Assembly (NCBI GenBank): GCA_016463765.1
Contig: JAEMQS010000018.1
Location: 1-64,000 of the forward strand
Direction of reading: 5' to 3'
Length of the DNA stretch: 64,000 nucleotides
DNA from: Solirubrobacteraceae bacterium
Lineage (GTDB): Bacteria > Actinomycetota > Thermoleophilia > Solirubrobacterales > Solirubrobacteraceae
The notes under the pieces were generated by a model that saw nothing but the letters and a program-made list of their open reading frames with translations, was not told the DNA's origin and searched no databases. Of the stretch, positions 1 to 64,000 are shown in pieces (position 1 is the stretch's first letter; every line of letters starts with the position of its first letter). Position numbers and translations under genes: made by a program.

Positions 1-251
1 TCACCGTCAGCAACCTCGGGATGTACGGGGTCGCGCACTTCACCGCGGTCATCAATCCGGGGCAGGCCGCGATCCTCGCGGTGGGCGAACTGGCAGAGCG
101 GCCGGTGGTGCGCGACGGCGAGATCGTCGCCGGGCACACGATGGCGATGACGCTCGCCAGCGACCATCGCATCCTGTACGGCGCGGACAGCGCGACGTTC
201 CTGCGCCGGGTCCGTGAGCTGCTCGAGCAGCCGCTCGCGCTGGCGCTGTAG
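1..251 (+). CDS. 2-oxoacid dehydrogenase E2 acyltransferase, C-terminal fragment
   Basis: Only the last 82 or so codons are in the window; the frame is open from base 3. The peptide begins TVSNLGMYGV and carries the end of the catalytic acyltransferase domain of a lipoamide-dependent E2 (pyruvate or branched-chain 2-oxoacid dehydrogenase complex), which transfers acyl groups from lipoyl-lysine to CoA. The catalytic block reads DHRILYGADSATFL: the His is present, but the Asp of the usual DHRxxDG motif is Tyr. From memory, cyanobacterial and plastid E2s also have DHRVIYGA, so this is probably a subfamily trait rather than damage. Lipoate synthesis genes follow about 2 kb downstream, which fits a lipoylated complex. 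Confidence 0.85.
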   Translation, partial: TVSNLGMYGVAHFTAVINPGQAAILAVGELAERPVVRDGEIVAGHTMAMTLASDHRILYGADSATFLRRVRELLEQPLALAL

Positions 252-288
252 CCGGACGAGTCGCGCCTGCGAGACTCCACGTCCGCAC

Positions 289-948
289 ATGAGCGACCAC
301 CCCCTCATCCAGTCCACCCACACCGACGACCCCGGACCGGGTCCCGCGATCCATGACGCGCTCGGCGGTCCGCTGGGCATCGCGGAATCCGCGGCCCCCG
401 CGGTCGTCTTCGTCATCGCCTACTCGGTCGCCGGCCAGGAGCCGACCACGGCGGCGATCATCGCGGCGGTCGTCGGCGGGCTGTTCGCGCTCGCGCGGAT
501 CGCTCGCAGGGAGACCGTCCAGTTCGCCCTCGCCGGCATGGCGGGCCTGGCCATCTCGGCCTTCGTCGTCTCCCGCACCGGCAACGCGGAAGACTTCTTC
601 CTGCCCGGGCTGCTGCTCAACGGCGTGTACGCGATCGGCTACCTGGTCTCGATCCTCGTCCGGTGGCCGCTCATCGGCCTCATCCTCGAGACCGCCATGC
701 AGAAGGGCACCGACTGGCGGCAGGACCCCGCGAAGATGAAGCTCTACAGCAAGGTGAGCTGGATCTGGGTGGTGATGTTCAGCCTGCGTCTCGTCGTGCA
801 GGTGCCGCTGTACTTCGCCGACGCCGTGGCCGCGCTCGGCGTCGCCCGGGTCGCCATGGGCGTCCCGCTCTTCGCGCTCGCGATCTACCTGTCGTGGCTG
901 CTGATCCGCACGCCGCCGCCGGTCACCGCAGCTCCAGCACGCCCCTGA
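289..948 (+). CDS. DUF3159 family membrane protein
   Basis: A 219-residue membrane protein matching the actinobacterial DUF3159 family. After a short polar N-terminus there are four to six hydrophobic segments, including the stretches around VVFVIAYSVAG, IGYLVSILVRWPLIG and VAMGVPLFALAIYLSWLLI. A conserved cytoplasmic patch reads DWRQDPAKMKLYSKVSW. The frame is open further upstream, but those codons overlap the preceding E2 gene and look non-coding; ATG at 289 gives the family-like start. Its 3' end overlaps the end of the converging gene by 26 bp. The molecular function of the family is unknown to me. Confidence 0.8.
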   Translation: MSDHPLIQSTHTDDPGPGPAIHDALGGPLGIAESAAPAVVFVIAYSVAGQEPTTAAIIAAVVGGLFALARIARRETVQFALAGMAGLAISAFVVSRTGNAEDFFLPGLLLNGVYAIGYLVSILVRWPLIGLILETAMQKGTDWRQDPAKMKLYSKVSWIWVVMFSLRLVVQVPLYFADAVAALGVARVAMGVPLFALAIYLSWLLIRTPPPVTAAPARP

Positions 949-1594
949 ACACGAGGTACGCGGCGAACGCCGCCGCGACCCAGCCGCCCACCGCGCGCTG
1001 GTGATCGTGCAGCCAGCGACCGACCGGTCGCAGCAGGCGCGCGGTCCGGTCGGGGAACGCGACCCGCAGCGCGAGCGGCAGCCACGCGGGGATGAGGACG
1101 ATCACGAGGACGAAGACGACCGCGGCGACCTCCTCCCCGACGGACACCCCGGCCCGCGCGATGTCCTTCATCGCCGGGACGAACAACGCGAGGGTCGAGA
1201 AGTTCACGAGCATGATGCCTGTGCCCAGCGCGACGTAGCGGCCGGGACCGCCCGGCGCGCGCTCTGCGCGCACCGCCTGCTGCTCCTGCGGCGTGGCGGT
1301 CGGCTGGAGCGCCCGCCACGCGACGGCCGCGAGCAACACGCCGAACACGAGGTCGACGACCCCGTCGAGCGTGCGGTGCGCGTCACCCGGCTCTGCGGCC
1401 CCGGCCGCGTGCAGCGTCGTGAGAACCACGATTGCGATGACGACCAACGGGACCGCGGCGCCCGCCGTCAGCGCGGCGGCGCGGCGCACCGGGTCGTCCC
1501 CGCTCGCGAGGACCGCGATGACCAGCGTCGCGAGCGTGGGGCTCACGGCGGCGCCGAGCGCCAGCGGCAACACGGTGGCGAGCAGCTCGCCCAT
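923..1594 (-). CDS. GAP family (Sap/LysE-like) membrane protein
   Basis: A 223-residue protein with about six transmembrane helices, starting MGELLATVLPLALGAAVSP. The N-terminal pattern of small and proline residues followed by a loop and repeated helices resembles the GAP (GPL addressing/Sap) family, a branch of the LysE-type exporters. In mycobacteria these help place surface lipids. The start at 1594 was chosen because the family begins right at the first helix, although the frame stays open to 2020. It lies 36 bp downstream of another minus-strand membrane gene and could share its transcript. The transported substrate cannot be inferred. Confidence 0.7.
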   Translation of the reverse strand: MGELLATVLPLALGAAVSPTLATLVIAVLASGDDPVRRAAALTAGAAVPLVVIAIVVLTTLHAAGAAEPGDAHRTLDGVVDLVFGVLLAAVAWRALQPTATPQEQQAVRAERAPGGPGRYVALGTGIMLVNFSTLALFVPAMKDIARAGVSVGEEVAAVVFVLVIVLIPAWLPLALRVAFPDRTARLLRPVGRWLHDHQRAVGGWVAAAFAAYLVFRGVLELR

Positions 1595-1629
1595 GGTCCG
1601 CGACGGTACCGACGCGACCGGCGGGGCGG

Positions 1630-2238
1630 TCAGCGAATCTCGCGCAGCCCGTCGAGCGACGCGTTCGGCTCGCGGTTGCGGTCGCGGGTGATCCCTGGCG
1701 GGTTCGTGTCGGTCGAGACGATGACGCACCACGAGACAGCGGGGTCGGCCCCGATCGCGCAGACGCGGTAGATGTCGCGGTCGATGCGGACGAGATCGGC
1801 GGACGCCACACCGGCCCGGAACTCCGCCGGGGCGTTGCGGGCGAGGTACTCGCCCCCTGCCGCGGACGCCTCGCGCACCGCGTTCGCCTCGTAGTTCGCG
1901 TCGGAACGATGGGCGAGGCCGAAGCCCAGGAACGCGGCGGTCACCACGAACAGCAGCGCGGTGCCCGCGTAGTTGTCGGCGACGACCTTCGGGAGATCGG
2001 GACGCCGGCGCCGCAGCCACCAGCCGCCGAGCTGGCCGAGCGCCGCGACGACGATGAGGTTGATCGACCCGGCCAGCAGGAACGCCGCGATCCAGTCGGT
2101 CTTCCCCTCGCCGGCGAGCGGCTGGACCCGGATGAGGATCGTGTCAACGATCGTCAGCAGCACGAACGCGGGGCCGAGCCACGCCCCGCGCAGCCGCCAG
2201 CGCATCCGCCGGGCCCGCTGGCTCAGCTCCGTCGCCAT
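1630..2238 (-). CDS. hypothetical membrane protein
   Basis: A 202-residue protein beginning MATELSQRARRMRW. A basic N-terminus is followed by three hydrophobic segments near residues 18-38, 48-74 and 90-110, then a soluble C-terminal domain of about 90 residues with two cysteines (YRVC and SWC) that could form a disulfide outside the membrane. I do not recognise the family. It is transcribed divergently from lipB, with only 37 bp between the two start codons, so they probably share a promoter region. Start 2238 is preferred over the open frame to 2283 because the latter overlaps lipB. Confidence 0.6.
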   Translation of the reverse strand: MATELSQRARRMRWRLRGAWLGPAFVLLTIVDTILIRVQPLAGEGKTDWIAAFLLAGSINLIVVAALGQLGGWWLRRRRPDLPKVVADNYAGTALLFVVTAAFLGFGLAHRSDANYEANAVREASAAGGEYLARNAPAEFRAGVASADLVRIDRDIYRVCAIGADPAVSWCVIVSTDTNPPGITRDRNREPNASLDGLREIR

Positions 2239-2275
2239 ACGAAGCAGGGTACGGACGCCGACTACCCTGCAGGGC

Positions 2276-2992
2276 ATGGCCACGCGCCCAGAGCTGTGGG
2301 TGTGCCAGCTCGGCCTCGTCGACTACCGCGAGGCGCTGGAGCTGCAGACGCGCCTGCGCGCGGCACGGGCCGACGGCCGGATCGCGGACACCCTCCTGCT
2401 GCTCGAGCACCCACCGGTCTACACCCGCGGACGCCGGACCGAACCCGGCGAGCTGCCCTTCGGTGCCGACTGGTACGCCGCGCGCGGCATCGACATCGCC
2501 GACGTCGACCGCGGCGGGCACGTCACTTACCACGGGCCGGGCATGCTGACGGGCTACACGATCATGCGCGTGCCGCAGGTCCACCCGTTCGTGCACACGC
2601 TGGAGGACGCGCTCATCAGCGCGCTGGGCGAGCAGGGCATCTCCGCGCACCGCCGGGAGAGCACGGCCCGGGAGAACCTCACCGGCGTGTGGGTCGAGAA
2701 GCGCAAGATCGCGTCGATCGGCCTCCACCTGTCCCGGGGCTACGCGATGCACGGGTTCGCCATCAACGTCGTGAACGACCTCGAGCCGTTCACCTGGATC
2801 CGGCCGTGCGGCATGGACGTGCAGATGACGTCGGTGGCGGCCGAGCTCGGGGCCGACTGCGGCGCCGACCCCATGGACTGCATGCGGCGCCGGACCGCCC
2901 ACGCGGTCGCGGAGGGGTTCGGCCTGCGGCAGCGGCTCGTCAGCCGCGAGCGGCTGGAGACGCTCGCAGCCGCCGCCCCCGTACCCGGGTAG
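2276..2992 (+). CDS. lipB: lipoyl(octanoyl) transferase LipB
   Basis: A 238-residue octanoyltransferase that moves octanoyl groups from octanoyl-ACP to the lipoyl domains of E2 and H proteins, the first step of de novo protein lipoylation. Diagnostic features are the RGGHVTYHGPG loop at 79-89, the catalytic Lys144 in KIASIGLH, and the catalytic Cys178 in WIRPCGMD. The length fits the family. The ATG at 2276 gives a natural start (MATRPELWVCQLG) although the frame is open upstream. lipA lies about 790 bp downstream, separated from it by a PadR regulator. The E2 fragment at the window start is a plausible substrate. Confidence 0.95.
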   Translation: MATRPELWVCQLGLVDYREALELQTRLRAARADGRIADTLLLLEHPPVYTRGRRTEPGELPFGADWYAARGIDIADVDRGGHVTYHGPGMLTGYTIMRVPQVHPFVHTLEDALISALGEQGISAHRRESTARENLTGVWVEKRKIASIGLHLSRGYAMHGFAINVVNDLEPFTWIRPCGMDVQMTSVAAELGADCGADPMDCMRRRTAHAVAEGFGLRQRLVSRERLETLAAAAPVPG

Positions 2993-3024
2993 CGCCCGGC
3001 GAGTGTTCGCGCGCCAATATGTTT

Positions 3025-3055
3025 CGATATATCGTTATGTGCGATATAACGATAT
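3025..3055. promoter_or_regulatory. probable PadR autoregulatory operator/promoter
   Basis: This is an AT-rich island in a GC-rich background, 41 bp before the PadR start codon. It contains a perfect 10-bp palindrome CGATATATCG at 3025-3034. Overlapping that is an inverted repeat of ATATCGTTAT (3029-3038) and ATAACGATAT (3046-3055) with a 7-bp spacer. PadR regulators commonly bind such AT-rich dyads in their own promoters, so autoregulation is the likely role; this is inference from position and symmetry. Confidence 0.7.
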
Positions 3056-3095
3056 CTATCGCAATACCGCGATGGCAGAACTTCGGAGGACATCA

Positions 3096-3674
3096 ATGTC
3101 TCGCTGTCACCCCCGCTTCGGTGTCGCCACCGAAGCCGAACCGGGCCCCTGGTCGGCCCACCACATGCACCGCGGCGGCCCCTTCGGCCGAGGCTTCGGA
3201 GGCCCCGGTCCCGGCCGCGGCCGTCGCGGGCCCCGCGCCCGCCGCGGCGACGTCCGCGCCGCCATCCTGCGTCTCCTCACCGAGGAGCCGCAGACCGGCT
3301 ACGCGCTGATGCAGGCCATCGAGGAGCGGAGCAACGGCGTCTGGACGCCGAGCGCCGGCTCCATCTACCCCGCGCTGTCGCTGCTGGAGGACGAGGGCCT
3401 CGTGCGCTCGGCCGAACGCGACGGCAAGAAGACGTTCGAGCTCACCGAGGACGGCACCAAGGCCGCCGAGGAACGCTCGGGCGAGACCGCACCGTGGGAC
3501 ACCGTCCGCGGCGAGGTCAACGAGGACGCGCTCGCGCTCATGCACGCGACCAAGCAGCTCGGCGGCGCCGTGATGCAGGTCGCCCAGGCGGGCACCCCGG
3601 AGCAGGCCCGGGAGGCGAAGGACATTCTCGACGCCGCCCGCAAGCAGCTCTTCGCGTTGCTCGCGAAGGACTGA
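3096..3674 (+). CDS. PadR family transcriptional regulator
   Basis: A 192-residue PadR-type regulator. Residues 1-50 are a His/Gly/Arg-rich low-complexity extension, ending GRRGPRARRGDVRAAIL, common in actinobacterial PadR proteins. The winged helix follows, with TGYALMQAIEERSNGVWTPS and SIYPALSLLEDEGLVR. The C-terminal helix for dimerisation ends FALLAKD. The start at 3096 is supported by a CGGAGGA ribosome site at 3084-3090; the upstream in-frame ATG at 3018 lies before the operator region and is less likely. The gene sits between lipB and lipA but is bounded by its own operator and a strong hairpin, so it may be an independent unit. The ligand is unknown. Confidence 0.9.
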   Translation: MSRCHPRFGVATEAEPGPWSAHHMHRGGPFGRGFGGPGPGRGRRGPRARRGDVRAAILRLLTEEPQTGYALMQAIEERSNGVWTPSAGSIYPALSLLEDEGLVRSAERDGKKTFELTEDGTKAAEERSGETAPWDTVRGEVNEDALALMHATKQLGGAVMQVAQAGTPEQAREAKDILDAARKQLFALLAKD

Positions 3675-3688
3675 CCGCCATCGCGCTC

Positions 3689-3730
3689 AACGGCAGATCG
3701 AGGTTGCCCTGGCGACGTCGATCTGCCGTT
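3689..3730 (+). terminator. hairpin terminator after padR
   Basis: A perfect 13-bp stem is formed by 3689-3701 (AACGGCAGATCGA) and 3718-3730, with a 16-nt loop, 15 bp after the PadR stop codon. There is no long T tract, as is usual in GC-rich actinobacteria. It would separate padR from lipA transcription. Confidence 0.6.
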
Positions 3731-3777
3731 CGGCCCGGCCCGGGGGCGCCCGCAGGGTGCCGGTAGGCTGGTGGTCC

Positions 3778-4761
3778 ATGGACGAGCCGCGCAAGCTGCA
3801 GACCCGCCGCCGCTCCAACCCGGGCGGCATGGACGTGCTGAAGGTCATCGGCGCCGACGTCCTGCCGTTCAACGCGCGCAAGCCCGCGTGGTTCAAGGTC
3901 CCCGCGCCCGGCGGCGCGAAGTACCGCGAGCTCGGCCGGCTCATCGAGAGCGAGGATCTGCACACCGTCTGCAAAGAAGCGGCGTGCCCGAACATCGGCG
4001 ACTGCTGGGAGCGCGGCACCGCCACGTTCATGATCCTCGGCGACACGTGCACCCGCCGCTGCGGGTTCTGCCACGTCAAGACGGGCAAGCCGACGTGGAA
4101 CGACCCGCTCGAGCCCGCCCGCGTCGCGCGCAGCGTCGCGAAGATGGGGCTGCGCCACGCGGTCGTCACGAGCGTCGATCGCGACGATCTCCCGGACAAG
4201 GGCGCGCGCATCTGGGCTGCGACGATCCGCCAGATCCGCAGCCAGGCGCCGGACTGCAAGGTCGAGTGCCTGACCCCCGACTTCCAGGGCCACGAGATGC
4301 CGCTGGCGACCGTCATCGCCGAGCGCCCCGATGTGTTCAACCACAACGTCGAGGTCGTCCCGCGCCTGTACTCCGTCGCCCGCCGCGGGTCGACGTGGCA
4401 GCGCTCGCTGCGGGTCCTGCGGAACGCGAAGGCCATGGGCGGGGATGAGGTCACCACGAAGTCCGGCCTGATGGTCGGACTCGGCGAGACGTTCGATGAG
4501 CTCATCGGTGCGCTCGAGGACCTGCGCGCGCACGACGTCCAGGTCATCACCGTCGGCCAGTACCTGCGCCCGACGAAGGAGCACCTGCCGGTCGTCCGCT
4601 ACTGGGCGCCCGAGGAGTTCGACGCGATCGCCGACGCCGGGCACGCCATGGGCTTCGACCACGTCGCCGCCGGGCCGCTGGTGCGCTCGAGCTACCACGC
4701 GGACGAGCACGTCCCGCAGGACCAGCCGGGCGTCGGCCCGGTCGCCGCCGCCGCCGGCTGA
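3778..4761 (+). CDS. lipA: lipoyl synthase LipA
   Basis: A 327-residue radical SAM enzyme that inserts two sulfurs into protein-bound octanoyl chains to make lipoyl groups. The auxiliary cluster cysteines are C65, C70 and C76 (CKEAACPNIGDC). The radical SAM CxxxCxxC motif is C91, C95 and C98 (CTRRCGFC). The C-terminal RSSY at 303-306 supplies the serine ligand of the auxiliary cluster. The start at 3778 gives MDEPRKLQTRRRSNPGG, while the nearby upstream ATG adds only a short, unlikely extension. A rhomboid protease gene begins on the base after the lipA stop, so the two are probably co-transcribed. Confidence 0.96.
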   Translation: MDEPRKLQTRRRSNPGGMDVLKVIGADVLPFNARKPAWFKVPAPGGAKYRELGRLIESEDLHTVCKEAACPNIGDCWERGTATFMILGDTCTRRCGFCHVKTGKPTWNDPLEPARVARSVAKMGLRHAVVTSVDRDDLPDKGARIWAATIRQIRSQAPDCKVECLTPDFQGHEMPLATVIAERPDVFNHNVEVVPRLYSVARRGSTWQRSLRVLRNAKAMGGDEVTTKSGLMVGLGETFDELIGALEDLRAHDVQVITVGQYLRPTKEHLPVVRYWAPEEFDAIADAGHAMGFDHVAAGPLVRSSYHADEHVPQDQPGVGPVAAAAG

Positions 4762-5544
4762 GTGTTCCCCCTCAAGGACAACATCCCGACGGACCGCCCG
4801 GCGGTCATCACGATGCTGCTCATCGCGATCAACGTGATCGTGTACTTCGCCGCACAGCGCGGCGGGATCCTCGACGCGCCCGACGACGGGTTCATCGTCA
4901 ACTGGGGCGTCATCCCCTACGAGCTGTGGAACTTCGGCCGCGAGTGCGAGCTCGACGGGTCCGGCGCACAGATCCTGTGCGAGGGCCAGCAGGGCGTGTC
5001 CGGGGAGGTCGACTCCCAGCCACCGGCCTGGGTGACCCCGTTCTCGTCGTTCTTCCTGCACGGCAGCGTGCTGCACCTCGCGGGCAACATGCTGTTCCTC
5101 TGGATCTTCGGCAACAACATCGAGGACAGCATGGGCCGGGTGAAGTTCGTCCTCTTCTACGTCATCGGCGGCCTTGCGGCGCTCGCGGCGCAGGTGGTCA
5201 TCGACCCCAACTCGCCGGTGCCGATGATCGGCGCGTCAGGCGCGGTGGCCGGCGTGCTCGGCGCGTACGCGGTGCTCTACCCGAGGGCGCGGGTCGTGAC
5301 GGTCATCTTCGTCGTGATCATCTTCACGATCATCGAGCTGCCCGCGGTGCTCATGCTGGGCCTGTGGTTCGCGCAGCAGATCGCGCTCGGCGCCACCGAC
5401 CTCACCGGGCCGGCCGGGGAAGGTGGCGGGGTCGCCTACTTCGCGCACATCGGCGGATTCGCCGCCGGTGCGCTGCTGATCAAGCTGTTCGCGACCAACA
5501 TCAAGACGGTGCCACCCCGGGCCCCCGTGGGCTCCATGGCCTGA
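4762..5544 (+). CDS. rhomboid family intramembrane serine protease
   Basis: A 260-residue polytopic membrane protease starting at a GTG directly after the lipA stop. It has the HxxxN-type element HLAGN at 105-109 followed by LFLWIFGNNIEDSMGR, the catalytic serine S159 in GASGAVAGV, and the catalytic histidine H229 in AHIGGFAAG. Together these form the Ser-His dyad of rhomboids, which cleave transmembrane substrates within the bilayer. A soluble loop of about 50 residues with two cysteines (63 and 73) lies between the first and second helices. The substrate is unknown; linkage to lipA is probably positional only. Confidence 0.92.
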   Translation: MFPLKDNIPTDRPAVITMLLIAINVIVYFAAQRGGILDAPDDGFIVNWGVIPYELWNFGRECELDGSGAQILCEGQQGVSGEVDSQPPAWVTPFSSFFLHGSVLHLAGNMLFLWIFGNNIEDSMGRVKFVLFYVIGGLAALAAQVVIDPNSPVPMIGASGAVAGVLGAYAVLYPRARVVTVIFVVIIFTIIELPAVLMLGLWFAQQIALGATDLTGPAGEGGGVAYFAHIGGFAAGALLIKLFATNIKTVPPRAPVGSMA

Positions 5545-5587
5545 CCCTGTTTGGGTGTGCGCGCCGCGGGGCAGCCCCGGAGGAGCT

Positions 5588-5815
5588 GTGCTTCCCGGAG
5601 TCCTCACCCGCCTCCTCCGTGCGATCAGCTGGATCGCCGTCGGCGCGACCCTCACCGTGGTCATCGTCCAGCTGGACCTCGGCCTGACAGGCACGCTGAT
5701 CGCCCTCTGGTTCATCGGGACGATCGGCTTGCTGCTGCTCATCGCCTGGCGCGCCCGGCGCCGCGACGAGGCACCCCGGGTCGAGCTGCTCTGGGACGAA
5801 CGGCCCGACCGCTGA
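5588..5815 (+). CDS. small two-helix membrane protein
   Basis: A short reading frame right after the rhomboid gene. From GTG 5588 it encodes 75 residues with two predicted membrane helices (ISWIAVGATLTVVIVQL and LTGTLIALWFIGTIGLLLL) and a basic, then acidic, cytoplasmic tail RARRRDEAPRVELLWDE. A GGAGGAG site at 5579-5585 lies very close to this GTG; an alternative GTG at 5555 would give 86 residues. No family recognised. It ends one base before the stop of the converging RTX-like gene. The hydrophobic pattern makes it more likely real than a shadow, but this is not certain. Confidence 0.5.
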   Translation: MLPGVLTRLLRAISWIAVGATLTVVIVQLDLGLTGTLIALWFIGTIGLLLLIAWRARRRDEAPRVELLWDERPDR

Positions 5816-5816
5816 C

Positions 5817-7478
5817 TCAGCGCACGGAGACCGTGAACGAGCGCGGCACGCCAGCGGCGGGGTCCGCCGTCACCGAGACGAGCAGCCGCGCGGTCCGCGC
5901 ACGCAGGACGGCGCGACGCGCCGAGGACGTCAGCCACACGGTGACGTAGCGCGCCTGTCCGGAGACCATCCGGACCCGGACCGGTGAGAGCGTGATCGTC
6001 CTGCGGCCGACCCGCAGGCGCGGACGCAGGCGGATCTCGCACCGCTCGACGGCGCAAGCGAAGGCCACCACCCGCCTGTCGCCGCGCCGCGACAGCGGGA
6101 CGGCACGCCGCGGGCGAACCGCGGAGATCGCCGTCGAGCGCCATCCGGCGATGGGCGCAGCCACGGCACCCATCGCGCGGGCCGCGGCGGCCCGCCCGTC
6201 GAAGGGGACCACCGGCCCCGCCCCGCCAGGCGGCGCAGGCGGCGGCGGGAGGGGCTGCTCGGCAGGCGGCGCGGGCGGCAGAGACACCGGCGGGGCAGGC
6301 AGGATGGACCCCATCGGGCCGGCTTCGGCCTCATCGGCGCCGAAGCCGTTGCTGTAGCGCGCCGTCCCGCGCAGGACGACACCGCTCGCCGCATCGGGCT
6401 CGGTGAGCAGCAGCGCCGGGTCGGCGCCGATCACGCTGCAGGACGAGGGGGCGGTCGCACGGCACCGGCGCCAGGTGAACGTCGCGGTGGGCGTCGGCGT
6501 GCCGAGGACCTCGACGCCCGCCATGGTCAGCTGCTGGCCGACCTGGGGCGTGCCCACGAAGCGCAGCTCGCCGAAGACCTGTGCCGCGACCACCTCGCAG
6601 GAGACCACGCGTTCCTGCTTGGTGTCGGACTGCACCCGGTCGGCACCGGGCCCACAGTCGACGTCCTCGGCGATGGCGTCGCGCGAGAACACCGTGTCGT
6701 TGCCGGGGCCGGCATCGATGATGTCCGTGTTGTAGAAGACCGGGTTCTCGAACGCCTCCGGCCGGAAGCCGTGGATCGTGTCGTCGCCGTCGCCTGCGGA
6801 GATCGTGTCGGCACCCTGCCCCCCGACGAGGGTGTTGTCGAGCGAGCTGCCCGTCAGCGTGTCCGCGCCGTCGGTCCCCGTCGCGTGCTCGATGGCCACC
6901 AGGGCGTCGTCGTCGCCCGGTGCGCCGTTGCCGGTGCTCGTCGCGCCGGGCTCGGGGAGCGTGACGGCCACTCCGGCGAGGCCCGTGGGGTACCAGACCG
7001 TGTCGGACCCGGGACCGCCGTCGAGCAGGTCGCCGTCGCCGGCCCCGGCGGGAACCAGAATGTCGTCGTCCGCGCCACCGTCCAGCTCGTCCGCGGCGTC
7101 ACCGCCATGCAGGACGTCGTCGCCGTCGCCACCCCGGAGGGTGACGGGCACCGCGAAGACCCCGGCGGCGTCGAGGTTGTCCTCGCCCGGGCCGCCGTCG
7201 ACGACGATCGCGGTGACACCGTCGCACCGGACGCCGTCCCCACCGCCGGTGGGGGCCTCCACGCAGCCGGCGACGGGCGCCGCGGGGCGCGGATGGAAGC
7301 TGACGGACGCGGGCGCCGAGGGGTCCTGCGACAGGCGGATCGTGTCGTCGGCGGCATCGCCGGTGAGCGTCAGGATGCCGCCGCTCACGCCGCCGGTGAT
7401 CGCCGCCTGCGCGGACGGCGCCGCGCCACATGCGGCGAGCACGACGGCCAGGAGAATGACGGGCGGGCGGAGGGACAT
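5817..7478 (-). CDS. secreted hemolysin-type calcium-binding repeat protein
   Basis: A 553-residue exported protein. The N-terminus MSLRPPVILLAVVLAACGAA is a signal peptide, with LAAC possibly acting as a lipobox. The middle contains RTX-like nonapeptides rich in GGxGxD (for example GGDGDDVLHGGDAADELDGG and GGQGADTISAGDGDDTI) that form calcium-binding beta rolls. Then follow an Ig-like segment (VGTPQVGQQLTMAGVEVLG), a long proline-rich linker, and a C-terminal beta domain ending VPRSFTVSVR. A GTG at 7499 could add seven residues, but ATG 7478 places the signal peptide properly. No protease or lipase catalytic motif was seen; a surface or adhesive role is inferred. Confidence 0.75.
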   Translation of the reverse strand: MSLRPPVILLAVVLAACGAAPSAQAAITGGVSGGILTLTGDAADDTIRLSQDPSAPASVSFHPRPAAPVAGCVEAPTGGGDGVRCDGVTAIVVDGGPGEDNLDAAGVFAVPVTLRGGDGDDVLHGGDAADELDGGADDDILVPAGAGDGDLLDGGPGSDTVWYPTGLAGVAVTLPEPGATSTGNGAPGDDDALVAIEHATGTDGADTLTGSSLDNTLVGGQGADTISAGDGDDTIHGFRPEAFENPVFYNTDIIDAGPGNDTVFSRDAIAEDVDCGPGADRVQSDTKQERVVSCEVVAAQVFGELRFVGTPQVGQQLTMAGVEVLGTPTPTATFTWRRCRATAPSSCSVIGADPALLLTEPDAASGVVLRGTARYSNGFGADEAEAGPMGSILPAPPVSLPPAPPAEQPLPPPPAPPGGAGPVVPFDGRAAAARAMGAVAAPIAGWRSTAISAVRPRRAVPLSRRGDRRVVAFACAVERCEIRLRPRLRVGRRTITLSPVRVRMVSGQARYVTVWLTSSARRAVLRARTARLLVSVTADPAAGVPRSFTVSVR

Positions 7479-7581
7479 GCGCAGGCCGCGCGAGCGCACG
7501 GGCGCGGCAAGCTACCAGGGTGCGCGTCAACCGGCCAGACCGGCACGATCCCACGCGCGGGGCAGCTATCGTTGCCTTGAC

Positions 7582-7595
7582 TGGCTGGTCAGCCA
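7582..7595. promoter_or_regulatory. TetR-type operator candidate before the ACAD pair
   Basis: The perfect inverted repeat TGGCTG-GT-CAGCCA lies 17 bp before the GTG start of the first acyl-CoA dehydrogenase. It is embedded in TTGACTGGCTGGTCAGCC, which includes a TTGACT -35-like hexamer. From recollection, dyads of the TTGACTGxCxxGTCAG type are often TetR-family sites before actinobacterial fatty-acid genes; the cognate regulator here is not proven. Confidence 0.5.
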
Positions 7596-7611
7596 ACCAC
7601 GAGGAGCAACG

Positions 7612-8823
7612 GTGGATCTGAACGACACCCCGGAGCAGGCGCAGTACCGCGAACAGGTGCGCGCCTGGCTTGAGGAGCACAAGTCCGAAGCGCCCGACGT
7701 CGACGCGCTGAGCGAGGACGAGATCGTCCCCGCGCGCCGCGCCTGGCAGGGCAAGCTCGCCGAGGGCGGGCTCGCCGGTGTCACCTGGCCCAAGGAGTAC
7801 GGCGGGCAGGGCCAGGGCCCGATCGAGCAGGTCATCGTCAACCAGGAGATCGCCGCGGCCGGCGTGCCGGGGATCCTGGACGTCATCGGCATCGGCATGC
7901 TCGGTCCGTGCCTCATCGCGCACGGCACCGACGAGCAGAAGTCCCGGTACCTCGGGCCGCTGCTGCACGGTGACGAGGTGTGGTGCCAGCTCTTCAGCGA
8001 GCCGGCCGCCGGTTCCGACCTCGCGGCCGTCCAGGCGCGCGCGGTCCAGCAGGACGACGGCACGTGGCGCCTGTCCGGGCAGAAGGTCTGGACGACGAAC
8101 GCGCAGTTCTCGACCTACGGCATGCTGCTCGCCCGCACCGACGCCGACGTCCCGAAGCACAAGGGCCTCACGATGTTCGTGGTCCCCATGGACGCCGAGG
8201 GCGTCACCACCCGCGGTCTGCGCCAGATCTCCGGCGAGGCCGAGTTCAACGAGGTCTTCTTCGACGACGTCGCGCTGGACGCGGACGCCGTGGTCGGGAC
8301 CGTCGGCGGCGGCTGGGGCGCGGCGCTGACCGTGCTCATGTTCGAGCGCCTGACCATCGGCCTCGGCGCCGAGGGCTTCGGCTACAACGCCGCCCGCTTC
8401 ACGAAGGCGGTGGCGCAGGACGCGCACGCGCGGCGTGACCCGGAGGTCCGCAAGCGCCTCGGGGACATCAACACCGAGCTGCTCGCCATCCGCTTCCAGA
8501 GCTACCGCGTGCTCAGCGCGCTGTCCCAGGGCGCGATCCCGGGCCCCGAGGCGGGCCTGGCGAAGGTCACGACGGTGAAGGCCGCGATCGACGCCGGCGA
8601 GCTGATCGCCGACGTGCTCGGCCCCGACGCGCTGGCCGAGGAGAGCGAGTGGGCGTACATGATCTCGTTCCTGCCCGGCCTGAAGTCCGCGGGCGGCACG
8701 GAGGAGATCCTCCGCAACACGATCGGCGAGCGCGTGCTCGGCCTGCCGCCCGAGCCGCGGCTGGACAAGGGCGTGCCGTTCAGCGAGCTGAAGTCCATCG
8801 AGAAGCAGGGAGCGCCGGCATGA
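7612..8823 (+). CDS. acyl-CoA dehydrogenase, large subunit-type
   Basis: A 403-residue flavoprotein of the actinobacterial FadE type, which oxidises acyl-CoA at the alpha-beta bond. It has an N-terminal helical domain (NDTPEQAQYREQVRAWLEEH), a middle beta domain with the flavin signature FSEPAAGSDLAAV, and a C-terminal helical domain ending SAGGTEEILRNTIGERVLGL. GTG 7612 is chosen because it follows a GAGGAG site by 5 bp; the frame remains open far upstream through non-coding DNA. Its TGA overlaps the ATG of the next dehydrogenase (ATGA), the arrangement seen for alpha2beta2 heteromeric dehydrogenases in steroid or branched acyl-CoA catabolism. The substrate is unknown. Confidence 0.9.
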   Translation: MDLNDTPEQAQYREQVRAWLEEHKSEAPDVDALSEDEIVPARRAWQGKLAEGGLAGVTWPKEYGGQGQGPIEQVIVNQEIAAAGVPGILDVIGIGMLGPCLIAHGTDEQKSRYLGPLLHGDEVWCQLFSEPAAGSDLAAVQARAVQQDDGTWRLSGQKVWTTNAQFSTYGMLLARTDADVPKHKGLTMFVVPMDAEGVTTRGLRQISGEAEFNEVFFDDVALDADAVVGTVGGGWGAALTVLMFERLTIGLGAEGFGYNAARFTKAVAQDAHARRDPEVRKRLGDINTELLAIRFQSYRVLSALSQGAIPGPEAGLAKVTTVKAAIDAGELIADVLGPDALAEESEWAYMISFLPGLKSAGGTEEILRNTIGERVLGLPPEPRLDKGVPFSELKSIEKQGAPA

Positions 8824-9926
8824 ACCTCGAGCTGACCGACGAACAGCAGGCGCTGCGCGAGGCCGCCACCGGCGCGCTCGCCCGGGTCTCGGACTACGAG
8901 GTCCTGCGTGACGTCATCGAGGGCGGCACGCGGCCGGAGCACTGGTCGCTCGTCGCCGAGCAGGGCTGGGCCGGCCTGCTGGTGAGCGAGGCCAACGGCG
9001 GCATCGAGCTGAGCCTCTTCGACGCCATGCTCATCCTCATCGAGACCGGCAAGGTGCTGGCGCCCCACGAGCTGCTCGGCCACCTCCCCGCCACGACGCT
9101 GCTCGACGCGGCGTCGTACGACGGCACGGCCGACTACGCCGAGGGCACGAAGCGCGCGGCGTTCCTCGCGGCGCGCCCGCCGGGCGACATCGACGACACG
9201 TGGACGGTCGAGGCGCGGTCGGGCAGTGCCCGGGCCGCCGCCCCGACGCTCAACGCCGACGGCACCGTGAGCGGCGAGCTCGCGTGGGTCGTCGACGCGC
9301 CGGGCGCTGACCTCCTCGTGGGGGTCGCGGTCGACGCGTCGGGCACCGCGAAGACGGTCGCGATCGAGACCGGCGCGTCCGGCGTGTCGATCGAGGGCCC
9401 GGTCATGCGGTACGACCCGTCGCGCCTGATCGGCCACGTGTCGCTGAGCAACGCGCCGGCGACGGTGCTCGAGGGCGCCGATCCCGCGCGTGCGTGGTTC
9501 GTCGTGCAGGCGCTGCTGGCGGCCGAGTCCTACGGCGCGGTCGACACCGCGCTGACCGTGAGCGTCGCGTACGCGAAGGAGCGCTTCACGTTCGGGCGGC
9601 CGATCGGTTCGTACCAGGCGATGAAGCACGGCCTCGTCGAGATCCTGCGCCAGCGTGAGAACGCGTACGCGGTGATGCTCTACGCCGGCTGGTCCTACGA
9701 GGACAAGCCGGAGGAGTTCGCGCTCGCCGCGAGCGCCGCGCGCACCGCGGCCGGCCACGCGCTGGACTTCGCGGCGCGCCAGCAGATCGCCACGCACGGC
9801 GGCATCGGCGCGACGTGGGAGCACGACGCGCCGCTGTTCTTCCGTCGCTCGCAGCTGTCGCGCCGGCTGCTCGGCGGGATCGGCGACAGCACGGACCGCG
9901 TCGCCGGCGAGCTGCTCGCGGCGTAG
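8820..9926 (+). CDS. acyl-CoA dehydrogenase, small subunit-type
   Basis: A 368-residue acyl-CoA dehydrogenase homologue, translationally coupled to the preceding one through an ATGA overlap. The N-terminus MNLELTDEQQALREAATGAL and the later KERFTFGRPIGSYQAMKH and ATHGGIGATWEHDAPLFFRR blocks are typical. The middle domain lacks the strong SEPxxGSD flavin signature and is poorly conserved, as expected for the non-equivalent partner subunit in heterotetrameric FadE pairs. I infer that the two gene products form one enzyme. A bidirectional hairpin follows, then the convergent TetR gene. Confidence 0.88.
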   Translation: MNLELTDEQQALREAATGALARVSDYEVLRDVIEGGTRPEHWSLVAEQGWAGLLVSEANGGIELSLFDAMLILIETGKVLAPHELLGHLPATTLLDAASYDGTADYAEGTKRAAFLAARPPGDIDDTWTVEARSGSARAAAPTLNADGTVSGELAWVVDAPGADLLVGVAVDASGTAKTVAIETGASGVSIEGPVMRYDPSRLIGHVSLSNAPATVLEGADPARAWFVVQALLAAESYGAVDTALTVSVAYAKERFTFGRPIGSYQAMKHGLVEILRQRENAYAVMLYAGWSYEDKPEEFALAASAARTAAGHALDFAARQQIATHGGIGATWEHDAPLFFRRSQLSRRLLGGIGDSTDRVAGELLAA

Positions 9927-9938
9927 GCGTTTCGTCAG

Positions 9939-9965
9939 CGGGGCGGTCGCGCTGCGACCGCCCCG
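9939..9965. terminator. bidirectional hairpin terminator
   Basis: A 12-bp perfect stem (9939-9950 CGGGGCGGTCGC, 9954-9965) with a GCT triloop lies exactly between the stop codons of the convergent acyl-CoA dehydrogenase and TetR genes. It would serve both directions. Confidence 0.8.
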
Positions 9966-10595
9966 TCAGCGCGGCGCCGTCAGGACCGCGCACCACATCG
10001 CGTCGATGGGGCGCGTCACCGCTGCGCTGAGGAGTGACTTCTCGGCCAGCAGCGCCCGCATGATCAGCTCGTTGTTCCCGCCGACGATCGCCAACGAGAG
10101 CGGCGGCGTGATCCGATTCAGCTCGTCGTGCCGGCGACCCAGCCCGTCGCTGACGCGACGGACGAGCTTTGCGAAGCGCTCGGTGACGTCACGGCGGATC
10201 TCCAGCGCGGTGGGCCCAGCCGCCTGCGTGTCGACGACCAGCGACCGGGCCAGGGCCGCATCGGAGGCGAAGCGGGCGAGCATCGCGCGGTTGACCGCGC
10301 TGACGTGGTCGCGCCAGGGCAGCTCGGCTGCCAGCGCCGCCTGGTGCGCGGCCTCCATGTCGCCGATGGTCCGGTCCGACGTGATCGAGTAGAGCGCGAC
10401 GAAGCACTCCTCCTTGTCGGCGAAGTGGGCGTAGAAGGTCGACTTCGAGACGCGGGCGGCCTTGGCGATGTCCGCGATGCGGACGGACAGGTAGCCGTCG
10501 GCGGCCGCCCGCTCCGCCATGCCGCGCAGGATCTGGCTGCGCTGGCGCTGCTCGAGTTGCGAGCGCTGTTCGGGCGTGAGGACGGGCCGGGCCAT
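9966..10595 (-). CDS. TetR family transcriptional regulator
   Basis: A 209-residue TetR regulator starting MARPVLTPEQRSQLEQ. The DNA-binding helix-turn-helix covers about residues 40-65 (IADIAKAARVSKSTFYAHFADKEE). The ligand-binding C-terminal domain has no obvious relative. It is divergent from the livGFHMK-type ABC importer operon, 150 bp away, and that gap holds tandem GTAC-N6-GTAC sites. Local repression of the importer is the natural inference. The frame continues open to 12197, but this extension is antisense to livG and livF and is treated as a GC artefact; ATG 10595 is the start. Confidence 0.88.
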   Translation of the reverse strand: MARPVLTPEQRSQLEQRQRSQILRGMAERAAADGYLSVRIADIAKAARVSKSTFYAHFADKEECFVALYSITSDRTIGDMEAAHQAALAAELPWRDHVSAVNRAMLARFASDAALARSLVVDTQAAGPTALEIRRDVTERFAKLVRRVSDGLGRRHDELNRITPPLSLAIVGGNNELIMRALLAEKSLLSAAVTRPIDAMWCAVLTAPR

Positions 10596-10608
10596 GGAGC
10601 GGCGAAGA

Positions 10609-10696
10609 GTACTTCGTCGACGGTTTCCGGTTGCATCACGTCGCCGGAACCCGCTACGTTTGCAGTACCGGAGGGTACGCGGGTACTTCGTGGTAC
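10609..10696. promoter_or_regulatory. tandem GTAC-N6-GTAC operators between tetR and livG
   Basis: Two 14-bp dyads occur in tandem: GTACCGGAGGGTAC (10665-10678, with GTACC/GGTAC arms) and GTACTTCGTGGTAC (10683-10696). They are offset by 18 bp. A single related half, GTACTTCGT at 10609-10617, repeats the 10683-10691 sequence close to the tetR start codon. Placement in a divergent promoter region suggests cooperative TetR binding controlling both tetR and the importer. This is inference; no binding data. Confidence 0.6.
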
Positions 10697-10745
10697 GTCT
10701 CAGTGGATTCTGGCTACCACCTCCGGCGGGAGGAGAACCTGAAAC

Positions 10746-11531
10746 GTGGCACGACACGAGGATGATCCGCGCCTGCACGCAGCCGGCGTGACGGTGCAGT
10801 TCGGTGGCCTGACGGCCCTCGACGATGTCTCGCTCGACGTCGGTCGCGGGGAGGTCGTCGGCGTCATCGGCCCGAACGGGGCAGGCAAGACGACGCTGTT
10901 CAACGTCCTGTGCGGATTCGTCCGGCCCCAGGCGGGCACCGTCACGTGGCGTGGACAGTCGCTCGACGGCGTCCGGCCGCACCAGCTCGCCGGACTCGGG
11001 ATCGCGCGCACCCTCCAGGGCGTCGGCCTGTTCGCCGGGCTGACCGCAGCCGAGAACGTCATGGCCGCCGCGCCGCGCGCCGGTCGCCCCGGAGTCCTGA
11101 GCGGCCTGCTCGGGCTGCCACGCGCCGACCGTGACGAGCGCCGCGTGCGCGCCGGTGCGCTCGAGGTCCTCGAGCGCCTGGACGTGCGCGACGCCGCCGA
11201 CCGCCTCCCCGGCACCCTGCCCTACGGCGTGCAGAAGCGCGTGGGCCTCGCCCGTGCCCTCGCCGCGCGGCCCGATCTCCTGCTCCTCGACGAGCCCGCC
11301 GGCGGACTGAGTGGCGGGGACATCACTGACCTGGCGGGGCTCATCAAAGGGCTCCGCCGCGAGATGGGCGTCCTGCTCGTCGAGCACCACATGGACCTCG
11401 TCATGGAGGTCTGCGACCGCATCGTCGTGCTGGACTTCGGCAAGCGGATCGCTTCGGGGACCCCGGAGGAGATCCAGGCGGATCCTGCCGTGCTCGACGC
11501 CTATCTGGGAACGGCGGCCGCAGATGCTTGA
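10746..11531 (+). CDS. livG: branched-chain-type ABC transporter ATP-binding protein LivG
   Basis: A 261-residue ATPase of the LivG group, one of two nucleotide-binding subunits of a HAAT-type importer. Walker A is GPNGAGKT at 42-49. The signature LPYGVQKRVGLARAL has the degenerate PYGxQ form typical of LivG. Walker B is LLLLDEPAGGLS, and VEHHMDLVMEVCDRIVVLD with the C-terminal GKRIASGTPEEIQ completes the domain. It starts at GTG 10746, downstream of GGGAGGAG at 10728-10735. It overlaps livF by 8 bp and heads a five-gene operon. The substrate could be branched amino acids, or a carboxylate or acyl compound. Confidence 0.92.
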   Translation: MARHEDDPRLHAAGVTVQFGGLTALDDVSLDVGRGEVVGVIGPNGAGKTTLFNVLCGFVRPQAGTVTWRGQSLDGVRPHQLAGLGIARTLQGVGLFAGLTAAENVMAAAPRAGRPGVLSGLLGLPRADRDERRVRAGALEVLERLDVRDAADRLPGTLPYGVQKRVGLARALAARPDLLLLDEPAGGLSGGDITDLAGLIKGLRREMGVLLVEHHMDLVMEVCDRIVVLDFGKRIASGTPEEIQADPAVLDAYLGTAAADA

Positions 11532-12225
11532 GGTCACCGGACTCTCCGCCGGGTACGGCCCGGTCCGCGCGCTGCGCGACGTGTCCTTCTCCGTCGAGCC
11601 GCAGACGATCACCGCCGTCCTCGGCGCCAACGGCGCCGGGAAGACCACGCTCCTGCGCGCGCTGTCGGGTCTCATCGGCGTCAGCAGCGGTTCCGTCGCC
11701 CTGCGCGGCGACGACATCACGTCGCTGGCGACGGAGGACATCGCGCGACTCGGGGTCGCCCACGTCCCGGAGGGCGGCGGCGTCATCCGCGAGCTCACCG
11801 TCGACGAGAACCTCCGCCTCGGCGGCCTCATCGCGGGCGCCGGCGAGAGCGAGCGCGACGTCGTGCTCGCGCTGTTCCGGCCACTGCAGGAGCGCCTGGG
11901 CCTCCCCGCGTCGACGCTGTCGGGCGGCGAGCGCCAGATGCTCGCGCTCGGCCGGGCGCTCATGGCCCGCCCCACCCTGCTGCTGCTCGACGAACCGTCG
12001 CTGGGCCTCGCGCCGCGCGTCGTCGTGCAGATGATGGCGGTGCTGCGGCGGTTGCGCGACGAGCGCGGGATGACCGTCCTCCTCGTCGAGCAGAAGGCCG
12101 AGGGCGCGCTGGCGGTCGCCGACCGCGCCGTGGTCCTGCGGGTCGGCGAGGTCATGGCCGACGAGCCCGCCGAGGCCCTGCAGGGCGCCGATCCCAAGCT
12201 CCGCCACGCCTACCTGGGGTACTGA
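11524..12225 (+). CDS. livF: branched-chain-type ABC transporter ATP-binding protein LivF
   Basis: A 233-residue ATPase of the LivF group, the second nucleotide-binding subunit. Walker A is GANGAGKT at 34-41, the signature is LSGGERQMLALGRAL, and Walker B is LLLLDEPSLGLAP. The segment VPEGGGVIRELTVDENL is the LivF-type loop. ATG 11524 overlaps the end of livG, and the stop codon is immediately followed by the livH start, so the genes are translationally coupled. Confidence 0.92.
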   Translation: MLEVTGLSAGYGPVRALRDVSFSVEPQTITAVLGANGAGKTTLLRALSGLIGVSSGSVALRGDDITSLATEDIARLGVAHVPEGGGVIRELTVDENLRLGGLIAGAGESERDVVLALFRPLQERLGLPASTLSGGERQMLALGRALMARPTLLLLDEPSLGLAPRVVVQMMAVLRRLRDERGMTVLLVEQKAEGALAVADRAVVLRVGEVMADEPAEALQGADPKLRHAYLGY

Positions 12226-13104
12226 ATGCAGCGCTTCCTCGATCTCACCCTCGACGGCCTGGCCAGCGGCGCGATCTACGCCGCCGTCGCGCTGTCGCTC
12301 GTCATGATCTGGCGGGCCACCCGCATCCTGAACTTCGCGCAGGCCGGGATGCTCATGCTGACCACGTTCATCGCGTGGTCGATCCTCGACGCGGGCGGCG
12401 GGTACTGGCTGGCGTTCGCCGCCGCGCTGGCGTCCGGCTTCCTGCTCGGCGCGGTCGTCGAACGCGTCGTCATCCGGCCGGTCGAGGGCGCCCCGCCGCT
12501 GAACGCGGTGATCGTGACGCTCGGCCTGCTCGTCGTGCTTCAGGCGGGCGCGGGGATGGTGTGGGGCAACCAGCCCGAGTCGTTCCCGGCGGCCTTCTCG
12601 ATCCAGGGCTTCGAGCTGTTCGGGCACACCGTGCCGTTCTCGCGCGCCGACCTGTTCGCGGTCATCGCGGTCGCGATCGTCCTCGTGCTGCTGGTCGTCC
12701 TCTTCCGGCGCACGTCGATCGGGCTGCAGATGCGCGCGGCCGCGCTCGCGCCGGACGTCTCCAAGCTGCTCGGCGTACGCGTCGGGCGCATGTTCACGCT
12801 CGGGTGGGGCCTCGCGGCGATGGTCGGGGCGCTGGCCGGCGTGCTCGTGGCGCCGAGCGTCTTCGTCTCGCCCTCGAGCTTCGACGCGATCCTCGTCTTC
12901 GGCTTCACCGCAGCGGTGGTGGGCGGCCTGGAGAGTCCACCCGGCGCGGTGGTGGGCGGGATCCTCGTCGGCCTCGCGCTGAGCTACATGTCCGGGTACT
13001 TCGGGTCGAGCACCGTGACGCTCGGTGCGCTGGGCATCCTCGTCGCCGTTCTCATGATCCGGCCCAACGGCCTGTTCGCCACGTCGCACACGAGGCACGT
13101 CTGA
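12226..13104 (+). CDS. livH: branched-chain-type ABC transporter permease LivH
   Basis: A 292-residue permease with about eight membrane helices. The N-terminus LDGLASGAIYAAVALSLVMI and the segment RILNFAQAGMLML match LivH proteins, and VVGGLESPPGAVVGGILVGL is the EAA-like cytoplasmic loop that contacts the ATPase. The start codon directly abuts the livF stop. It pairs with LivM to form the membrane channel. Confidence 0.92.
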   Translation: MQRFLDLTLDGLASGAIYAAVALSLVMIWRATRILNFAQAGMLMLTTFIAWSILDAGGGYWLAFAAALASGFLLGAVVERVVIRPVEGAPPLNAVIVTLGLLVVLQAGAGMVWGNQPESFPAAFSIQGFELFGHTVPFSRADLFAVIAVAIVLVLLVVLFRRTSIGLQMRAAALAPDVSKLLGVRVGRMFTLGWGLAAMVGALAGVLVAPSVFVSPSSFDAILVFGFTAAVVGGLESPPGAVVGGILVGLALSYMSGYFGSSTVTLGALGILVAVLMIRPNGLFATSHTRHV

Positions 13105-14213
13105 TGGCCGCGACCGAACAGCGAGCGGCCGACCCGGGCGTCGACCCCGCCGGCCTGGCCACGCGGCTCAGCCGGCTGACGCTGACGCGCAACCTCGGCA
13201 TCGCACTCGTGGCGGGCGTCGTCCTGCTGCTGATCAGCAACGCGCTCAGCCCGTTCGACAACCTCCAGCTTGCGACGATGGCGTACACGTTCATCGCCGT
13301 CGCGGGCCTGTCGCTGCTCACGGGCCTCAACGGCCAGGTCTCCCTCGGCCACGGCGCGCTGATGGCGATCGGCGCGTACACCGCCGCGAAGCTCTTCGCC
13401 GAGGACCCCGGCCCGGGCTGGCCGCTGCTCGCCGTGCTGCTGGCGGCGACCGCGGTGACGGCACTCGCGGGCGTCGTCATCGGGGCCGCCGCCGCACGCC
13501 TCCGCGGTCCATACCTGGCCGGCGCGACGCTCGCGCTGGCGGTCGCCCTGCCGTCGATCTCCGAGCGGTTCCCGGACTTCCTCGGTGGCAGCAACGGCCT
13601 GACGATCATCCCACCGCTGCCGCCGTCGGGCTTGGGGGTCGACTTCGCCCTCGAGCGCTGGCATGCGTGGATCGCCTGCCTTGGCGCGCTCGTCGCGTTC
13701 GTCGTCCTCGCCAACCTGGTGCGAGGCCGGCAGGGTCGCGAGTGGCGTGCGGTGCGCGACGACGAGATCGCCGCCGAGCTCTGCGGCCTGCACGTCGCAC
13801 GCAGCCAGGTGCTGGCGTTCGTCGTCAGCGCGGCGTGCTGCGGCCTGGCCGGCGGGCTGTTCGTCGTCGTCACGCAGCTCGCCGCGCCCGGAGCGTTCCC
13901 GCTGGCGCTGTCGGTCAGCCTGCTCGCGGCCGCGGTCCTCGGCGGCCTGGGGAGCCTCGGCGGCGCGGCGGCGGGCGCAGCGCTGATCGTGCTCATCCCG
14001 CGCTGGTCCGACGACGCGAGCGCCGCGCTGGGACTCACGACGAACGTGCAGGCGAACCTCGCGCTCGCGATCTACGGACTGCTGCTTATCGCGGTCGTCC
14101 TGCTCGCGCCGCGCGGCATCGCCGGGATCTTCGGCCGGGCGGCCCACGCCGTCCGCACCCGATGGGAGAGCCAGCAAATGCGCCGCCACGAGCGGCGCGG
14201 GGAGGTCGGATGA
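13104..14213 (+). CDS. livM: branched-chain-type ABC transporter permease LivM
   Basis: A 369-residue permease. It has an N-terminal cytoplasmic extension of about 30 residues, then helices including the family block LTGLNGQVSLGHGALMAIGAY. The LivM-type EAA loop is REWRAVRDDEIAAELCGL, and AAVLGGLGSLGGAAAGAAL precedes the last helices. The ATG overlaps the livH stop (TGATG). Its own stop overlaps the start of the binding-protein gene. The basic tail after the last helix is about 30 residues long. Confidence 0.92.
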   Translation: MAATEQRAADPGVDPAGLATRLSRLTLTRNLGIALVAGVVLLLISNALSPFDNLQLATMAYTFIAVAGLSLLTGLNGQVSLGHGALMAIGAYTAAKLFAEDPGPGWPLLAVLLAATAVTALAGVVIGAAAARLRGPYLAGATLALAVALPSISERFPDFLGGSNGLTIIPPLPPSGLGVDFALERWHAWIACLGALVAFVVLANLVRGRQGREWRAVRDDEIAAELCGLHVARSQVLAFVVSAACCGLAGGLFVVVTQLAAPGAFPLALSVSLLAAAVLGGLGSLGGAAAGAALIVLIPRWSDDASAALGLTTNVQANLALAIYGLLLIAVVLLAPRGIAGIFGRAAHAVRTRWESQQMRRHERRGEVG

Positions 14214-15523
14214 TGGTGACCAGGAAACGGCGCCTGGCAGCGCTCATGGCGGTCGCGATGCTCGCGGTCGGCGTGTCGGCCTGCGGGGACGACGACTCGA
14301 GCAGCTCCAGCGGCGACGGCGGCGCGCCGCCGCCGGGGGTCACCGACACGACGGTGAAGGTCGGCGGGCACTTCCCCCTGACCGGGCCCGCGGCGCCGGG
14401 GTACAGCCAGATCCCGAAGGGGATCGAGGCGTACTTCGAGTACGTCAACGCGCAGGGCGGCGTGAACGGGCGCAAGCTCGAGTACATCGCGCGAGACGAC
14501 GGCTACAACCCGACGAACACCGTGAAGGTCACCCGGCAGCTCGTGCTGCAGGACAAGGTCTTCGCGCTGCTCTCCGGGCTCGGTACGCCGACGCACACGA
14601 AGGTCGTCGACTTCCTCAACGCGTCGAAGGTCCCGGACCTGTTCGTCGCGTCGGGCTGCCTGTGCTGGAACGAGCCCGAGGAGCACCCGTGGACCTTCGG
14701 GTGGCAGACCGACTACCTGACCGAGGGCAAGATCCTCGGCCAGTACGTCGCCGAGAAGTACGGGGGCAAGAAGATCGCGTACTTCACCCAGAACGACGAC
14801 TTCGGCGAGGACGGCGTCAAGGGCCTCGACATGGAGATCCCGAAGGATCAGGTCGTCGCGCGGGAGACGTACGAGTCGGGCAACACGGAGATAGGTCCGC
14901 AGGTCGCGAAGATCAAGGCGGCCGGCGCGGACGTCGTCGTCGCGTTCACGGTGCCCGCGTACACCGCGCTGCTGCGCCTCGCACAGGTGCAGCTCAACGA
15001 CGTCACCCCGCTCGTGGTCAGCAACGTCGGCAGCGACCCGACCACGCTCGGTGGCCTGCTGAAGTCGTTCTCGAAGGGCAAGGCGGACACGTCGCTCATC
15101 GAGGGCATGGAGACCGCGTCGTACCTCCCGGCACTGGGCGACACGGAGAACCCGTGGATCGAGCTGTTCAGCAAGGTGCGCCAGGAGTACCTGGCCGACG
15201 AGCCGCTCGACGGCAACATCCTCTACGGCATGGCGACGGCGTACACGTTCGTCACCGCACTGGAGCGGGCCGGTGAGGACCCGACGCGACAGGGCATCGT
15301 CGACGCGATCAAGGAAGGCGACCTGCAGGGCCCGGGCCTCGTCCCGACGCGCTACAGCGCGGACTCGAACGCCGGCTACTCCGGTGTGCAGATCGGTGTG
15401 GTCAAGGACGGCGTGATCGAGCTCACGGGCGAGCCGCTCGTCACGGATGCCGGTGAGGGCGCGATCGAGCCGTACACCGAAGAGCAGCCCCCGCCGCCTT
15501 CGGAGGGCGTGCCGGGCACCTAG
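14210..15523 (+). CDS. ABC transporter substrate-binding lipoprotein (LivK-like)
   Basis: A 437-residue extracellular binding protein. Residues 1-25 are a lipoprotein signal with a lipobox ending at C25 (AVGVSAC), followed by a Ser/Asp-rich tether. The mature part is a periplasmic-binding-protein type I fold: VKVGGHFPLTGPAAPG, GIEAYFEYVNAQGGVNGRKL and IAYFTQNDDFGEDGVKG are conserved LivK-like blocks. Two tandem ATGs (14210, 14213) follow a GGGAGG site. Being last in the operon is common for this family. The ligand pocket cannot be read reliably; ligands of relatives include amino acids, amides, aromatic acids and acyl compounds. Confidence 0.9.
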   Translation: MMVTRKRRLAALMAVAMLAVGVSACGDDDSSSSSGDGGAPPPGVTDTTVKVGGHFPLTGPAAPGYSQIPKGIEAYFEYVNAQGGVNGRKLEYIARDDGYNPTNTVKVTRQLVLQDKVFALLSGLGTPTHTKVVDFLNASKVPDLFVASGCLCWNEPEEHPWTFGWQTDYLTEGKILGQYVAEKYGGKKIAYFTQNDDFGEDGVKGLDMEIPKDQVVARETYESGNTEIGPQVAKIKAAGADVVVAFTVPAYTALLRLAQVQLNDVTPLVVSNVGSDPTTLGGLLKSFSKGKADTSLIEGMETASYLPALGDTENPWIELFSKVRQEYLADEPLDGNILYGMATAYTFVTALERAGEDPTRQGIVDAIKEGDLQGPGLVPTRYSADSNAGYSGVQIGVVKDGVIELTGEPLVTDAGEGAIEPYTEEQPPPPSEGVPGT

Positions 15524-15557
15524 CCCTCCCGGCCCGGCACGTCGCCGGATCCGCAAG

Positions 15558-15582
15558 CGGGGCGGTCAGGACGACCGCCCCG
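15558..15582 (+). terminator. terminator after the ABC importer operon
   Basis: A 10-bp GC-rich stem (15558-15567 CGGGGCGGTC, 15573-15582) with a 5-nt loop, followed by TTAG, lies 35 bp after the binding-protein stop. It ends 15 bp before the next start codon. Confidence 0.75.
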
Positions 15583-15596
15583 TTAGCGTGGCTCGC

Positions 15597-16703
15597 ATGC
15601 TCCGCCTGTCCCTCCTCGCGGCCGTCCTGGCCTGCGCCCTCGTGCCCTCGTCGGCTTCGGCCGCCACGACGTGGCTGTGTCATCCCGACCGCACCGACGT
15701 CTGCGACGGGAACCTCGGCACGTCTGAGTTCACGCCGTCCGGCAGCCGGACCTCCGACCGCTCGGTCCCGGTCGACCAGCGGATGGACTGCTTCTACGTC
15801 TACCCAACGGTGAGCGACCAGAAGACGACCATCGCCAACAAGCGGATCGACCCCGAGCTCCGGTCCATCGCGCTGTACCAAGCCGCCCGCTACGCGGAGA
15901 CCTGCCGGGTGTTCGCCCCGGTCTACCGCCAGCGCACGATCCAGGGCATCCAGCCGGGCGTCGCGCAGGGCGGCGAGCGCCGTGGCGTCGTCAACCCGCA
16001 GGGCTACGCCGACGTCCGCGACGCGTGGCGCGAGTACCTGCGCAAGGACAACAAGGGCCGCGGCGTCGTGCTCATCGGGCACTCCCAGGGCACGTTCGTG
16101 CTGCGCCAGCTCATCGCCAGGGAGATCGACCGGTCGAAGCGCGCCCGCGCGCGGATCGTCTCGGCGCTGCTGCTCGGCGGCAACGTCCTCGTGCGCAAGG
16201 GATCGGACCGGGGCGGGGACTTCCAGAACATCGGCGCGTGCCGCACCCGCCGGCAGATCGGCTGCGTCGTCGCGTTCTCGGTCTACGACGAAGCGCCGCC
16301 CGCCGACGCGTTGTTCGCGCGCACGACCGAGACGAACCGCGAGATCCTCTGCACGAACCCGGCGAGCCTCGGGGGCGGCAGTGGTCTGCTCACGACGATC
16401 ACCCCGTCGGCGCCGTTCGCGCCGGGGACCTCGATCGCGGCGGGCATCAGCCTCCTCGGGTTCCCTCAGCTGCAGTCGTCCCGCCGGTGGATCGAGATCG
16501 ACGGCGCGTACCGCGCGCGGTGCGTGCGCTCGGGTGGCGCGACGTCGCTGCAGGTCAGCGCCGTGGGGGGAGCGCCGGATCTGAAGCCGTCACCCACACC
16601 CGGCTGGGGCCTGCACCTCGTCGACGCGAACCTCGCGCTGGGGGACCTCGTCGACCTCGTGAAGATCCAGGGCCGCGCGTGGCGCTCGGCTAGATCTTCC
16701 TGA
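15597..16703 (+). CDS. secreted DUF3089 alpha/beta hydrolase
   Basis: A 368-residue exported protein with a cleavable signal (MLRLSLLAAVLACALVPSSASA). It shows DUF3089 hallmarks: WLCHPDRTDVC near the mature N-terminus, DCFYVYPTVSDQ, and an alpha/beta-hydrolase nucleophile elbow GHSQG at 161-165 (Ser163). It is probably an extracellular esterase or lipase-like enzyme of unknown substrate. ATG 15597 is chosen because it starts the signal peptide; the frame is open upstream through the importer terminator. The 3' end overlaps the convergent SDR gene by 14 bp. Confidence 0.85.
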   Translation: MLRLSLLAAVLACALVPSSASAATTWLCHPDRTDVCDGNLGTSEFTPSGSRTSDRSVPVDQRMDCFYVYPTVSDQKTTIANKRIDPELRSIALYQAARYAETCRVFAPVYRQRTIQGIQPGVAQGGERRGVVNPQGYADVRDAWREYLRKDNKGRGVVLIGHSQGTFVLRQLIAREIDRSKRARARIVSALLLGGNVLVRKGSDRGGDFQNIGACRTRRQIGCVVAFSVYDEAPPADALFARTTETNREILCTNPASLGGGSGLLTTITPSAPFAPGTSIAAGISLLGFPQLQSSRRWIEIDGAYRARCVRSGGATSLQVSAVGGAPDLKPSPTPGWGLHLVDANLALGDLVDLVKIQGRAWRSARSS

Positions 16704-17493
16704 TCCCGGTCCGGGCGAGCGGGAGCAGGATCGATCGGGGCGTGAAGCGGCCGCCGACCGCTGCGGCCTTCATCAGCAGCCCGGGCGTGACGGTGCGCCG
16801 CCCGCGTTCCATCCCCTCGATCGCCTCGCGGACCACCTGCTCGGGCGAGACCGTGACGATGCCCGGCAGCGTCTCGTCGATGTCGCCCATCCCGGAGATC
16901 TCCCCGAACTCGGTGGGGACCGGTCCCGGGCAGAGCGCGGTGACGCTGACGCCGGAGCTCGACAGCTCGGCGTGCAGCGCCTCGCTGAAGGACAGGACGA
17001 ACGCCTTGGTCGCGGCGTAGGTGGCGAAGGACGGCAGCGGCTGGATGGCGGCGAGGCTCGCGACGTTGAGGATCGCGCCGCTGCCCCGTTCGACCATCCC
17101 GCCGACGAACGCGCCGGTGAGGTGGTGCAGCGCGTCGACGTTGACCTCGACCATCTCGCGCTGCTTGGCCTGGTCGGCCTTCGCGAAGAAACCCGAACCG
17201 CCGAAGCCGGCGTTATTGCACACGCCGGCGAGGTGGAGGTCCAGGTGCTCGACGGCATCGATGAGCCGCTCGCGCGCGGCGACGTCGGCGAGGTCCGCGG
17301 GCAGGACGTCGGCGCGGACGCCATGGGTGCGCGCGAGTTCGTCGGCGAGCGCGTTGAGCCGGTCGATGCGACGGGCGACGAGCACGACGTTGTGCTGCTT
17401 GGCGGCGAGCTGGCGGGCGAGCTCCGCGCCGATGCCGGAGGAGGCGCCGGTGATGAGGACCGTGGCTGCGGGGTCGGGCTGGGGCAGACTCAT
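16690..17493 (-). CDS. short-chain dehydrogenase/reductase
   Basis: A 267-residue SDR of the classical type. The NAD(P)-binding motif is TGASSGIG at 15-22, NNAG is at 93-96, the catalytic Ser146 lies in NVASL, and the YxxxK pair is Tyr159/Lys163 in TYAATK. ARR after the second strand suggests NADP preference. The C-terminal part (VVREAIEGMERGRRTVTPG) resembles SDRs acting on lipid-like substrates. It starts at ATG 17493 and is divergent from the histone-deacetylase-like gene with a 44-bp gap. Confidence 0.9.
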   Translation of the reverse strand: MSLPQPDPAATVLITGASSGIGAELARQLAAKQHNVVLVARRIDRLNALADELARTHGVRADVLPADLADVAARERLIDAVEHLDLHLAGVCNNAGFGGSGFFAKADQAKQREMVEVNVDALHHLTGAFVGGMVERGSGAILNVASLAAIQPLPSFATYAATKAFVLSFSEALHAELSSSGVSVTALCPGPVPTEFGEISGMGDIDETLPGIVTVSPEQVVREAIEGMERGRRTVTPGLLMKAAAVGGRFTPRSILLPLARTGIRKI

Positions 17494-17537
17494 GGACGTG
17501 ATGATCGCTGGTGCGCGCGCGTGCGGATAGGTGACTG

Positions 17538-18455
17538 ATGCGGTTCTGGGCGCATGACGCGCACGACTTCCCACTCCCGGAGGGCCACAAGTTCCCGCTG
17601 GGCAAGTACCGGCTGCTGCGCGAGCGGCTGCTGGCCGAGGGCGTGGCGGGGGCGGATGACATCGCGGCGTCGCCGCCCGCGGCGTGGGAGCTGCTCGGGG
17701 CGGTGCACCAGGCGGCGTACCTCGACCGGGTGCGGACCGGCGGCATGAGCGACCGGGAGATCCGCGTGCTCGGGCTGCCGTGGTCGGCGGCGCTGGTGGA
17801 ACGCGGCCGGCGCTCGACGCAGGGGACGGTGGAGGCGGCGCGCGACGCGCTGGTGCGGTCGGGCTCGGGATTCGGGATGAACCTCGGGGGCGGCACGCAC
17901 CACGCGGGGTTTGCGGCGGGGCGCGGGTACTGCCTGTTCAACGACCTCGCCGTGGCGGTGCAGGACCTGCGCGCGGTGGATGCGTTCGCCGGGCGGGTGG
18001 CGGTGATCGATTGCGATGTCCACCAGGGTGACGGGACGGCCGAGCTGTTCGCTGCGGATTCGTCGGTGTTCACCTTGTCGATCCACGGTGGTGCGAACTA
18101 TCCGTTCCGCCGTGCGGTGAGTGATTTGGACATCGACCTGCGCGACGGCGTGGGCGACGACGAGTACCTCGCGGTGCTCGAGGACGCGCTCGATCGCGTG
18201 GGCGGTGCGGACCTCCTCTTCTATCTGGCGGCGGCCGACCCGTGGGAGGGGGATCGGCTCGGGCGGCTGGCGCTGACGAAGGCGGGGCTGGCGGCGCGGG
18301 ACGGCGTGGTGCTCGACCGGGCCGCCTCGTGGGGCGCGGCGGTGTGCGTCGTGCTCGCGGGCGGGTACGCGCCGGACGTGGCCGACACGGTGGACATTAA
18401 CCTCACGACCGCACGGGCTGTTGCGGCGCGTGCCGGAACACGCACGGGCCTGTGA
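17538..18455 (+). CDS. histone deacetylase-family amidohydrolase
   Basis: A 305-residue member of the arginase/deacetylase superfamily, class IV-like bacterial HDAC. Conserved elements are the His pair H121-H122 in GGGTHHAGFAAGRG, YCLFNDLAVA, and zinc ligands D160 and H162 in DCDVHQGDGTAE. The third ligand is D234 in AADPWEGDRLG, and the glycine-rich GGYAPD closes the site. All catalytic residues are present. Such enzymes deacetylate polyamines, acetoin-like compounds or proteins; the substrate here is unknown. Confidence 0.9.
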   Translation: MRFWAHDAHDFPLPEGHKFPLGKYRLLRERLLAEGVAGADDIAASPPAAWELLGAVHQAAYLDRVRTGGMSDREIRVLGLPWSAALVERGRRSTQGTVEAARDALVRSGSGFGMNLGGGTHHAGFAAGRGYCLFNDLAVAVQDLRAVDAFAGRVAVIDCDVHQGDGTAELFAADSSVFTLSIHGGANYPFRRAVSDLDIDLRDGVGDDEYLAVLEDALDRVGGADLLFYLAAADPWEGDRLGRLALTKAGLAARDGVVLDRAASWGAAVCVVLAGGYAPDVADTVDINLTTARAVAARAGTRTGL

Positions 18456-18507
18456 CAACTCTGCGCAGATCGGGCTGGATGGGCTGAGGGGGCGGCATCA
18501 TCGGGTG

Positions 18508-18924
18508 GTGAATCCGATGAAGCACAAGGGCGACCTCGCGGAGCTGAAGGTCGCGTCCGACATCCGGCAGCGGGGGCATCAGATCGCCCTGCCGTACGGC
18601 GAGGACTGGCTGTTCGATCTGATCGTGCTGCGGTTCGGGAGATTGGAGCGGGTCCAGGTCAAGCATGGGGTCTCCGACGGCCGCGTGCTGGAGGTCCGAG
18701 CGCATTCGCTGACGATCACCGCCGGCCGCGTGAAGGCGGTCCACAGGTACACCGAGGCCGATATCGATTGGCTCGCAGTCTGGGACTCGACCACCGATCA
18801 ATGCGCGTACATCCCTGCCGTCGAGCTCGGCACGGGCAGGCGCAGCGTGAGCCTCCGGCTCGACATGCCGCGCAACAACCAGCGACGTGGCATCCGCATG
18901 ATGGAGAACTACCTAGAGTTCTAG
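18508..18924 (+). CDS. PD-(D/E)XK endonuclease of the group I intron-associated type
   Basis: A 138-residue protein resembling the PD-(D/E)XK family that includes the intron-encoded homing endonuclease I-SspI. Key elements are KGDLAELKVASDIRQRGH (Glu12), YGEDWLFDLIVLR (Asp37), and RVQVKHG (Gln50-x-Lys52, a QxK variant of the ExK catalytic motif). No intron is visible around it. GTG 18508 is chosen since homologues often start with an NP/KGD sequence; ATG 18517 is the alternative. The stop lies only 5 bp before an intact tRNA-Ala(UGC). It may be a free-standing homing-type nuclease or a domesticated nuclease. Confidence 0.7.
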   Translation: MNPMKHKGDLAELKVASDIRQRGHQIALPYGEDWLFDLIVLRFGRLERVQVKHGVSDGRVLEVRAHSLTITAGRVKAVHRYTEADIDWLAVWDSTTDQCAYIPAVELGTGRRSVSLRLDMPRNNQRRGIRMMENYLEF

Positions 18925-18929
18925 TCCCT

Positions 18930-19001
18930 GGGGGCGTGGTGCTAACGGGAACACGCGGCCTTTGCAAGGCTGAGTTGGGGGTTCGATTCCCCCCGCCTCC
19001 A
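18930..19001 (+). tRNA. tRNA-Ala (anticodon UGC)
   Basis: A cloverleaf can be folded. The acceptor stem GGGGGCG/CGCCTCC includes the G3:U70 wobble pair that identifies tRNA-Ala. The D-stem is GTG/CAC, the anticodon stem is CGGCC/GGCTG around TTTGCAA (anticodon TGC), the variable loop is 4 nt, and the T-stem GGGGG/CCCCC surrounds TTCGATT. The discriminator is A19001. CCA is not encoded (ATC follows). The 72-nt length reflects the short variable loop. Confidence 0.9.
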
Positions 19002-19011
19002 TCTCGGGCAG

Positions 19012-19806
19012 TCAGCCTCGCCGACGCCGGCGCCACCACGCACCGCCCAACACGGCCAGCACCGCGGCCACGCCCACCCCGGCCATCGCCCGCTCGCGCC
19101 CGTCGCACTCCCCGACGCGATCACACTCCGCGCGGCAGTCCGTCGCCGCCCGCGCCCAACCATCCGGGTCACTCCACCGCCCCTGCTGCTGAAACGCCGG
19201 CCCGCGTGGCGAGTCCTGCTCGGCGGGGTTCCACCAGCGCGCACGCGCTCCGCCCCACGGCTCCGGCCAGCGCATCCAGGCCGGTGAACTCTCGGAAATC
19301 GGCACGACGCGGGCACGGACCACCCGACCCCGGCCGTTGGCCTCGTCGTTGGGATCCGGCCACATCCGGTCACGCGTGCCCGGCCGGAAGTACGACGCGT
19401 GCGCGCCCCGCGCGGCGTACACGACGGGCCGCCCGTCGCGCTGCTGCACCGTTCCCCAGTCGCACCGCTCGGCGATCGAGTGCTGCGCGTAGACGGCCTC
19501 GCGCGGGCGCCCGCGGGCATCGAGGCGGTACTGGACCATCTCCCAGTCGCCCGCGTGCCGGCCCGTACGCACGATGCCGCGATCCTGGTCCTGGTCGGCG
19601 TAGAACAGCCAGTACTGCAGCCACGCACCGCCGTCGCCGCGACGCACGACCCGGCCGTAGACCGCAGCGCGCGGATCAGGGTCCAGGCCCGGCACCGCCG
19701 CTGGAGCCTGCGCCACCGGGGCGAGGGGGGAGCGCTCGCGCTCGTCGTGCACGACCACCGGGGCGTACAGCGCGAGCGCCGCACCCAGCGCGGCGGCCGT
19801 CATCAT
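19012..19806 (-). CDS. secreted Vps62-like protein
   Basis: A 264-residue protein with an N-terminal signal or membrane segment (MMTAAALGAALALYAPVVV). The core resembles the Vps62/DUF946-like family: GGAWLQYWLFYADQDQ, HAGDWEMVQYRLDARG and VYAARGAHASYFRPG are the family blocks. The C-terminus has several cysteines (ATDCRAECDRVGECDG), then a membrane helix (MAGVGVAAVLAVLGGAW) and a basic RRRRR tail. This is consistent with a surface-exposed, C-terminally anchored protein. The biochemical role of the family is unknown. Confidence 0.75.
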   Translation of the reverse strand: MMTAAALGAALALYAPVVVHDERERSPLAPVAQAPAAVPGLDPDPRAAVYGRVVRRGDGGAWLQYWLFYADQDQDRGIVRTGRHAGDWEMVQYRLDARGRPREAVYAQHSIAERCDWGTVQQRDGRPVVYAARGAHASYFRPGTRDRMWPDPNDEANGRGRVVRARVVPISESSPAWMRWPEPWGGARARWWNPAEQDSPRGPAFQQQGRWSDPDGWARAATDCRAECDRVGECDGRERAMAGVGVAAVLAVLGGAWWRRRRRG

Positions 19807-19871
19807 CGCCGCGCATCATGGCGTACCGGCGGCGGGTCCACGGACGCGACGGTCCGGCAGACTTCCGCGCG

Positions 19872-20156
19872 ATGGCTCCCCAGTCACCCTTCGGCGACCG
19901 ACGCGGTGGACGGCTCCACCGCGTGCTCGTGTACTTCGGCCTGCGCGACGGGCCTGAGGAACCCAACCCACCGGCTCCGCCCGCGCCGCCTCGGGACCCG
20001 GAGACGTCGCGCTGGCAGAACGCGCTGGTGTACTTCGGCCTGGCCGAGGGCGCGAACACCTCGCGCTACGGCACCGCCGTCTCACGCGAACTCGACGCCG
20101 AGATCGACGACCTGCGCCGCCGGCTCGACGCCCTCGAGCGCGACCGCCGGCGCTGA
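19872..20156 (+). CDS. small protein with duplicated SepF-like amphipathic motif
   Basis: A 94-residue protein. Two near-copies of one motif occur: HRVLVYFGLRDGPEE at 16-30 and QNALVYFGLAEGANT at 48-62, separated by a proline-rich linker. The C-terminus (74-93) is a charged coiled coil, LDAEIDDLRRRLDALERDRR. Each motif resembles the amphipathic membrane-binding start of actinobacterial SepF proteins (consensus from memory AxVYLGLVEDDxY), but the SepF core domain is absent. Start 19872 gives MAPQSPFG; an ATG at 19818 is possible. It is divergent from the Vps62-like gene and ends 7 bp before the convergent epoxide-hydrolase-fold gene. A peripheral membrane or division-related role is only a hypothesis. 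Confidence 0.6.
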   Translation: MAPQSPFGDRRGGRLHRVLVYFGLRDGPEEPNPPAPPAPPRDPETSRWQNALVYFGLAEGANTSRYGTAVSRELDAEIDDLRRRLDALERDRRR

Positions 20157-20163
20157 GCGCCAC

Positions 20164-20628
20164 CTACCCCGTCGGCCACCGCCGCGCCACGCCCGGGATC
20201 ACCGCACCGACCAGCCCGCGCAGCAGCCCGAAGTTGATGTCCACCAGGTCGAAGCTGTCCCGCCAGACCGTGATCTTCCCGTCGCGCAGCTCGAACCGGC
20301 CGTACACCCAGAACTGCCAGTGCACCCGGCCGAAGATGAGCGCGTCGGTGCGCTCGGTGAGCACGACGTCGCCGTCCGCGGCGACGGCATGGAAGTGGAC
20401 CTTGAAGCCCGCCTTCCCGATCATCGGCCGGAACAGCTTGTCCACGGTCCGGCGGCCGTGGACGGTGGGAAACGGGACGTTCGTGTAGGCGACGTCGTCG
20501 TCGAGCAGCGCGAGCGCGGCGTCGAGATCGTCACGCGCGAGTGCGTCGAGGAACTCGCGCACGACGGCCTCGGCCGAGTGCAGAGCGTTGACCGGCGGCG
20601 CGCCGTTGCGCGTGCTGGTGGTCGACAT
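20164..20628 (-). CDS. limonene-1,2-epoxide hydrolase-like protein
   Basis: A 154-residue protein of the SnoaL/LEH fold. The N-terminal helix AEAVVREFLDALARDDLDAALALL leads into the beta cone. Residues corresponding to the LEH catalytic Arg-Asp-Asp set are present: the RxD of LTERTDALIFG and the Asp of TVWRDSFDLVDIN. That pattern supports direct hydrolysis of an epoxide by water activation without a covalent intermediate. Start ATG 20628 follows family length. The natural substrate is unknown. The AI-2E transporter gene is divergent, its chosen start 115 bp away. Confidence 0.8.
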   Translation of the reverse strand: MSTTSTRNGAPPVNALHSAEAVVREFLDALARDDLDAALALLDDDVAYTNVPFPTVHGRRTVDKLFRPMIGKAGFKVHFHAVAADGDVVLTERTDALIFGRVHWQFWVYGRFELRDGKITVWRDSFDLVDINFGLLRGLVGAVIPGVARRWPTG

Positions 20629-20743
20629 GCACAGAGCCTCGCGCGTCCCGCCGTCGCATGCAAGCGGCAGGGACAACGGCGAGCCCGTCGAACCCCGGCC
20701 CGTGGCTGCCACGACCCCCACCCGTGCCCCCGCCGGCGAAGCG

Positions 20744-21793
20744 ATGGCGAAGTGGAGCGCGAAGGCGCTCCTGATCGCCGCCGGCATCACCCTCGTGGGC
20801 GGTGCCATCTGGTACGCCCGGGCGGTGACCGTCCCGCTCATCGTCGCGGCGCTCGTCAGTACACAGCTGATCCCGCTGGTCGAGGCCGGCACACGCCGCG
20901 GCGTCCCACGCGGACTCGCCATCACCGGCGCGATGCTCAGCGTCCTCGTCGTCGTGGGCGGGCTCACCTGGATCTTCGCCGACGCCCTCTTCGGTCAGCT
21001 CGGTGGGGTCGGTGACGAGCTGAGCGCCGGGGCCGACGAGGCCATCACCTGGCTGCAGGCCAACAACGACTGGGTCCAGCAGAACGAGGCCGAGATCCGC
21101 AAGTTCCTCGACGGCCTCCTGCCTGCGGCCAAGGAGGCGGCCGGCGGCGTCGTGGGCGGTGTCCTCACCGGGCTGTCGCTCGCCGCGCAGCTCGTGAGCG
21201 CGGCGCTCCTGACCTTCGTCTTCCTCCTCTACCTGCTCACCGGCGGGGATCAGGTGTGGCACTGGATCGAGCGGCGCTTCAGCACCGCGCGCCGCGCCCA
21301 GGTCACGCGCGCCGGTGACGCCGCCTGGAACGCCGCGGGCGGCTACATCCGGGGCATCGCGCTCGTCGCGTTGATCGACAGCGTCGTGATCAGCGCCGGC
21401 ATGTTCGTCTTCGGCACGCCGCTGATCGGGACGCTCTTCCTCCTGAGCTTCGTCTCGCTCTTCATCCCGATCCTCGGCGCCTGGGTGTCGGGCGCAGTCA
21501 TCGTGCTCGTCACCCTCGGAGCGGAGGGCGCAGGCGCGGCACTCGGCATGACCGCCGTCATCCTCGTCGCGCAGCAGCTCGACAGCATGTTCGTGACGCC
21601 GCTCGTCTACCAGAAGACCGTCTCGCTGCATCCGATCATCACGCTCTCCGGCGTGATCATCGGCTCGCAGCTCCTCGGAATCGTCGGCGCGTTCCTCGCA
21701 GTCCCCATGATCGCGATCGGGTGGGCGGTCTACAACACGCTCGAGCAGCCGGAGTCGCCGCCGCAACCGACGGCTGCCCCGCAGTCCGGCTGA
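20744..21793 (+). CDS. AI-2E family transporter
   Basis: A 349-residue membrane protein of the AI-2E (TqsA/PerM) family. It starts MAKWSAKALLIAAGITL with two helices, followed by a soluble helical region (residues about 85-145, ADEAITWLQANNDWVQQNEAE). Five or so further helices follow, including the conserved YIRGIALVALIDSVVISAG and FIPILGAWVSG and the C-terminal GVIIGSQLLGIVGAFLAVP. Members export or exchange small molecules or ions; quorum-sensing transport applies to only a few. ATG 20744 starts at the first helix; the open frame upstream overlaps the antisense epoxide hydrolase gene. Confidence 0.9.
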   Translation: MAKWSAKALLIAAGITLVGGAIWYARAVTVPLIVAALVSTQLIPLVEAGTRRGVPRGLAITGAMLSVLVVVGGLTWIFADALFGQLGGVGDELSAGADEAITWLQANNDWVQQNEAEIRKFLDGLLPAAKEAAGGVVGGVLTGLSLAAQLVSAALLTFVFLLYLLTGGDQVWHWIERRFSTARRAQVTRAGDAAWNAAGGYIRGIALVALIDSVVISAGMFVFGTPLIGTLFLLSFVSLFIPILGAWVSGAVIVLVTLGAEGAGAALGMTAVILVAQQLDSMFVTPLVYQKTVSLHPIITLSGVIIGSQLLGIVGAFLAVPMIAIGWAVYNTLEQPESPPQPTAAPQSG

Positions 21794-21886
21794 GGACAAA
21801 CTGCGGACGCGAAACGGGGCTACCCCCGATGTCCGCGGCCCGGCCCCGCGGGACGCTGGAGCTCCACCTGATCGAGGGAGAGCCCC

Positions 21887-22267
21887 ATGGATGCTTCACG
21901 TTCCGCCGGATCCGGCTGGTTCACGTTCGCCGGAGTCCTGTTCCTCGTCGCGGGCTTCGCGAACCTGCTCTGGGGGTTCGGCGCGCTCGACGACGCCTCG
22001 TACCTGCCCGAGGACGGCCTGCTCTTCAGCAACCTCACCTTCTGGGGCTGGGTCTCGATCATCTGGGGCGCACTCGCCTTCCTCGCAGGCTCCCTCCTGT
22101 TCGCCCGGTCAGCGTCCGGCGCCGTCCTGGGCATCGTGATGGCGACCCTGAGCGCGTTCTTCTGGATGTTCTCGCTGCCCGTCCTCCCGATCTGGTCGCT
22201 CGTGGTCATCGGGATTGACCTGCTCATCATCTACGGGCTGACCGCGCACCTCGACGCCGCGAGGTAG
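21887..22267 (+). CDS. DUF7144-type small membrane protein
   Basis: A 126-residue protein with four predicted helices. WFTFAGVLFLVAGFANLLWG starts the first, and FWGWVSIIWGALAFLAGSLLF, ASGAVLGIVMATLSAFFWMF and WSLVVIGIDLLIIYGL follow. The WGW and GW(x)SIIWG patterns match the actinobacterial DUF7144 family. A purine-rich GAGGGAGAG element lies just before ATG 21887. It may share a transcript with the upstream transporter or the downstream protease, but there is no functional clue. Confidence 0.75.
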   Translation: MDASRSAGSGWFTFAGVLFLVAGFANLLWGFGALDDASYLPEDGLLFSNLTFWGWVSIIWGALAFLAGSLLFARSASGAVLGIVMATLSAFFWMFSLPVLPIWSLVVIGIDLLIIYGLTAHLDAAR

Positions 22268-22275
22268 CTCCGGCG

Positions 22276-23814
22276 ATGTGGGCACGGGTGCTCCTAGCGC
22301 TGGTCGCGACCCTCGCGGCCGGCGCACCCACCGCCGACGCCGCGGTGGTCCGGCCGCCGACGGGCTTCCCGTCGCTGCCGCAAACGGTGCCGAGCCCGCA
22401 CTTCGTCGTGCACTACACGACGGCCGGTGACCACGCGACGTCGCCAGACGCCGCCGCCACGCTGAGCGCGAACGCCGAGACGGCGTACCGCCTGATCGTC
22501 GAGACCTGGGGCTACCCGCCGCCGAAGGACGACGGTGACGGCAGGACGGACCTGTACATCGCCAACCTCGGGACCGGCGCAGGTGCCGCGCGGGAGGAGC
22601 CGAGCCTCGAGCAGAGCACCTCGTGGATCCTCGTGTCGACGGCGAACCTGACGAGCCCGTACCCCATCGCGCACGAGTTCTTCCACGCCGTGCAGATGGG
22701 TATCTACGCGCACGAGGAGAGCTGGCTGGACGAGTCGACCGCCGAGTGGGCCGGGCAGAACGTCATCTCCGCCCTCGGCATGAACGCGCCGCCCAACTGG
22801 TACGACGCGCCGTGGGTGTCGCTGAACTGCGGCTGGCCGGGACCGTGCGACGACCACGACATCGGCGGGTACCGCGGCTCGATCTTCATGGAGTACCTCG
22901 ACGAGCGCCACGGGATGACGCTCGTGCACGAGGTCTACACGCGCGCCGCGCAGCTCGGTGCCGGCAACGGACAGGCGCACTCGATGCCGGCGCTCTCCGA
23001 CGCCCTCGCCGCCCGCGGGAGCAGCGTGTCCGATGAGTTCGTCGGCTACGCCCTGGCCGCCAGCAGTGGCCAGATCAACCGGCTCGGCGTGACGAGCGCG
23101 CGCCCGCGGGTCGTCAACTCGCTGGTGACCGGCACGATCACGGGACCCCTCGGACCGGTCCCGCTCGTCGTCGATCACCTCGCGTTCACCAACCTGCTGA
23201 TCATGGGTCAGTCGCGCGGCACGTACGTGGGCGCGTGCGCGGATGAGCGCCTGTCCGTGGAGATCGCGCTGCCGCCGGGCATCCCGACGCAGCCCGCGTT
23301 CGTCAGCGGGACCACGATCACGCCGCTGACCATCACCGGCGGTGTCGCCCGCGGCGTGCTCCCGTGGAGCGACTGCTCGAGCTCGACCACGACGCTGGTC
23401 GTGCCCAACGGCAGCACCACCGCGGACGACCAGCCGTTCCCCGTCATGCTCGACGTGCGCCTGGTCAACCCCGTCGGCGAGAGCGCCACGCCGCCCACCA
23501 CGCCGGTCACGACGCTCTCGGTGAAAGCCCGGGCGGGCGCCCACGGGAAGGTCACGCTCAGGATCAGGACCGCGGTCGCGGGCAAGCTCACGATCAAGGC
23601 GACGACCCGGCGCAACAAGAAGACGCGCACCTACGCGACCGCGAAGCGGACGGTCAAGCGCGCCGGCACCGTGACCGTCGTGCTCAGGCCGACGACGACC
23701 GCGGCCCGGCTCCTGCGCACCGCCAGGAAGCAGAAGCTCACGATCGCGATCACGTTCCGGCCCAAGACCGGCCGGCTGCGCACCGTCCGCGTCACGACCA
23801 CGGTCAAGCGGTGA
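22276..23814 (+). CDS. secreted HEFFH metalloprotease-like protein
   Basis: A 512-residue exported protein with a signal peptide (MWARVLLALVATLAAGAPTADA). The catalytic region has HEFFH at 133-137 and a downstream Glu in WLDESTAEW (about 153), the gluzincin pattern in which two His and a Glu bind zinc and the Glu of HExxH activates water. Residues 87-95 (GDGRTDLYI) resemble the strand preceding the active site in related actinobacterial proteases. The last 100 residues form a basic Lys/Arg/Thr-rich beta domain (LSVKARAGAHGKVTLRI onward) likely to act in wall or surface binding. The exact peptidase family is uncertain. Confidence 0.8.
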   Translation: MWARVLLALVATLAAGAPTADAAVVRPPTGFPSLPQTVPSPHFVVHYTTAGDHATSPDAAATLSANAETAYRLIVETWGYPPPKDDGDGRTDLYIANLGTGAGAAREEPSLEQSTSWILVSTANLTSPYPIAHEFFHAVQMGIYAHEESWLDESTAEWAGQNVISALGMNAPPNWYDAPWVSLNCGWPGPCDDHDIGGYRGSIFMEYLDERHGMTLVHEVYTRAAQLGAGNGQAHSMPALSDALAARGSSVSDEFVGYALAASSGQINRLGVTSARPRVVNSLVTGTITGPLGPVPLVVDHLAFTNLLIMGQSRGTYVGACADERLSVEIALPPGIPTQPAFVSGTTITPLTITGGVARGVLPWSDCSSSTTTLVVPNGSTTADDQPFPVMLDVRLVNPVGESATPPTTPVTTLSVKARAGAHGKVTLRIRTAVAGKLTIKATTRRNKKTRTYATAKRTVKRAGTVTVVLRPTTTAARLLRTARKQKLTIAITFRPKTGRLRTVRVTTTVKR

Positions 23815-23835
23815 GGCAGCGGTAGGCTCCGCCCC

Positions 23836-24105
23836 ATGCCCTGCCTGACGTTCCTCATCGCGCTCATCTCGCCACGCCTGGCGCTGTTCTGCGTGTGGAT
23901 CTTCAGCAACTGGTTGAGCGTCGCCTACGAGAGCTGGTTCCTGCCGGTCATCGGCTTCTTCCTGCTGCCGTGGACGACCCTGTCCTACGCGGTCATGTGG
24001 CAGGTCGGCGGGCGCAACGTCGAGGGCTTCGAGTGGTTCCTCGTCATCCTGGCGTTCGTCATCGACCTCGGTTCGTACGCCGGCGCGTCGAAGGCCCGCG
24101 ACTAG
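23836..24105 (+). CDS. small conserved membrane protein
   Basis: An 89-residue protein starting MPCLTFLIALISPRLALF with three hydrophobic stretches. The second is FLPVIGFFLLPWTTLSYAVMW and the third is FEWFLVILAFVIDLGSYAGA. It resembles short actinobacterial membrane proteins annotated as hypothetical. The stop codon overlaps the stop of the convergent SRPBCC gene by three bases (CTAG). No function can be assigned. Confidence 0.7.
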   Translation: MPCLTFLIALISPRLALFCVWIFSNWLSVAYESWFLPVIGFFLLPWTTLSYAVMWQVGGRNVEGFEWFLVILAFVIDLGSYAGASKARD

Positions 24106-24704
24106 GACGACGAGGCGGCGAGCCGCTCCGCGCGCTCCTTCATCCCGCGCAGCATCTTCCGCTCCATCACGAGGGACCCGGGCTCCATCGGGAGCATCCC
24201 GACCCGGGCGCCGAGCGTCGGCAGCCGGAAGCGGTTGCGGCTGATGAGACGCGTGCGGCCCTCGCGCTCGGTCAGCACGAAGGTCCACACCCAGTTGCCG
24301 TCGGCCGCGAGCCAGGCGAGCACCCGCTGGGGTTCGACGCGTTCGACGCGCATGACGTTCTCGCCGTACCCGATGGTGTCGCCGACCTGCGGGTCCTGGA
24401 ACCGGTCGAGGACCTCGTCGGTGCTGTGCATGTTCAGCCCGAGCAGGTTCTCGATCCAGTCGTAGGTGTACGCACCGCCACGCGGCGCGGGACCCATCTG
24501 GGCGATCCAGGGCCAGACCGCCGCGGCCGGTGCGTCGATGGTGATCGCACGGGTGGACACCCCGTCGGCGTCGGGCAGCAGCTCGTCCCCCGGGAGGACG
24601 GCGGCGGCCTCCGCGGGCTCCGCGCCGTAGGTGAGGATCGGCTCGCGCAGCCAGCGCCAGTAGGCGGCCGCCAGCGCAGCGAGAAGGGCGACACGAGAGA
24701 GCAT
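24102..24704 (-). CDS. SRPBCC (START-like) superfamily protein
   Basis: A 200-residue protein. The N-terminal hydrophobic helix MLSRVALLAALAAAYWRWL precedes a helix-grip fold typical of SRPBCC proteins: ITIDAPAAAVWPWIAQMG, GAYTYDWIENLLGL, VGDTIGYGENVMRVERVEP, WVWTFVLTEREGRTRLISRNRFR and a final long amphipathic helix. This fold binds hydrophobic ligands. ATG 24704 starts the hydrophobic helix; upstream codons to 24755 overlap the divergent gene region. The ligand is unknown. Confidence 0.8.
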   Translation of the reverse strand: MLSRVALLAALAAAYWRWLREPILTYGAEPAEAAAVLPGDELLPDADGVSTRAITIDAPAAAVWPWIAQMGPAPRGGAYTYDWIENLLGLNMHSTDEVLDRFQDPQVGDTIGYGENVMRVERVEPQRVLAWLAADGNWVWTFVLTEREGRTRLISRNRFRLPTLGARVGMLPMEPGSLVMERKMLRGMKERAERLAASSS

Positions 24705-24777
24705 GGCCGCACGGTATGCCGTGCTTGAACCGCCGTCATCCCGGGTTTTCCGCAACCCGACGACTAATCTCCCGCAG

Positions 24778-25236
24778 GTGAGCTACACCACCGCCGAAGG
24801 CCACCAGCAGATCCTCGACGAGCTGGCGGCTGCGACGGACCGCCTCGCAGTGTCGCTCGCGTGCGTCGGCGCAGCGTACGACCTGCTCGACGAGCAGAGC
24901 GGCGACCGCCTCGAGACCGCGCTGTTCCGCCCGATCCAGCACGCGTATGGCACGGCGCAGCGCACGTACTCCGGCTTCGCCGCGCGGCACGGCCTGGAGG
25001 CGCGCAGCTTCGAGGAGGCATCGGCGGGCCACGTGTCCCAGGGCGCCCGTGCGTTCATCGACCGGGCCATGGACCAGGCCGCCGAGGCCGCGCACGTGAT
25101 CGCCGAGCTGCAGGACACCATGCTCCCGGTCGAGGTCGGCGACGCCGAGCTGCGTGCCGGCCTGGCGGAGGTCCGCGAGCGCGTCGAGGGTCTGCGTGCC
25201 GACGCGCGTGACTTCACGCGCACGCTCGGTCGATGA
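24778..25236 (+). CDS. hypothetical helical protein
   Basis: A 152-residue, almost wholly alpha-helical protein starting at GTG 24778 (VSYTTAEGHQQILDELAAAT). It has no membrane segments or recognised motif. Heptad-like patterns run through RDRLEVAL-type stretches and the C-terminal AELRAGLAEVRERVEGLRADA. The stop overlaps the ATG of the nitronate monooxygenase gene (ATGA), so both are probably in one operon. A role as a small four-helix accessory protein is possible but unsupported. Confidence 0.7.
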   Translation: MSYTTAEGHQQILDELAAATDRLAVSLACVGAAYDLLDEQSGDRLETALFRPIQHAYGTAQRTYSGFAARHGLEARSFEEASAGHVSQGARAFIDRAMDQAAEAAHVIAELQDTMLPVEVGDAELRAGLAEVRERVEGLRADARDFTRTLGR

Positions 25237-26288
25237 GCGTCACCCGGCTGTTCGGCATCGAGCACGCGGTCGTCCAAGGGCCGTTCGGCGGCGGACTGTC
25301 GTCGGTCGAGCTCGCGGGCGTGGTCTCCGACGCGGGCGGGCTCGGATCCTTCGGCGCCCACCACCTCGAACCGGCGGCGATCACCGAGGTCATCGGCCAG
25401 CTGCGCGCGCGGACGTCGCGGCCGTTCAACGTCAACCTGTGGGTCGACAACCACGACGCCGACGACGCCTGGCTCGCGTCCGACGCCTTCGACGCCCACG
25501 TCGCAGCGCTCACGCCGTGGTTCGACGAACTCGGGGTGACGCCGCCGCAGCGACCCGACCACGTCGTCATCCCCTTCATCGACCAGGCGGCCGCCGTGCT
25601 CGACGCGGCGCCGCCGGTCTTCAGCTTCGTCTTCGGCGTCCCCGACGACGGTTTGCTCGTCGCCTGCCGCGAGCGCGGGATCGTCACGGTCGGCACCGCG
25701 ACGACGGTGGACGAAGCCGTGGCGCTCGACGACGCCGGGGTGGACGCGATCGTCGCGACCGGCTTCGAGGCCGGCGGCCACCGCGTGTCGTGGCTGCGCA
25801 GCGCCGAGTCGTCGCTGACCGGGACCATGGCGCTCGTGCCGCAGGTCGCCGACGCGGTCAGCGTCCCCGTCATCGCCGCCGGCGGGATCGCCGACGCGCG
25901 CGGGGTCGCCGCCGCCCACGCGCTGGGCGCTGACGCCGTGCAGGTCGGCACCGCGTTCCTCGCGACCCGCGAGTCAAACACCACCGATGCGCACCGCGCC
26001 CTGCTCGGCACGCCCGAGTCCGCGCACACGGTGCTGACCCGCGCGTTCACCGGGCGGCTCGCACGCGGGTTCCCGAACCGGCTGCAGGCGGAGCTCGAGG
26101 CGAGTGCCACCGGCCCCGCGCCGTACCCGTTCCAGCACTGGCTGCTCGGGCACCTGCGCGAGGAGATCGTGCGGCAGGAGCGCACGGACCTCATCGCGCT
26201 GTGGGCCGGACAGGCCGCGCCGCTGGCCCGGTTGCGCAGCGCGGCGGACGTCTTCGCCGCGCTTGTGGCCTCGCCACACCGCGCCTGA
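25233..26288 (+). CDS. nitronate monooxygenase family FMN enzyme
   Basis: A 351-residue TIM-barrel flavoprotein of the NPD/nitronate monooxygenase group. Hallmarks are VVQGPFGGGLSSVELAGVVSDAGGLGSFG at the N-terminus, NVNLWV on strand 3, VATGFEAGGHRVSW with the active-site His, and the FMN phosphate-binding PVIAAGGIADARG and GADAVQVGTAFLATRES. The enzyme oxidises nitronates such as propionate-3-nitronate; some members act as enoyl reductases. It starts with an ATGA overlap to the preceding helical-protein gene. Confidence 0.9.
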   Translation: MSVTRLFGIEHAVVQGPFGGGLSSVELAGVVSDAGGLGSFGAHHLEPAAITEVIGQLRARTSRPFNVNLWVDNHDADDAWLASDAFDAHVAALTPWFDELGVTPPQRPDHVVIPFIDQAAAVLDAAPPVFSFVFGVPDDGLLVACRERGIVTVGTATTVDEAVALDDAGVDAIVATGFEAGGHRVSWLRSAESSLTGTMALVPQVADAVSVPVIAAGGIADARGVAAAHALGADAVQVGTAFLATRESNTTDAHRALLGTPESAHTVLTRAFTGRLARGFPNRLQAELEASATGPAPYPFQHWLLGHLREEIVRQERTDLIALWAGQAAPLARLRSAADVFAALVASPHRA

Positions 26289-26370
26289 CGCGGCTGTGAC
26301 GATCACCCCCTGACAGCCCGCGTCCTTCCGGGTACGGTGCGAGCACCGGGCGTCGGAGGAGAGGACACGC

Positions 26371-28596
26371 ATGGCCGAGGAGCTGCCCACGTACTGCCGG
26401 ATCTGCGAGCCGCTGTGCGGCATGGTCGCGACCGTCGAAGACGGGAAGCTCGTGCAGCTGCGGCCCGACCGCGACCACCCGGTCTCCAAGGGCTTCGCGT
26501 GTCCGAAGGGCATCGCGTTCACCGAGGTCGTCAACGACCCCGACCGCGTCACCCACCCGCTCAAGCGCCAGCCCGACGGCACCTTCGAGCGCGTGAGCTG
26601 GGATGACGCCATGCGCGACATCAAGGCCCGCATGCTGCGCATCCACAGCGAGCACGGCGCCGACGCGATCGGCTGGTACTGGGGCAACCCGGGCGCGTTC
26701 AGCGCGTCGCACACGCTGTGGGTCGCGGCGTTCATGCTCGGCCTGCGCTCGCCGCACCTCTACACCGCCGGCTCGCAGGACGTCAACAACCGCTTCGTCG
26801 CCAGCGAGTTCCTCTACGGCAACCCGACGACCGCGCCCGTGCCCGACCTGCACCGCGCCGACCTCGTCGTCATCGTCGGCGCGAACCCGCTGGTCTCGCA
26901 CGGCAGCGTGCTGACCGCGCCGCGGATCAAGGAGGAGCTGCACGGCGTCGTCGACCGCGGGGGTCGCGTCGTCGTGGTCGACCCCCGGCGGACCGAGACC
27001 GCCCGCGCCTTCGCGTGGCAGCCGATCCGCCCCGACGGCGACGTGTTCATGCTCCTCAGCCTGCTGCACGTGCTGTTCGAGGACGGGCTCGCCGACGACG
27101 CCGCCATCGCGGCGCAGGCGCGCGGGGCGGAGCAGCTCCGCGAGCTGGCCCGGCCGTTCACGCCGGAGTCCACGGCCGAGCGGACCGGCATCGCGCCCGA
27201 CACCCTGCGCGAGCTCGCCCGAGCACTGGCGACCACCGAGCGCGCCGCGATGTACGGGCGCATCGGCACGTCGCTCGGCCGCAGCGGCACCCTGACCACG
27301 ATGCTGCTCGACGCGGTGAACCTCGTCGCCGGCAACCTCGACCGCGAGGGCGGGTCGATGTTCGGGACGCTCGGCACCCCGTTCGAACGGACCGCGCTGC
27401 AGCTCATCAAGGCGCTCGTCCCCGTCGGCCACGACCGCGGTCCGCGCTCGCGGATCGGCGGGTTCCCGGCCGTGCTCGCCTCGCGTCCCGCGGCGATCAT
27501 GGCGAAGGAGATGACGACGCCGGGCAAGGGACAGCTCCGCGCGCTATTCGTCTCCGCCGGCAACCCCGTGCTCAGCTGCCCGAACGGCGACGAGCTCGAG
27601 GACGCGCTCGACACGCTCGACCTCCAGGTCGCCATCGACTTCTACGTCAACGAGACCCACGCGCACGCCGACTACGTCCTGCCCGCCACGACGATGTACG
27701 AGCGCCAGGACTTCCCGATCCCGTTCCAGACCCTGTCGCTCACGCCCTTCCGCCAGGGGACCGACGCCGTCATCCCGCCCGTCGGCGAGGCGCGCGAGGA
27801 GTGGGAGGTCATCGACGAGCTCGCCAGCGCGCTGTGGCGCCGCACCCCGATGTTCTTCGGCGCCGAGCTGGTGCGCCGCACCGGGATGCTGACGCCGCGC
27901 CGGGCCATGGACGCGGTCGTCCGCCTTGCCGAGGGCGGCGACCTCTTCGGCCTGCGCCGGGGCGGCCTGACGTTCGCCCGGCTGCTGCGCGACCTGCCCC
28001 ACGGCCAGGTCATCGCGCCGCACCTGCGCGCCGGGGCGCTGCGGACCGTGAACCTCCACGGCGACCGCAAGGTCCGCCTCGACGCCCCGCAGTTCGCGTC
28101 GGAGATCGCCCGCCTCGCCGAACGCCCTGGCGACGACCCCGCGTTCCCGCTGCGGCTCATCGGCATGCGCGAGCTGCGCAGCGAGAACTCGTGGATGCAC
28201 AACGCGCCGCTGCTGCTGCGCGGCGGGCGCAAGCACCTCGCCCGCATGCACCCTGACGACGCCGCCGCGGTGGGCGCGGCCGAGGGCGACCGGATCCGCG
28301 TGACCTCCAAGCACGGGGAGATCGAACTGGCCGTCACGCTGACCGACGACCTCGTCCCCGGGGTGATCGCGATCCCGCACGGCTGGGGCCACAAGGGCCG
28401 CGGCGGGTGGCGCAAGGCGAACACCGCCGACGCCGGCAGCGGCGGCGCGAACGTCAACCGGCTCATGAGCAGCGACCCCGCCGACGTCGAGCCGGTCGCC
28501 GGCATGGCGAACCTCACCGGTGTGCCGGTCCGCGCGGAGGTGGTCGCGCCCGCGGCCCAGGCACCCGAGCGGGAGGCTGCCACACTGGGGGCATGA
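26371..28596 (+). CDS. molybdopterin-dependent oxidoreductase (FdhF/NapA-like)
   Basis: A 741-residue member of the DMSO reductase superfamily. The N-terminal [4Fe-4S] motif is CRICEPLCGM (C9, C12, C16) with C44 in FACPKG. The molybdopterin-binding domains follow: WYWGNPGAFS, the loop GSQDVNNRFVASEFLYGNP, VVIVGANPLVSHGS, and the C-terminal dinucleotide-binding barrel with RSENSWMHN and IPHGWGHKGRGG. No Sec or Cys is evident at the metal-ligand loop, unlike formate dehydrogenases. The start follows GGAGGAGAGG. No membrane or electron-transfer subunit is nearby; the next small gene overlaps by ATGA. The substrate is unknown. Confidence 0.88.
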   Translation: MAEELPTYCRICEPLCGMVATVEDGKLVQLRPDRDHPVSKGFACPKGIAFTEVVNDPDRVTHPLKRQPDGTFERVSWDDAMRDIKARMLRIHSEHGADAIGWYWGNPGAFSASHTLWVAAFMLGLRSPHLYTAGSQDVNNRFVASEFLYGNPTTAPVPDLHRADLVVIVGANPLVSHGSVLTAPRIKEELHGVVDRGGRVVVVDPRRTETARAFAWQPIRPDGDVFMLLSLLHVLFEDGLADDAAIAAQARGAEQLRELARPFTPESTAERTGIAPDTLRELARALATTERAAMYGRIGTSLGRSGTLTTMLLDAVNLVAGNLDREGGSMFGTLGTPFERTALQLIKALVPVGHDRGPRSRIGGFPAVLASRPAAIMAKEMTTPGKGQLRALFVSAGNPVLSCPNGDELEDALDTLDLQVAIDFYVNETHAHADYVLPATTMYERQDFPIPFQTLSLTPFRQGTDAVIPPVGEAREEWEVIDELASALWRRTPMFFGAELVRRTGMLTPRRAMDAVVRLAEGGDLFGLRRGGLTFARLLRDLPHGQVIAPHLRAGALRTVNLHGDRKVRLDAPQFASEIARLAERPGDDPAFPLRLIGMRELRSENSWMHNAPLLLRGGRKHLARMHPDDAAAVGAAEGDRIRVTSKHGEIELAVTLTDDLVPGVIAIPHGWGHKGRGGWRKANTADAGSGGANVNRLMSSDPADVEPVAGMANLTGVPVRAEVVAPAAQAPEREAATLGA

Positions 28597-28886
28597 CCCA
28601 GATCGCGCGCATCTCCGTCGGCGACTCGCAGTACGACGACCGGCTCTGGAAGCTCCTCGTCGACACCGGGATCGAGCCCGAGGAGTTCGAGGACCTCGAG
28701 TACTTCTCGCTCATCCCGTTCTTCGTGATCGCCGGCGCGTCGGTGGAGACCCACGTGCGCGCCCACGGCGACCACTTCCACTTCGAGGGCGTCACGCTGA
28801 ACGTGCCCGACGAGCTGGAGGAGATGTTCTTCGCCGTCCTGCCGCAGATGCTCGGCCAGGTCACGGATACCGAGCCCGAGGCGTAA
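28593..28886 (+). CDS. hypothetical protein coupled to the molybdoenzyme
   Basis: A 97-residue acidic protein (MTQIARISVGDSQYDDRLW) coupled to the molybdoenzyme gene by an ATGA overlap. It is predicted alpha/beta, with the central hydrophobic FSLIPFFVIAGASVETHVRAHG and two conserved-looking histidines in HGDHFHFEG. It has no signal peptide, CxxC motif or family I recognise. The tight coupling suggests a partner, chaperone or regulator, but there is no direct evidence. Confidence 0.7.
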   Translation: MTQIARISVGDSQYDDRLWKLLVDTGIEPEEFEDLEYFSLIPFFVIAGASVETHVRAHGDHFHFEGVTLNVPDELEEMFFAVLPQMLGQVTDTEPEA

Positions 28887-28915
28887 GTCCCGGCGCGCAC
28901 GCCGGTTGTCCCGGT

Positions 28916-30313
28916 GTGCGCACGCTGGTTCTCACCGCCCTTCTGACCCTCGCCGCGGCGGTCCCCGCCACCGCGGCCGAGTTCCAGGTCGACAGCACCG
29001 CGCCCGGGAACGGCAACTGCGCCGCGCCCGGTCAGTGCACGCTGCGCCAGGCGATCGCGGACGCCAAGACGGCGCCGGGACGCGACACCATCCGCGTCCC
29101 GCCCGGCACGTACGACCAGACCGGCCAGGACCTCATCGTGTCCATCGGCGAGCAGGTCGAGATCGTCGGCGCCGATCCGCGCACCACCGTGATCCGTGAG
29201 GTCAGCGGCGGCGACGGCCGCGTCTTCCTCGTCGAGCAGGACGCGACGCTCGACCTGTCCGGCGTGACCCTCACCGGGTCGCGCAACGCGTCAGCCGTGC
29301 TGCTGTTCGGCTCGGGCATGACCTTCCGGGCGACGAACGTGGTCTTCACCGGGAACACCGCGACCAACGGCGCCGCCATCGACGCGACAGGCGGTGCGGT
29401 GGAGCTGGCCCGCAGCACGCTCACGGGCAACGTCGCGACCGGGAAGGGCGGCGCGATCTACCTCGGCGGCGCCGGGTCACGGGTGACCGCCGTGAACACG
29501 ACCATCTCCGGCAACACGGCACCCGACGGGGCGGGCATCGCCGCGGATCAGGGCCTGGCGACCGTGCGCGGAACGACAGTCGCGAACAACACCGGGGCGC
29601 CCGACGTCCGGGGCGCGATCGCGGCGCACGCGTCGATCGTCGGCTCGTGCGCTGGGGCGATCGGGAGCCTCGGGGCGAACGCCAGCGCCGACCCCGCGTG
29701 CGCGATGGAGCGCACCGCGCCGCTGCAGCTCGGCGCCGTGGGCGACCACGGCGGAGCAACGTCGACCATGGTCCCGGCGGCCGGTAGCCCGGCGGTCGAT
29801 GCCGACCCGTCGTGCGCGGCGGGCACGTCGGACCAGCGCGGTCTCGCCCGGCCGCAGGGCGCGGCCTGCGACGCCGGTGCCGTCGAGGTGCCCGCCCCCG
29901 GCATGGCGCCGCCGCCGTCCACCACGCCCGTGCCCTTCGCCCTCACCGCGCTGCGCGTCACCCCGAACCCCTGGCGGATCGCCCGGGGCGCGGCCCTCAT
30001 CACGGTCCGCGCGAACATCGCCGGCACCGTGCGGTTCACCGTCCAGCGGGCGCGTGGCGGGCGGCGCGTGGGTGGCCGCTGCGCCGCGCCGACCCGGGCC
30101 AACCGCCGCCGCGCGGCGTGCACGCGCTTCGTCGCGGTCCGCGGGAGCTTCACCCGGGCGGTCGGGCCCGGCACCACCACGATCCGGTTCGCCGGGCGTC
30201 TCGGCGGTCGGCAGCTCGGGGTCGGCCGCTACCGCCTCACCGCCCGCGCGAGCGCCGGCGAGGCCACCCGCCGCGCGGGGTTCACCGTGGTGCGGGCCGC
30301 GCGCCGCCGCTGA
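28916..30313 (+). CDS. secreted parallel beta-helix protein
   Basis: A 465-residue exported protein beginning at GTG 28916 (VRTLVLTALLTLAAAVPATAAE signal). The mature start DSTAPGNGNCAAPGQCTLRQAI is the common opening of bacterial right-handed beta-helix proteins with a choice-of-anchor Q region (SPAVDADPSC...DQRGLARPQG...CDAGAVE). Residues 340 to the end are an Arg-rich beta-sandwich (RFTVQRARGGRRVGGRC and GVGRYRLTARASAG) that recurs in related secreted proteins of this lineage. No clear catalytic residues for a polysaccharide lyase are visible, so a structural or adhesive role is likely. Confidence 0.8.
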   Translation: MRTLVLTALLTLAAAVPATAAEFQVDSTAPGNGNCAAPGQCTLRQAIADAKTAPGRDTIRVPPGTYDQTGQDLIVSIGEQVEIVGADPRTTVIREVSGGDGRVFLVEQDATLDLSGVTLTGSRNASAVLLFGSGMTFRATNVVFTGNTATNGAAIDATGGAVELARSTLTGNVATGKGGAIYLGGAGSRVTAVNTTISGNTAPDGAGIAADQGLATVRGTTVANNTGAPDVRGAIAAHASIVGSCAGAIGSLGANASADPACAMERTAPLQLGAVGDHGGATSTMVPAAGSPAVDADPSCAAGTSDQRGLARPQGAACDAGAVEVPAPGMAPPPSTTPVPFALTALRVTPNPWRIARGAALITVRANIAGTVRFTVQRARGGRRVGGRCAAPTRANRRRAACTRFVAVRGSFTRAVGPGTTTIRFAGRLGGRQLGVGRYRLTARASAGEATRRAGFTVVRAARRR

Positions 30314-30364
30314 TCGCCGAGAGACGCGGATTATCACTACGGCACGCGAGGTTGCCCGTTACGG

Positions 30365-30378
30365 GTACCGATCTGTAC
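30365..30378. promoter_or_regulatory. GTAC-N6-GTAC dyad upstream of the polyester hydrolase
   Basis: The 14-bp GTACCGATCTGTAC lies 70 bp before the polyester-hydrolase start codon, within GGTAC-CGATCT-GTACC. It has the same architecture as the tandem dyads upstream of livG at 10665-10696. It could be a regulator site, but the tetramer is common in Tyr-rich coding sequence, so confidence is limited. Confidence 0.4.
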
Positions 30379-30447
30379 CGTGCCCGCGCGCCCTGTCCGG
30401 CGTTCCCTGTCCACGGCAGCTCCGCTGCCTGTCTCACGAGGTTCTCG

Positions 30448-31305
30448 ATGCGCCTTCGCCATCTCCTGATGGCCGCGTTTGCGCTGCTCGCATTCGCGGT
30501 CACACCGGCCCCTGCCGCCGCCAACCCCTTCGCCAAGGGCCCCGACCCCACCGCCGCGTCGGTCCGCGCCGCCCAGGGTCCCTACGCCGTGACCGCCGTC
30601 CGCGTCACCGAGGCCGCGTCCAACGGCTTCGGGACCGGCATGATCTGGCGGCCGGTGACCACGACCGGTGAGAAGTTCGGCATCGTCGCCATGGCGCCCG
30701 GCTTCACCGAGGACATGACCGCCACCGGCTGGCTCGGCCAGAAGCTCGCCTCGAACGGCTTCGTCGTCATGGCGTTCAACACGAACACCCCGTTCGACCT
30801 GCCCCCGAGCCGCGGCAAGGCGCTGCTGCTCGCGCTCGACCACATGAAGGTCGCGGCCTCGACGAAGAACATCGTCGACCCGACCCGCCAGGCGGTCGTC
30901 GGCCACTCCATGGGCGGCGGCGGCACGCTCTCGGCCTCGAAGGCCCGCCCCGCGCTGAAGGCCGCCGTCGGCCTCGCCTCGTGGCACCAGGACGGCACCT
31001 GGCCCGAGATCACGGTGCCGAACCTCCAGATCGGCATCGCGGACGACGTCATCGCGCCGACCTTCATGCACGTCATCCCGTTCCACCGCTCGATCCCGGC
31101 CACGACGCCGAAGGCCTACATCGAGTACCCCAGCGGCGGGCATTTCGCGACCAACAGCTACACGCCGCGCAACATGGCGAGCGTGCTGACCTGGCTCAAG
31201 CGCTTCGTCGACGACGACACGCGCTACTCGCAGTTCATCTGCCCCGGACCCGCGGCGCTGAACGCCGGCGAGTTCTCGACGTACAGCTCCAGCTGCCCCT
31301 TCTAG
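30448..31305 (+). CDS. secreted cutinase/PETase-like polyester hydrolase
   Basis: A 285-residue exported alpha/beta hydrolase. The signal peptide is about residues 1-25; the mature protein starts ANPFAKGPDPT, almost identical in pattern to actinobacterial cutinases and PET hydrolases. The catalytic triad is Ser154 (GHSMGGGG), Asp200 (DDVIAPT) and His232 (GGHFATN). Oxyanion-hole positions are Phe86 (APGFT, usually Tyr) and Met155. The conserved Trp is in ASWHQDG. The C-terminal KRFVDDDTRYSQFICPGP and SSSCPF supply the disulfide pair Cys265-Cys283. A role in hydrolysing cutin, suberin-like or other polyesters outside the cell is inferred from family. An ACGAGG ribosome site precedes ATG 30448. 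Confidence 0.92.
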   Translation: MRLRHLLMAAFALLAFAVTPAPAAANPFAKGPDPTAASVRAAQGPYAVTAVRVTEAASNGFGTGMIWRPVTTTGEKFGIVAMAPGFTEDMTATGWLGQKLASNGFVVMAFNTNTPFDLPPSRGKALLLALDHMKVAASTKNIVDPTRQAVVGHSMGGGGTLSASKARPALKAAVGLASWHQDGTWPEITVPNLQIGIADDVIAPTFMHVIPFHRSIPATTPKAYIEYPSGGHFATNSYTPRNMASVLTWLKRFVDDDTRYSQFICPGPAALNAGEFSTYSSSCPF

Positions 31306-31321
31306 CGGGGTAGCTCGCGCG

Positions 31322-31356
31322 GCGTCCCGCGGCCCCCAGACCGGGCCGCGGGACGC
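31322..31356. terminator. strong bidirectional hairpin terminator
   Basis: A 14-bp perfect GC-rich stem (31322-31335 and 31343-31356) with a 7-nt loop, CCAGACC, lies between the convergent polyester hydrolase and acyl-CoA dehydrogenase genes. Confidence 0.8.
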
Positions 31357-31391
31357 GCGCACGCTTGGTGGAAGGAGCTACAAGCCCTGCC

Positions 31392-32555
31392 TCACAAGCC
31401 CATCGTCTTGCCGATGAGCTCCTTCATGATCTCGTTCGTGCCCGCGTAGATCCGGCCGACGCGCGCGTCGATCCACGCCTGGCCGATCTTGTACTCCTTG
31501 GTGTAGCCGTAGCCGCCGTGCAGCTGCAGGCACTCGTCGGCGACCTTGCAGAGCAGATCGGTCGTGTAGTACTTGGCCATCGCGGCCTCGTCGACCCCGC
31601 ACGTGCCGGCGACGTACTTGCTGATGCACTGGTCGACGAAGGCCCGGGTGATCGTGATCTCCGTCTTCATCTCGGCCATCTTGAAGCGGGAGTTCTGGAA
31701 CGTCCCGATCGGGCGGCCGAACGCCTTGCGCTCCTTGACGTACTCCAGCGTCTGCGCCAGGACCGTCTCGCAGCCCGCGACCGAGCTGACGGCGAGCGTC
31801 AGGCGCTCCGGCACCAGGCGGGCGACGAGCTGGTAGAAGCCCGAGCCCTCCTCGCCGAGGAGGTTCTCCGCGGGGACGACGCAGTCGTTGAAGAACAGCT
31901 CCGCGGTGTCCGACGCGTGCTGGCCGAGCTTCTCGATCTGCTTGCCGCGCTCGAAGCCGTCGAACCCGCGCTCGACGATGAAGAGCGACAGGCCGCCGTG
32001 CGGGTCGTCGCTCGTGCGCGCGGCGACGATGACGAGGTCGGCGTTGATGCCGTTCGTGATGAACGTCTTCGCGCCGTTGAGGATGTACGTGTCGCCGTCG
32101 CGCTTCGCGCTGGTCGCGATCGCGGCGAGGTCGGAGCCCGTGCCCGGCTCGGTCATCGCGACCGCGGCGATGAGCTCGCCCGACGCCATGCCCGGCAGCC
32201 AGCGCGCCTTCTGCTCCTCGGTGCAGCTCGCCATGAAGTAGGGCAGGCAGACGTCGGTGTGCAGCAGCGGGCCCGCCCACGCGTCGCCGACCCCGGAGGT
32301 CGCGGCCTCCTCCATGAGGACGACGTTGAAGCGCCAGTCGTCGACGCCCTGCCCGCCGTACTCCTCGGGCACCTCCATCGCCAGGAAGCCGTGCTCGGCG
32401 GCCTTGGCGAACATCTCGCGCGGGATGATCCCCGCCGCGTTCCAGTCGTCGTAGTGCGGCTTGACCTCCGCCTCGAGGAAGCGGCGGAAGCTCTCGCGGT
32501 AGTCGTCGTGCTCGGACTCGAAGATCGTGCGTCCGGAAGTGGTGGCTGTGGCCAT
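31392..32555 (-). CDS. acyl-CoA dehydrogenase, LCAD/IVD-type
   Basis: A 387-residue FAD enzyme introducing the alpha-beta double bond in acyl-CoA. The flavin signature is AVAMTEPGTGSD at 131-142. The C-terminal RIYAGTNEIMKELIGKTMGL has Ala where medium-chain enzymes carry the catalytic Glu (YEGT). As in long-chain and isovaleryl-CoA dehydrogenases, the base is probably Glu250 in VPERLTLAV. Start 32555 gives MATATTSGRT; upstream codons overlap the promoter region. A TetR gene is divergent 62 bp away and likely regulates it. Confidence 0.93.
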   Translation of the reverse strand: MATATTSGRTIFESEHDDYRESFRRFLEAEVKPHYDDWNAAGIIPREMFAKAAEHGFLAMEVPEEYGGQGVDDWRFNVVLMEEAATSGVGDAWAGPLLHTDVCLPYFMASCTEEQKARWLPGMASGELIAAVAMTEPGTGSDLAAIATSAKRDGDTYILNGAKTFITNGINADLVIVAARTSDDPHGGLSLFIVERGFDGFERGKQIEKLGQHASDTAELFFNDCVVPAENLLGEEGSGFYQLVARLVPERLTLAVSSVAGCETVLAQTLEYVKERKAFGRPIGTFQNSRFKMAEMKTEITITRAFVDQCISKYVAGTCGVDEAAMAKYYTTDLLCKVADECLQLHGGYGYTKEYKIGQAWIDARVGRIYAGTNEIMKELIGKTMGL

Positions 32556-32617
32556 GGCCTCAGGATACATACCGAACGCTTGCTTTGTAGATATCTGTGT
32601 AGGGTCGGAGACGCCCG

Positions 32618-33238
32618 ATGTCGACGACCGAACCCCGGCCCATCCGCCGCACGCAGGAGGCACGCACCGCCGAGACGCGGCGCAAGCTGCTCGACGCGAC
32701 GCTCACGAGCCTGCTCGAGGTGGGCTACGCCGGGACGACCACCCGGCGCGTCGCCGAGATCGCCGGGGTCTCCCAGGGCGCGCAGACCCACCACTTCCCG
32801 CGCCGGGTCGACCTCGTCGGCGCGGCGCTCGAACAGGCGGCCGACCAGCGCATCGCCGACCTGCGCGCACGCATGGCCGACCTCCCCACCGAGCGGCGAG
32901 AGCGCACCCGCGCGATCCTCGACCTCATCTGGGAGGACTTCGGCAGCCCGATCTTCACCATCTTCGTGAAGCTCTGGGTCGCCGCCGCCGACGACCGCGA
33001 GCTCTACGACCGGCTCGTCCCGCTCGAGCGCCAGCTCTCCCGGGAGATCGCGGCGGTGGTCCCCGACCTCGCAGGCGACGACCCGCGGCCCGAGGACCTC
33101 AACGCGCGCGTGAACCTCGCGCTCTCAGCCCTGCGCGGCCTGGCCCTCTCCCAGGCCTTCGAGCCGACCGCCCGCGAGCCGCGCGACCCGTGGCCCGACG
33201 CCCGGCCGGTCCTCGAGCGGATCCTGCTCGGCGACTGA
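32618..33238 (+). CDS. TetR family transcriptional regulator
   Basis: A 206-residue TetR regulator. After a basic N-terminus, the helix-turn-helix is TTRRVAEIAGVSQGAQTHHFP (residues about 42-62). The C-terminal ligand domain includes LIWEDFGSPIFTIFVKLWVAAADD. It is divergent from the LCAD/IVD-type acyl-CoA dehydrogenase. The 62-bp gap contains the palindrome AGATATCT (32589-32596) and a looser dyad TAC-N14-GTA just before it, candidate operator parts. The likely ligand is an acyl-CoA, by analogy with other regulators next to ACAD genes. Confidence 0.88.
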   Translation: MSTTEPRPIRRTQEARTAETRRKLLDATLTSLLEVGYAGTTTRRVAEIAGVSQGAQTHHFPRRVDLVGAALEQAADQRIADLRARMADLPTERRERTRAILDLIWEDFGSPIFTIFVKLWVAAADDRELYDRLVPLERQLSREIAAVVPDLAGDDPRPEDLNARVNLALSALRGLALSQAFEPTAREPRDPWPDARPVLERILLGD

Positions 33239-33244
33239 GCCGCG

Positions 33245-34561
33245 TCAGCGGCGCCGCAGCTCGCGCCACTCGTCGATCGCGTGCTCCTCGCGGAGCATGT
33301 CGGTCCCGGAGTCGTCGAAGTCGAGGTCGTGGGCGGCGTCCGAGCACCAGAAGCGCGGGTGGCGGTCGAGCCAGCGCTGCGCGTCGGCCTGGCCGATCTC
33401 GATGAGCGCCGAGGCGAAGTCGGGGTCGAACAGCACAAAGCTCATGAGCTCACCGCGGCGGCCGCCGTCCAGCAGCCGGGAGAGCAGCGGGAAGTCCGGG
33501 TCGCGCAGCGCCCGCAGGCCGCCGTACTTCTCGTCGAGGATGCGCTCGGCGACGTCGGCGAGCGTCGTGCGCGTCTCGGGCGCGACGAGCGCGTAGGAGA
33601 TCTTGCGGTACGACGGCCGGCCGCGGGCGTTGCGGTACGCCCGTGCGGACGACGACATCCCGCCGATGCTGTCGGCGAAGAACGAGTTGATCGCCGCGAG
33701 CTGGTGCAGGTCGTCGGCGATCTGGTCGACCATCAGGCCGTCGAGCACGTTCGCGAGCACGTCGGTCATCCGCGGGCGCCGGGCGAGTTCCTCCTCCGGC
33801 GGTGTGGCGAACGGCTTGAAGCCGATCACGATCACCCGGTCGGCACCCAGGGCGAGCGCGGGTGCCAGCGGCGTGTTCAGGCGCGTGGCCCCGTCGATGT
33901 AGTGGCCCGCCGCACGCGCCGGGCGTGTGACCTCCACGGGAGGGAACAGGAGCGGCATGGCCGCGGACGCGCGGACGTGCTGCCCGGACAGCGTCACCTT
34001 CTGGAAGCGGATGCCGTCGGTGCTCTTGTTGCGCGGCGCCGGCCCGCGCCGCTCGACGAACGCCGTGGGGCGTCCGGTCGACAGCGACGTCGCGACGACG
34101 CACACCGCGTCGAGCGTGCCGTTGCGGACGTTGCGGTGCAGCGCCATCCAGTCGATCCACTTCTCGAGGCTCGACGCCATCGGGCGCGGATCGAGCAGCG
34201 ACGCCAGGCGCACCCCGGGCACCCCGAGTGCCTCGGCCACGCCGCGCGCCGCGGACACGGCCAGGCCGGGGCCGAGCACCGGGCTGATCACGTCGGTCTT
34301 GCGCAGGCTGCGCCAGTGCTCGAGCGAATGGTCCACCTGCTCGTCCATCGGCCGGTGCACCACCGAGGCGGCAGCGGCCGCGTTGATGGCGCCGACGCTC
34401 GTGCCGCAGATGACCGACACCTTCTCCCCGCGCGCCTCGAGCGCCGGGAGCAGCACGGACAGCGCGCCCGCCTCATAGGCGCCGCGCGCTCCTCCTCCGG
34501 GCAGGACGAGCGCCACCTTGGGCGCAGTGCCGTTGCTCTCCATCGCCATCCGGTCAGGCAT
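33245..34561 (-). CDS. patatin-like phospholipase
   Basis: A 438-residue patatin-domain protein. The oxyanion-hole loop is PGGGARGAYEAG (21-32), the nucleophile is Ser55 in GTSVGAIN, and the Asp of the Ser-Asp dyad is in YIDGATR. A C-terminal extension of about 150 residues (YRKISYALVAPETRTTLADV onward) is characteristic of a bacterial patatin subgroup with unknown partners. No signal peptide is seen, so it is probably a cytoplasmic or peripheral lipid acyl hydrolase. Start ATG 34561 is the first in a plausible context; ATG 34549 is also possible. It converges on the TetR gene with a 6-bp gap. Confidence 0.9.
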   Translation of the reverse strand: MPDRMAMESNGTAPKVALVLPGGGARGAYEAGALSVLLPALEARGEKVSVICGTSVGAINAAAAASVVHRPMDEQVDHSLEHWRSLRKTDVISPVLGPGLAVSAARGVAEALGVPGVRLASLLDPRPMASSLEKWIDWMALHRNVRNGTLDAVCVVATSLSTGRPTAFVERRGPAPRNKSTDGIRFQKVTLSGQHVRASAAMPLLFPPVEVTRPARAAGHYIDGATRLNTPLAPALALGADRVIVIGFKPFATPPEEELARRPRMTDVLANVLDGLMVDQIADDLHQLAAINSFFADSIGGMSSSARAYRNARGRPSYRKISYALVAPETRTTLADVAERILDEKYGGLRALRDPDFPLLSRLLDGGRRGELMSFVLFDPDFASALIEIGQADAQRWLDRHPRFWCSDAAHDLDFDDSGTDMLREEHAIDEWRELRRR

Positions 34562-34862
34562 TGTCTCGCGCCCACCCGACGGCGCTAGGTCCGGACGGTC
34601 CACCCGGCGTGCCGGTGTTTCGACATCGCGTCGAGCCTCGGCCGGAACCCTCCCCGGAAATGGCGAGGGCGCCTCCGAAGAGGCGCCCTCGTTGCGTCCT
34701 TGCCCTCCGAGGCAAGTCCGTCGCATCCAGCCGATCCCCAGCGGCCGTGATGCGAACCCTGTCCGAGGTGCCTATCGGGCGGCGCGCCTGAGGACCCAAG
34801 GCCGCCCGCGATCGGTTCGTACACACGTCCACGAAACGGCCTGGGGGCCCGCAGCGCGGGCG
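34562..34862. other. intergenic region with two hairpins
   Basis: This 301-bp stretch lies between the phzF-like stop and the patatin start, both on the minus strand. I see no convincing gene: short frames on both strands have no family features. It contains the hairpin at 34664-34691 and a second smaller hairpin at 34699-34716 (CTTGCC, loop CTCCGA, GGCAAG). The part adjacent to the patatin gene presumably holds its promoter, but no clear -10/-35 pair stands out. Confidence 0.5.
34664..34691 (-). terminator. 12-bp hairpin terminator after phzF-like gene
   Basis: A perfect 12-bp stem (34664-34675 CGAGGGCGCCTC and 34680-34691) is closed by a CGAA loop (TTCG on the minus strand, a very stable tetraloop). 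On the minus strand it is followed by CCATTTCC. It lies 170 bp after the phzF-like stop codon and 100 bp before the patatin start. Confidence 0.7.
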
Positions 34863-35714
34863 TCAGACGGCGAGGGTCGCGTCGGCGACGACGACCACGT
34901 CGCCGCCCACCCGGACCAGGTCGCCCGCGATCTCGGCGGAGAGCCGCGACGGGCGGGCCATCTCCACGCCCTGGTCGATCTCGATCGACGACGCCACGCC
35001 CGAGCGGTGCAGCAGCGCGACGAGCGGCCCGGCGGCCGAGCCGGTCGCCGGATCCTCGACCACGAGGCCCCGGTCGAGGTAGAACGACCGGGCCCTGACC
35101 CGCCCGGCGTCCCCGACGGCGGCGACGTACGCCACGATCGCCCCGAGCTCGTCGAGCAGTCCACCGAGTGCCCCGGCCTCGAGCTTCAACCGCGGCAGCA
35201 GCTTCCCGCCGCGCACGAGCACCAGCAGGTGGGGCGCGCCGGTGGAGGCCACCTGCGGCGGCAGCTCGGCCACGAGGTCCGCCGCCGTGAGGCCCAGTGC
35301 ACCCGCGACGCGTTCGGGGTCGGGCGTCGCGCCGTAGTGAACCGGTCCCTGCAGCATGGTCGCGTGCGCCGTGACGCCGCTCAGCTCCACCTCGACGGGC
35401 TGCAGGCCCGCCCGCGTCTGCTGGACGTAACGGGCCGTCCGTACGCCTGACTTCCGGGCATGGGCGACCGCGGTGCCGAGCGACGGGTGGCCGGCGAACG
35501 GCATCTCCCCAGGCGGCGAGAAGATCCGGTTGCGGTAGTCGGCGCCCTCGACGGTGGCCCGCTGGATGAACGTCGTCTCCGAGAGCCGCGTCTCGCGGGC
35601 GAGCGCGAGCATGAACGCGTCGGTGAGCTCGTCGGCGTCGTGGATGACCGCGAGACCGTTGCCCGTCAGGGGCCGCGACGTGAAGACGTCCAGCCAGGTG
35701 ACCGCCCGGCGCAC
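34863..35714 (-). CDS. PhzF family isomerase/epimerase
   Basis: A 283-residue protein of the diaminopimelate-epimerase-like PhzF fold. The start GTG 35714 gives VRRAVTWLDVFTSRPLTGNG, matching the family opening (VDVFTxxPLxGN). The conserved acidic residue sits in LARETRLSETTF, and the anion-binding DPATGSAAG block is present near residue 225. The frame is open further upstream, but that overlaps the acidic-protein gene. It lies 22 bp downstream of that gene. In PhzF the fold catalyses a 1,3-hydrogen shift; the substrate here is unknown and there are no phenazine genes nearby. Confidence 0.87.
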   Translation of the reverse strand: MRRAVTWLDVFTSRPLTGNGLAVIHDADELTDAFMLALARETRLSETTFIQRATVEGADYRNRIFSPPGEMPFAGHPSLGTAVAHARKSGVRTARYVQQTRAGLQPVEVELSGVTAHATMLQGPVHYGATPDPERVAGALGLTAADLVAELPPQVASTGAPHLLVLVRGGKLLPRLKLEAGALGGLLDELGAIVAYVAAVGDAGRVRARSFYLDRGLVVEDPATGSAAGPLVALLHRSGVASSIEIDQGVEMARPSRLSAEIAGDLVRVGGDVVVVADATLAV

Positions 35715-35736
35715 GTTCAGAACGCCGTGGACGGGG

Positions 35737-36312
35737 TCATCCGTCGAAGTCGAAGTCGCGAGGCGGCTTCTGCTCGAACCACAGCCGGTCGTGCTCCGGG
35801 GTCTCCTGGAGGAAGTCCGGGGTCTCCTCCAGGACGTCCTCGGCCTCGTCATCCGGGGCCACGACGTCGGGATCGGGCTTGACCTCCGTCTCGGCGAGGT
35901 GCTCCTCGACCGAGAACTCGACCGTCGGCTGGGCCAGGTGGTCGGGCAGCGGCTCGTCGAGCGGCACCTCCGCAACGGGCTCGGGCTCAGGCTCGGGCTC
36001 GGGCGGCAGTTCCGGCTCCGGCTCCGGCTCCGGCTCCGGGAAGGCCTCCGGCGCCTCGGCGGGGAGTTCCACGTCGGCGACAGGTTCGGGCTCGGGCGGG
36101 AGCAGCGGTTCCGGCGCGGGCTCGAGCTCCGGCTCGGCGATCGGCACGTCGGCCGGCGCGGGCACAGCCGCCTCGGGGTCTTCGGCGTGGTCCCCCGTCC
36201 GGCGGACGGGGCCGAGAGCCTCCTGCTCCAAGCGCTGAATCTCAGACGGGTCCCCGCCGTGTTTGCGCTTGAGCTCGAGGTGCTCTCGGATGGCGTCGTC
36301 GAGCAGGCCCAT
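35737..36312 (-). CDS. acidic Pro-Glu-rich disordered protein
   Basis: A 191-residue protein. The ordered N-terminus [20 protein letters not shown] is a predicted amphipathic helix. Residues about 45-150 are a low-complexity acidic region with many PEPEPEP-type runs. The C-terminus ends [13 protein letters not shown], with aromatic and acidic residues. I recall similar N-terminal helices in unannotated Thermoleophilia proteins. It shares no similarity with known enzymes and is probably intrinsically disordered. It lies between the GGDEF cyclase and phzF-like genes on the same strand, 15 bp after the cyclase gene end. Confidence 0.7.
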
Positions 36313-36327
36313 TGGAACGGCTAAAGC

Positions 36328-38226
36328 CTACTCGGCGGGCACCGCGCCCGCGACGACGGCCCGTGCCGTCCGGTTCTTGCCGTCTCGCTTGGCCCGATAC
36401 AGCGCGGCATCCGCGCCGGCGACGAGCGAGCCGCCGTCCTCCGCCGTGGCGGGCACCGCGGACACGCCGAGGCTCGTCGTCACCCGCAGCGCGCCGTCGC
36501 CCTCCAGGCGTGGGACGCGCAGCGCCTCGACGCCTCGGCGCACGCGCTCGGCGAGCTCGTACGCCCCGTCGAGATCGGCGCCCGGGAGGATCACCGCGAG
36601 CTCCTCACCGCCGTAGCGGGCGGGAATGTCGATGTCGCGGCAGGCACGCCGCACCGCGCGCGCGACTTCGCGCAGCACGACGTCACCCTGCCGGTGGCCG
36701 TACTCGTCGTTGACGGCCTTGAAGTCGTCGAGGTCCAGCAGCACGAGGCCCAGCGGCTGTCCGAGCCGCATCGCGCGCTCCACCTCTGCCGCGAGCGCCT
36801 CGTCGAAGCGACGGCGGTTGGCCAGGCGGGTCAGCGGGTCGGTGACCGACTGCCGCGCGACCGCCTCGTGGCGGCCCACGTTCTCCACCGACACCGCCGC
36901 CTGCGCGGCGAGGTAGTGGAAGAGCTCGGTCTCGGCGAGGCTGAAGGGCCGTCCGGTGCGGCCGACCGACACGACGCCGGCCACCTCGGAGACCTGGCCG
37001 TCGGTCTCGTGCACCCGCAGCGGATGCGCAAGGGCGACCGAGCCGGGTGCGGCCACCGTCTGCGGGCGCCCGGCCTGCAGCGCGCGGCTCTCGGCCTGGC
37101 GCACGGTGTCGCCCAACCCGTCGCCAAGCCCCACGCGCGCCGCCTCGTGCAGCTCGCCCTCGCTGTCGCGCACGATCACGCGCCCCGCGTCGGCGTCGAC
37201 CCCCTCGACCGCCGTCTCGACGACGAGCTGGAGCAGCGCCTCCGCGTCGAGGTTCGAGCCGACGGCCTGCCCGAGCCGCCGCATGGAGCTCTGCACCCGC
37301 TCGCGCTCACGCTGGAGCTCGGCGAGCCGCACCTGGAGCTGCTCGGCCATCTTGTTGAACTCGTGGCCGAGCTCGGCGAACTCGTCGTTGCCGACCGTCG
37401 GCACCCGGGCGTCGAGATCCCCGCCGCCGAGGCGTCGCGCCGCCGACAGCACGCCGCCGATCTGCTGCTGCAGCGAGCGGGACACCACGAGCGCGAAGAC
37501 GAACGCGAGGATGAAGAACCCACCCAGGAGCATGGCCGCGAGCAGCCTGCTGCGCGTGATGTCGTCGGCGGTCGCGCCTGTCGCCGCGAGGGTCACGACG
37601 CGGGTGCGCTCACCGAGGAACCCGGCAGCCCCGAACGACGCGGCCCGGTAGTCCTCGGCGCCGATCGTCAGATCGCCTTCGTCGGGAAGGTCGGTCCGCG
37701 CCGCCGCGGGGATGGAGGCGCCCAGCACCTCCCGGTCGGACAGGACGACGACCTCGCCGTCGACCAGGCTCGCCGCCTCGCCCGCGAACTCCGCCGCCTC
37801 CTCGACGGACACCTGGAGCTCGCCGGCCGGTTGATTGTCGGCGGTCATCAGCCTCGCCGCCGCGGGCGCGGTGGCCGTCCGACTGCCGACGTCCACGTAC
37901 GCCGCGCCGTCACGAGCGATGACGATCCGGCGCGCGCGGCGGCTGTCCAGCAGCTCGAACGCGCGGTCGCGCGCGGCCTCGGCGTCGTCCTCCTGCAGCG
38001 CGGTCGCGAGCTGGCGGTCGGCCGCGATCTGGGTCGCCGCCGTCTGGGCCCGGTCCCGCGCCGCGCGGAAGAGGTTGATCTCGACCTCCTGCTGCGCCGC
38101 GAGGCTCGCGTCCGCCTTGCCGGTCTCGTTGTCCTCGATGAGCTGGAACAGCACGAAGCCGACGATCGCCATCGGCAGGATGACGATCGCGACGAAGAAG
38201 CCGGTGAGACGCTGGCGAAAGCTCAC
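36328..38226 (-). CDS. membrane diguanylate cyclase (HAMP-GAF-GGDEF)
   Basis: A 632-residue sensor cyclase. A first membrane helix (LTGFFVAIVILPMAIVGFVLF) is followed by an extracytoplasmic sensor region of about 200 residues. Then come a second helix (LLAAMLLGGFFILAFVFALVV), a HAMP linker (LSAARRLGGGDLDARVPTVG), a coiled coil, a GAF domain and a C-terminal GGDEF domain. The active-site motif is YGGEEL, a functional GGEEF-type variant. RDID five residues upstream matches the inhibitory RxxD site, so product feedback is expected. GTG 38226 is chosen because it starts just before the first helix; the frame extends to 39843 as an antisense artefact. Confidence 0.9.
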   Translation of the reverse strand: MSFRQRLTGFFVAIVILPMAIVGFVLFQLIEDNETGKADASLAAQQEVEINLFRAARDRAQTAATQIAADRQLATALQEDDAEAARDRAFELLDSRRARRIVIARDGAAYVDVGSRTATAPAAARLMTADNQPAGELQVSVEEAAEFAGEAASLVDGEVVVLSDREVLGASIPAAARTDLPDEGDLTIGAEDYRAASFGAAGFLGERTRVVTLAATGATADDITRSRLLAAMLLGGFFILAFVFALVVSRSLQQQIGGVLSAARRLGGGDLDARVPTVGNDEFAELGHEFNKMAEQLQVRLAELQRERERVQSSMRRLGQAVGSNLDAEALLQLVVETAVEGVDADAGRVIVRDSEGELHEAARVGLGDGLGDTVRQAESRALQAGRPQTVAAPGSVALAHPLRVHETDGQVSEVAGVVSVGRTGRPFSLAETELFHYLAAQAAVSVENVGRHEAVARQSVTDPLTRLANRRRFDEALAAEVERAMRLGQPLGLVLLDLDDFKAVNDEYGHRQGDVVLREVARAVRRACRDIDIPARYGGEELAVILPGADLDGAYELAERVRRGVEALRVPRLEGDGALRVTTSLGVSAVPATAEDGGSLVAGADAALYRAKRDGKNRTARAVVAGAVPAE

Positions 38227-38301
38227 GGAGAACCCAGATCCCAGAGTACCTCCGCAGCCAGCCGTCCCGGCGCAGCGGGCGCGGTACACTGGTCGCCGCG
38301 T

Positions 38302-38374
<73 letters not shown>

Positions 38375-38379
38375 TCGAC

Positions 38380-38409
38380 ACGAAGGCCCCGCGACCGCGG
38401 GGCCTTCGT
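38380..38409 (+). terminator. terminator after tRNA-Ala(CGC)
   Basis: A 13-bp perfect stem (38380-38392 ACGAAGGCCCCGC, 38397-38409) with a 4-nt loop lies 5 bp after the tRNA 3' end and is followed by CGTTCC. It is a strong intrinsic-type hairpin for the tRNA transcript. Confidence 0.85.
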
Positions 38410-38493
38410 CGTTCCGGGGCCGACAGATCGTGCGGCGTGCGGCGCGCCCGATCGGAGTAGCGTCACCAGTCCGCGGCGGTTGCGCCTCGGACC

Positions 38494-39918
38494 ATGCGTC
38501 TGCTCTCCCCCCACCCGGCAGCGATGACCTCGACGCTCGCCGCGTTGATGATCGTGCTCGGGCCGAGCGTCGCACACGGACAGAGCGCATCGCAGACCCT
38601 CGGTGCCCTCGCCCAGCTCAGCGGGACGAACGGCTGCCTGGTGGACCGCTCGTCCACCCGCGACGACTGCGCGCCGACACGTGCGTTGCTCGGCCCCGGC
38701 CCGTTCCTGGGTTCGCGTGCCGTGGCGATCAGCCCCGACGGCAGGCAGGTCTATGTCGCCTCCTCGACGAGCGACGCGGTCGCGATCCTGCGCCGCAACG
38801 CCCGCACCGGGGTCCTCACCCAGGCCTCCGGCAAGGCGGGGTGCATCGCGGAGAAGGGCGCCCAGGGCTGCGCCTGGGCGCGCGGCCTGAACGGCCCGAA
38901 CTCGGTCGCCGTGAGCCCTGACGGCCGCAACGTGTACGTGACGTCGCGCAACAGCGACGACGTCAGCATCCTGCGCCGCAACGCCTCGACCGGCGCGCTG
39001 ACCCAGCTCTCCGGTGCGGCGGGCTGCATCTCGGGTGTCGCCGCGGTGCCCGGCTGCGCGGCGGGACGCGCGCTCGACGGGCCGGACGTCGTGGCCGTCA
39101 GCCCCGACGGCCGGAACGTCTACGTCGGGTCGTTCTTCGGCAACGCGGTCGTGACCTTCACGCGCGACGCGTCGACCGGCGCCCTCGCACAGCCCGCGGA
39201 CACGACCGGCTGCCTCGCCGCGGCGACCGCCGGCTGCGCCACCGGGATCGCGCTCGGCGCGCCCGAGGGCCTGGCGGTCAGCGCCGACGGCGCATCGGTG
39301 TACGTCGCCACGGCCGCGAGCAACGCCGTCCTCACCCTGGCCCGCAACGCGTCGACCGGCGCGCTCACCCAGGCCACCGACGGCACGGGCTGCATCGCCA
39401 ACGCCGTCGTCACCGGCTGCACGACCGGCGTGACCGTCGCCGGTGCGAACGCGCTGGCCGTCAGCCCGGGCGACGACGACGTCTACGCCACCTCGCTGGT
39501 GAGCAACAGCGTGACGTCGTTCACCCGCACCGCCGGCAGCGGGCTGCTGGCCCAGCAGCAGGGCACCTCGGCGTGCGCGATCTACCTGCTCGCCGTCGGC
39601 TGCTCGCTCGCGCGGTCCCTGTCCGCCCCTGAGGGCGTCGCCGTCTCCCCCGACGGCGCGACCGTGTACGCCGCGGCCTACAACTCCGGCACGATCGCAA
39701 CCTTCGTGCGGTCCACCACCGGCGCCCTGAAGCAGCAGTCCGGACGGCTCGGATGCGTCACCGGCAAGGACGAACCGGACTGCGCGACCGGGCGTGCACT
39801 GTCGGGCGTCAGCTCGATCGCGGTCAGCCCGGACGGGCGGCACGTGTACGCCGCCGCCTTCAAGAGCAACGCGCTGACCGTCTTTGCGCGAACCACCACC
39901 ACGAGGACCCGAGAGTGA
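38494..39918 (+). CDS. secreted beta-propeller protein with cysteine-paired repeats
   Basis: A 474-residue exported protein with a signal peptide ending around VAHGQS. About seven repeats of 55-60 residues follow. The core of each is a propeller blade such as VAVSPDGRNVYVTSRNSDDV followed by RNASTGALTQ, and most repeats also have a paired cysteine hairpin (GC...GCATGRAL). This resembles lactonase/YVTN-type beta propellers, with the two cysteines in each insertion probably forming disulfides outside the cell. ATG 38494 is used; ATG 38524 would also give a signal. It overlaps the following sulfatase gene (GTGA), so the two probably form one operon. Confidence 0.8.
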   Translation: MRLLSPHPAAMTSTLAALMIVLGPSVAHGQSASQTLGALAQLSGTNGCLVDRSSTRDDCAPTRALLGPGPFLGSRAVAISPDGRQVYVASSTSDAVAILRRNARTGVLTQASGKAGCIAEKGAQGCAWARGLNGPNSVAVSPDGRNVYVTSRNSDDVSILRRNASTGALTQLSGAAGCISGVAAVPGCAAGRALDGPDVVAVSPDGRNVYVGSFFGNAVVTFTRDASTGALAQPADTTGCLAAATAGCATGIALGAPEGLAVSADGASVYVATAASNAVLTLARNASTGALTQATDGTGCIANAVVTGCTTGVTVAGANALAVSPGDDDVYATSLVSNSVTSFTRTAGSGLLAQQQGTSACAIYLLAVGCSLARSLSAPEGVAVSPDGATVYAAAYNSGTIATFVRSTTGALKQQSGRLGCVTGKDEPDCATGRALSGVSSIAVSPDGRHVYAAAFKSNALTVFARTTTTRTRE

Positions 39919-41522
39919 CCGAGACGCCCGACCCCGACCGGCGGGGCCTCACCCGCGCCGACCTCCTCAAGCGCGCCGCCGCGGCGGGCACGGGGATCAT
40001 CCTCGGCGGGCCCGCGGCGAGCGCCGGGGCACGATCGCGGGGCCGCGCGCCCACCAAGCGCGTCGCGGGCATGAACATCCTGCTGTTCCTCACCGACCAG
40101 CAGCGCTCACTCCAGCACTTCCCGCGCGACTGGGCAAAGCGCAACCTGCCGGGCCTGACGCGGCTGACGAACCGCGGCCTCACGTTCGAGAACGCGTTCA
40201 CCAACGCCTGCATGTGCTCGCCCGCGCGGTCGACGCTGATGTCCGGCTACTTCCCCGCCCAGCACGGCGTGAAGTACACGCTCGAGACGAGCATGCCGTC
40301 GCCGCAGTACCCGCAGGTCGAGCTGGCGACGACGTTCAAGAACCCCGCGTCGGTCGTCGCCGCCGCCGGCTACACGCCCGTCTACAAGGGCAAGTTCCAC
40401 TGCAACAAGCCCGCGAACGGCTCGACCTGGGTCCCGCAGGACGTCAACCAGTACGGCTTCACCCGCTGGAACCCGCCGGACGCGGGCGGCAACCAGTCGA
40501 TCCCCGAGGAGGGCGGCGGCCTCTACGACAACGACGGCCGCTTCATCACCTCACAGGGCACCCCCGACGCGGGCACCGAAGGGGCGCTCCAGTACCTCGA
40601 CTCGGTGGCGGCGCAGAGCCAGCCGTTCTTCATGGTCGTGTCGCTCGTCAACCCGCACGACGTGCTGCTCTATCCGAAGACCTACACCAGCGGCGGGTAC
40701 GACAGCACCTGGCTGGAGGGCGAGATCGAACCCCCGGACACGGTGAACGAGGACCTCTCCACCAAGCCGTCGGTCCAGGCCGAGTTCCGGAAGATCTTCA
40801 ACCTGTCCGGGCCGATCCCGACCCGGCAGATGAAGCGCAACTACCTGAACTTCTACGGCAACCTCATGAAGTCGTCGGACGCGTTCCTCGTGCAGCTGCT
40901 CGACGCTCTGGACCGCAACGGCCTGACGAACGACACGCTCGTCATCGCGACGGCCGACCACGGCGAGATGGGCACCGCGCACGGCGGGATGCGCCAGAAG
41001 AACTTCAACGTCTACGAGGAGGCGACGCACATCCCGCTCGTCTACTCCAACCCGCGTCTGTTCCCGCGCGCGAAGAAAAGCCGGGCGCTCGTGTCGCACG
41101 TCGACTTCCTGCCCACGCTCGCGAGCCTGGTCGACGCGCCGTCCACGGCCCGCGCCGGGTGGGCGGGCAAGGACTACAGCGACATCGTGCTGGGCCGCTC
41201 GTCGAAGGGCGTGCAGGACTACACCGTCTTCACCTACGACGACTACCAGTCCGGGCAGCCGTCGGGTCCGTACCCGAAGCCCCCGAACCACATCGTCAGC
41301 ATCCGCGAGCGCAACTGGAAGATCGCGCGCTACTACGACGTCGCGGGCAAGGAACCCGACCAGTGGGAGCTCTACCACCTGGCGACGGACCCGTACGAGC
41401 GCGTGAACCTCGCGCACAAGGGGCACAAGCGCACACCGGCGCAGCAGCGGGCGTACACCCGGCTGCGCCGCAAGCTCGCCCGGGTGGAGGAGACGCGGCT
41501 GCAGCCGCTGCCGAGCGGGTAG
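39915..41522 (+). CDS. Tat-exported sulfatase
   Basis: A 535-residue sulfatase starting at GTG 39915, overlapping the propeller gene. The N-terminus has a twin-arginine-like export signal (RRGLTRADLLKRAAAAGTG). The active-site motif is CSPAR (C101-R105); the Cys is converted to formylglycine in this family. Metal-binding residues include Asp61-Gln62 (LTDQQR) and ATADHGEMG. The C-terminus WELYHLATDPYERVNLAHK is typical of arylsulfatases. It hydrolyses sulfate esters outside the cell; the exact substrate is unknown. The formylglycine-generating enzyme is not in this window. A short 11-bp gap leads to the cyclase gene. Confidence 0.92.
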   Translation: MTETPDPDRRGLTRADLLKRAAAAGTGIILGGPAASAGARSRGRAPTKRVAGMNILLFLTDQQRSLQHFPRDWAKRNLPGLTRLTNRGLTFENAFTNACMCSPARSTLMSGYFPAQHGVKYTLETSMPSPQYPQVELATTFKNPASVVAAAGYTPVYKGKFHCNKPANGSTWVPQDVNQYGFTRWNPPDAGGNQSIPEEGGGLYDNDGRFITSQGTPDAGTEGALQYLDSVAAQSQPFFMVVSLVNPHDVLLYPKTYTSGGYDSTWLEGEIEPPDTVNEDLSTKPSVQAEFRKIFNLSGPIPTRQMKRNYLNFYGNLMKSSDAFLVQLLDALDRNGLTNDTLVIATADHGEMGTAHGGMRQKNFNVYEEATHIPLVYSNPRLFPRAKKSRALVSHVDFLPTLASLVDAPSTARAGWAGKDYSDIVLGRSSKGVQDYTVFTYDDYQSGQPSGPYPKPPNHIVSIRERNWKIARYYDVAGKEPDQWELYHLATDPYERVNLAHKGHKRTPAQQRAYTRLRRKLARVEETRLQPLPSG

Positions 41523-41533
41523 CGTCCGCGCGC

Positions 41534-42343
41534 ATGGACCTCGAGCCGAGCGCGGACGACACCCCGAAGGCGCGCCGGCTCGACCGCTTTCGCCTGGCGT
41601 CACGCCGGGTCGACGCCCACCCGGCCGTGGTCCAGGCCACGCGAGCCACCCGAGCGGCCCTGCCGGGTGACCCGAAGTTCGGAGACGCGCTCTCCACCGC
41701 GGCGGAGGACCGGCCGTCGCTGGTCCTCGCCCGGCACCTGGCCGAGCTGGGGACCGCGCAGCCGAGCGCCGCGCGGGAACTGGGCCTGGGCGCGCTGCAG
41801 GTCTGGCAGGCCCTCGCCGAGTCGATCGGCCGGGGCGCCGGGACCGACGAGGTGGCGATCGTCTTCACCGACCTGGTGGGCTTCTCGTCGTGGGCGCTGG
41901 AGGTCGGCGACGAGCGCGCGCTCGAGCTGCTGCGCGAGGTCGCCTCGATCGTCGAGCCCGCGATCGAGAGCCGCGGCCGGATCGTCAAGCGCCTGGGCGA
42001 CGGCCACATGGCCGTCTTCCCCGACGCGCAGCACGCCGTCGACGCCGCCCTGGAGATCCAGCGCAAGCTCGCGGGCGTCGCCGTCGACGGGCACGCCGCC
42101 CAGCTGCGGGTGGGGGTGCACGTCGGGCGGCCGCGGCGGGTCGGCCGGGACTACCTCGGCGTCGACGTGAACGTCGCCGCGCGAGTGACCGACGCCGCGA
42201 AGGGCGGAGAGGTCCTCGTCTCCGACCGGGCGCTGGCCGCGCTCGACACCGCGGGGCTCAGGGTGAAGCGGCGGCGGCGGTTCCGGGCGAAGGGCGCGCC
42301 GCGGGACCTCGAGGTCCATGCGATCGCGCCGGCGGCGCCGTAG
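41534..42343 (+). CDS. class III adenylate/guanylate cyclase
   Basis: A 269-residue soluble protein with a C-terminal class III cyclase domain. VAIVFTDLVGFSSWALEVGD gives the first metal-binding Asp113. KRLGDGHMAVF gives substrate-specifying Lys152 and the second metal Asp156. DVNVAARVTDAAKGGE gives the Asn and Arg transition-state residues. The N-terminal 100 residues are helical and lack a recognised sensor domain. All catalytic positions look intact, and the Lys is typical of ATP specificity. It is 11 bp after the sulfatase stop, so the gene may belong to the same operon. Confidence 0.88.
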   Translation: MDLEPSADDTPKARRLDRFRLASRRVDAHPAVVQATRATRAALPGDPKFGDALSTAAEDRPSLVLARHLAELGTAQPSAARELGLGALQVWQALAESIGRGAGTDEVAIVFTDLVGFSSWALEVGDERALELLREVASIVEPAIESRGRIVKRLGDGHMAVFPDAQHAVDAALEIQRKLAGVAVDGHAAQLRVGVHVGRPRRVGRDYLGVDVNVAARVTDAAKGGEVLVSDRALAALDTAGLRVKRRRRFRAKGAPRDLEVHAIAPAAP

Positions 42344-42379
42344 TCGAACCGTGCCGGCCCGGCGTCCGTAGTGCCTGGC

Positions 42380-42814
42380 ATGGGCTTCCGCCTCGTGCTC
42401 GTCCTCCTCGCCGCAACGCTCGTCGGCTGCGGCGGCGGCGACCAGCAGCCCGAGGACGTCATCCGCGGCTGGGCCGACACCCTGCGTGCCGGCGACGTCG
42501 ACGCCGCGGCCGACCGGTTCGCCGTGCCCAGCCGCGTGGCCAACGGCGGGCCACCAGAGCGGCTCACGACCCGGGCCGCCGTCCGGTCCTTCAACGCCGC
42601 CCTGCCGTGCGGCGCGCGGCTGGAGGGCACCCAGGAGGACGACGACGGGTTCGTCATCGCCACCTTCCGCCTCACCGCGCGGCGCGGCGGGACCGACTGC
42701 GGAGAGGGGCGGGGCGCCATCGCTCGGGTTGCCATCCGCGTGCGCGACGGCAAGATCACGGACTGGCTGCGAGCGGACGACCGCCCGGCCGCCGGCCCGA
42801 CCGTCGACACCTGA
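42380..42814 (+). CDS. small SnoaL-like lipoprotein
   Basis: A 144-residue predicted lipoprotein. The signal peptide MGFRLVLVLLAATLVGC ends in the lipobox LVGC. The mature part begins GGGDQQPEDVIRGWADTLRAGDVDAAADRF, the opening of a SnoaL/nuclear-transport-factor-2 like domain, and ends VAIRVRDGKITDWLRADD. Two cysteines (PCGARL and TDCGEG) could form a disulfide. GTG 42371 would add three residues; ATG 42380 is preferred. Role unknown; binding of a small molecule outside the cell is possible. Confidence 0.75.
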   Translation: MGFRLVLVLLAATLVGCGGGDQQPEDVIRGWADTLRAGDVDAAADRFAVPSRVANGGPPERLTTRAAVRSFNAALPCGARLEGTQEDDDGFVIATFRLTARRGGTDCGEGRGAIARVAIRVRDGKITDWLRADDRPAAGPTVDT

Positions 42815-42851
42815 GCCGCGCCGCCGCCTTGGACGTGCGTACGATCGGGCC

Positions 42852-43547
42852 GTGGCGCACGAGCACGAGTACGAGATCGACGGGCCCCTCATCGAAGAGG
42901 TCTTCCGGCTGACCGCCACCGACGAGCGCACCCCGCTGCCGCGCCACCGGCACAACCTCACGCGCTCGCAGGTGGAGACGACGCAACGCGCCCGGATCAT
43001 CGTCGCGACGGCCGAGGTCGTGAACGAGCTGGGCTACGCCGCGGCGTCGTCGAAGGCCATCATCGAGCGCGCCGGCGTGTCCAGCAAGACCTTCTACGCG
43101 CTCTTCGGCGACAAGGAGTCGGCGTTCTTCGCCGCGTTCTCACTGCTCGACGGCGTGATCGTCGACGTCGTGCGTGGCGCGCCCCATCCCGAGGATCCGC
43201 GCCGCCAGGCACGCGAGGGCATCGAGGGCTTCCTCGAGCAGCTGGCGGCGGTGCCGCTGTTCACCCGGCTGCGCATCGTCGAAGCGCCCGCGGCGGGACA
43301 TCGCGCGCTGGAGCGCCAGCGCGCGATCACCCGGGAGTTCGCTCGCGCGATCCACCGGCTCATGGGCCCGGCCCAGGAGCGCGATCCGCGGATTCGCATG
43401 CTGAGCGAGGAGATCCTCGTGATGTTCTGCGGCGGCGTCGCCGAACTCATGCTCGAGCACATCCTCGAGCACGGCACCGCGTCGTTGCCCGATCTGTCCC
43501 CCACGGTCTACGAGATGCTCGAGCTGCTCGCGTTCGCACCGGAGTAG
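42852..43547 (+). CDS. TetR family transcriptional regulator
   Basis: A 231-residue TetR regulator starting at GTG 42852, with a 40-residue N-terminal arm before the helix-turn-helix. The HTH is SSKAIIERAGVSSKTFYALF (residues about 70-90). The C-terminal domain includes FCGGVAELMLEHILEHG. It lies just upstream of the ADH, carboxymuconolactone decarboxylase and LtrA genes in the same direction. The ADH/CMD junction holds a promoter with an AT-rich palindrome, making this regulator a candidate for it. Confidence 0.87.
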   Translation: MAHEHEYEIDGPLIEEVFRLTATDERTPLPRHRHNLTRSQVETTQRARIIVATAEVVNELGYAAASSKAIIERAGVSSKTFYALFGDKESAFFAAFSLLDGVIVDVVRGAPHPEDPRRQAREGIEGFLEQLAAVPLFTRLRIVEAPAAGHRALERQRAITREFARAIHRLMGPAQERDPRIRMLSEEILVMFCGGVAELMLEHILEHGTASLPDLSPTVYEMLELLAFAPE

Positions 43548-43557
43548 CGTGCAGCCC

Positions 43558-44616
43558 ATGGCCACGCTTCCCCCGCTCCCCGCCCGGGGCTGGGCCGCTC
43601 AGGCGGCCGATGCCCAGCTCGCACCGATCGACTTCGAGCGGCGTGCGCCGCGCGAGGGCGACGTCGTGATCGACATCGACTGGTGCGGGATCTGCCACTC
43701 GGACCTGCACACGGCGCGCAACGAATGGCACGGCACGATGTACCCGTGCGTGCCGGGCCACGAGATCATCGGCACCGTGCGGGAGCTCGGCCCCGGCGTC
43801 ACGACGTTCGCGCCCGGCGACACCGTCGGCGTCGGGTGCCTCGTGGACTCGTGCCGGGAGTGCGATGCCTGCCAGCGCGGGCTCGAGCAGTTCTGCCGCG
43901 GCGGGGTCATGACCTACAACTCACCCGACGCGGACTTCGACCACGCGACGTTCGGGGGGTACTCGAACGCGATCGTCGTACAGGACCGGTTCGTCCTGCG
44001 CATCCCCGACGGGCTCGACCCGGCCGCCGCGGCGCCGATCCTGTGCGCCGGCATCACGACGTGGTCGCCGCTGCGCCACTACAAGGCCGGTCCGGGCACC
44101 CGCGTCGGGGTCGCCGGGTTCGGCGGCCTCGGCCTGATGGCGATCAAGCTCGCCGCCGCGCTGGGCGCCGAGGTCACCGCGATCACGCGCAGCCCGGCGA
44201 AGGCCGAGCGCGCGCGGGCCGCGGGCGCGCACGACGTCATCGTCTCGACCGAGCGCGACGACCTGCGCCGCGTGCGCGAGTCGCTCGACCTCATCATCGA
44301 CACGATCCCCGTGACCCATGCGCTCGACCCCTACGTCAAGCTGCTGCGGCTGGACGGGACACTCGTGATCGTCGGCGCGGTCGAGCCGATCACCGAGGGC
44401 GTCGACGCCCGGCTGCTGCTCGCGCGGCGCCGCAGCGTGACCGGCTCGCCGATCGGCGGGCTGCCCGAGACGCAGGAGCTCCTCGACTTCTGCGCCGAGC
44501 GCGGCATCACCGCCGACATCGAGAAGATCCCCGCCGACGGCATCAACGCGGCCTACGAGAAGATGGCCGCGGGGCAGCTGGACTTCCGCTATGTGATTGA
44601 CATGTCGACCATGTAG
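43558..44616 (+). CDS. zinc-dependent alcohol dehydrogenase (CAD/YahK-like)
   Basis: A 352-residue medium-chain dehydrogenase. Catalytic zinc ligands are the Cys in WCGICHSDLH and the His-Glu in PGHEIIG. The structural zinc site is the four-cysteine lobe SCRECDACQRGLEQFC. The Rossmann motif is GVAGFGGLGLMAIKLA. The pattern fits NADP-dependent cinnamyl-alcohol/aldehyde reductases such as YahK. ATG 43558 gives MATLPPLPARGW. Its 3' end contains the promoter and palindrome that precede the next gene. Substrates are probably aldehydes. Confidence 0.92.
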   Translation: MATLPPLPARGWAAQAADAQLAPIDFERRAPREGDVVIDIDWCGICHSDLHTARNEWHGTMYPCVPGHEIIGTVRELGPGVTTFAPGDTVGVGCLVDSCRECDACQRGLEQFCRGGVMTYNSPDADFDHATFGGYSNAIVVQDRFVLRIPDGLDPAAAAPILCAGITTWSPLRHYKAGPGTRVGVAGFGGLGLMAIKLAAALGAEVTAITRSPAKAERARAAGAHDVIVSTERDDLRRVRESLDLIIDTIPVTHALDPYVKLLRLDGTLVIVGAVEPITEGVDARLLLARRRSVTGSPIGGLPETQELLDFCAERGITADIEKIPADGINAAYEKMAAGQLDFRYVIDMSTM

Positions 44617-44632
44617 AGATAATGGTCATTAT
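44597..44632 (+). promoter_or_regulatory. promoter with palindromic operator before CMD gene
   Basis: A sigma-70-like promoter within the end of the ADH gene: -35 TTGACA at 44597-44602, and GATAAT at 44618-44623 as -10 (15-bp spacing, or a 17-bp alternative TAATGG). Overlapping it is the perfect dyad ATAATG-GT-CATTAT at 44619-44632. Transcription would start near 44630, four bases before the chosen ATG at 44634, suggesting a leaderless or near-leaderless mRNA. The operator overlapping the -10 suggests repression. Confidence 0.55.
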
Positions 44633-44633
44633 T

Positions 44634-45221
44634 ATGGAGCCGACCCTTGCTGACCTGCGCGCCCTCGTGCCGCCCCGCGGACCCTCGGAGGCGCGCATCC
44701 TGCCCGGACGGCGCGCCGACACGGGCGTCCTGAACTGGATCATCGCCGCCGTCGCCGGCCGGATCGCCGGGACGGGGCCGATCAACATCTTCACGACCCT
44801 GGGCCGGCACCGGTGGCTGTTCCGCCGCTGGCTGATCTTCGCCGGGGCGCTCATGCCCGGCGGCAGGCTCCCGCGGGTCGACACCGAGCTGATCATCCTG
44901 CGCGTGGCCGCGAACACGGGGTCGGCGTACGAGTGGCACCAGCACGTGCTCCTCGGCCTGGACTGCGGCCTGCCCGCCGACCGCATCGCCGCGGTGGTGG
45001 AGGGCCCGCTCGCGGATGGGTGGACGCCGCGGCAGGAGGCGCTGCTGCGCTGCGCCGACGAGCTGCACGCCGCGCACGCGCTGAGCGACGAGACCTGGAG
45101 CGACCTGCGCGCGCACCTCGACGAGCGCGACCTCATCGAGCTGCTCATGCTCGTCGGCGCGTACGAGGGACTCGCGATGACGCTCAACGGACTTGGCGTG
45201 CAGACCGAGCCCGCCCGCTGA
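44634..45221 (+). CDS. carboxymuconolactone decarboxylase family protein
   Basis: A 195-residue AhpD-like helical protein. ELIILRVAANTGSAYEWHQHVLLGLDCGL is the family signature; it has EWxxH but no CxxC redox pair, so it is closer to the CMD group than to peroxidase AhpD. The rest is helical, with ELLMLVGAYEGLAMTLNGL at the end. ATG 44634 (MEPTLADLRALV) is preferred because it immediately follows the predicted transcription start; ATG 44622 would lie inside the palindrome. It is followed by the LtrA gene with 14 bp between them. Confidence 0.85.
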   Translation: MEPTLADLRALVPPRGPSEARILPGRRADTGVLNWIIAAVAGRIAGTGPINIFTTLGRHRWLFRRWLIFAGALMPGGRLPRVDTELIILRVAANTGSAYEWHQHVLLGLDCGLPADRIAAVVEGPLADGWTPRQEALLRCADELHAAHALSDETWSDLRAHLDERDLIELLMLVGAYEGLAMTLNGLGVQTEPAR

Positions 45222-45235
45222 CAGAATCCCGCGCC

Positions 45236-46411
45236 GTGAGCACCGCCACCGCCGGCCGCCTGGGACCCGTCCGCCGGGACGACGAGGCGCGCGTCAAGCC
45301 CCTCGAGCTGTTCTTCGACCTCGTCTTCGTGCTCGCGCTGACGCAGGTCACCGCCCTGCTGGCCGCGCAGCCGACCTGGGAGGGCTTTGCGAAGGCGATG
45401 CTCATCATGGCCCTGCTGTGGTGGACGTGGGTGGGCTACGCGTGGCTGACGAGCGTCGTCGACCCCGAGGAGGGTGCGGTGCGCTTCGCGATGTTCGCCG
45501 CGATGGGCGCACTGATCATCGCCGCGCTCTGCGTGCCCGAGGCGTTCGACGACCGCGCGCTGCTCTTCGCCTGCGCCTACGGAGGCGTGCGCTTCGCCCA
45601 CATCTGGCTGTTCTGGCTCGCCAGCCGGGACGACCCGAAGCTGCGCTCGTCCGTGGCCGGACTCGCGGTGAGCACCGCCATCGGGGTGTCGCTCATCGTC
45701 GGCGCGTCGTTTCTGGACGCCGAGGTGCAGGGCGCCGTCTGGGCGCTCGCGCTGGTCATCGACTACGGCGGGCCGCTGCTCTTCGGCCAGGACGGCTGGA
45801 CCATCGCGCCCGGGCACTACGCCGAGCGCCACGGCCTGATCCTCATCATCGCGCTGGGCGAATCCATCGTCGCCATCGGCGTGGGGGCGGAGGGCATCGA
45901 GATCGGCACCGGGGAGGTGCTCGCCGCGGTCGGCGGCATCGCGATCGCCTCGGCGCTGTGGTGGCTGTACTTCGACGTCGTCGCACTCGTCGCCGAACGA
46001 CGGCTGGCCAGCGCCGAGAAGGGACGCGAGCAGAACGGCATCGCGCGCGACTCCTACTCCTATCTGCACCTGCCGATGATGATCGGCATCGTCCTCTGCG
46101 CGCTGGGCCTGAAGAAGACCATCGAGCACGTGGAGGACCCGCTGAAGCTCGTGCCCGCCGTCGCCCTGCTCGGGGGCCCCGCGCTCTACCTGCTCGGCCA
46201 CGTGGCGTTCCGCTGGCGCAACGTGCACCGCTTCAGCGTCCAGCGGCTCGTGATCGCGGCCGTCCTCCTCGCACTCATCCCGCTGACCCGGGACCTGGCC
46301 GCCCTGCCGATCGTCGGGATCATCGTGGCGCTGCTGTGGCTGCTCATCGCGTACGAGACGTGGCGATTCGCGGAGCTCCGCGACCGGCTGCGCCACGAGC
46401 TCCAGCACTGA
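45236..46411 (+). CDS. low temperature requirement protein A (LtrA) family
   Basis: A 391-residue polytopic membrane protein. VKPLELFFDLVFVLALTQVT is the LtrA opening, WWTWVGYAWLTSVVDPEEGAVR the second conserved block, and HGLILIIALGESIVAIGVGAEG the third (the GES motif). About ten helices are predicted. GTG 45236 is the only sensible start after the CMD stop. LtrA was linked to cold growth in Listeria, but its molecular function is unknown. It probably belongs with the preceding CMD gene. Confidence 0.88.
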   Translation: MSTATAGRLGPVRRDDEARVKPLELFFDLVFVLALTQVTALLAAQPTWEGFAKAMLIMALLWWTWVGYAWLTSVVDPEEGAVRFAMFAAMGALIIAALCVPEAFDDRALLFACAYGGVRFAHIWLFWLASRDDPKLRSSVAGLAVSTAIGVSLIVGASFLDAEVQGAVWALALVIDYGGPLLFGQDGWTIAPGHYAERHGLILIIALGESIVAIGVGAEGIEIGTGEVLAAVGGIAIASALWWLYFDVVALVAERRLASAEKGREQNGIARDSYSYLHLPMMIGIVLCALGLKKTIEHVEDPLKLVPAVALLGGPALYLLGHVAFRWRNVHRFSVQRLVIAAVLLALIPLTRDLAALPIVGIIVALLWLLIAYETWRFAELRDRLRHELQH

Positions 46412-46442
46412 GCCGACGGCGGTCCGGCGAATAGAGCAGGAT

Positions 46443-46973
46443 GTGCCGGTGGCTGAGGGGGTTCAGGACATCAAGCTCACGAGCACGTCGTACGTCGTGC
46501 TGGGCCTCGTCGCGCAGCTCGGCACCGCCACCCCGTACGACCTCAAGCGGGCCGTCGAGCTGACGGTCTCGAACTTCTGGCCGACCCCGCACACGACGCT
46601 GTACGCCGAGCCCGCGCGGCTGGCCGGCGGCGGCTACCTGCACGAGGAGCAGGAGGAGGGCGGGCGCAGGCGCAAGGAGTACACCGTCACCCCGCGCGGC
46701 CGGGAGGCTCTCGACGCCTGGCTCGCCGACGCGGACGCCGCCCCGCCGGCGATGCATGACGAGAGCATGCTCAAGGTCTTCTTCGGGGCCGACCCCGCAC
46801 CGCTGGCGGAGCGCAAGCGCGCCTGGCACGCGGAGCAGCTCGAGCTGCTCGAGCACTACCTCGCCGGGGTCCGCGCGGCCGGGAACCTGCCCGAGGCCGA
46901 ACGGGTCCTGCGCTTCGGCACCGCCCTGCACCGCGCGCTCATCGACCTGCAAGACGAGACGCTCGACGACTGA
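46443..46973 (+). CDS. PadR family transcriptional regulator
   Basis: A 176-residue PadR regulator. The winged helix begins LTSTSYVVLGLVAQLGTATPYDLKRAVE and continues with NFWPTPHTTLYAEPARLAGGGYL and the wing GGRRRKEYTVTPRGREAL. The C-terminal dimerisation domain is the larger Vir_act_alpha_C type (LLEHYLAGVRAAG...RFGTALHRALIDL). Start GTG 46443 is used; GTG 46449 is equally possible, and neither has a convincing ribosome site. It precedes the gabD2-like gene by 62 bp. Targets and ligand are unknown. Confidence 0.87.
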   Translation: MPVAEGVQDIKLTSTSYVVLGLVAQLGTATPYDLKRAVELTVSNFWPTPHTTLYAEPARLAGGGYLHEEQEEGGRRRKEYTVTPRGREALDAWLADADAAPPAMHDESMLKVFFGADPAPLAERKRAWHAEQLELLEHYLAGVRAAGNLPEAERVLRFGTALHRALIDLQDETLDD

Positions 46974-47035
46974 GGAGATGGACGAGCGGGGGCGGGCCGA
47001 TACCCTTGGACCCCCAGACTCCCGGAGGCACCTGC

Positions 47036-48682
47036 ATGTCCTCAACCGCCGCCACGTCCAACGGCGCCGCCGCCGCGACCAACGGTCATCCCACCGCGAA
47101 GGCCCCCACGGCTCCGCGCCCTTCCACCGGTTCGACGCTCGTCGACGGCGCGCGCCTCGAACGGCTCGCCGGCATCGTCCGCACCGAGGGCCCGCGCGAG
47201 ATGCGCGAGGTCGAGGCCCCGTTCACGGGCCAGACCATCGGCTCGGTGCCGATGTGCGACGAAGCCGACCTCGCCGCCGCGCTCGAGCGCGCCCGGGTCG
47301 CCCAGGCCCGCTGGGCCCAGACGAGCTTCGCCGAGCGCAAGGCGATCCTCATGCGCTTCCACGACCTCGTCCTCGACCGCCAGGCCGAGGCGCTCGACCT
47401 GCTGCAGATCGAGGCCGGCAAGGCCCGCGCGCAGGCCTTTGAGGAGGTCATCGACACCGCGATCGTCGCGCGCTACTACGCGAACACCGGTGAGGCGCAC
47501 CTGCGCACGGTCAAGCGCCAGGGCGCGATCCCCGTCCTGACCCAGTCCTGGCAGCACCACCACCCGATCGGCGTCGTCGCGATCATCGCGCCGTGGAACT
47601 ACCCGCTGACGCTGGCGATCAGCGACGCGACGCCCGCGCTGATGGCCGGCAACGCCGTCGTGCTGAAGCCCGACCAGCAGACGCCGTTCTGCGCGCTGTG
47701 GGGCGTCGAGCTCCTGCGCGAGGCGGGGATGCCCGCCGACCTGTTCCAGGTCGTCACCGGCTCGGGCGCGCGCCTCGGCAAGCCGATGATCGAGGGCAGC
47801 GACTACATCATGTTCACGGGCTCGACCGCGACGGGCCGCACCGTCGCCTCGCAGGCCGGCGAGCAGCTGATTCCGTGCTCGATGGAGCTCGGCGGCAAGA
47901 ACGCGATGATCGTCTGCGAGGACGCGAACATCAGCAAGGCCGTCGACGGCGCCGAGCGCGCGATGTTCGGCAACGCCGGCCAGCTCTGCATCTCGATCGA
48001 GCGCCTCCTCGTCCACGAGAGCGTCGCCGACGAGTTCACCCGCCGCCTCGCGCAGCGCATCGGCGAGATGAAGCTCAACACCGAGCTGTCGTGGAAGGCC
48101 GACATGGGGTCGCTGATCTCCCGGAGCCAGCTCGACACGGTCCGCGCCCACGTCGAGGACGCGGTGAAGAAGGGCGCGAAGGTGCTGGCCGGCGGCAACG
48201 CGCGGCCGGACATCGGCCCGTACTTCCACGAGCCGACCCTGCTCGACGGCATCAGCGAGGGCATGACGTGCTTCCGTGAGGAGACGTTCGGCCCGGTCGT
48301 CGCCGTCAGCCGGTTCACGGACGAGGACGACGCCATCGCCCGCGCCAACGACACCGAGTACGGCCTGAACGCCAGCGTGTGGACGAAGGACACCGCGCGC
48401 GGCCGCAAGATCGCCGCGCGGCTGCGCTCGGGCACCGTGAACGTCAACGAGGGCTACATCGCCACGTGGGGCTCGACCGACGCCCCGATGGGCGGCATGG
48501 GCGACTCCGGCCTCGGCCGCCGCCACGGCGCCGAGGGCATCAAGAAGTACACCGAGTCGCAGGGCGTCGCCGTGCAGCGCCTGATGCCGATCGCCCCGGT
48601 CAAGCCGATGACCCCCGCCATGTGGGCGAAGGTCATGACGCTGGGCCTGCGCATCCTCAAGCGCACGCCGGGCATCAAGTAG
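47036..48682 (+). CDS. gabD2: succinate-semialdehyde dehydrogenase GabD2-like
   Basis: A 548-residue aldehyde dehydrogenase of the GabD2 type, oxidising succinate semialdehyde to succinate with NAD(P). The N-terminal 35 residues are an Ala/Thr-rich extension. The cofactor and catalytic sites include PWNYPLTLAISDATPALMAGN, FTGSTATGR, the general-base Glu in MELGGKN and the nucleophile Cys in GNAGQLCISIERL. From memory, Mycobacterium GabD2 shares the distinctive NAGQLCISIER, SWKADMGSLIS-like and APMGGMGDSG blocks. ATG 47036 follows GGAGG at 47024-47028. Other gab genes are not nearby. Confidence 0.9.
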   Translation: MSSTAATSNGAAAATNGHPTAKAPTAPRPSTGSTLVDGARLERLAGIVRTEGPREMREVEAPFTGQTIGSVPMCDEADLAAALERARVAQARWAQTSFAERKAILMRFHDLVLDRQAEALDLLQIEAGKARAQAFEEVIDTAIVARYYANTGEAHLRTVKRQGAIPVLTQSWQHHHPIGVVAIIAPWNYPLTLAISDATPALMAGNAVVLKPDQQTPFCALWGVELLREAGMPADLFQVVTGSGARLGKPMIEGSDYIMFTGSTATGRTVASQAGEQLIPCSMELGGKNAMIVCEDANISKAVDGAERAMFGNAGQLCISIERLLVHESVADEFTRRLAQRIGEMKLNTELSWKADMGSLISRSQLDTVRAHVEDAVKKGAKVLAGGNARPDIGPYFHEPTLLDGISEGMTCFREETFGPVVAVSRFTDEDDAIARANDTEYGLNASVWTKDTARGRKIAARLRSGTVNVNEGYIATWGSTDAPMGGMGDSGLGRRHGAEGIKKYTESQGVAVQRLMPIAPVKPMTPAMWAKVMTLGLRILKRTPGIK

Positions 48683-48699
48683 CGAAGGAGTCCACCGGC

Positions 48700-48750
48700 C
48701 GCCCCGCCCCTGTCCAGAGCGGGGCGACCGGGCTCCTCCGAGGAGGAGTT
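48700..48750. terminator. double hairpin between convergent gabD2 and glycosidase-like gene
   Basis: The first stem is 8 bp, 48700-48707 CGCCCCGC with 48719-48726, loop 11 nt. The second is 48733-48738 CTCCTC with 48743-48748, loop CGAG, followed by TTCTT. They lie in the 69-bp gap between convergent genes and could terminate both. Confidence 0.65.
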
Positions 48751-48751
48751 C

Positions 48752-50803
48752 TTAGCCCGGCGTGACGCGCACGAGCAACGGGTCGCCGGGGACGCCGAGC
48801 GAGAACCGGTTCGTGGTGCCGGCGTCGGGCGACGCCGCCTGCCACGCACCCGGCCACTCGGCCAGGCGTGCGGGCTCGGCGGGGCGGAACGTCTGGACCA
48901 CGGGGCTGCCGGCGAGCGTCAGGCGGACCTGCCGCGCCGCCGGGGTCACGTCCGTCTTGGTCGCGGTGTCCCAGACCGACCCGTCCTGCCACAGCGCGAC
49001 CACGTAGCTCCCGTCACGCTTGCCCCAGACCCGCGAGCGGACCCGGGGGTCCGCGTTGCCGGCCGCGTCCGTGACGGTCATGCGGAGCTTGGGCGGCGTG
49101 TACGCCGGTGTCGCCGTGGCGCCCGGGTCCTTGATCTTGTCGAGCATCCGGCGCAGCGCGAGGTACTGGTCCTTGGGCGTGCCGTCCCACTCGACGAGAC
49201 CGAACCCGTTCTGACGGTTGTTCGTGGTCTCGGTGTTCGCGAGCTCGTAGATGAACGTGCGCTTGGCCCCCTGAGCGCTCTGCTCCAGCAGCATCCGCAG
49301 GAGATACATCGATGCCGCCCGCTCGGACGTCCAGCCGTAGTTGTTCTCGGGCCGGTTGTTGTACCCCACCTCGGTCGCCATGTACGGATCGGTCGGGGCG
49401 CCCATCGCCTTGACGTCGGCGATCCACTTGACCAGGCCCGTTTCAGGCGGTCCGTCAAGCACGTAGGAGTGCGTGTTGCCGACGTCGAACGTCGGCTTCG
49501 CGTCCCAGCCGCCGTCCAGGTAGCGCAGGTAGGCGTTCTCGGCATCGTTGCGGTCGGCGCCCGCGGCGAAGGAGGTGTTCACCACGTCGACGCCTGGGAG
49601 CCGGGTCTTCGCCTTCGGGTAGAACGCCTCCATGTACTGCCGCACCGGGGCACGCCATGGGTAGGAGTAGTTCGTGCGGGCGCCGTTCGGCCAGGTGATC
49701 CACGTGGTCGGCAGGTCGCGGTCGGTTTCGTTCGGTCCCTCGATCGCGGACAGACCACCAGCCGCGCGGATCTGCTCGGCTGCGTCGAGCAGGTCGTTGT
49801 TGTCCCCCGAAGCGTCGAGGAACGGCAGCGCCTCGGCGACCGTGTGGCTTCCGTTGTCGAGCGCGTCGGCCACAAACTGCGTCTTGATCCCCAGCGCGGC
49901 CAGGTTGACCAGCGCCTGCGGCCCCGTCGGCGACCCGCACTCGTTGAGCTTCGACCAGCGGGCGGCGCCGTCACGGATGTGGCGGACCCCGAGATCGAGC
50001 AGGCGCTGCAGGATCGCCGGCCGGTTGGCGCAGTACGCCGTCTGGGAGCCGTAGACGAAGTGCGTGTTCACGCCGACGCCGTCGATGAACCCGTCCGCGT
50101 CGTACGCCGCGACCTCTGGCAGCGTCGGCGGGGGCGGAGGCGGAGGGGTCGTGCCCGCAGGCAGCCCGCCGCCGACGAAGTCGTCACCGCTCGGGGCCTG
50201 ACCGATGACGCCGACCGCACCAGAACACGACGCGGCGGCCGGGTCCGGGACCGTGTGGGCGAGCGTCCACGCGCCCGTGCCCTTGCGCAGCCACGCTTCG
50301 ACCGACGTCGCGGTCACGACGATGCCGAGCTTGTCGTTCGTCGCAAAGGTCCCGCCGCCGGTGTACGCGGTGTAGAGGTTCGTCGCAGTGCCGTTCGTGT
50401 ACTTGCGCAGCGTCAGCGCACCGGTGCTCTCGCCGTACAGCGCGTAGCCGGTGGCGTTCGCGCCGGGAGACCGCAGACAGGCGACGACGCCGATCACGCC
50501 GCCGCTGCGCTTGGTCAGCACCGCCTCCTGGGCACCGCCGAAGCTCTTCGACACCCAGTGCGCGGACGAGCGCACGGCCGGGGGGAACGCGATCCGGCTG
50601 CTGCCGACCACGGGCGCACCGGGGGCATCCGGCAGCGAGCCGACGGCCCAGTTCGGGCCAAGGCTGCTCGTGCCGACGCTCGTGAAGCTGTCACTGACGT
50701 CCGACCGCACGGGTGCAGCTGCGGTGGCCGTGCCGGCCGCGGTCAGCGCGATGACCGCCGCGGTCGCCGCGGCGATCAGCGGCCTCGCCTTGCTCGACTC
50801 CAT
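48752..50803 (-). CDS. secreted TIM-barrel glycosidase-like protein
   Basis: A 683-residue exported protein (signal MESSKARPLIAAATAAVIALTAAGTATA). Residues about 35-210 form a lectin-like beta domain (DVSDSFTSVGTSSLGPNWAVG). After a proline linker, a catalytic barrel begins GVGVNTHFVYGSQTAYC. IEGPNETD near the middle resembles the Asn-Glu acid/base of clan GH-A enzymes, and MATEVGYNN supplies the probable nucleophile Glu. A C-terminal beta domain (YVVALWQDGSVWDTAT) follows. The overall plan resembles GH39/GH5-type secreted glycosidases, but I cannot assign the family. A ribosome site GAGGGGG lies before ATG 50803. Confidence 0.72.
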   Translation of the reverse strand: MESSKARPLIAAATAAVIALTAAGTATAAAPVRSDVSDSFTSVGTSSLGPNWAVGSLPDAPGAPVVGSSRIAFPPAVRSSAHWVSKSFGGAQEAVLTKRSGGVIGVVACLRSPGANATGYALYGESTGALTLRKYTNGTATNLYTAYTGGGTFATNDKLGIVVTATSVEAWLRKGTGAWTLAHTVPDPAAASCSGAVGVIGQAPSGDDFVGGGLPAGTTPPPPPPPTLPEVAAYDADGFIDGVGVNTHFVYGSQTAYCANRPAILQRLLDLGVRHIRDGAARWSKLNECGSPTGPQALVNLAALGIKTQFVADALDNGSHTVAEALPFLDASGDNNDLLDAAEQIRAAGGLSAIEGPNETDRDLPTTWITWPNGARTNYSYPWRAPVRQYMEAFYPKAKTRLPGVDVVNTSFAAGADRNDAENAYLRYLDGGWDAKPTFDVGNTHSYVLDGPPETGLVKWIADVKAMGAPTDPYMATEVGYNNRPENNYGWTSERAASMYLLRMLLEQSAQGAKRTFIYELANTETTNNRQNGFGLVEWDGTPKDQYLALRRMLDKIKDPGATATPAYTPPKLRMTVTDAAGNADPRVRSRVWGKRDGSYVVALWQDGSVWDTATKTDVTPAARQVRLTLAGSPVVQTFRPAEPARLAEWPGAWQAASPDAGTTNRFSLGVPGDPLLVRVTPG

Positions 50804-50820
50804 GGATCCCCCTCGTGGTT

Positions 50821-50842
50821 TCAGATAACTGACATTATCTGA
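50821..50842. promoter_or_regulatory. 22-bp perfect palindrome upstream of the glycosidase-like gene
   Basis: TCAGATAA (50821-50828) and TTATCTGA (50835-50842) form an 8-bp inverted repeat with a 6-bp spacer, 18 to 39 bp upstream of the minus-strand start at 50803. It overlaps the last codons of the upstream hydrolase gene. It is AT-rich against its surroundings and contains GATAAT-like -10 sequences on the minus strand, so it probably acts as an operator at the gene's promoter. Confidence 0.6.
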
Positions 50843-51860
50843 TCTGCCGAGAGGACACCCGAACCCCGTGCAACCAGCGCACCAGCACCGCGAAGAACTC
50901 CGGCGCCGAACGGTGCAGATTCAGGTTGTGACCGGAGCCGGGATGCACCACCGCGGTGAGCGACGCCCGGCGCCACCGCGAACGCTCAGAGGCCTGCAGC
51001 GCGGCCGAGGACCCACACACGGTCGCGGGCGTGCAGAAGAGCGTGTCGCTGGCGCCAACGGCGAGCAGCACGGGCGCCCGGACCCCGCTGACCGGCCACC
51101 GCCCGGCGCCCGAGAGCGGCGAGCCGACCACCTCGCCGGGAGTGAGCGTGCCCTTGCGGGCCTCGTCCTCGGCGATGACCGCCGGGTCCGCGAACGCGCT
51201 GTCGAAGAAGACGCCGGCGCGACATCCCGCGCGCGAGGTCAGGTAGCCCGCCCCACCGTTCCCCCGCGGGAGCAGCCCGCGAGTGACCGGGTCGGTCCGC
51301 GCGTCGATGAGGCACGGCGCGATCCCGCCGGCCGTCGCGGAGCCCGCGGTGGTCGTCGCGCCGGTGGCCACCACCGCCGCGATGTCGCGCCGCCGGTTCG
51401 CCACGGCGGCGCTCACGAGCGTGCCGTAGGAGTGGCCGACGAGAACGACGCGCGCACGAGGAAGGCGACGCTGCGTCCAGTCGACGACCTGCCCGAGGGT
51501 CCGCACGTTGTTCGCGTAGGTGACGAACCCGGCCTTGGGGTGGGAGCTGGCGCCCGACCCGAGCCGGTCGATCGCCAGGGTCGCGTACCCCGCGCGCCGC
51601 ATCGCCCGGACGTACGAGTACCGCCCGTCGTGACCGGGCCAGTCCCAGTAGCGGCGGTCGTACGTGGAGCCGTGCACGAGCACCTGGACGACGCGCGGCG
51701 CGCGACCGGCGGGACGGCACAGCGTGCCGGCGATCGTCACCGCCGGTGCCTCGCGCTCGGCCAGCGTCGCGGGCGTGCGCACCGGGACGCACGCGGCGTG
51801 CGCGGGGGCGGCGACCGCGACGGTCAGGAGCGCCGTGAGGCCCAGCACCCGGCCCCTCAT
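50835..51860 (-). CDS. secreted alpha/beta hydrolase
   Basis: A 341-residue exported alpha/beta hydrolase (signal MRGRVLGLTALLTVAVAAPAHA). The oxyanion region is VLVHGSTYD, the nucleophile elbow is GHSYG, the acid is in VGASDTLFC and the His in HPGSGHNLN. Paired cysteines (ACVPVRTP, GTLCRPAG, APCLID, AGCRAG, FCTPATVCG) suggest disulfides. It begins with an ATGA overlap with the preceding minus-strand epoxide-hydrolase-like gene, so they form an operon. The long open frame upstream of 51860 is antisense and shadow. The substrate is unknown, possibly an ester. Confidence 0.85.
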   Translation of the reverse strand: MRGRVLGLTALLTVAVAAPAHAACVPVRTPATLAEREAPAVTIAGTLCRPAGRAPRVVQVLVHGSTYDRRYWDWPGHDGRYSYVRAMRRAGYATLAIDRLGSGASSHPKAGFVTYANNVRTLGQVVDWTQRRLPRARVVLVGHSYGTLVSAAVANRRRDIAAVVATGATTTAGSATAGGIAPCLIDARTDPVTRGLLPRGNGGAGYLTSRAGCRAGVFFDSAFADPAVIAEDEARKGTLTPGEVVGSPLSGAGRWPVSGVRAPVLLAVGASDTLFCTPATVCGSSAALQASERSRWRRASLTAVVHPGSGHNLNLHRSAPEFFAVLVRWLHGVRVSSRQIR

Positions 51861-52918
51861 GCCGTGCGCTCCAGCCAGTCGCCGAGGATCTGCGTGACCT
51901 GGTGCCGCGCGTCGTTGTGCACGAAGTGCTCGGCCCGCTGGATGATCTCGATCGACAGGTCGTTCTCGACGAACCGGTGCGTGCCGTCCAGCGTGTCGAC
52001 GAACAGGAACTCGTCTTTCTCGCCGAAGATGCACAGGGTCGGGCACCGGACCTTGAAGTCGGTCGACGGCGCCGGGTAGGGCTCGGCCGGCCAGTTCGCG
52101 CCGTAGTAGTTCAGCGCGGCCTGGATCGAGGTGCGGCGCATCGCCTCGTAGTGCCGGGGCAGGTCGAGCGGCTCCTTCACCGACAGGATCAGCGCCAGCG
52201 CGAGCGGCGTCACGCGCGTCTGCACGTAGTACATCTTGCGCGCCATCTGCTGGGGGAGCGCGCGCTGCGCGGCGTCGGGGCGGCGGAACTCCTGCGCGTA
52301 CCTCGTGGCCGCCGCCTGCGCGGGGTTCTGGTGGCGCTCGCGCTCCAGACCCCAGGGGTGCGGGCAGTTCAGCGTGACGAGGCGCTCCACATAGCCCTGT
52401 GCCGCACCGTCGGGCCCGCCCCACGCCAGCCCCCAGCAGGCGCCGCCACCCCAGTCGTGGCCGATGACGGTGGCGGGCTTCTGCCCGATGTCCTCGATGA
52501 CGTACGCGAGGTCGACGACGAGCTCCTCGATCCGGTAGCGCTCGACGCCCTCCGGCTTGTCGGAGAGGTGGTAGCCGCGCATGTCAAGCGCGGCGACCGT
52601 GTAGCGATCCATGAACGCCGCCATCAGGTGGCGCCAGGTCCACCACCAGCCCGGGAAGCCGTGGACGAAGAGCAGCAGCGGCTTGCCGCTGCCGCGCCCC
52701 GCGACGGCGTAGTGGATGCGGACGTCGCCGTTCTGCACGTAGCGGGACTCGACGCGGCGCTCGAGCTCGCGCACGCTGGCCTGCCACGAGGTGGGCGTTG
52801 CGGCGCGCGCCTCGGTGCCAAGTTGCAGCCCTCCGGCGCCGGCCAGCGTGAGTGCGCCGGCCCCCGCGCCCGCGTCGCGCAGCAGGCGGCGGCGGGTGAT
52901 CCAGCGTGCACGGTCCAT
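51857..52918 (-). CDS. Tat-exported epoxide hydrolase-like alpha/beta hydrolase
   Basis: A 353-residue protein. The N-terminus ITRRRLLRDAGAGAGALTLAG is a twin-arginine signal. The catalytic domain has FVHGFPGWWWTW as the oxyanion hole (HGxPG typical of epoxide hydrolases), nucleophile Asp in VIGHDWGGG, acid Asp in FGEKDEFLFVD and His in RAEHFVHND. The nucleophile context (GHDWGG) is that of epoxide hydrolases and fluoroacetate dehalogenases rather than esterases. A cap-domain Tyr is likely in LNYYGANW. ATG 52918 starts the signal peptide. A palindrome at 52939-52953 precedes the gene. Confidence 0.87.
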   Translation of the reverse strand: MDRARWITRRRLLRDAGAGAGALTLAGAGGLQLGTEARAATPTSWQASVRELERRVESRYVQNGDVRIHYAVAGRGSGKPLLLFVHGFPGWWWTWRHLMAAFMDRYTVAALDMRGYHLSDKPEGVERYRIEELVVDLAYVIEDIGQKPATVIGHDWGGGACWGLAWGGPDGAAQGYVERLVTLNCPHPWGLERERHQNPAQAAATRYAQEFRRPDAAQRALPQQMARKMYYVQTRVTPLALALILSVKEPLDLPRHYEAMRRTSIQAALNYYGANWPAEPYPAPSTDFKVRCPTLCIFGEKDEFLFVDTLDGTHRFVENDLSIEIIQRAEHFVHNDARHQVTQILGDWLERTA

Positions 52919-52938
52919 CGAAGCCCTCCCCGGGAGAC

Positions 52939-52953
52939 AGTTCGGTCGGAACT
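52939..52953. promoter_or_regulatory. inverted repeat AGTTC-N5-GAACT
   Basis: A 15-bp element (AGTTC, GGTCG, GAACT) lies 21 bp upstream of the epoxide-hydrolase-like start, with a further GAAC half at 52963-52966. It is a plausible operator at the promoter of that minus-strand operon. No nearby regulator gene matches it. Confidence 0.4.
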
Positions 52954-53054
52954 ATACGTGTCGAACCTTTTGCTTGCACCCCAGGGGACCGCGCTCTAGT
53001 TTTCGGTGCCTCACTGGTGGCGACGCCACCCGGGTCCAAGGAGCTGCCTCTCTC

Positions 53055-55787
53055 ATGTCCCAGCTGTCCGGCGCCTGCCGTGGTGCCTTTGTCGCTGTGC
53101 TCTGCCTGCTCGCGTCCGCCGCGTCGGCGCAGGCGACGACGACGATCCAGTTCGCCACCGACAGCGGCTCCCGCGGCGCGGGCGGCACCACCGCGCAGCT
53201 GATCATCACCGGCAACGGCGAGAACAACCAGGTCACGCTCCAGCGCGTCCAGAACGACGACCCGGGCAATCCGGGCCTGACGAACACCGACCTGATCAAG
53301 ATCACCGACCCGACCGGCGCCGTGCGCATCGCCGGCGCGCCGGGCTCGGACAGCGCCGACTTCTGCAAGGACATCCCGGGCGAGAACGCCGCCGCCTGTT
53401 ACATCCACGACGCGGCGTCCGACGTGCGCACGGACACCTCCACCCTCGGGGACGGCAACGACACGCTGACCGTGGTGCCCGCCGCCACCGGCGGCGAGAT
53501 CGACGTCGAGATGAACGGCGGGAACGGCGACGACCGGCTCGTCGGAGCCTCCGGCCGGGACACGTTCATGGGTGGCAACGGCTCGGACACGATGCTCGGC
53601 AACGGCGGCGCGGACTTCTTCAGCGATGTCGGCGCGACGCCCGGCGAGATCGATACCGTCGACTACAACGACAGCGCCCACACGAGCACGGGCGTCAACG
53701 TCAACCTCAACGACGGCAACAGCAACGACGGCACGGACGGGGTCGACGGCACGTTCGCCGGCGACCAGGTCGGCATCGGCATCGACAAGGTCGTCGGCAC
53801 CGACTTCAACGACTTCCTCTTCGGCTCGGCCGCGGACGAGACCCTCGTCGGCGGGCTGGGCAAGGACGGCCTGATCGGTCAGGACGGCAACGACCGGATC
53901 GAGGCGCGCGACAGCGCGGCGGACAGCTCGGTCGAATGCGGCGACGGCAACGACGTCGCCATCACGGACAGCAACGACCCGGCGACCGTGGGCTGCGAGA
54001 CCGAGGACCGGACGGCAGCGCCCGGCGGCGGATCGACGACGCCCACCCCGACGACGACGACCGCCCCCATCACCACGCCGGCACCCGGCCTGACGACCTT
54101 TGCCACGCAGAGCGAGCGCCTCATACCCGACCTGCGCCGGTCGCCGTTCAGCGGCCTGAGCATCGACGCGATGCAGACCGAGCTGCGCAAGACCCTCTGG
54201 GTCGCGCTCGACGCCCAGCCGCTGGACTTCGCCCAGGCGGCGTCCCGGGCGGGCAGGGCGAACATCCGGCCCTACGACGTCATCGCGCAGAGCCCGAACG
54301 CGGGCGCACCGGTGTCCGGCACGGCCAACCGGCTCGCGAAGGTCAAGGTCTTCTTCTGGGATCCCGCGAAGGACGCGGTCAAGCAGCCGTGCAACAGCAA
54401 GGCGGTCCTGCGGGCGAACAACGGCCGGGGCGACCGCGTCAAGCTGCTCGCCGCCCTGCGCGGCATGGAGTTCCGGGAGGGCAAGTCCGGCGACGAGGGC
54501 GAGGCCCAGGACGTCCTGCGCCGGGTCGGCTGCCAGTACGACGCGAAGATCACCTACTCGGCGAAGGCGAAGTCGGCCACCGTGAAGACCGCGAAGCCCG
54601 CGACCCTGAAGCGCGCCAAGCGGATCAACGGCCGCGTCCAGGTCATCTCGGTCAAGGGCTTCGAGCTGCAGGTCACCGCGCCGCGCAACGGCAACGACTT
54701 CCTCACGACGTTCACCGAACCGCTCACGCTCCGCGGCAACGAGCTGCCGCTGAGCACCGCGCTGCAGCTCCCGACCCGCTTCACGTTCCGCGCGGAGATC
54801 AACGTGCGGGAGACGGCGACCGGCCGGATCGCCGAGGGCACGCTGGTCGAGCTGTCAGCGCCCGGCGGCGAGGTGATCGCGTCGGGCCGCACGGGCACCG
54901 ACGGCATGGTCTCGCTCACCGGGTTCATCGCCGCGAAGGGCACGTACGAGCTCTATCTCTCGCGCCAGCGCAACGACCCGGCGACAGGTGAAGTCGTCCG
55001 CCAGGAGGGCATCCTGGAGCTGACGGCGGTGCAGCCCAAGAACACGTGGAAGGGCGTGGCCGGGACCGCCTTCAAGCGGACGGGCTCGGGCAAGCTGTTC
55101 ACCCGTGGCGGCGCTGGCCTGTCGCTGCGCCAGAGCGCGGCCGGGGCCGGCAACTTCGCCGTGCAGATGGCGATCGACATCTCGAAGGCCCAGGGCGCGC
55201 GCGCACTGGCCGACGTCATCGCCGCGAAGGCGGGCCTGTCAGCCGCCGAGCGCGACGCGCTCGCGTCGAAGTACGCCGCCCTGTTCGGCGTCGCCAACGA
55301 CAGCCCGGCCAACGCGCTGTTCGGCATCCGCCGCGCGCAGCTCCTCCCCGGGATCGGCGCGACGAAGGCCGGGAAGCTCTGCGCGACCTACAAGGCGCCG
55401 GAGATCAAGACCGTCAACGCCGCGGCCATCAAGGGCGCGAGCGGAGTCGTCGGCAAGGCGGAGGGCGCGAACTTCGACTGCGGCCGGGCCGTCCTCATCG
55501 ACCCGACCACCGGTCTGACGCTGGCCGGGCCGAACAACGTGCTCGGTGGGAAGCTCATCGCCAACGACGGCGCGTCGATCATCAGCGACCACGGCGCCGG
55601 CATCGTGAGCAACAGCAGCGGTTCCCTGATTGCCAACGACGGCGCCTCGCTCATCGCCAACGACGGCGCGTCCCTGGTCCCGGTGACGAACCTGCTTGCC
55701 AACGACGGCGCGTCGCTCATCGCGAACGACGGCGCGTCGTTCCAGCCCATCGGCGGCGGCACGACGTTCCAGCCCGCCGGTCGCTGA
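53055..55787 (+). CDS. secreted RTX-like protein with LIANDGAS octad tail
   Basis: A 910-residue exported protein. The signal peptide is at 1-26 (ending ASAQA). Residues about 30-330 are a beta-rich region with RTX-like repeats (GGNGDDRLVGASGRDTF, GGNGSDTMLGNGGADFF, GGLGKDGLIGQDGNDRI). After a Thr/Pro linker (PTPTTTTAPITTPAP) comes a large domain of about 300 residues, including an Ig-like segment (AEINVRETATGRIAEGTLVEL), and a helical region (QGARALADVIAAKAGLSAAE). Residues 834-895 are seven octads of the type LIANDGAS. No enzyme motif is apparent. ATG 53055 starts the signal peptide; an AAGGAG site lies 11 bp upstream. Surface assembly or adhesion is inferred. Confidence 0.8.
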   Translation: MSQLSGACRGAFVAVLCLLASAASAQATTTIQFATDSGSRGAGGTTAQLIITGNGENNQVTLQRVQNDDPGNPGLTNTDLIKITDPTGAVRIAGAPGSDSADFCKDIPGENAAACYIHDAASDVRTDTSTLGDGNDTLTVVPAATGGEIDVEMNGGNGDDRLVGASGRDTFMGGNGSDTMLGNGGADFFSDVGATPGEIDTVDYNDSAHTSTGVNVNLNDGNSNDGTDGVDGTFAGDQVGIGIDKVVGTDFNDFLFGSAADETLVGGLGKDGLIGQDGNDRIEARDSAADSSVECGDGNDVAITDSNDPATVGCETEDRTAAPGGGSTTPTPTTTTAPITTPAPGLTTFATQSERLIPDLRRSPFSGLSIDAMQTELRKTLWVALDAQPLDFAQAASRAGRANIRPYDVIAQSPNAGAPVSGTANRLAKVKVFFWDPAKDAVKQPCNSKAVLRANNGRGDRVKLLAALRGMEFREGKSGDEGEAQDVLRRVGCQYDAKITYSAKAKSATVKTAKPATLKRAKRINGRVQVISVKGFELQVTAPRNGNDFLTTFTEPLTLRGNELPLSTALQLPTRFTFRAEINVRETATGRIAEGTLVELSAPGGEVIASGRTGTDGMVSLTGFIAAKGTYELYLSRQRNDPATGEVVRQEGILELTAVQPKNTWKGVAGTAFKRTGSGKLFTRGGAGLSLRQSAAGAGNFAVQMAIDISKAQGARALADVIAAKAGLSAAERDALASKYAALFGVANDSPANALFGIRRAQLLPGIGATKAGKLCATYKAPEIKTVNAAAIKGASGVVGKAEGANFDCGRAVLIDPTTGLTLAGPNNVLGGKLIANDGASIISDHGAGIVSNSSGSLIANDGASLIANDGASLVPVTNLLANDGASLIANDGASFQPIGGGTTFQPAGR
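55554..55739 (+). repeat. tandem 24-bp repeats encoding LIANDGAS octads
   Basis: Seven octad units occur: 55554-55577, 55578-55601, 55602-55625, 55626-55649, 55650-55673, then an 18-bp interruption (LVPVTN), 55692-55715 and 55716-55739. Four are exactly LIANDGAS, one is LLANDGAS, and two are variants (IISDHGAG, IVSNSSGS). The DNA copies are similar, but synonymous changes (ctcatcgcc, ctgattgcc, ctgcttgcc) suggest selection on the protein. Confidence 0.9.
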
Positions 55788-55805
55788 CGACCGGCGCGGA
55801 CAGAC

Positions 55806-57743
55806 TCAGGCGTGCTGGACCCCGAGGCCCAGCGCGCCTGAGCGCACCAGCTCGGCGAACGCCGCGACGACCTCCGGGTCGAACTGGTCGCCGGCGCAGC
55901 GCTCGAGCTCGGCGAGCGCCTCGTGGATCGTGCGGCCCCGGGCGTAGGGCCGGTCGGAGACGATCGCGTCGAACGAGTCGCAGACCGTGATGATCCGCGC
56001 GCCGAGCGGGATCTCCTCGGCGCGCAGCCCGTCCGGGTAGCCGCCTCCGTCCCACCGCTCGTGGCTCGCACGCACCAGCTCCGCGACGGGCGCCAGCCCG
56101 GACGACGCGGCGAGGATGCGCTCGCCGATGATCGTGTGCTGGCGCATGAGCTGCCACTCCTCCTCGGTCAGCGCGGCGGGCTTGTGGAGGATCTCGTCGG
56201 GGATCGCAACCTTGCCCACGTCGTGGAGCTCGGCGGCCCGGACGATGATGTCGAGGTCGTCACCTTCGAGGCCGAGGTGCTCCGCGAGCTGGCGCGCCAG
56301 GCGCCCGACGTCGCCGTTGTGCTCGTCGAGGTCGGGCTCGGTCTCGCGCACGACGGCGAGCAGCAGGTCGCGCGCCTGCATGCGCGCCGGGGCACGGCGT
56401 TCGGCCTTGCGCGCGTACATCCGCTGGTCGGCGACGCGCAGCGCCTCTCCGGGCTCGCCAACCTCGGCGGGGATCGCCACCGATCCGGCGGACGCGGTGA
56501 TGGCGAACCCGTCGCCGCGCTCGCGCAGTGCGTGGCCGGCGGCGTGCAGGACGTCCTGGACCCGCGCGTCGTCGCCGTCGAGCAGCACGCAGAACTCGTC
56601 GCCCCCGAGCCGGTACGCCCGGCCCGCGTCGGCGACGGTGCGGCCGAGGCGCGTCCCGAGCCGGTGCAGCAGCGCGTCACCGGCGGCGTGACCGAAGCTG
56701 TCGTTGTAGAGCTTGAACCCGTCGAGGTCGAAGAAGGCGAGGGTCACCGGCGCGCCTCCGTCGAACACCCCGTCGAGGTCCTCGATCAGTGCCCGCCGGT
56801 TCGGCAGCCCGCTGAGCTGGTCCTGCCGGGCCTCCGCACGGCTGCGCTCCAGCAGCCGCATGTGCGCGAAGAAGACGATCGCGGCCCGCAGGCCGGAGAG
56901 GACCGCGGCGACGGTCGCGAGCAGGACGGTCGCGGCACCGAGGTCGAGCAGACCCGCAGCCGCGAGGACCGCGATGGCGACGAACCCGCACGCACCGGGG
57001 ACGATGCCCTCACGCCACCGCGCCTCGCGGTCGAAGACCCGGCCGTCCGGCGGCTGCCACGCCGCCGTCGCGATCACCATGAACGCGAGCAGCCACAGCG
57101 TGGCGAACAGCGAGCCGGCGACGGAGGCCTCGTCCACCGCCTGGCGTGCGTAGAGGACGTCGGTCAGCGCGACGAGCCCGACGCCGCACGCCAGCCAGCT
57201 CAGGGCGCGCCCGGGCCTCCAGCCGGTCATGCCGACGGGGACCGCGATGAGGACGATCACGACGAGGTCGAAGCTCGGGTAGAACAGCGCTGTCACGACC
57301 TCGTCCCCGGCGGCCGCGCGGATCGGCTCAACGAGCACGGCTGCCACCATCGCGGCCGCCGTGGTCCCCACGACGAGGCCGTCGAGCCAGCGCGCCCCCG
57401 GGAGCAGCCGCAGGCGGTCGTGCATGAGCACGCCGATGCCGGCGAGCTGCGCGACGTACGAGGCGACGTACACGGCGTCGGCGGCCGAGAAGAACGCCGG
57501 ATCGCCCAGCGCGGTCCACAGCAGGTCGGCGGCCAGCCACAGACCCTGGCTCGTCGCGATCAGCAGCCATGCCGCGCGCTCGGCGCGGCGGATGGCGCCG
57601 CGCGCGACGACGAGGGCAAAGGCCAGGAGGGCGACGCCGAGATAGAGCAGGGCGGACGCAGCGCTGTCCGGCGCGACGACCGCCAGGACGCCGTGCACGG
57701 CGACACCCGTGAACCCGACGACAAGGCTGGTCCGAACCACCAC
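55806..57743 (-). CDS. membrane GGDEF/HD-GYP hybrid c-di-GMP protein
   Basis: A 645-residue protein. The N-terminal half has about nine membrane helices of a MASE-like sensor. The GGDEF domain follows, with the intact motif RLGGDEFCVLLDG but no RxxD inhibitory site at the usual position. The C-terminal HD-GYP domain has HDVGKVAIPDEIL and HERWDGGGYPDGL, the full catalytic signature of c-di-GMP phosphodiesterases. Both synthesis and hydrolysis activity are thus possible. Two tandem GTG codons (57743, 57740) are candidate starts; the frame continues open to 58409 antisense to the P450. Confidence 0.9.
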   Translation of the reverse strand: MVVRTSLVVGFTGVAVHGVLAVVAPDSAASALLYLGVALLAFALVVARGAIRRAERAAWLLIATSQGLWLAADLLWTALGDPAFFSAADAVYVASYVAQLAGIGVLMHDRLRLLPGARWLDGLVVGTTAAAMVAAVLVEPIRAAAGDEVVTALFYPSFDLVVIVLIAVPVGMTGWRPGRALSWLACGVGLVALTDVLYARQAVDEASVAGSLFATLWLLAFMVIATAAWQPPDGRVFDREARWREGIVPGACGFVAIAVLAAAGLLDLGAATVLLATVAAVLSGLRAAIVFFAHMRLLERSRAEARQDQLSGLPNRRALIEDLDGVFDGGAPVTLAFFDLDGFKLYNDSFGHAAGDALLHRLGTRLGRTVADAGRAYRLGGDEFCVLLDGDDARVQDVLHAAGHALRERGDGFAITASAGSVAIPAEVGEPGEALRVADQRMYARKAERRAPARMQARDLLLAVVRETEPDLDEHNGDVGRLARQLAEHLGLEGDDLDIIVRAAELHDVGKVAIPDEILHKPAALTEEEWQLMRQHTIIGERILAASSGLAPVAELVRASHERWDGGGYPDGLRAEEIPLGARIITVCDSFDAIVSDRPYARGRTIHEALAELERCAGDQFDPEVVAAFAELVRSGALGLGVQHA

Positions 57744-57853
57744 CGGACACCCGTCGGCGCGGCGCGCCCGGAACTTGACTCCTCGCGTGCCACATTGACG
57801 CAACGGTGACCTCGACCGCAGTGTGTGCGTACCCGGTTCCGGGGAGCTCGTGG

Positions 57854-58840
57854 TCAGGACGGCGTGAGTGACAGCGGAACCGCGGCAGGCCCCTGCAGGT
57901 GCTGGTCGCGATCCCACGCGGCATCTCCCGCGGGTGACAGCGCGCTGGTGCGCGCGAGGACGACCTGGAGCAGGACCTTCGCCTGCCGGCGCGCGAGACC
58001 CGCACCCGGACACCGGTGTGCGCCCGCGCCGAAGGCGAGATGCGGCTCGTCGCGATCCGGATCGAAGCGCGCGGGGTCGGGGTGCGCGGCCGGGTCGCGG
58101 TTGGCCTCGTCGAGCCGGCACGCCACGACCTCGCCGCCGGCCTGCTGGCGCAGGACGAAGCGCAGCGGAGGATCGCGCCGCAGGGCCTCCTCGACCACGC
58201 GTGCCGCATCGGCGGGCCGGTCGCGGACGCGTGCCTGCAGTTCGCGGTCCGTCGCGACGGCCAGCAGGGTCACCGCGCTCAACCGCGCGCTCGTGACGAT
58301 CCCGGCCACGACGAGCAGCCGCACCAGGCTGCGCACCTCGCGCGGCTTGAGCCCCGCCTGGCCGCGCGCGCCGGTGACGACGATGCTGATGCCGTCGCCC
58401 GTCGGGCACGAGCGCCGCGACGCGGCCCAGCGCGCGACCGCCAGGTCGAGGTCGGCGAAGGCCGTTAGATCGGGCGGCTGGCCGTCGGCGACGGCGGAGA
58501 CCGCATCGCCGAACCGCAGGAGGTCGCCCGCCGCGGCGCGGTCGACACCGAGCTGCGCAGCGGTGACCGTGGCGGCGAGCGGACGGGCCAGGTCGGCCAC
58601 GGCCTCGGCTTCACCGCGCTCGAGCAACGGCGTGAGCAGCTCACCGGCGATCCCGGCCATCGCGTCGTCGGGGACCGCGGTGGCGCGCAGCGCCGCGGCC
58701 ACGAGCCGCCGGACGGGCGCGTGGTCGGGCGGGTCGGCGCCGATCAGGACCCGATCGAGCGCGCCCATCGGCCGCGACGAGTAGTGCGCGGGGTCGGTGA
58801 GCGCGGCGCGGACGTCGGCGTCGGTGGTGAGTTCACGCAC
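57854..58840 (-). CDS. short cytochrome P450-like protein
   Basis: A 328-residue P450 homologue, starting at GTG 58840 (VRELTTDADVRAALTD). The heme-binding motif is intact: HLAFGAGAHRCPGAGLAR with Cys277. The K-helix ExxR is in VVEEALRRDPPLRF. Three things are unusual. The protein is much shorter than the 400 or so residues usual for bacterial P450s and lacks most of the first beta region. The I-helix reads LLVVAGIVTSARLSAV, so the conserved acidic residue before Thr is Val. The segment between ExxR and ANRDP is shortened. It may be a degenerate or specialised P450. A TTG at 58894 would add only 18 residues. Confidence 0.75.
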   Translation of the reverse strand: MRELTTDADVRAALTDPAHYSSRPMGALDRVLIGADPPDHAPVRRLVAAALRATAVPDDAMAGIAGELLTPLLERGEAEAVADLARPLAATVTAAQLGVDRAAAGDLLRFGDAVSAVADGQPPDLTAFADLDLAVARWAASRRSCPTGDGISIVVTGARGQAGLKPREVRSLVRLLVVAGIVTSARLSAVTLLAVATDRELQARVRDRPADAARVVEEALRRDPPLRFVLRQQAGGEVVACRLDEANRDPAAHPDPARFDPDRDEPHLAFGAGAHRCPGAGLARRQAKVLLQVVLARTSALSPAGDAAWDRDQHLQGPAAVPLSLTPS

Positions 58841-58861
58841 CGCCCGGACCCTAGTCGCAGG

Positions 58862-58906
58862 ATCGGGTCGTTCTCGGGTCGCATTCCGACCCAAACTCGA
58901 CCCGAT
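58862..58906. promoter_or_regulatory. nested palindrome of four 11-bp-phased GGGTCG half-sites
   Basis: In the 175-bp gap between the divergent P450 and phytase-like genes, GGGTCG occurs at 58865-58870 and 58876-58881, and its complement CGACCC at 58887-58892 and 58898-58903. Each is 11 bp from the next. The outer arms extend to ATCGGGTCG (58862-58870) and CGACCCGAT (58898-58906). This is one 45-bp dyad with direct repeats inside each arm, well suited for two regulator dimers on one DNA face. An RNA hairpin is an alternative reading. Confidence 0.65.
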
Positions 58907-59015
58907 GTACCGGTTGACCGGATCTTCACCCCGTGATCACCGCCCGGCAACTCCGCCGGGCGCGGTGCCCCGCACGCTGGCCGGGTCCATCCGAACCCTC
59001 CGGAGGTCCCTCCCC

Positions 59016-60209
59016 ATGCGTCTCACCCCCGCCGTCGCGATGGCGGCGCTCGCCCTCGCCGGCAGCGCCGCCACCGCCCACGCCGACACCCTGCTGTCCC
59101 GCGCGATCCTGCCCGCGGACGCCTACCAGGAGGGTCCGCCCTCCGGCGCCGCGGTGGCCCCCAACAACGGCATCACCCCGCCGTTCCCGGGTCAGCCGAT
59201 CCCCGGCTTCTCCGCCGTGCTGAAGATCAGCGGCAGCACGTTCTGGGCGATGCCCGACAACGGCTTCGGCAGCAAGGGGAACTCCGCGGACTTCCTGCTG
59301 CGGCTCTACAAGATCCGCACGAGCGCGAAGACGCCGTTCGGCGGCAGCGGCAACGTCGCGGTGCTCGAGTACCTCCAGCTGCGCGACCCCGACAACCTCG
59401 TCCCGTTCCCCATCGCCCGCGAGGACCGGCTGCTGACCGGTGCGGACTTCGATCTCGAATCCGTGCGGCGCGCGCCCGACGGCACGTTCTGGTTCGGTGA
59501 GGAGTTCGGCCCGTACCTGCTGCACACCGACGCGACCGGCAAGGTCATCGACGCGCCGATCCAGCTCCCCGGCGTGAAGGCGCCGCAGAACCACACGCTC
59601 GGCGGTGCGCCTGCGAACCTGCCGAGCAGCCGCGGGTTCGAGGGCATGGCGATCACGAAGGACGGCACGAAGCTGCTGCCGATCCTCGAGGGCGCCCTGA
59701 CCACGGACACGGACCCGCGCCGGCGGTACATCCGCGAGTTCGACCTCGCGACCAAGCAGTACACCGACCGCGAGTGGCAGTACCGCACCGACGCGGACTT
59801 CCCGGGCGCGGTCATCGGCGACTTCACCGCACTGGACCGCAATCGCTACCTCGCGATCGAGCGTGACGACGCCCAGGGCGCCGAGGCGCTGCAGAAGAAG
59901 ATCTACCTCGTCGACCTGCGCAAGACGGACGTTGACGGCTACCTGAAGAAGACCCGCATCCTCGACCTGCTGCGCATCGCCGACCCGTTCCGGGTGTCGT
60001 CCCCGGCGCGCCCGGGCGAGTTCGGCGTCGGCCGCCGGTTCTCGTTCCCGCTGCAGTCCGTCGAGAGCCTCGAGGTCATGAGCACCGGCGTGCTGCTCAT
60101 CGCCAACGACAACAACTTCCCGGGCAGCGACGGCCGCTGGACCGCCCGGGACAAGCCCGACGACACCGAGCTGATCACGGTGTTCGCGCCGCGCCTGCTG
60201 TTCCCGTAG
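59016..60209 (+). CDS. secreted esterase-like phytase family protein
   Basis: A 397-residue exported protein with signal MRLTPAVAMAALALAGSAATAHA. It matches the esterase-like activity of phytase family, a beta-propeller fold: SRGFEGMAITKDGTKL is the diagnostic block, with AMPDNGFGSKGNSADF, FWFGEEFGPYLLHTD and VIGDFTALDRNRYLAIERD as flanking blades. GGAGG precedes ATG 59016. Substrates are phosphate or other esters, not assigned. The gene is divergent from the P450, sharing the nested palindrome region. Confidence 0.88.
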   Translation: MRLTPAVAMAALALAGSAATAHADTLLSRAILPADAYQEGPPSGAAVAPNNGITPPFPGQPIPGFSAVLKISGSTFWAMPDNGFGSKGNSADFLLRLYKIRTSAKTPFGGSGNVAVLEYLQLRDPDNLVPFPIAREDRLLTGADFDLESVRRAPDGTFWFGEEFGPYLLHTDATGKVIDAPIQLPGVKAPQNHTLGGAPANLPSSRGFEGMAITKDGTKLLPILEGALTTDTDPRRRYIREFDLATKQYTDREWQYRTDADFPGAVIGDFTALDRNRYLAIERDDAQGAEALQKKIYLVDLRKTDVDGYLKKTRILDLLRIADPFRVSSPARPGEFGVGRRFSFPLQSVESLEVMSTGVLLIANDNNFPGSDGRWTARDKPDDTELITVFAPRLLFP

Positions 60210-60213
60210 GCCA

Positions 60214-60230
60214 CGCCCCGGGGCGGGGCG
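60214..60230 (+). terminator. short GC hairpin after phytase-like gene
   Basis: CGCCCC (60214-60219) and GGGGCG (60225-60230) form a 6-bp stem with a 5-nt loop, 5 bp after the stop codon. It is short and lacks a T tract, so only weakly supported. Confidence 0.4.
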
Positions 60231-60268
60231 CATGGGTCCCGTACGAGGCGTGTGCAAGCCTTGAAGGG

Positions 60269-61780
60269 ATGTCCATGTCCCCGCCCCGCGGCCAGCGTGC
60301 GTCGCTGCGGCGCGCGCTGTTCGCCCTGCTCGCCGTCGCCTTCGCCTTCGCCGCCTTCCTGGTCCTCGCCGACCGCCTGAGCGATGACGATCCGCCGCGC
60401 CTGTCGCCCGGCACCGGCGTTGCGGCCGGCGAGAGCGACGACGTCGTCGACCCGCTCGCGTGGGACGCCGACCGCGAGGACGAACTGGTTGACGCAGCCT
60501 CGCGTGGGTTCGCCCACCCGCTGTACACGCTGGTGCCCAACGGCGCCGTCGCGAGCGCCGAGCGCACCGCGCGCTACCGCGAGCTGATCGAGGAGACCGT
60601 CGAAGGCACCGACATCGATCCCGACGACCTCGAGGCCCTCGTCTACCTCGAGAGCGCCGGCCGCCCGACCGCCGCCGCGGATCCGCAGTTCGTCGGCGCG
60701 GTGGGGCTCACGCAGATCCTCGCCGAGACCGGCACGAACCTCCTCGACATGCGGACCGACCCGCGGCAGGCCCGGTCGATCACGCGCAGCATCCGGCGCG
60801 CGCAGCGGCGTGGCGACACCGAGGCCGTCCGGCTGCTCGAGGCCCGCCGCCGCACGGTCGACGAGCGCTTCGACCCCGCCAAGGCGCTGGCCGGCACGGT
60901 GCGCTACCTCGAGTTCGCCCGCGAGGAGCTCGGCCGCGAGGACCTCGCGCTGGCGAGCTACCACGCCGGCGTCGGCAACATCCAGAACGTCGTGAAGGCC
61001 TACCGGCAGGGCGACGACGTCTCCTATGCGCAGCTGTACTTCGACACCTCGCCGGTGCACAACGAGGCCGCGTACGAGCGGCTCGCCGACCTGGGCGACG
61101 ACTCCTCGACCTACCTGTGGCGCATCGGTGCGGCGAAGGAGATCATGCGGATGCACCGCGAGGATCCCGATGCGCTGCGCGAGCAGGCGGCGCTCCAGAC
61201 CGCGAAGAACAGCTCCGAGGAGGTCCTGTGGCCCGAGGGGTCGACGCCGCAGTACACGAGCGCCGCGCAGCTGCGGGACTCCTACGAGGACGGCACGCTC
61301 CGCCGCCTGCCCGCCGACCTGCTGGCCGCGGAGGGCGTGCGCATCGATCCGCAGATGGGCGAGCTCGCGCCCCGGCGCGACCTCAGCCGGCGGCTGTTCC
61401 GCGGCCTGCGTCCGGAGGCGCTCGCCGTCCTCGTCACGATCGGCGCGGGCGTGCAGGAGATCAGCGGGGCGAAGAAGCCGATCAGCGTGACGAGCACCGT
61501 CCGCGACCAGCGCTATCAGGACCTCCTGACCGGCGTCAACGCGCAGGCCACGCGCGAGTACAGCCTGCACACCACCGGGTACGCGTTCGACATCCTGCGG
61601 TCGTTCAGCGGCACCCGCCAGGAGGACGCGTTCTGGTTCATGCTGCGGCGCCTCCAGGCCCTCGACATGATCGCGTGGCTGCCCGAGTTCGGCGCCGCCC
61701 ACATCACGGTCGGCGAACGTGCGGAGGCGCTGCTGCCGCTGCTCGACGAGGAGTCCGAACGGGTCGCCGACGGCGCGTGA
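60269..61780 (+). CDS. lytic transglycosylase fused to a LAS/M15-like peptidase domain
   Basis: A 503-residue protein with an N-terminal membrane anchor or signal (RALFALLAVAFAFAAFLVLA). Residues about 100-290 resemble a soluble lytic transglycosylase: catalytic Glu128 in VYLESAGRP, then GAVGLTQILAETG and LASYHAGVGNIQNVVKAY. The C-terminal part has SLHTTGYAFDI (S432, H434, D441) and AAHITVG (H478), the SxHxxGxAxD plus His pattern of zinc LAS peptidases such as VanY. A single enzyme cutting both glycan and peptide bonds of peptidoglycan is suggested. ATG 60269 is used; ATG 60275 is also possible. Confidence 0.8.
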   Translation: MSMSPPRGQRASLRRALFALLAVAFAFAAFLVLADRLSDDDPPRLSPGTGVAAGESDDVVDPLAWDADREDELVDAASRGFAHPLYTLVPNGAVASAERTARYRELIEETVEGTDIDPDDLEALVYLESAGRPTAAADPQFVGAVGLTQILAETGTNLLDMRTDPRQARSITRSIRRAQRRGDTEAVRLLEARRRTVDERFDPAKALAGTVRYLEFAREELGREDLALASYHAGVGNIQNVVKAYRQGDDVSYAQLYFDTSPVHNEAAYERLADLGDDSSTYLWRIGAAKEIMRMHREDPDALREQAALQTAKNSSEEVLWPEGSTPQYTSAAQLRDSYEDGTLRRLPADLLAAEGVRIDPQMGELAPRRDLSRRLFRGLRPEALAVLVTIGAGVQEISGAKKPISVTSTVRDQRYQDLLTGVNAQATREYSLHTTGYAFDILRSFSGTRQEDAFWFMLRRLQALDMIAWLPEFGAAHITVGERAEALLPLLDEESERVADGA

Positions 61781-61786
61781 GATCGC

Positions 61787-61806
61787 TCTGTCGCCAACGC
61801 GACAGA
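61787..61806 (+). terminator. hairpin terminator after the peptidoglycan hydrolase gene
   Basis: TCTGTCGC (61787-61794) pairs with GCGACAGA (61799-61806) over a CAAC loop, 6 bp after the stop codon. The 8-bp perfect stem probably ends that transcript before the next promoter. Confidence 0.65.
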
Positions 61807-61897
61807 AGACGGCGTAACGGGATGCGAGGGTGCCGGTTGTCCGGGCGTCATGCCCTACCGGCCCCGCCACAGCGCTCGTCCTTCAGGAGGACCCCTC

Positions 61898-63817
61898 ATG
61901 TCCCGCCGCAACCGCCGTCTTGCCCTGCTCGCCGCCGCGACCACCGCCGCCGCGCTGACCCCGGCCGCCGTCGCGCAGGCCGACATCTACTGCGTCAACA
62001 CGCCGACCTGCGCCCTCGGGACGTTCAAGGCGGACGTCCAGACCGCGATCGACGCCGCCGAGAGCGACGGCAACGGCGCCGACACCGTCCGCATCGGTCC
62101 GAAGGCCACCCCGTATGCAGGCCCGTTCACCTATGACGACGGCGGCGGTGGAGGCAAGCTGACGATCGAGGGCGCCGGCATCGGTGAGACCGTGCTGTCG
62201 TCCGACGGCTCGGGCGGCCACACGCTGTCCCTCGGCCACGCCGACTCGGTCGTGAAGAACCTGACGCTGCGCACCGCGTCGAGCGGGGCGTTCGCCGCGC
62301 TGTGGCTGAACGGCGGCAGCGCGGAGGGCGTCCGCGTCGAGCAGGCCGGCAACGACTTCGCGACGCCCGGCGTCAACCTCTACGGCGCGGGCTCGGCGTT
62401 CGCCGACGGCGAGATCGCAATGACCGCCGGCGAGGCCGTCATCACGGGCCACCCGAACGGCGTCAACGGGCTGCGCGTGGACCGCACCGCCATCACCGGG
62501 CGCGGCGGGGTGACCGCCGACAAGGGCTCGAGCATGACCGTGGACCGCACGACGATCGACACGACGCGCGGCGCCGCGAGCGTCGGCGGCTCGGGGTCCA
62601 GCCTGACGGTGACGAACTCGATCGTCCGCATGGGCGACGCCAGCAGCGGCGACACCGCGATGCGCTCGAACGGCAACGGCACGCTCACGATCGCGCACGT
62701 GACCCTGCTGGGCTCCGCGTCAGGCACCGCCCTGGGCGCGAGCAGCAGCGCCTCGAACTGGCACGCGACGACGAACGTCCGCAACACGATCATCAGCGGC
62801 TTCGTCCGCCACAGCGCCTGCTCGGGCGACAACGGCGGCACGTCGTCGATCACGCTGCAGTACACGTCGTTCACCGGGAGCCAGCTGACCTCGGACCCCG
62901 ACTGCACCTTCACCGCCGGGGCGGGGACGCTCAGCGGCGTCGCGCCGCAGTTCGCGGGCGGGACTCCGGGCGCGAACCTGGCGGAGGCCGACCTCCGTCT
63001 GAAGGCGCCGTCGGCGCTCATCGACGCGGGCGACGGCAACGGCGTGCTGGCGACCGACTTCGCCGGGCTGTCCCGTCCGGTCGACGGCGACGGCACGGGC
63101 GGGGCGAAGGTCGACCTCGGGGCGCTGGAGTACCGCCGCGCGGCGCCCGTCCCGGTGCTGTCGGCCCCCGCGACGGCGACGGTCGGCCAGCCGGTCGTGG
63201 TCAGCGCCGCCGGCACCACCGACCCGGATGGCGACACGATGACCTACGGCTGGGCGTTCGGCGACGGCCAGACCGCGACCGGGATCCAGGCGCAGTACGC
63301 GTACGCCACGCCCGGCCCGAAGACCGTGAAGCTCACGGTGACCGACGCGGCCGGCCGCTCGGCGGCACTGACGGCGACGGTCCAGGTCAGCGCGCCGCCG
63401 GTCGTCGAGCAGCCCGCACCGGCGCCTGAGCAGACCCCGCCCGCACAGGACGCCCCGCCGGCGAACACCGGCTCGACGAGCACGCCGCCCGCGGCCCGGG
63501 ACACCGTCGCGCCGAAGCTCGGCGCCCTGCGGTTCACGTCGAAGGCGCGCCTGGGCACCGGCCGCAGCACGCTCGCGTCACGCGGCGCGGACCTGCGCTT
63601 CTCGCTCGGCGAGGCCGGGCGCGTCACGGTCACCCTCAAGCGTGGCCGGGCCAAGGCACGGACGCTGGTGTTCCGCGACGTCCAGGCCGGCACGGTCGCG
63701 ATCGCCCTCGGCCGGAAGTCCGGCCTGGGCGCGGGGCGCTACCTCGTCACGGTCGTCGCCCACGACGCCGCGGGCAACCGCAGCGCGGCGCGGAAGGGCA
63801 CGCTGCGGCTGCGCTGA
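61898..63817 (+). CDS. secreted beta-helix protein with PKD and C-terminal beta domain
   Basis: A 639-residue exported protein (signal through AVAQA). The mature N-terminus IYCVNTPTCALGTFKADVQTAID starts a right-handed beta-helix with choice-of-anchor Q features (LIDAGDGNGV...DFAGLSRPVDGDG...DLGALEYR). A PKD domain follows (AAGTTDPDGDTMTYGWAFGDG), then a proline linker and a C-terminal beta-sandwich (LRFTSKARLGTGRSTL onward, GAGRYLVTVVAHDAAGNRS). ATG 61898 has CAGGAGG at 61884-61890. No catalytic motif is evident. It likely binds surfaces or polysaccharide. Confidence 0.82.
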   Translation: MSRRNRRLALLAAATTAAALTPAAVAQADIYCVNTPTCALGTFKADVQTAIDAAESDGNGADTVRIGPKATPYAGPFTYDDGGGGGKLTIEGAGIGETVLSSDGSGGHTLSLGHADSVVKNLTLRTASSGAFAALWLNGGSAEGVRVEQAGNDFATPGVNLYGAGSAFADGEIAMTAGEAVITGHPNGVNGLRVDRTAITGRGGVTADKGSSMTVDRTTIDTTRGAASVGGSGSSLTVTNSIVRMGDASSGDTAMRSNGNGTLTIAHVTLLGSASGTALGASSSASNWHATTNVRNTIISGFVRHSACSGDNGGTSSITLQYTSFTGSQLTSDPDCTFTAGAGTLSGVAPQFAGGTPGANLAEADLRLKAPSALIDAGDGNGVLATDFAGLSRPVDGDGTGGAKVDLGALEYRRAAPVPVLSAPATATVGQPVVVSAAGTTDPDGDTMTYGWAFGDGQTATGIQAQYAYATPGPKTVKLTVTDAAGRSAALTATVQVSAPPVVEQPAPAPEQTPPAQDAPPANTGSTSTPPAARDTVAPKLGALRFTSKARLGTGRSTLASRGADLRFSLGEAGRVTVTLKRGRAKARTLVFRDVQAGTVAIALGRKSGLGAGRYLVTVVAHDAAGNRSAARKGTLRLR

Positions 63818-63830
63818 CGCGGACGTGTGA

Positions 63831-63861
63831 CGGATTCGCGCAGCAGGACTGCGCGAATCCG
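63831..63861. terminator. bidirectional hairpin terminator
   Basis: A 13-bp perfect stem (63831-63843 CGGATTCGCGCAG, 63849-63861) with a CAGGA loop lies between the convergent PKD protein gene and the cation-transporter gene. Confidence 0.8.
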
Positions 63862-63863
63862 GA

Positions 63864-64000
63864 TCACCCCCGCCCGATCTCCTCGCGATCCAGCGCGACG
63901 TCCTCGAACGACGCCGGGTCCTCGATCGGCTCCAGGTGCGTGAACACCGTCGCGGGCTCGACCGCGGCCCGCAGCTCGGCCTCCACCCGCTCGACGAGGT
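63864..64000 (-). CDS. cation diffusion facilitator transporter, C-terminal fragment
   Basis: An incomplete minus-strand gene; only the last 44 codons are in the window, before the stop TGA at 63864-63866. The peptide runs LVERVEAELRAAVEPATV and then FTHLEPIEDPASFEDVALDREEIGRG. This resembles the cytoplasmic dimerisation domain (TFTHxEP motif) of CDF-family efflux proteins that export zinc, cobalt or similar metals. The open frame reaches the window edge. It converges on the PKD protein gene with a terminator hairpin between. Confidence 0.7.
   Translation of the reverse strand, partial: LVERVEAELRAAVEPATVFTHLEPIEDPASFEDVALDREEIGRG

What the first reader, a model, noticed from the sequence alone, without database searches (positions are those of the whole stretch)
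30448..31305. Cutinase/PETase-family polyester hydrolase with Phe in the oxyanion-hole position
The mature protein matches the PET-hydrolase family over its full length, with the triad Ser154-Asp200-His232, the conserved Trp and the C-terminal disulfide. The usual Tyr of the GYT oxyanion loop is Phe86 (APGFT), and the Trp loop reads ASWHQDG. Reports from Solirubrobacterales-like organisms are few to my knowledge, so this would extend the known diversity of polyester hydrolases.
Basis: partly seen in the sequence, partly recalled or inferred. Interest (0 to 1): 0.6.

Follow-up and report, generated by a model that had tools for sequence, protein, structure and literature searches.

The report
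Ordinary secreted PETase-family polyester hydrolase
This is an intact gene for a probably secreted enzyme of the well-known cutinase/PET-hydrolase family; the phenylalanine flagged as unusual is common and already characterised in relatives, so the find is a new, untested member of a known family from a bacterial lineage where such enzymes are rare.

Summary
The gene is real and intact: 30448-31305 (+), 285 aa, secretion-signal-like N-terminus, PF12740 (PETase) over 262 residues at E = 4e-85. The triad Ser154-Asp200-His232, Met155, Trp179, Phe86 and the only two cysteines (265, 283) are as described, in precursor numbering. An AlphaFold model (pLDDT 88) matches PHL7, TfCut2 and Cut190 structures at TM 0.95-0.98. 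The sequence meets every feature of the type I (TfCut2/Cut190-like) subgroup; it is not IsPETase-like and not a dienelactone hydrolase.

The advertised oddity is not odd. Phe at the oxyanion/aromatic-clamp position occurs in 25 of 56 sampled sequences (window included), in Cut190 (Phe106), PET27 and a solved Thermomonospora curvata enzyme, and a 2018 PET-hydrolase screen allows 'F or Y' there. Modestly new: such enzymes are rare in this lineage (9 of 146 genomes of the family), and the window enzyme with its 84% syntenic ortholog is a deep branch, at most 50% identical to anything else examined, with Ser before the conserved Trp. Its place in the tree is unresolved, so PET activity cannot be inferred. 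Best call: secreted broad-range polyester/ester hydrolase; new member of a known kind.

The parts
30448..31305 (+). PF12740 (PETase-family) secreted serine ester hydrolase, 285 aa plus stop
30448..30522 (+). Sec-type signal peptide (residues 1-25, AxA-type end; not run through a signal predictor)
   Evidence: sequence; mature starts of solved relatives align from residues 23-26; low pLDDT in 1-21
30703..30705 (+). Phe86, oxyanion/aromatic-clamp position (APGFT)
30901..30915 (+). GHSMG nucleophile elbow: Ser154, oxyanion Met155, His153 (type I marker)
30979..30984 (+). Ser178-Trp179: conserved Trp preceded by Ser, unique to this gene and its ortholog among those aligned
31045..31047 (+). Asp200 of the triad
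31141..31146 (+). His232 of the triad and Phe233 (type I marker)
31240..31296 (+). C-terminal Cys265...Cys283, the only two cysteines, presumed disulfide
   Evidence: nearly invariant in relatives
30415..30429 (+). 15-nt inverted repeat GGCAGC-TCC-GCTGCC in the 5' leader, identical in the ortholog, one copy per genome; role unknown
   Evidence: predicted RNA folding of the leader not better than shuffles (z -0.65)
31322..31356 (.). perfect 14-bp inverted repeat between convergent genes, identical in the ortholog; terminator-like but no T run
   Evidence: fold z -4.0

Best explanation
A secreted, stand-alone alpha/beta serine hydrolase of the bacterial cutinase/PET-hydrolase family (PF12740), type I (TfCut2/Cut190-like). 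Ser154, activated by His232 and Asp200, attacks ester carbonyls in an open surface cleft. The backbone amides of Phe86 and Met155 stabilise the oxyanion, and Phe86, Trp179 and Ile202 grip the acyl part. It most likely hydrolyses extracellular aliphatic polyesters and lipid esters (cutin/suberin-like material or oligomers); action on PET would be incidental. Shown: gene, family, residues, predicted fold, conservation under purifying selection. Inferred: export, substrate, catalytic roles by analogy with Cut190/TfCut2/IsPETase.
For: PF12740 4e-85 over the full profile; 41-48% identity and TM 0.95-0.98 (normalised by target) to solved polyester hydrolases PHL7, TfCut2, Cut190, the T. curvata enzyme and Est119; all catalytic and binding residues present; matches the listed criteria of the 2018 PET-hydrolase screen; type I markers His153 and Phe233, no extra loop, no second disulfide; syntenic ortholog with dN/dS about 0.31.
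Against: No activity data. The closest characterised enzymes are only 38-48% identical, and several enzymes with the same Phe-Met-Trp set or its variants were inactive on PET (PMC8767016). The NCBIfam BHET-hydrolase model is matched at 306 bits but below its 520-bit cut-off. Neighbours (nitronate monooxygenase-like, molybdopterin oxidoreductase, acyl-CoA dehydrogenase, TetR, patatin) give no sign of a polyester pathway.
Confidence: 0.85

Rival explanations
1. A small-substrate esterase or lipase of the same family (triglyceride or short-chain ester hydrolase, PAF-acetylhydrolase-like) with no useful polyester activity.
For: The family includes the Streptomyces exfoliatus lipase (1jfr); weak PF03403 match; patatin-like lipase gene nearby; deep branch away from the characterised polyesterases sampled, with Ser178 instead of Pro/Gly/Ala, and Thr87 replaced by Leu in the ortholog.
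Against: Open-cleft residues (Phe86, Trp179, Ile202, His153, Phe233, His208) are all those of polyesterases, and known members are typically promiscuous.
Confidence: 0.3
2. An effective PET hydrolase, in the sense of IsPETase, LCC or PHL7.
For: Passes the sequence criteria of the 2018 PET-hydrolase screen; same subsite I residue set as PET27 and Cut190.
Against: Type I with His153/Phe233, changes reported to lower PET activity when put into IsPETase (PMC5785972); same-motif enzymes inactive on PET exist. No MHETase-type tannase domain was found in the genome, but the control genomes stayed silent too, so this carries no weight.
Confidence: 0.12
3. A dienelactone-hydrolase-clade protein and not a polyesterase.
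For: Shares the alpha/beta hydrolase fold; PF01738 is detectable at 12.6 bits.
Against: PF12740 scores 285.8 bits; nucleophile Ser instead of the Cys of dienelactone hydrolases; disulfide cysteines and C-terminal DxDxRYxxFxC motif present.
Confidence: 0.01

Closest known systems
Cut190 (Saccharomonospora viridis cutinase; PDB 5zno, 7cef, 7cts)
   Same: Oxyanion pair Phe-Met, Trp of subsite I, His/Phe of subsite II (type I), one C-terminal disulfide, same fold (TM 0.95-0.97)
   Different: 44-45% identity; Ser178 before the Trp; separate deep branch (unresolved); Ca2+ dependence not examined
Thermomonospora curvata alpha/beta hydrolase (PDB 7yko/7ykp/7ykq)
   Same: Best PDB match by sequence (E 4e-81), also SPGFT, type I
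   Different: 48% identity over 257 residues
TfCut2 / Thermobifida cutinases, PHL7, LCC
   Same: Full-length homologs with the same triad and disulfide; TM 0.95-0.98 for the first two groups
   Different: Tyr at the clamp position in LCC and TfCut2; 43-45% identity
IsPETase (type IIb)
   Same: Triad, Met, Trp, C-terminal disulfide
   Different: 38.5% identity; window protein lacks Trp159, Ser238, the 3-residue loop extension and the second disulfide
PET27 (Aequorivita, Bacteroidetes)
   Same: Phe-Met-Trp binding set reported in PMC8767016
   Different: Different phylum; sequence not compared here

Membership tests
Pfam PF12740 (PETase / cutinase-type polyester hydrolases) | Score above curated cut-off over the full profile | tested here: met
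   285.8 bits against 28; profile 2-263 of 263
Pfam PF12740 (PETase / cutinase-type polyester hydrolases) | Ser-Asp-His triad in GxSMGGGG context, one C-terminal disulfide pair, DxDxRYxxFxC before the first Cys | tested here: met
   GHSMGGGG, D200, H232, C265/C283, DDDTRYSQFIC
Pfam PF12740 (PETase / cutinase-type polyester hydrolases) | alpha/beta hydrolase fold of solved members | tested here: met
   Predicted model, pLDDT 88; TM up to 0.98 to PHL7, PSH1
PET-hydrolase candidate criteria of Danso et al. 2018 (PMC5881046) | F or Y at 62; W or Y at 157; I or V at 180; optional F or W at 211; two C-terminal Cys | tested here: met
   F86, W179, I202, F233, C265/C283; mapped by alignment, not by their HMM numbering
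Type I PET-degrading enzymes (Joo et al. 2018, PMC5785972) | His at Trp159, Phe/Tyr at Ser238, no loop extension, no second disulfide | tested here: met
   H153, F233, loop 18 residues as in LCC against 21 in IsPETase, only two Cys
Type II (IsPETase-like) | Second disulfide and extended loop | tested here: not met
   Only two cysteines; loop 3 residues shorter
NCBIfam NF051441 BHET hydrolase equivalog | Score above 520 bits | tested here: not met
   306.1 bits
Dienelactone hydrolase PF01738 | Score above cut-off; Cys nucleophile | tested here: not met
   12.6 bits against 21; Ser nucleophile
Functional polyester / PET hydrolase | Measured hydrolysis of a polyester | not testable with these tools
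   Needs the purified enzyme

The most novel reading that the evidence does not exclude
The window enzyme and its relatives in this bacterial family form an old, lineage-restricted branch of PF12740, outside every characterised enzyme sampled here, with a retuned binding site (Ser before the Trp in the window pair; variable residue after the clamp aromatic: T, L or V; clamp aromatic F or W) and a natural substrate not yet known for the family.
Probability: 0.25. Interest if true: 0.4.

Novelty: new member of a known kind. Interest (0 to 1): 0.2.

Why it matters
It adds an intact, conserved polyester-hydrolase candidate from a lineage where such genes are rare (9 of 146 genomes of the family; 8 of 399 sampled from the class) and for which no characterised enzyme was found in the open-access literature searched. 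It could serve as a divergent scaffold for enzyme screening, but nothing in the sequence promises unusual chemistry.

Tried and rejected
Dienelactone-hydrolase reading: rejected by profile scores. 'Phe is unusual': rejected by counts and literature. A clean lineage-specific clade: the trees support it (99/96, 98/97), but moving the window pair to the other side is not rejected (p-AU 0.51; p-AU 0.157 for joining it to the 30-row set with the characterised enzymes), so it is left open; no Bacteroidetes or further proteobacterial enzymes were in the tree. MHETase partner: PF07519 not found, but the control genomes were silent too, so uninformative. Sigma-70 promoter and intrinsic terminator scans found nothing. 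In the first tree I mislabelled PDB 7yko as the Rhizobacter enzyme and 8etx as a natural enzyme; one search shows they are from Thermomonospora curvata and an ancestral reconstruction, corrected.

Full report
OBSERVATION. The open reading frame at 30448-31305 (+) is exactly as described: ATG at 30448, stop ending at 31305, 285 aa. The residues named are correct in precursor numbering: Phe86, Ser154, Met155, Trp179, Asp200, His232, and the only two cysteines, 265 and 283. The N-terminus (MRLRHLLMAAFALLAFAVTPAPAAA) looks like a Sec signal peptide and the mature starts of solved relatives align from about residues 23-26. Pfam gives PF12740 'PETase' with E = 4.1e-85, profile positions 2-263 of 263.

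GENE IS REAL AND KEPT. A syntenic ortholog lies in another species of the same genus (G001): 84% protein identity without gaps, with flanking DNA collinear at 82-88% on both sides. Differences fall by codon position as 35/22/59 and NG86 gives dN 0.099, dS 0.322 (ratio about 0.31), which indicates purifying selection. There is one copy in the window's genome. In the family, 9 of 146 genomes carry a homolog; 8 of 399 genomes sampled from the class carry PF12740. A third member of the genus (G002) carries only a 46%-identical homolog, with no collinear flank found.

FAMILY AND FOLD. Sequence matches to solved structures are bacterial cutinases, lipases and PET hydrolases, best a Thermomonospora curvata enzyme (7ykq, E 4e-81, organism). 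Identities over the mature part: T. curvata 48%, LCC 45%, the T. fusca locus L095 45%, IsPETase 38.5%. The AlphaFold model (56-sequence alignment, mean pLDDT 88, pTM 0.86) matches PHL7, PSH1, Cut190 and TfCut2 at TM 0.95-0.98 normalised by target. By the classification of Joo et al. 2018 (PMC5785972) it is type I: His153 at the Trp159 position, Phe233 at the Ser238 position, loop as short as in LCC (18 against 21 residues in IsPETase), no second disulfide.

THE PHENYLALANINE. The headline feature is ordinary. Across 56 aligned sequences (window plus 55 relatives from named genomes) the position is Tyr in 31 and Phe in 25; among homologs from the window's own order it is Phe, Trp or Tyr. The search criteria of Danso et al. 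2018 list 'F,Y62' (PMC5881046). Cut190 forms its oxyanion hole with Met177 and Phe106, and changing Phe106 to Tyr lowered its polyester turnover (as reported in PMC9039725). PET27 has the same Phe-Met-Trp set, and PET30 Phe-Met-Tyr (PMC8767016). The same paper lists enzymes with such sets that were inactive on PET.

PHYLOGENY. Two maximum-likelihood trees put the window protein and its ortholog with other homologs of the same bacterial family (99/96 with 70 rows; 98/97 with 44 rows after removing the worst long branch and adding two sequences), while LCC, IsPETase, the T. fusca locus and T. curvata fall on the other side. The AU tests do not reject moving the pair to that other side (p 0.51) or even to the 30-row set with the characterised enzymes (p 0.157). 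Long branches are involved. The conclusion is only that it is a divergent PF12740 protein of unresolved deep position; PET activity should not be transferred to it by homology.

NEIGHBOURHOOD. Left: nitronate monooxygenase-like (25233-26288), molybdopterin oxidoreductase (26371-28596), beta-helix repeat protein (about 28931-30313). Right: convergent acyl-CoA dehydrogenase (31392-32663 -), TetR regulator (32618-33238 +), patatin-like phospholipase (33245-34726 -), PhzF-like protein (34863-35735 -). No polyester-degradation cluster; the gene appears to stand alone. The leader contains GGCAGC-TCC-GCTGCC, 18 bases before the ATG, identical in the ortholog and present once in each of the two genomes; as RNA the leader is not more stable than shuffles. 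A perfect 14-bp inverted repeat at 31322-31356, identical in the ortholog, sits between the convergent genes and folds strongly (z -4.0), perhaps a bidirectional terminator, although it lacks a T run.

VERDICT. An intact, conserved, probably secreted type I polyester/ester hydrolase; observation confirmed, novelty claim not. Literature searches in the open-access library found no characterised PET hydrolase from Thermoleophilia or Solirubrobacterales, which is weak evidence of absence, and the host's name was not verified.

Noticed in passing
window 30406-30429: CCTGTCC-AC-GGCAGCTCCGCTGCC in the 5' leader of the hydrolase gene is conserved in the syntenic ortholog (inverted-repeat core identical) and was found once per genome; possible operator or leader element.
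   Followed up: partly
window 30365-30379: A GTACC-N5-GTACC direct repeat about 70-80 bases upstream of the start codon is also kept in the ortholog, as is TATCACTA further upstream; possible regulator site or promoter parts.
   Followed up: no
window 31322-31356: Perfect 14-bp inverted repeat between convergent genes, identical in the ortholog, strong predicted hairpin without T run.
   Followed up: partly
window 28931-30313: A beta-helix (polymorphic-outer-membrane-like repeat) protein gene occupies this gap; in the sister genome (L099 about 9960-10760) the same gap holds unrelated DNA that reads like a band-7/SPFH-type membrane protein gene (judged by eye, not searched), so this is a variable slot next to the hydrolase.
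   Followed up: no
L005, L006 (G022): Two PF12740 homologs from the same bacterial family have Trp at the oxyanion/clamp position (APGWTE), rarer than Phe or Tyr; that genome carries four PF12740 genes.
   Followed up: no
L004 / L103 (G039): A PF12740 gene in another family of the order groups with Lentzea/Saccharothrix sequences in one tree (89/90); horizontal transfer or contamination of the assembly.
   Followed up: no
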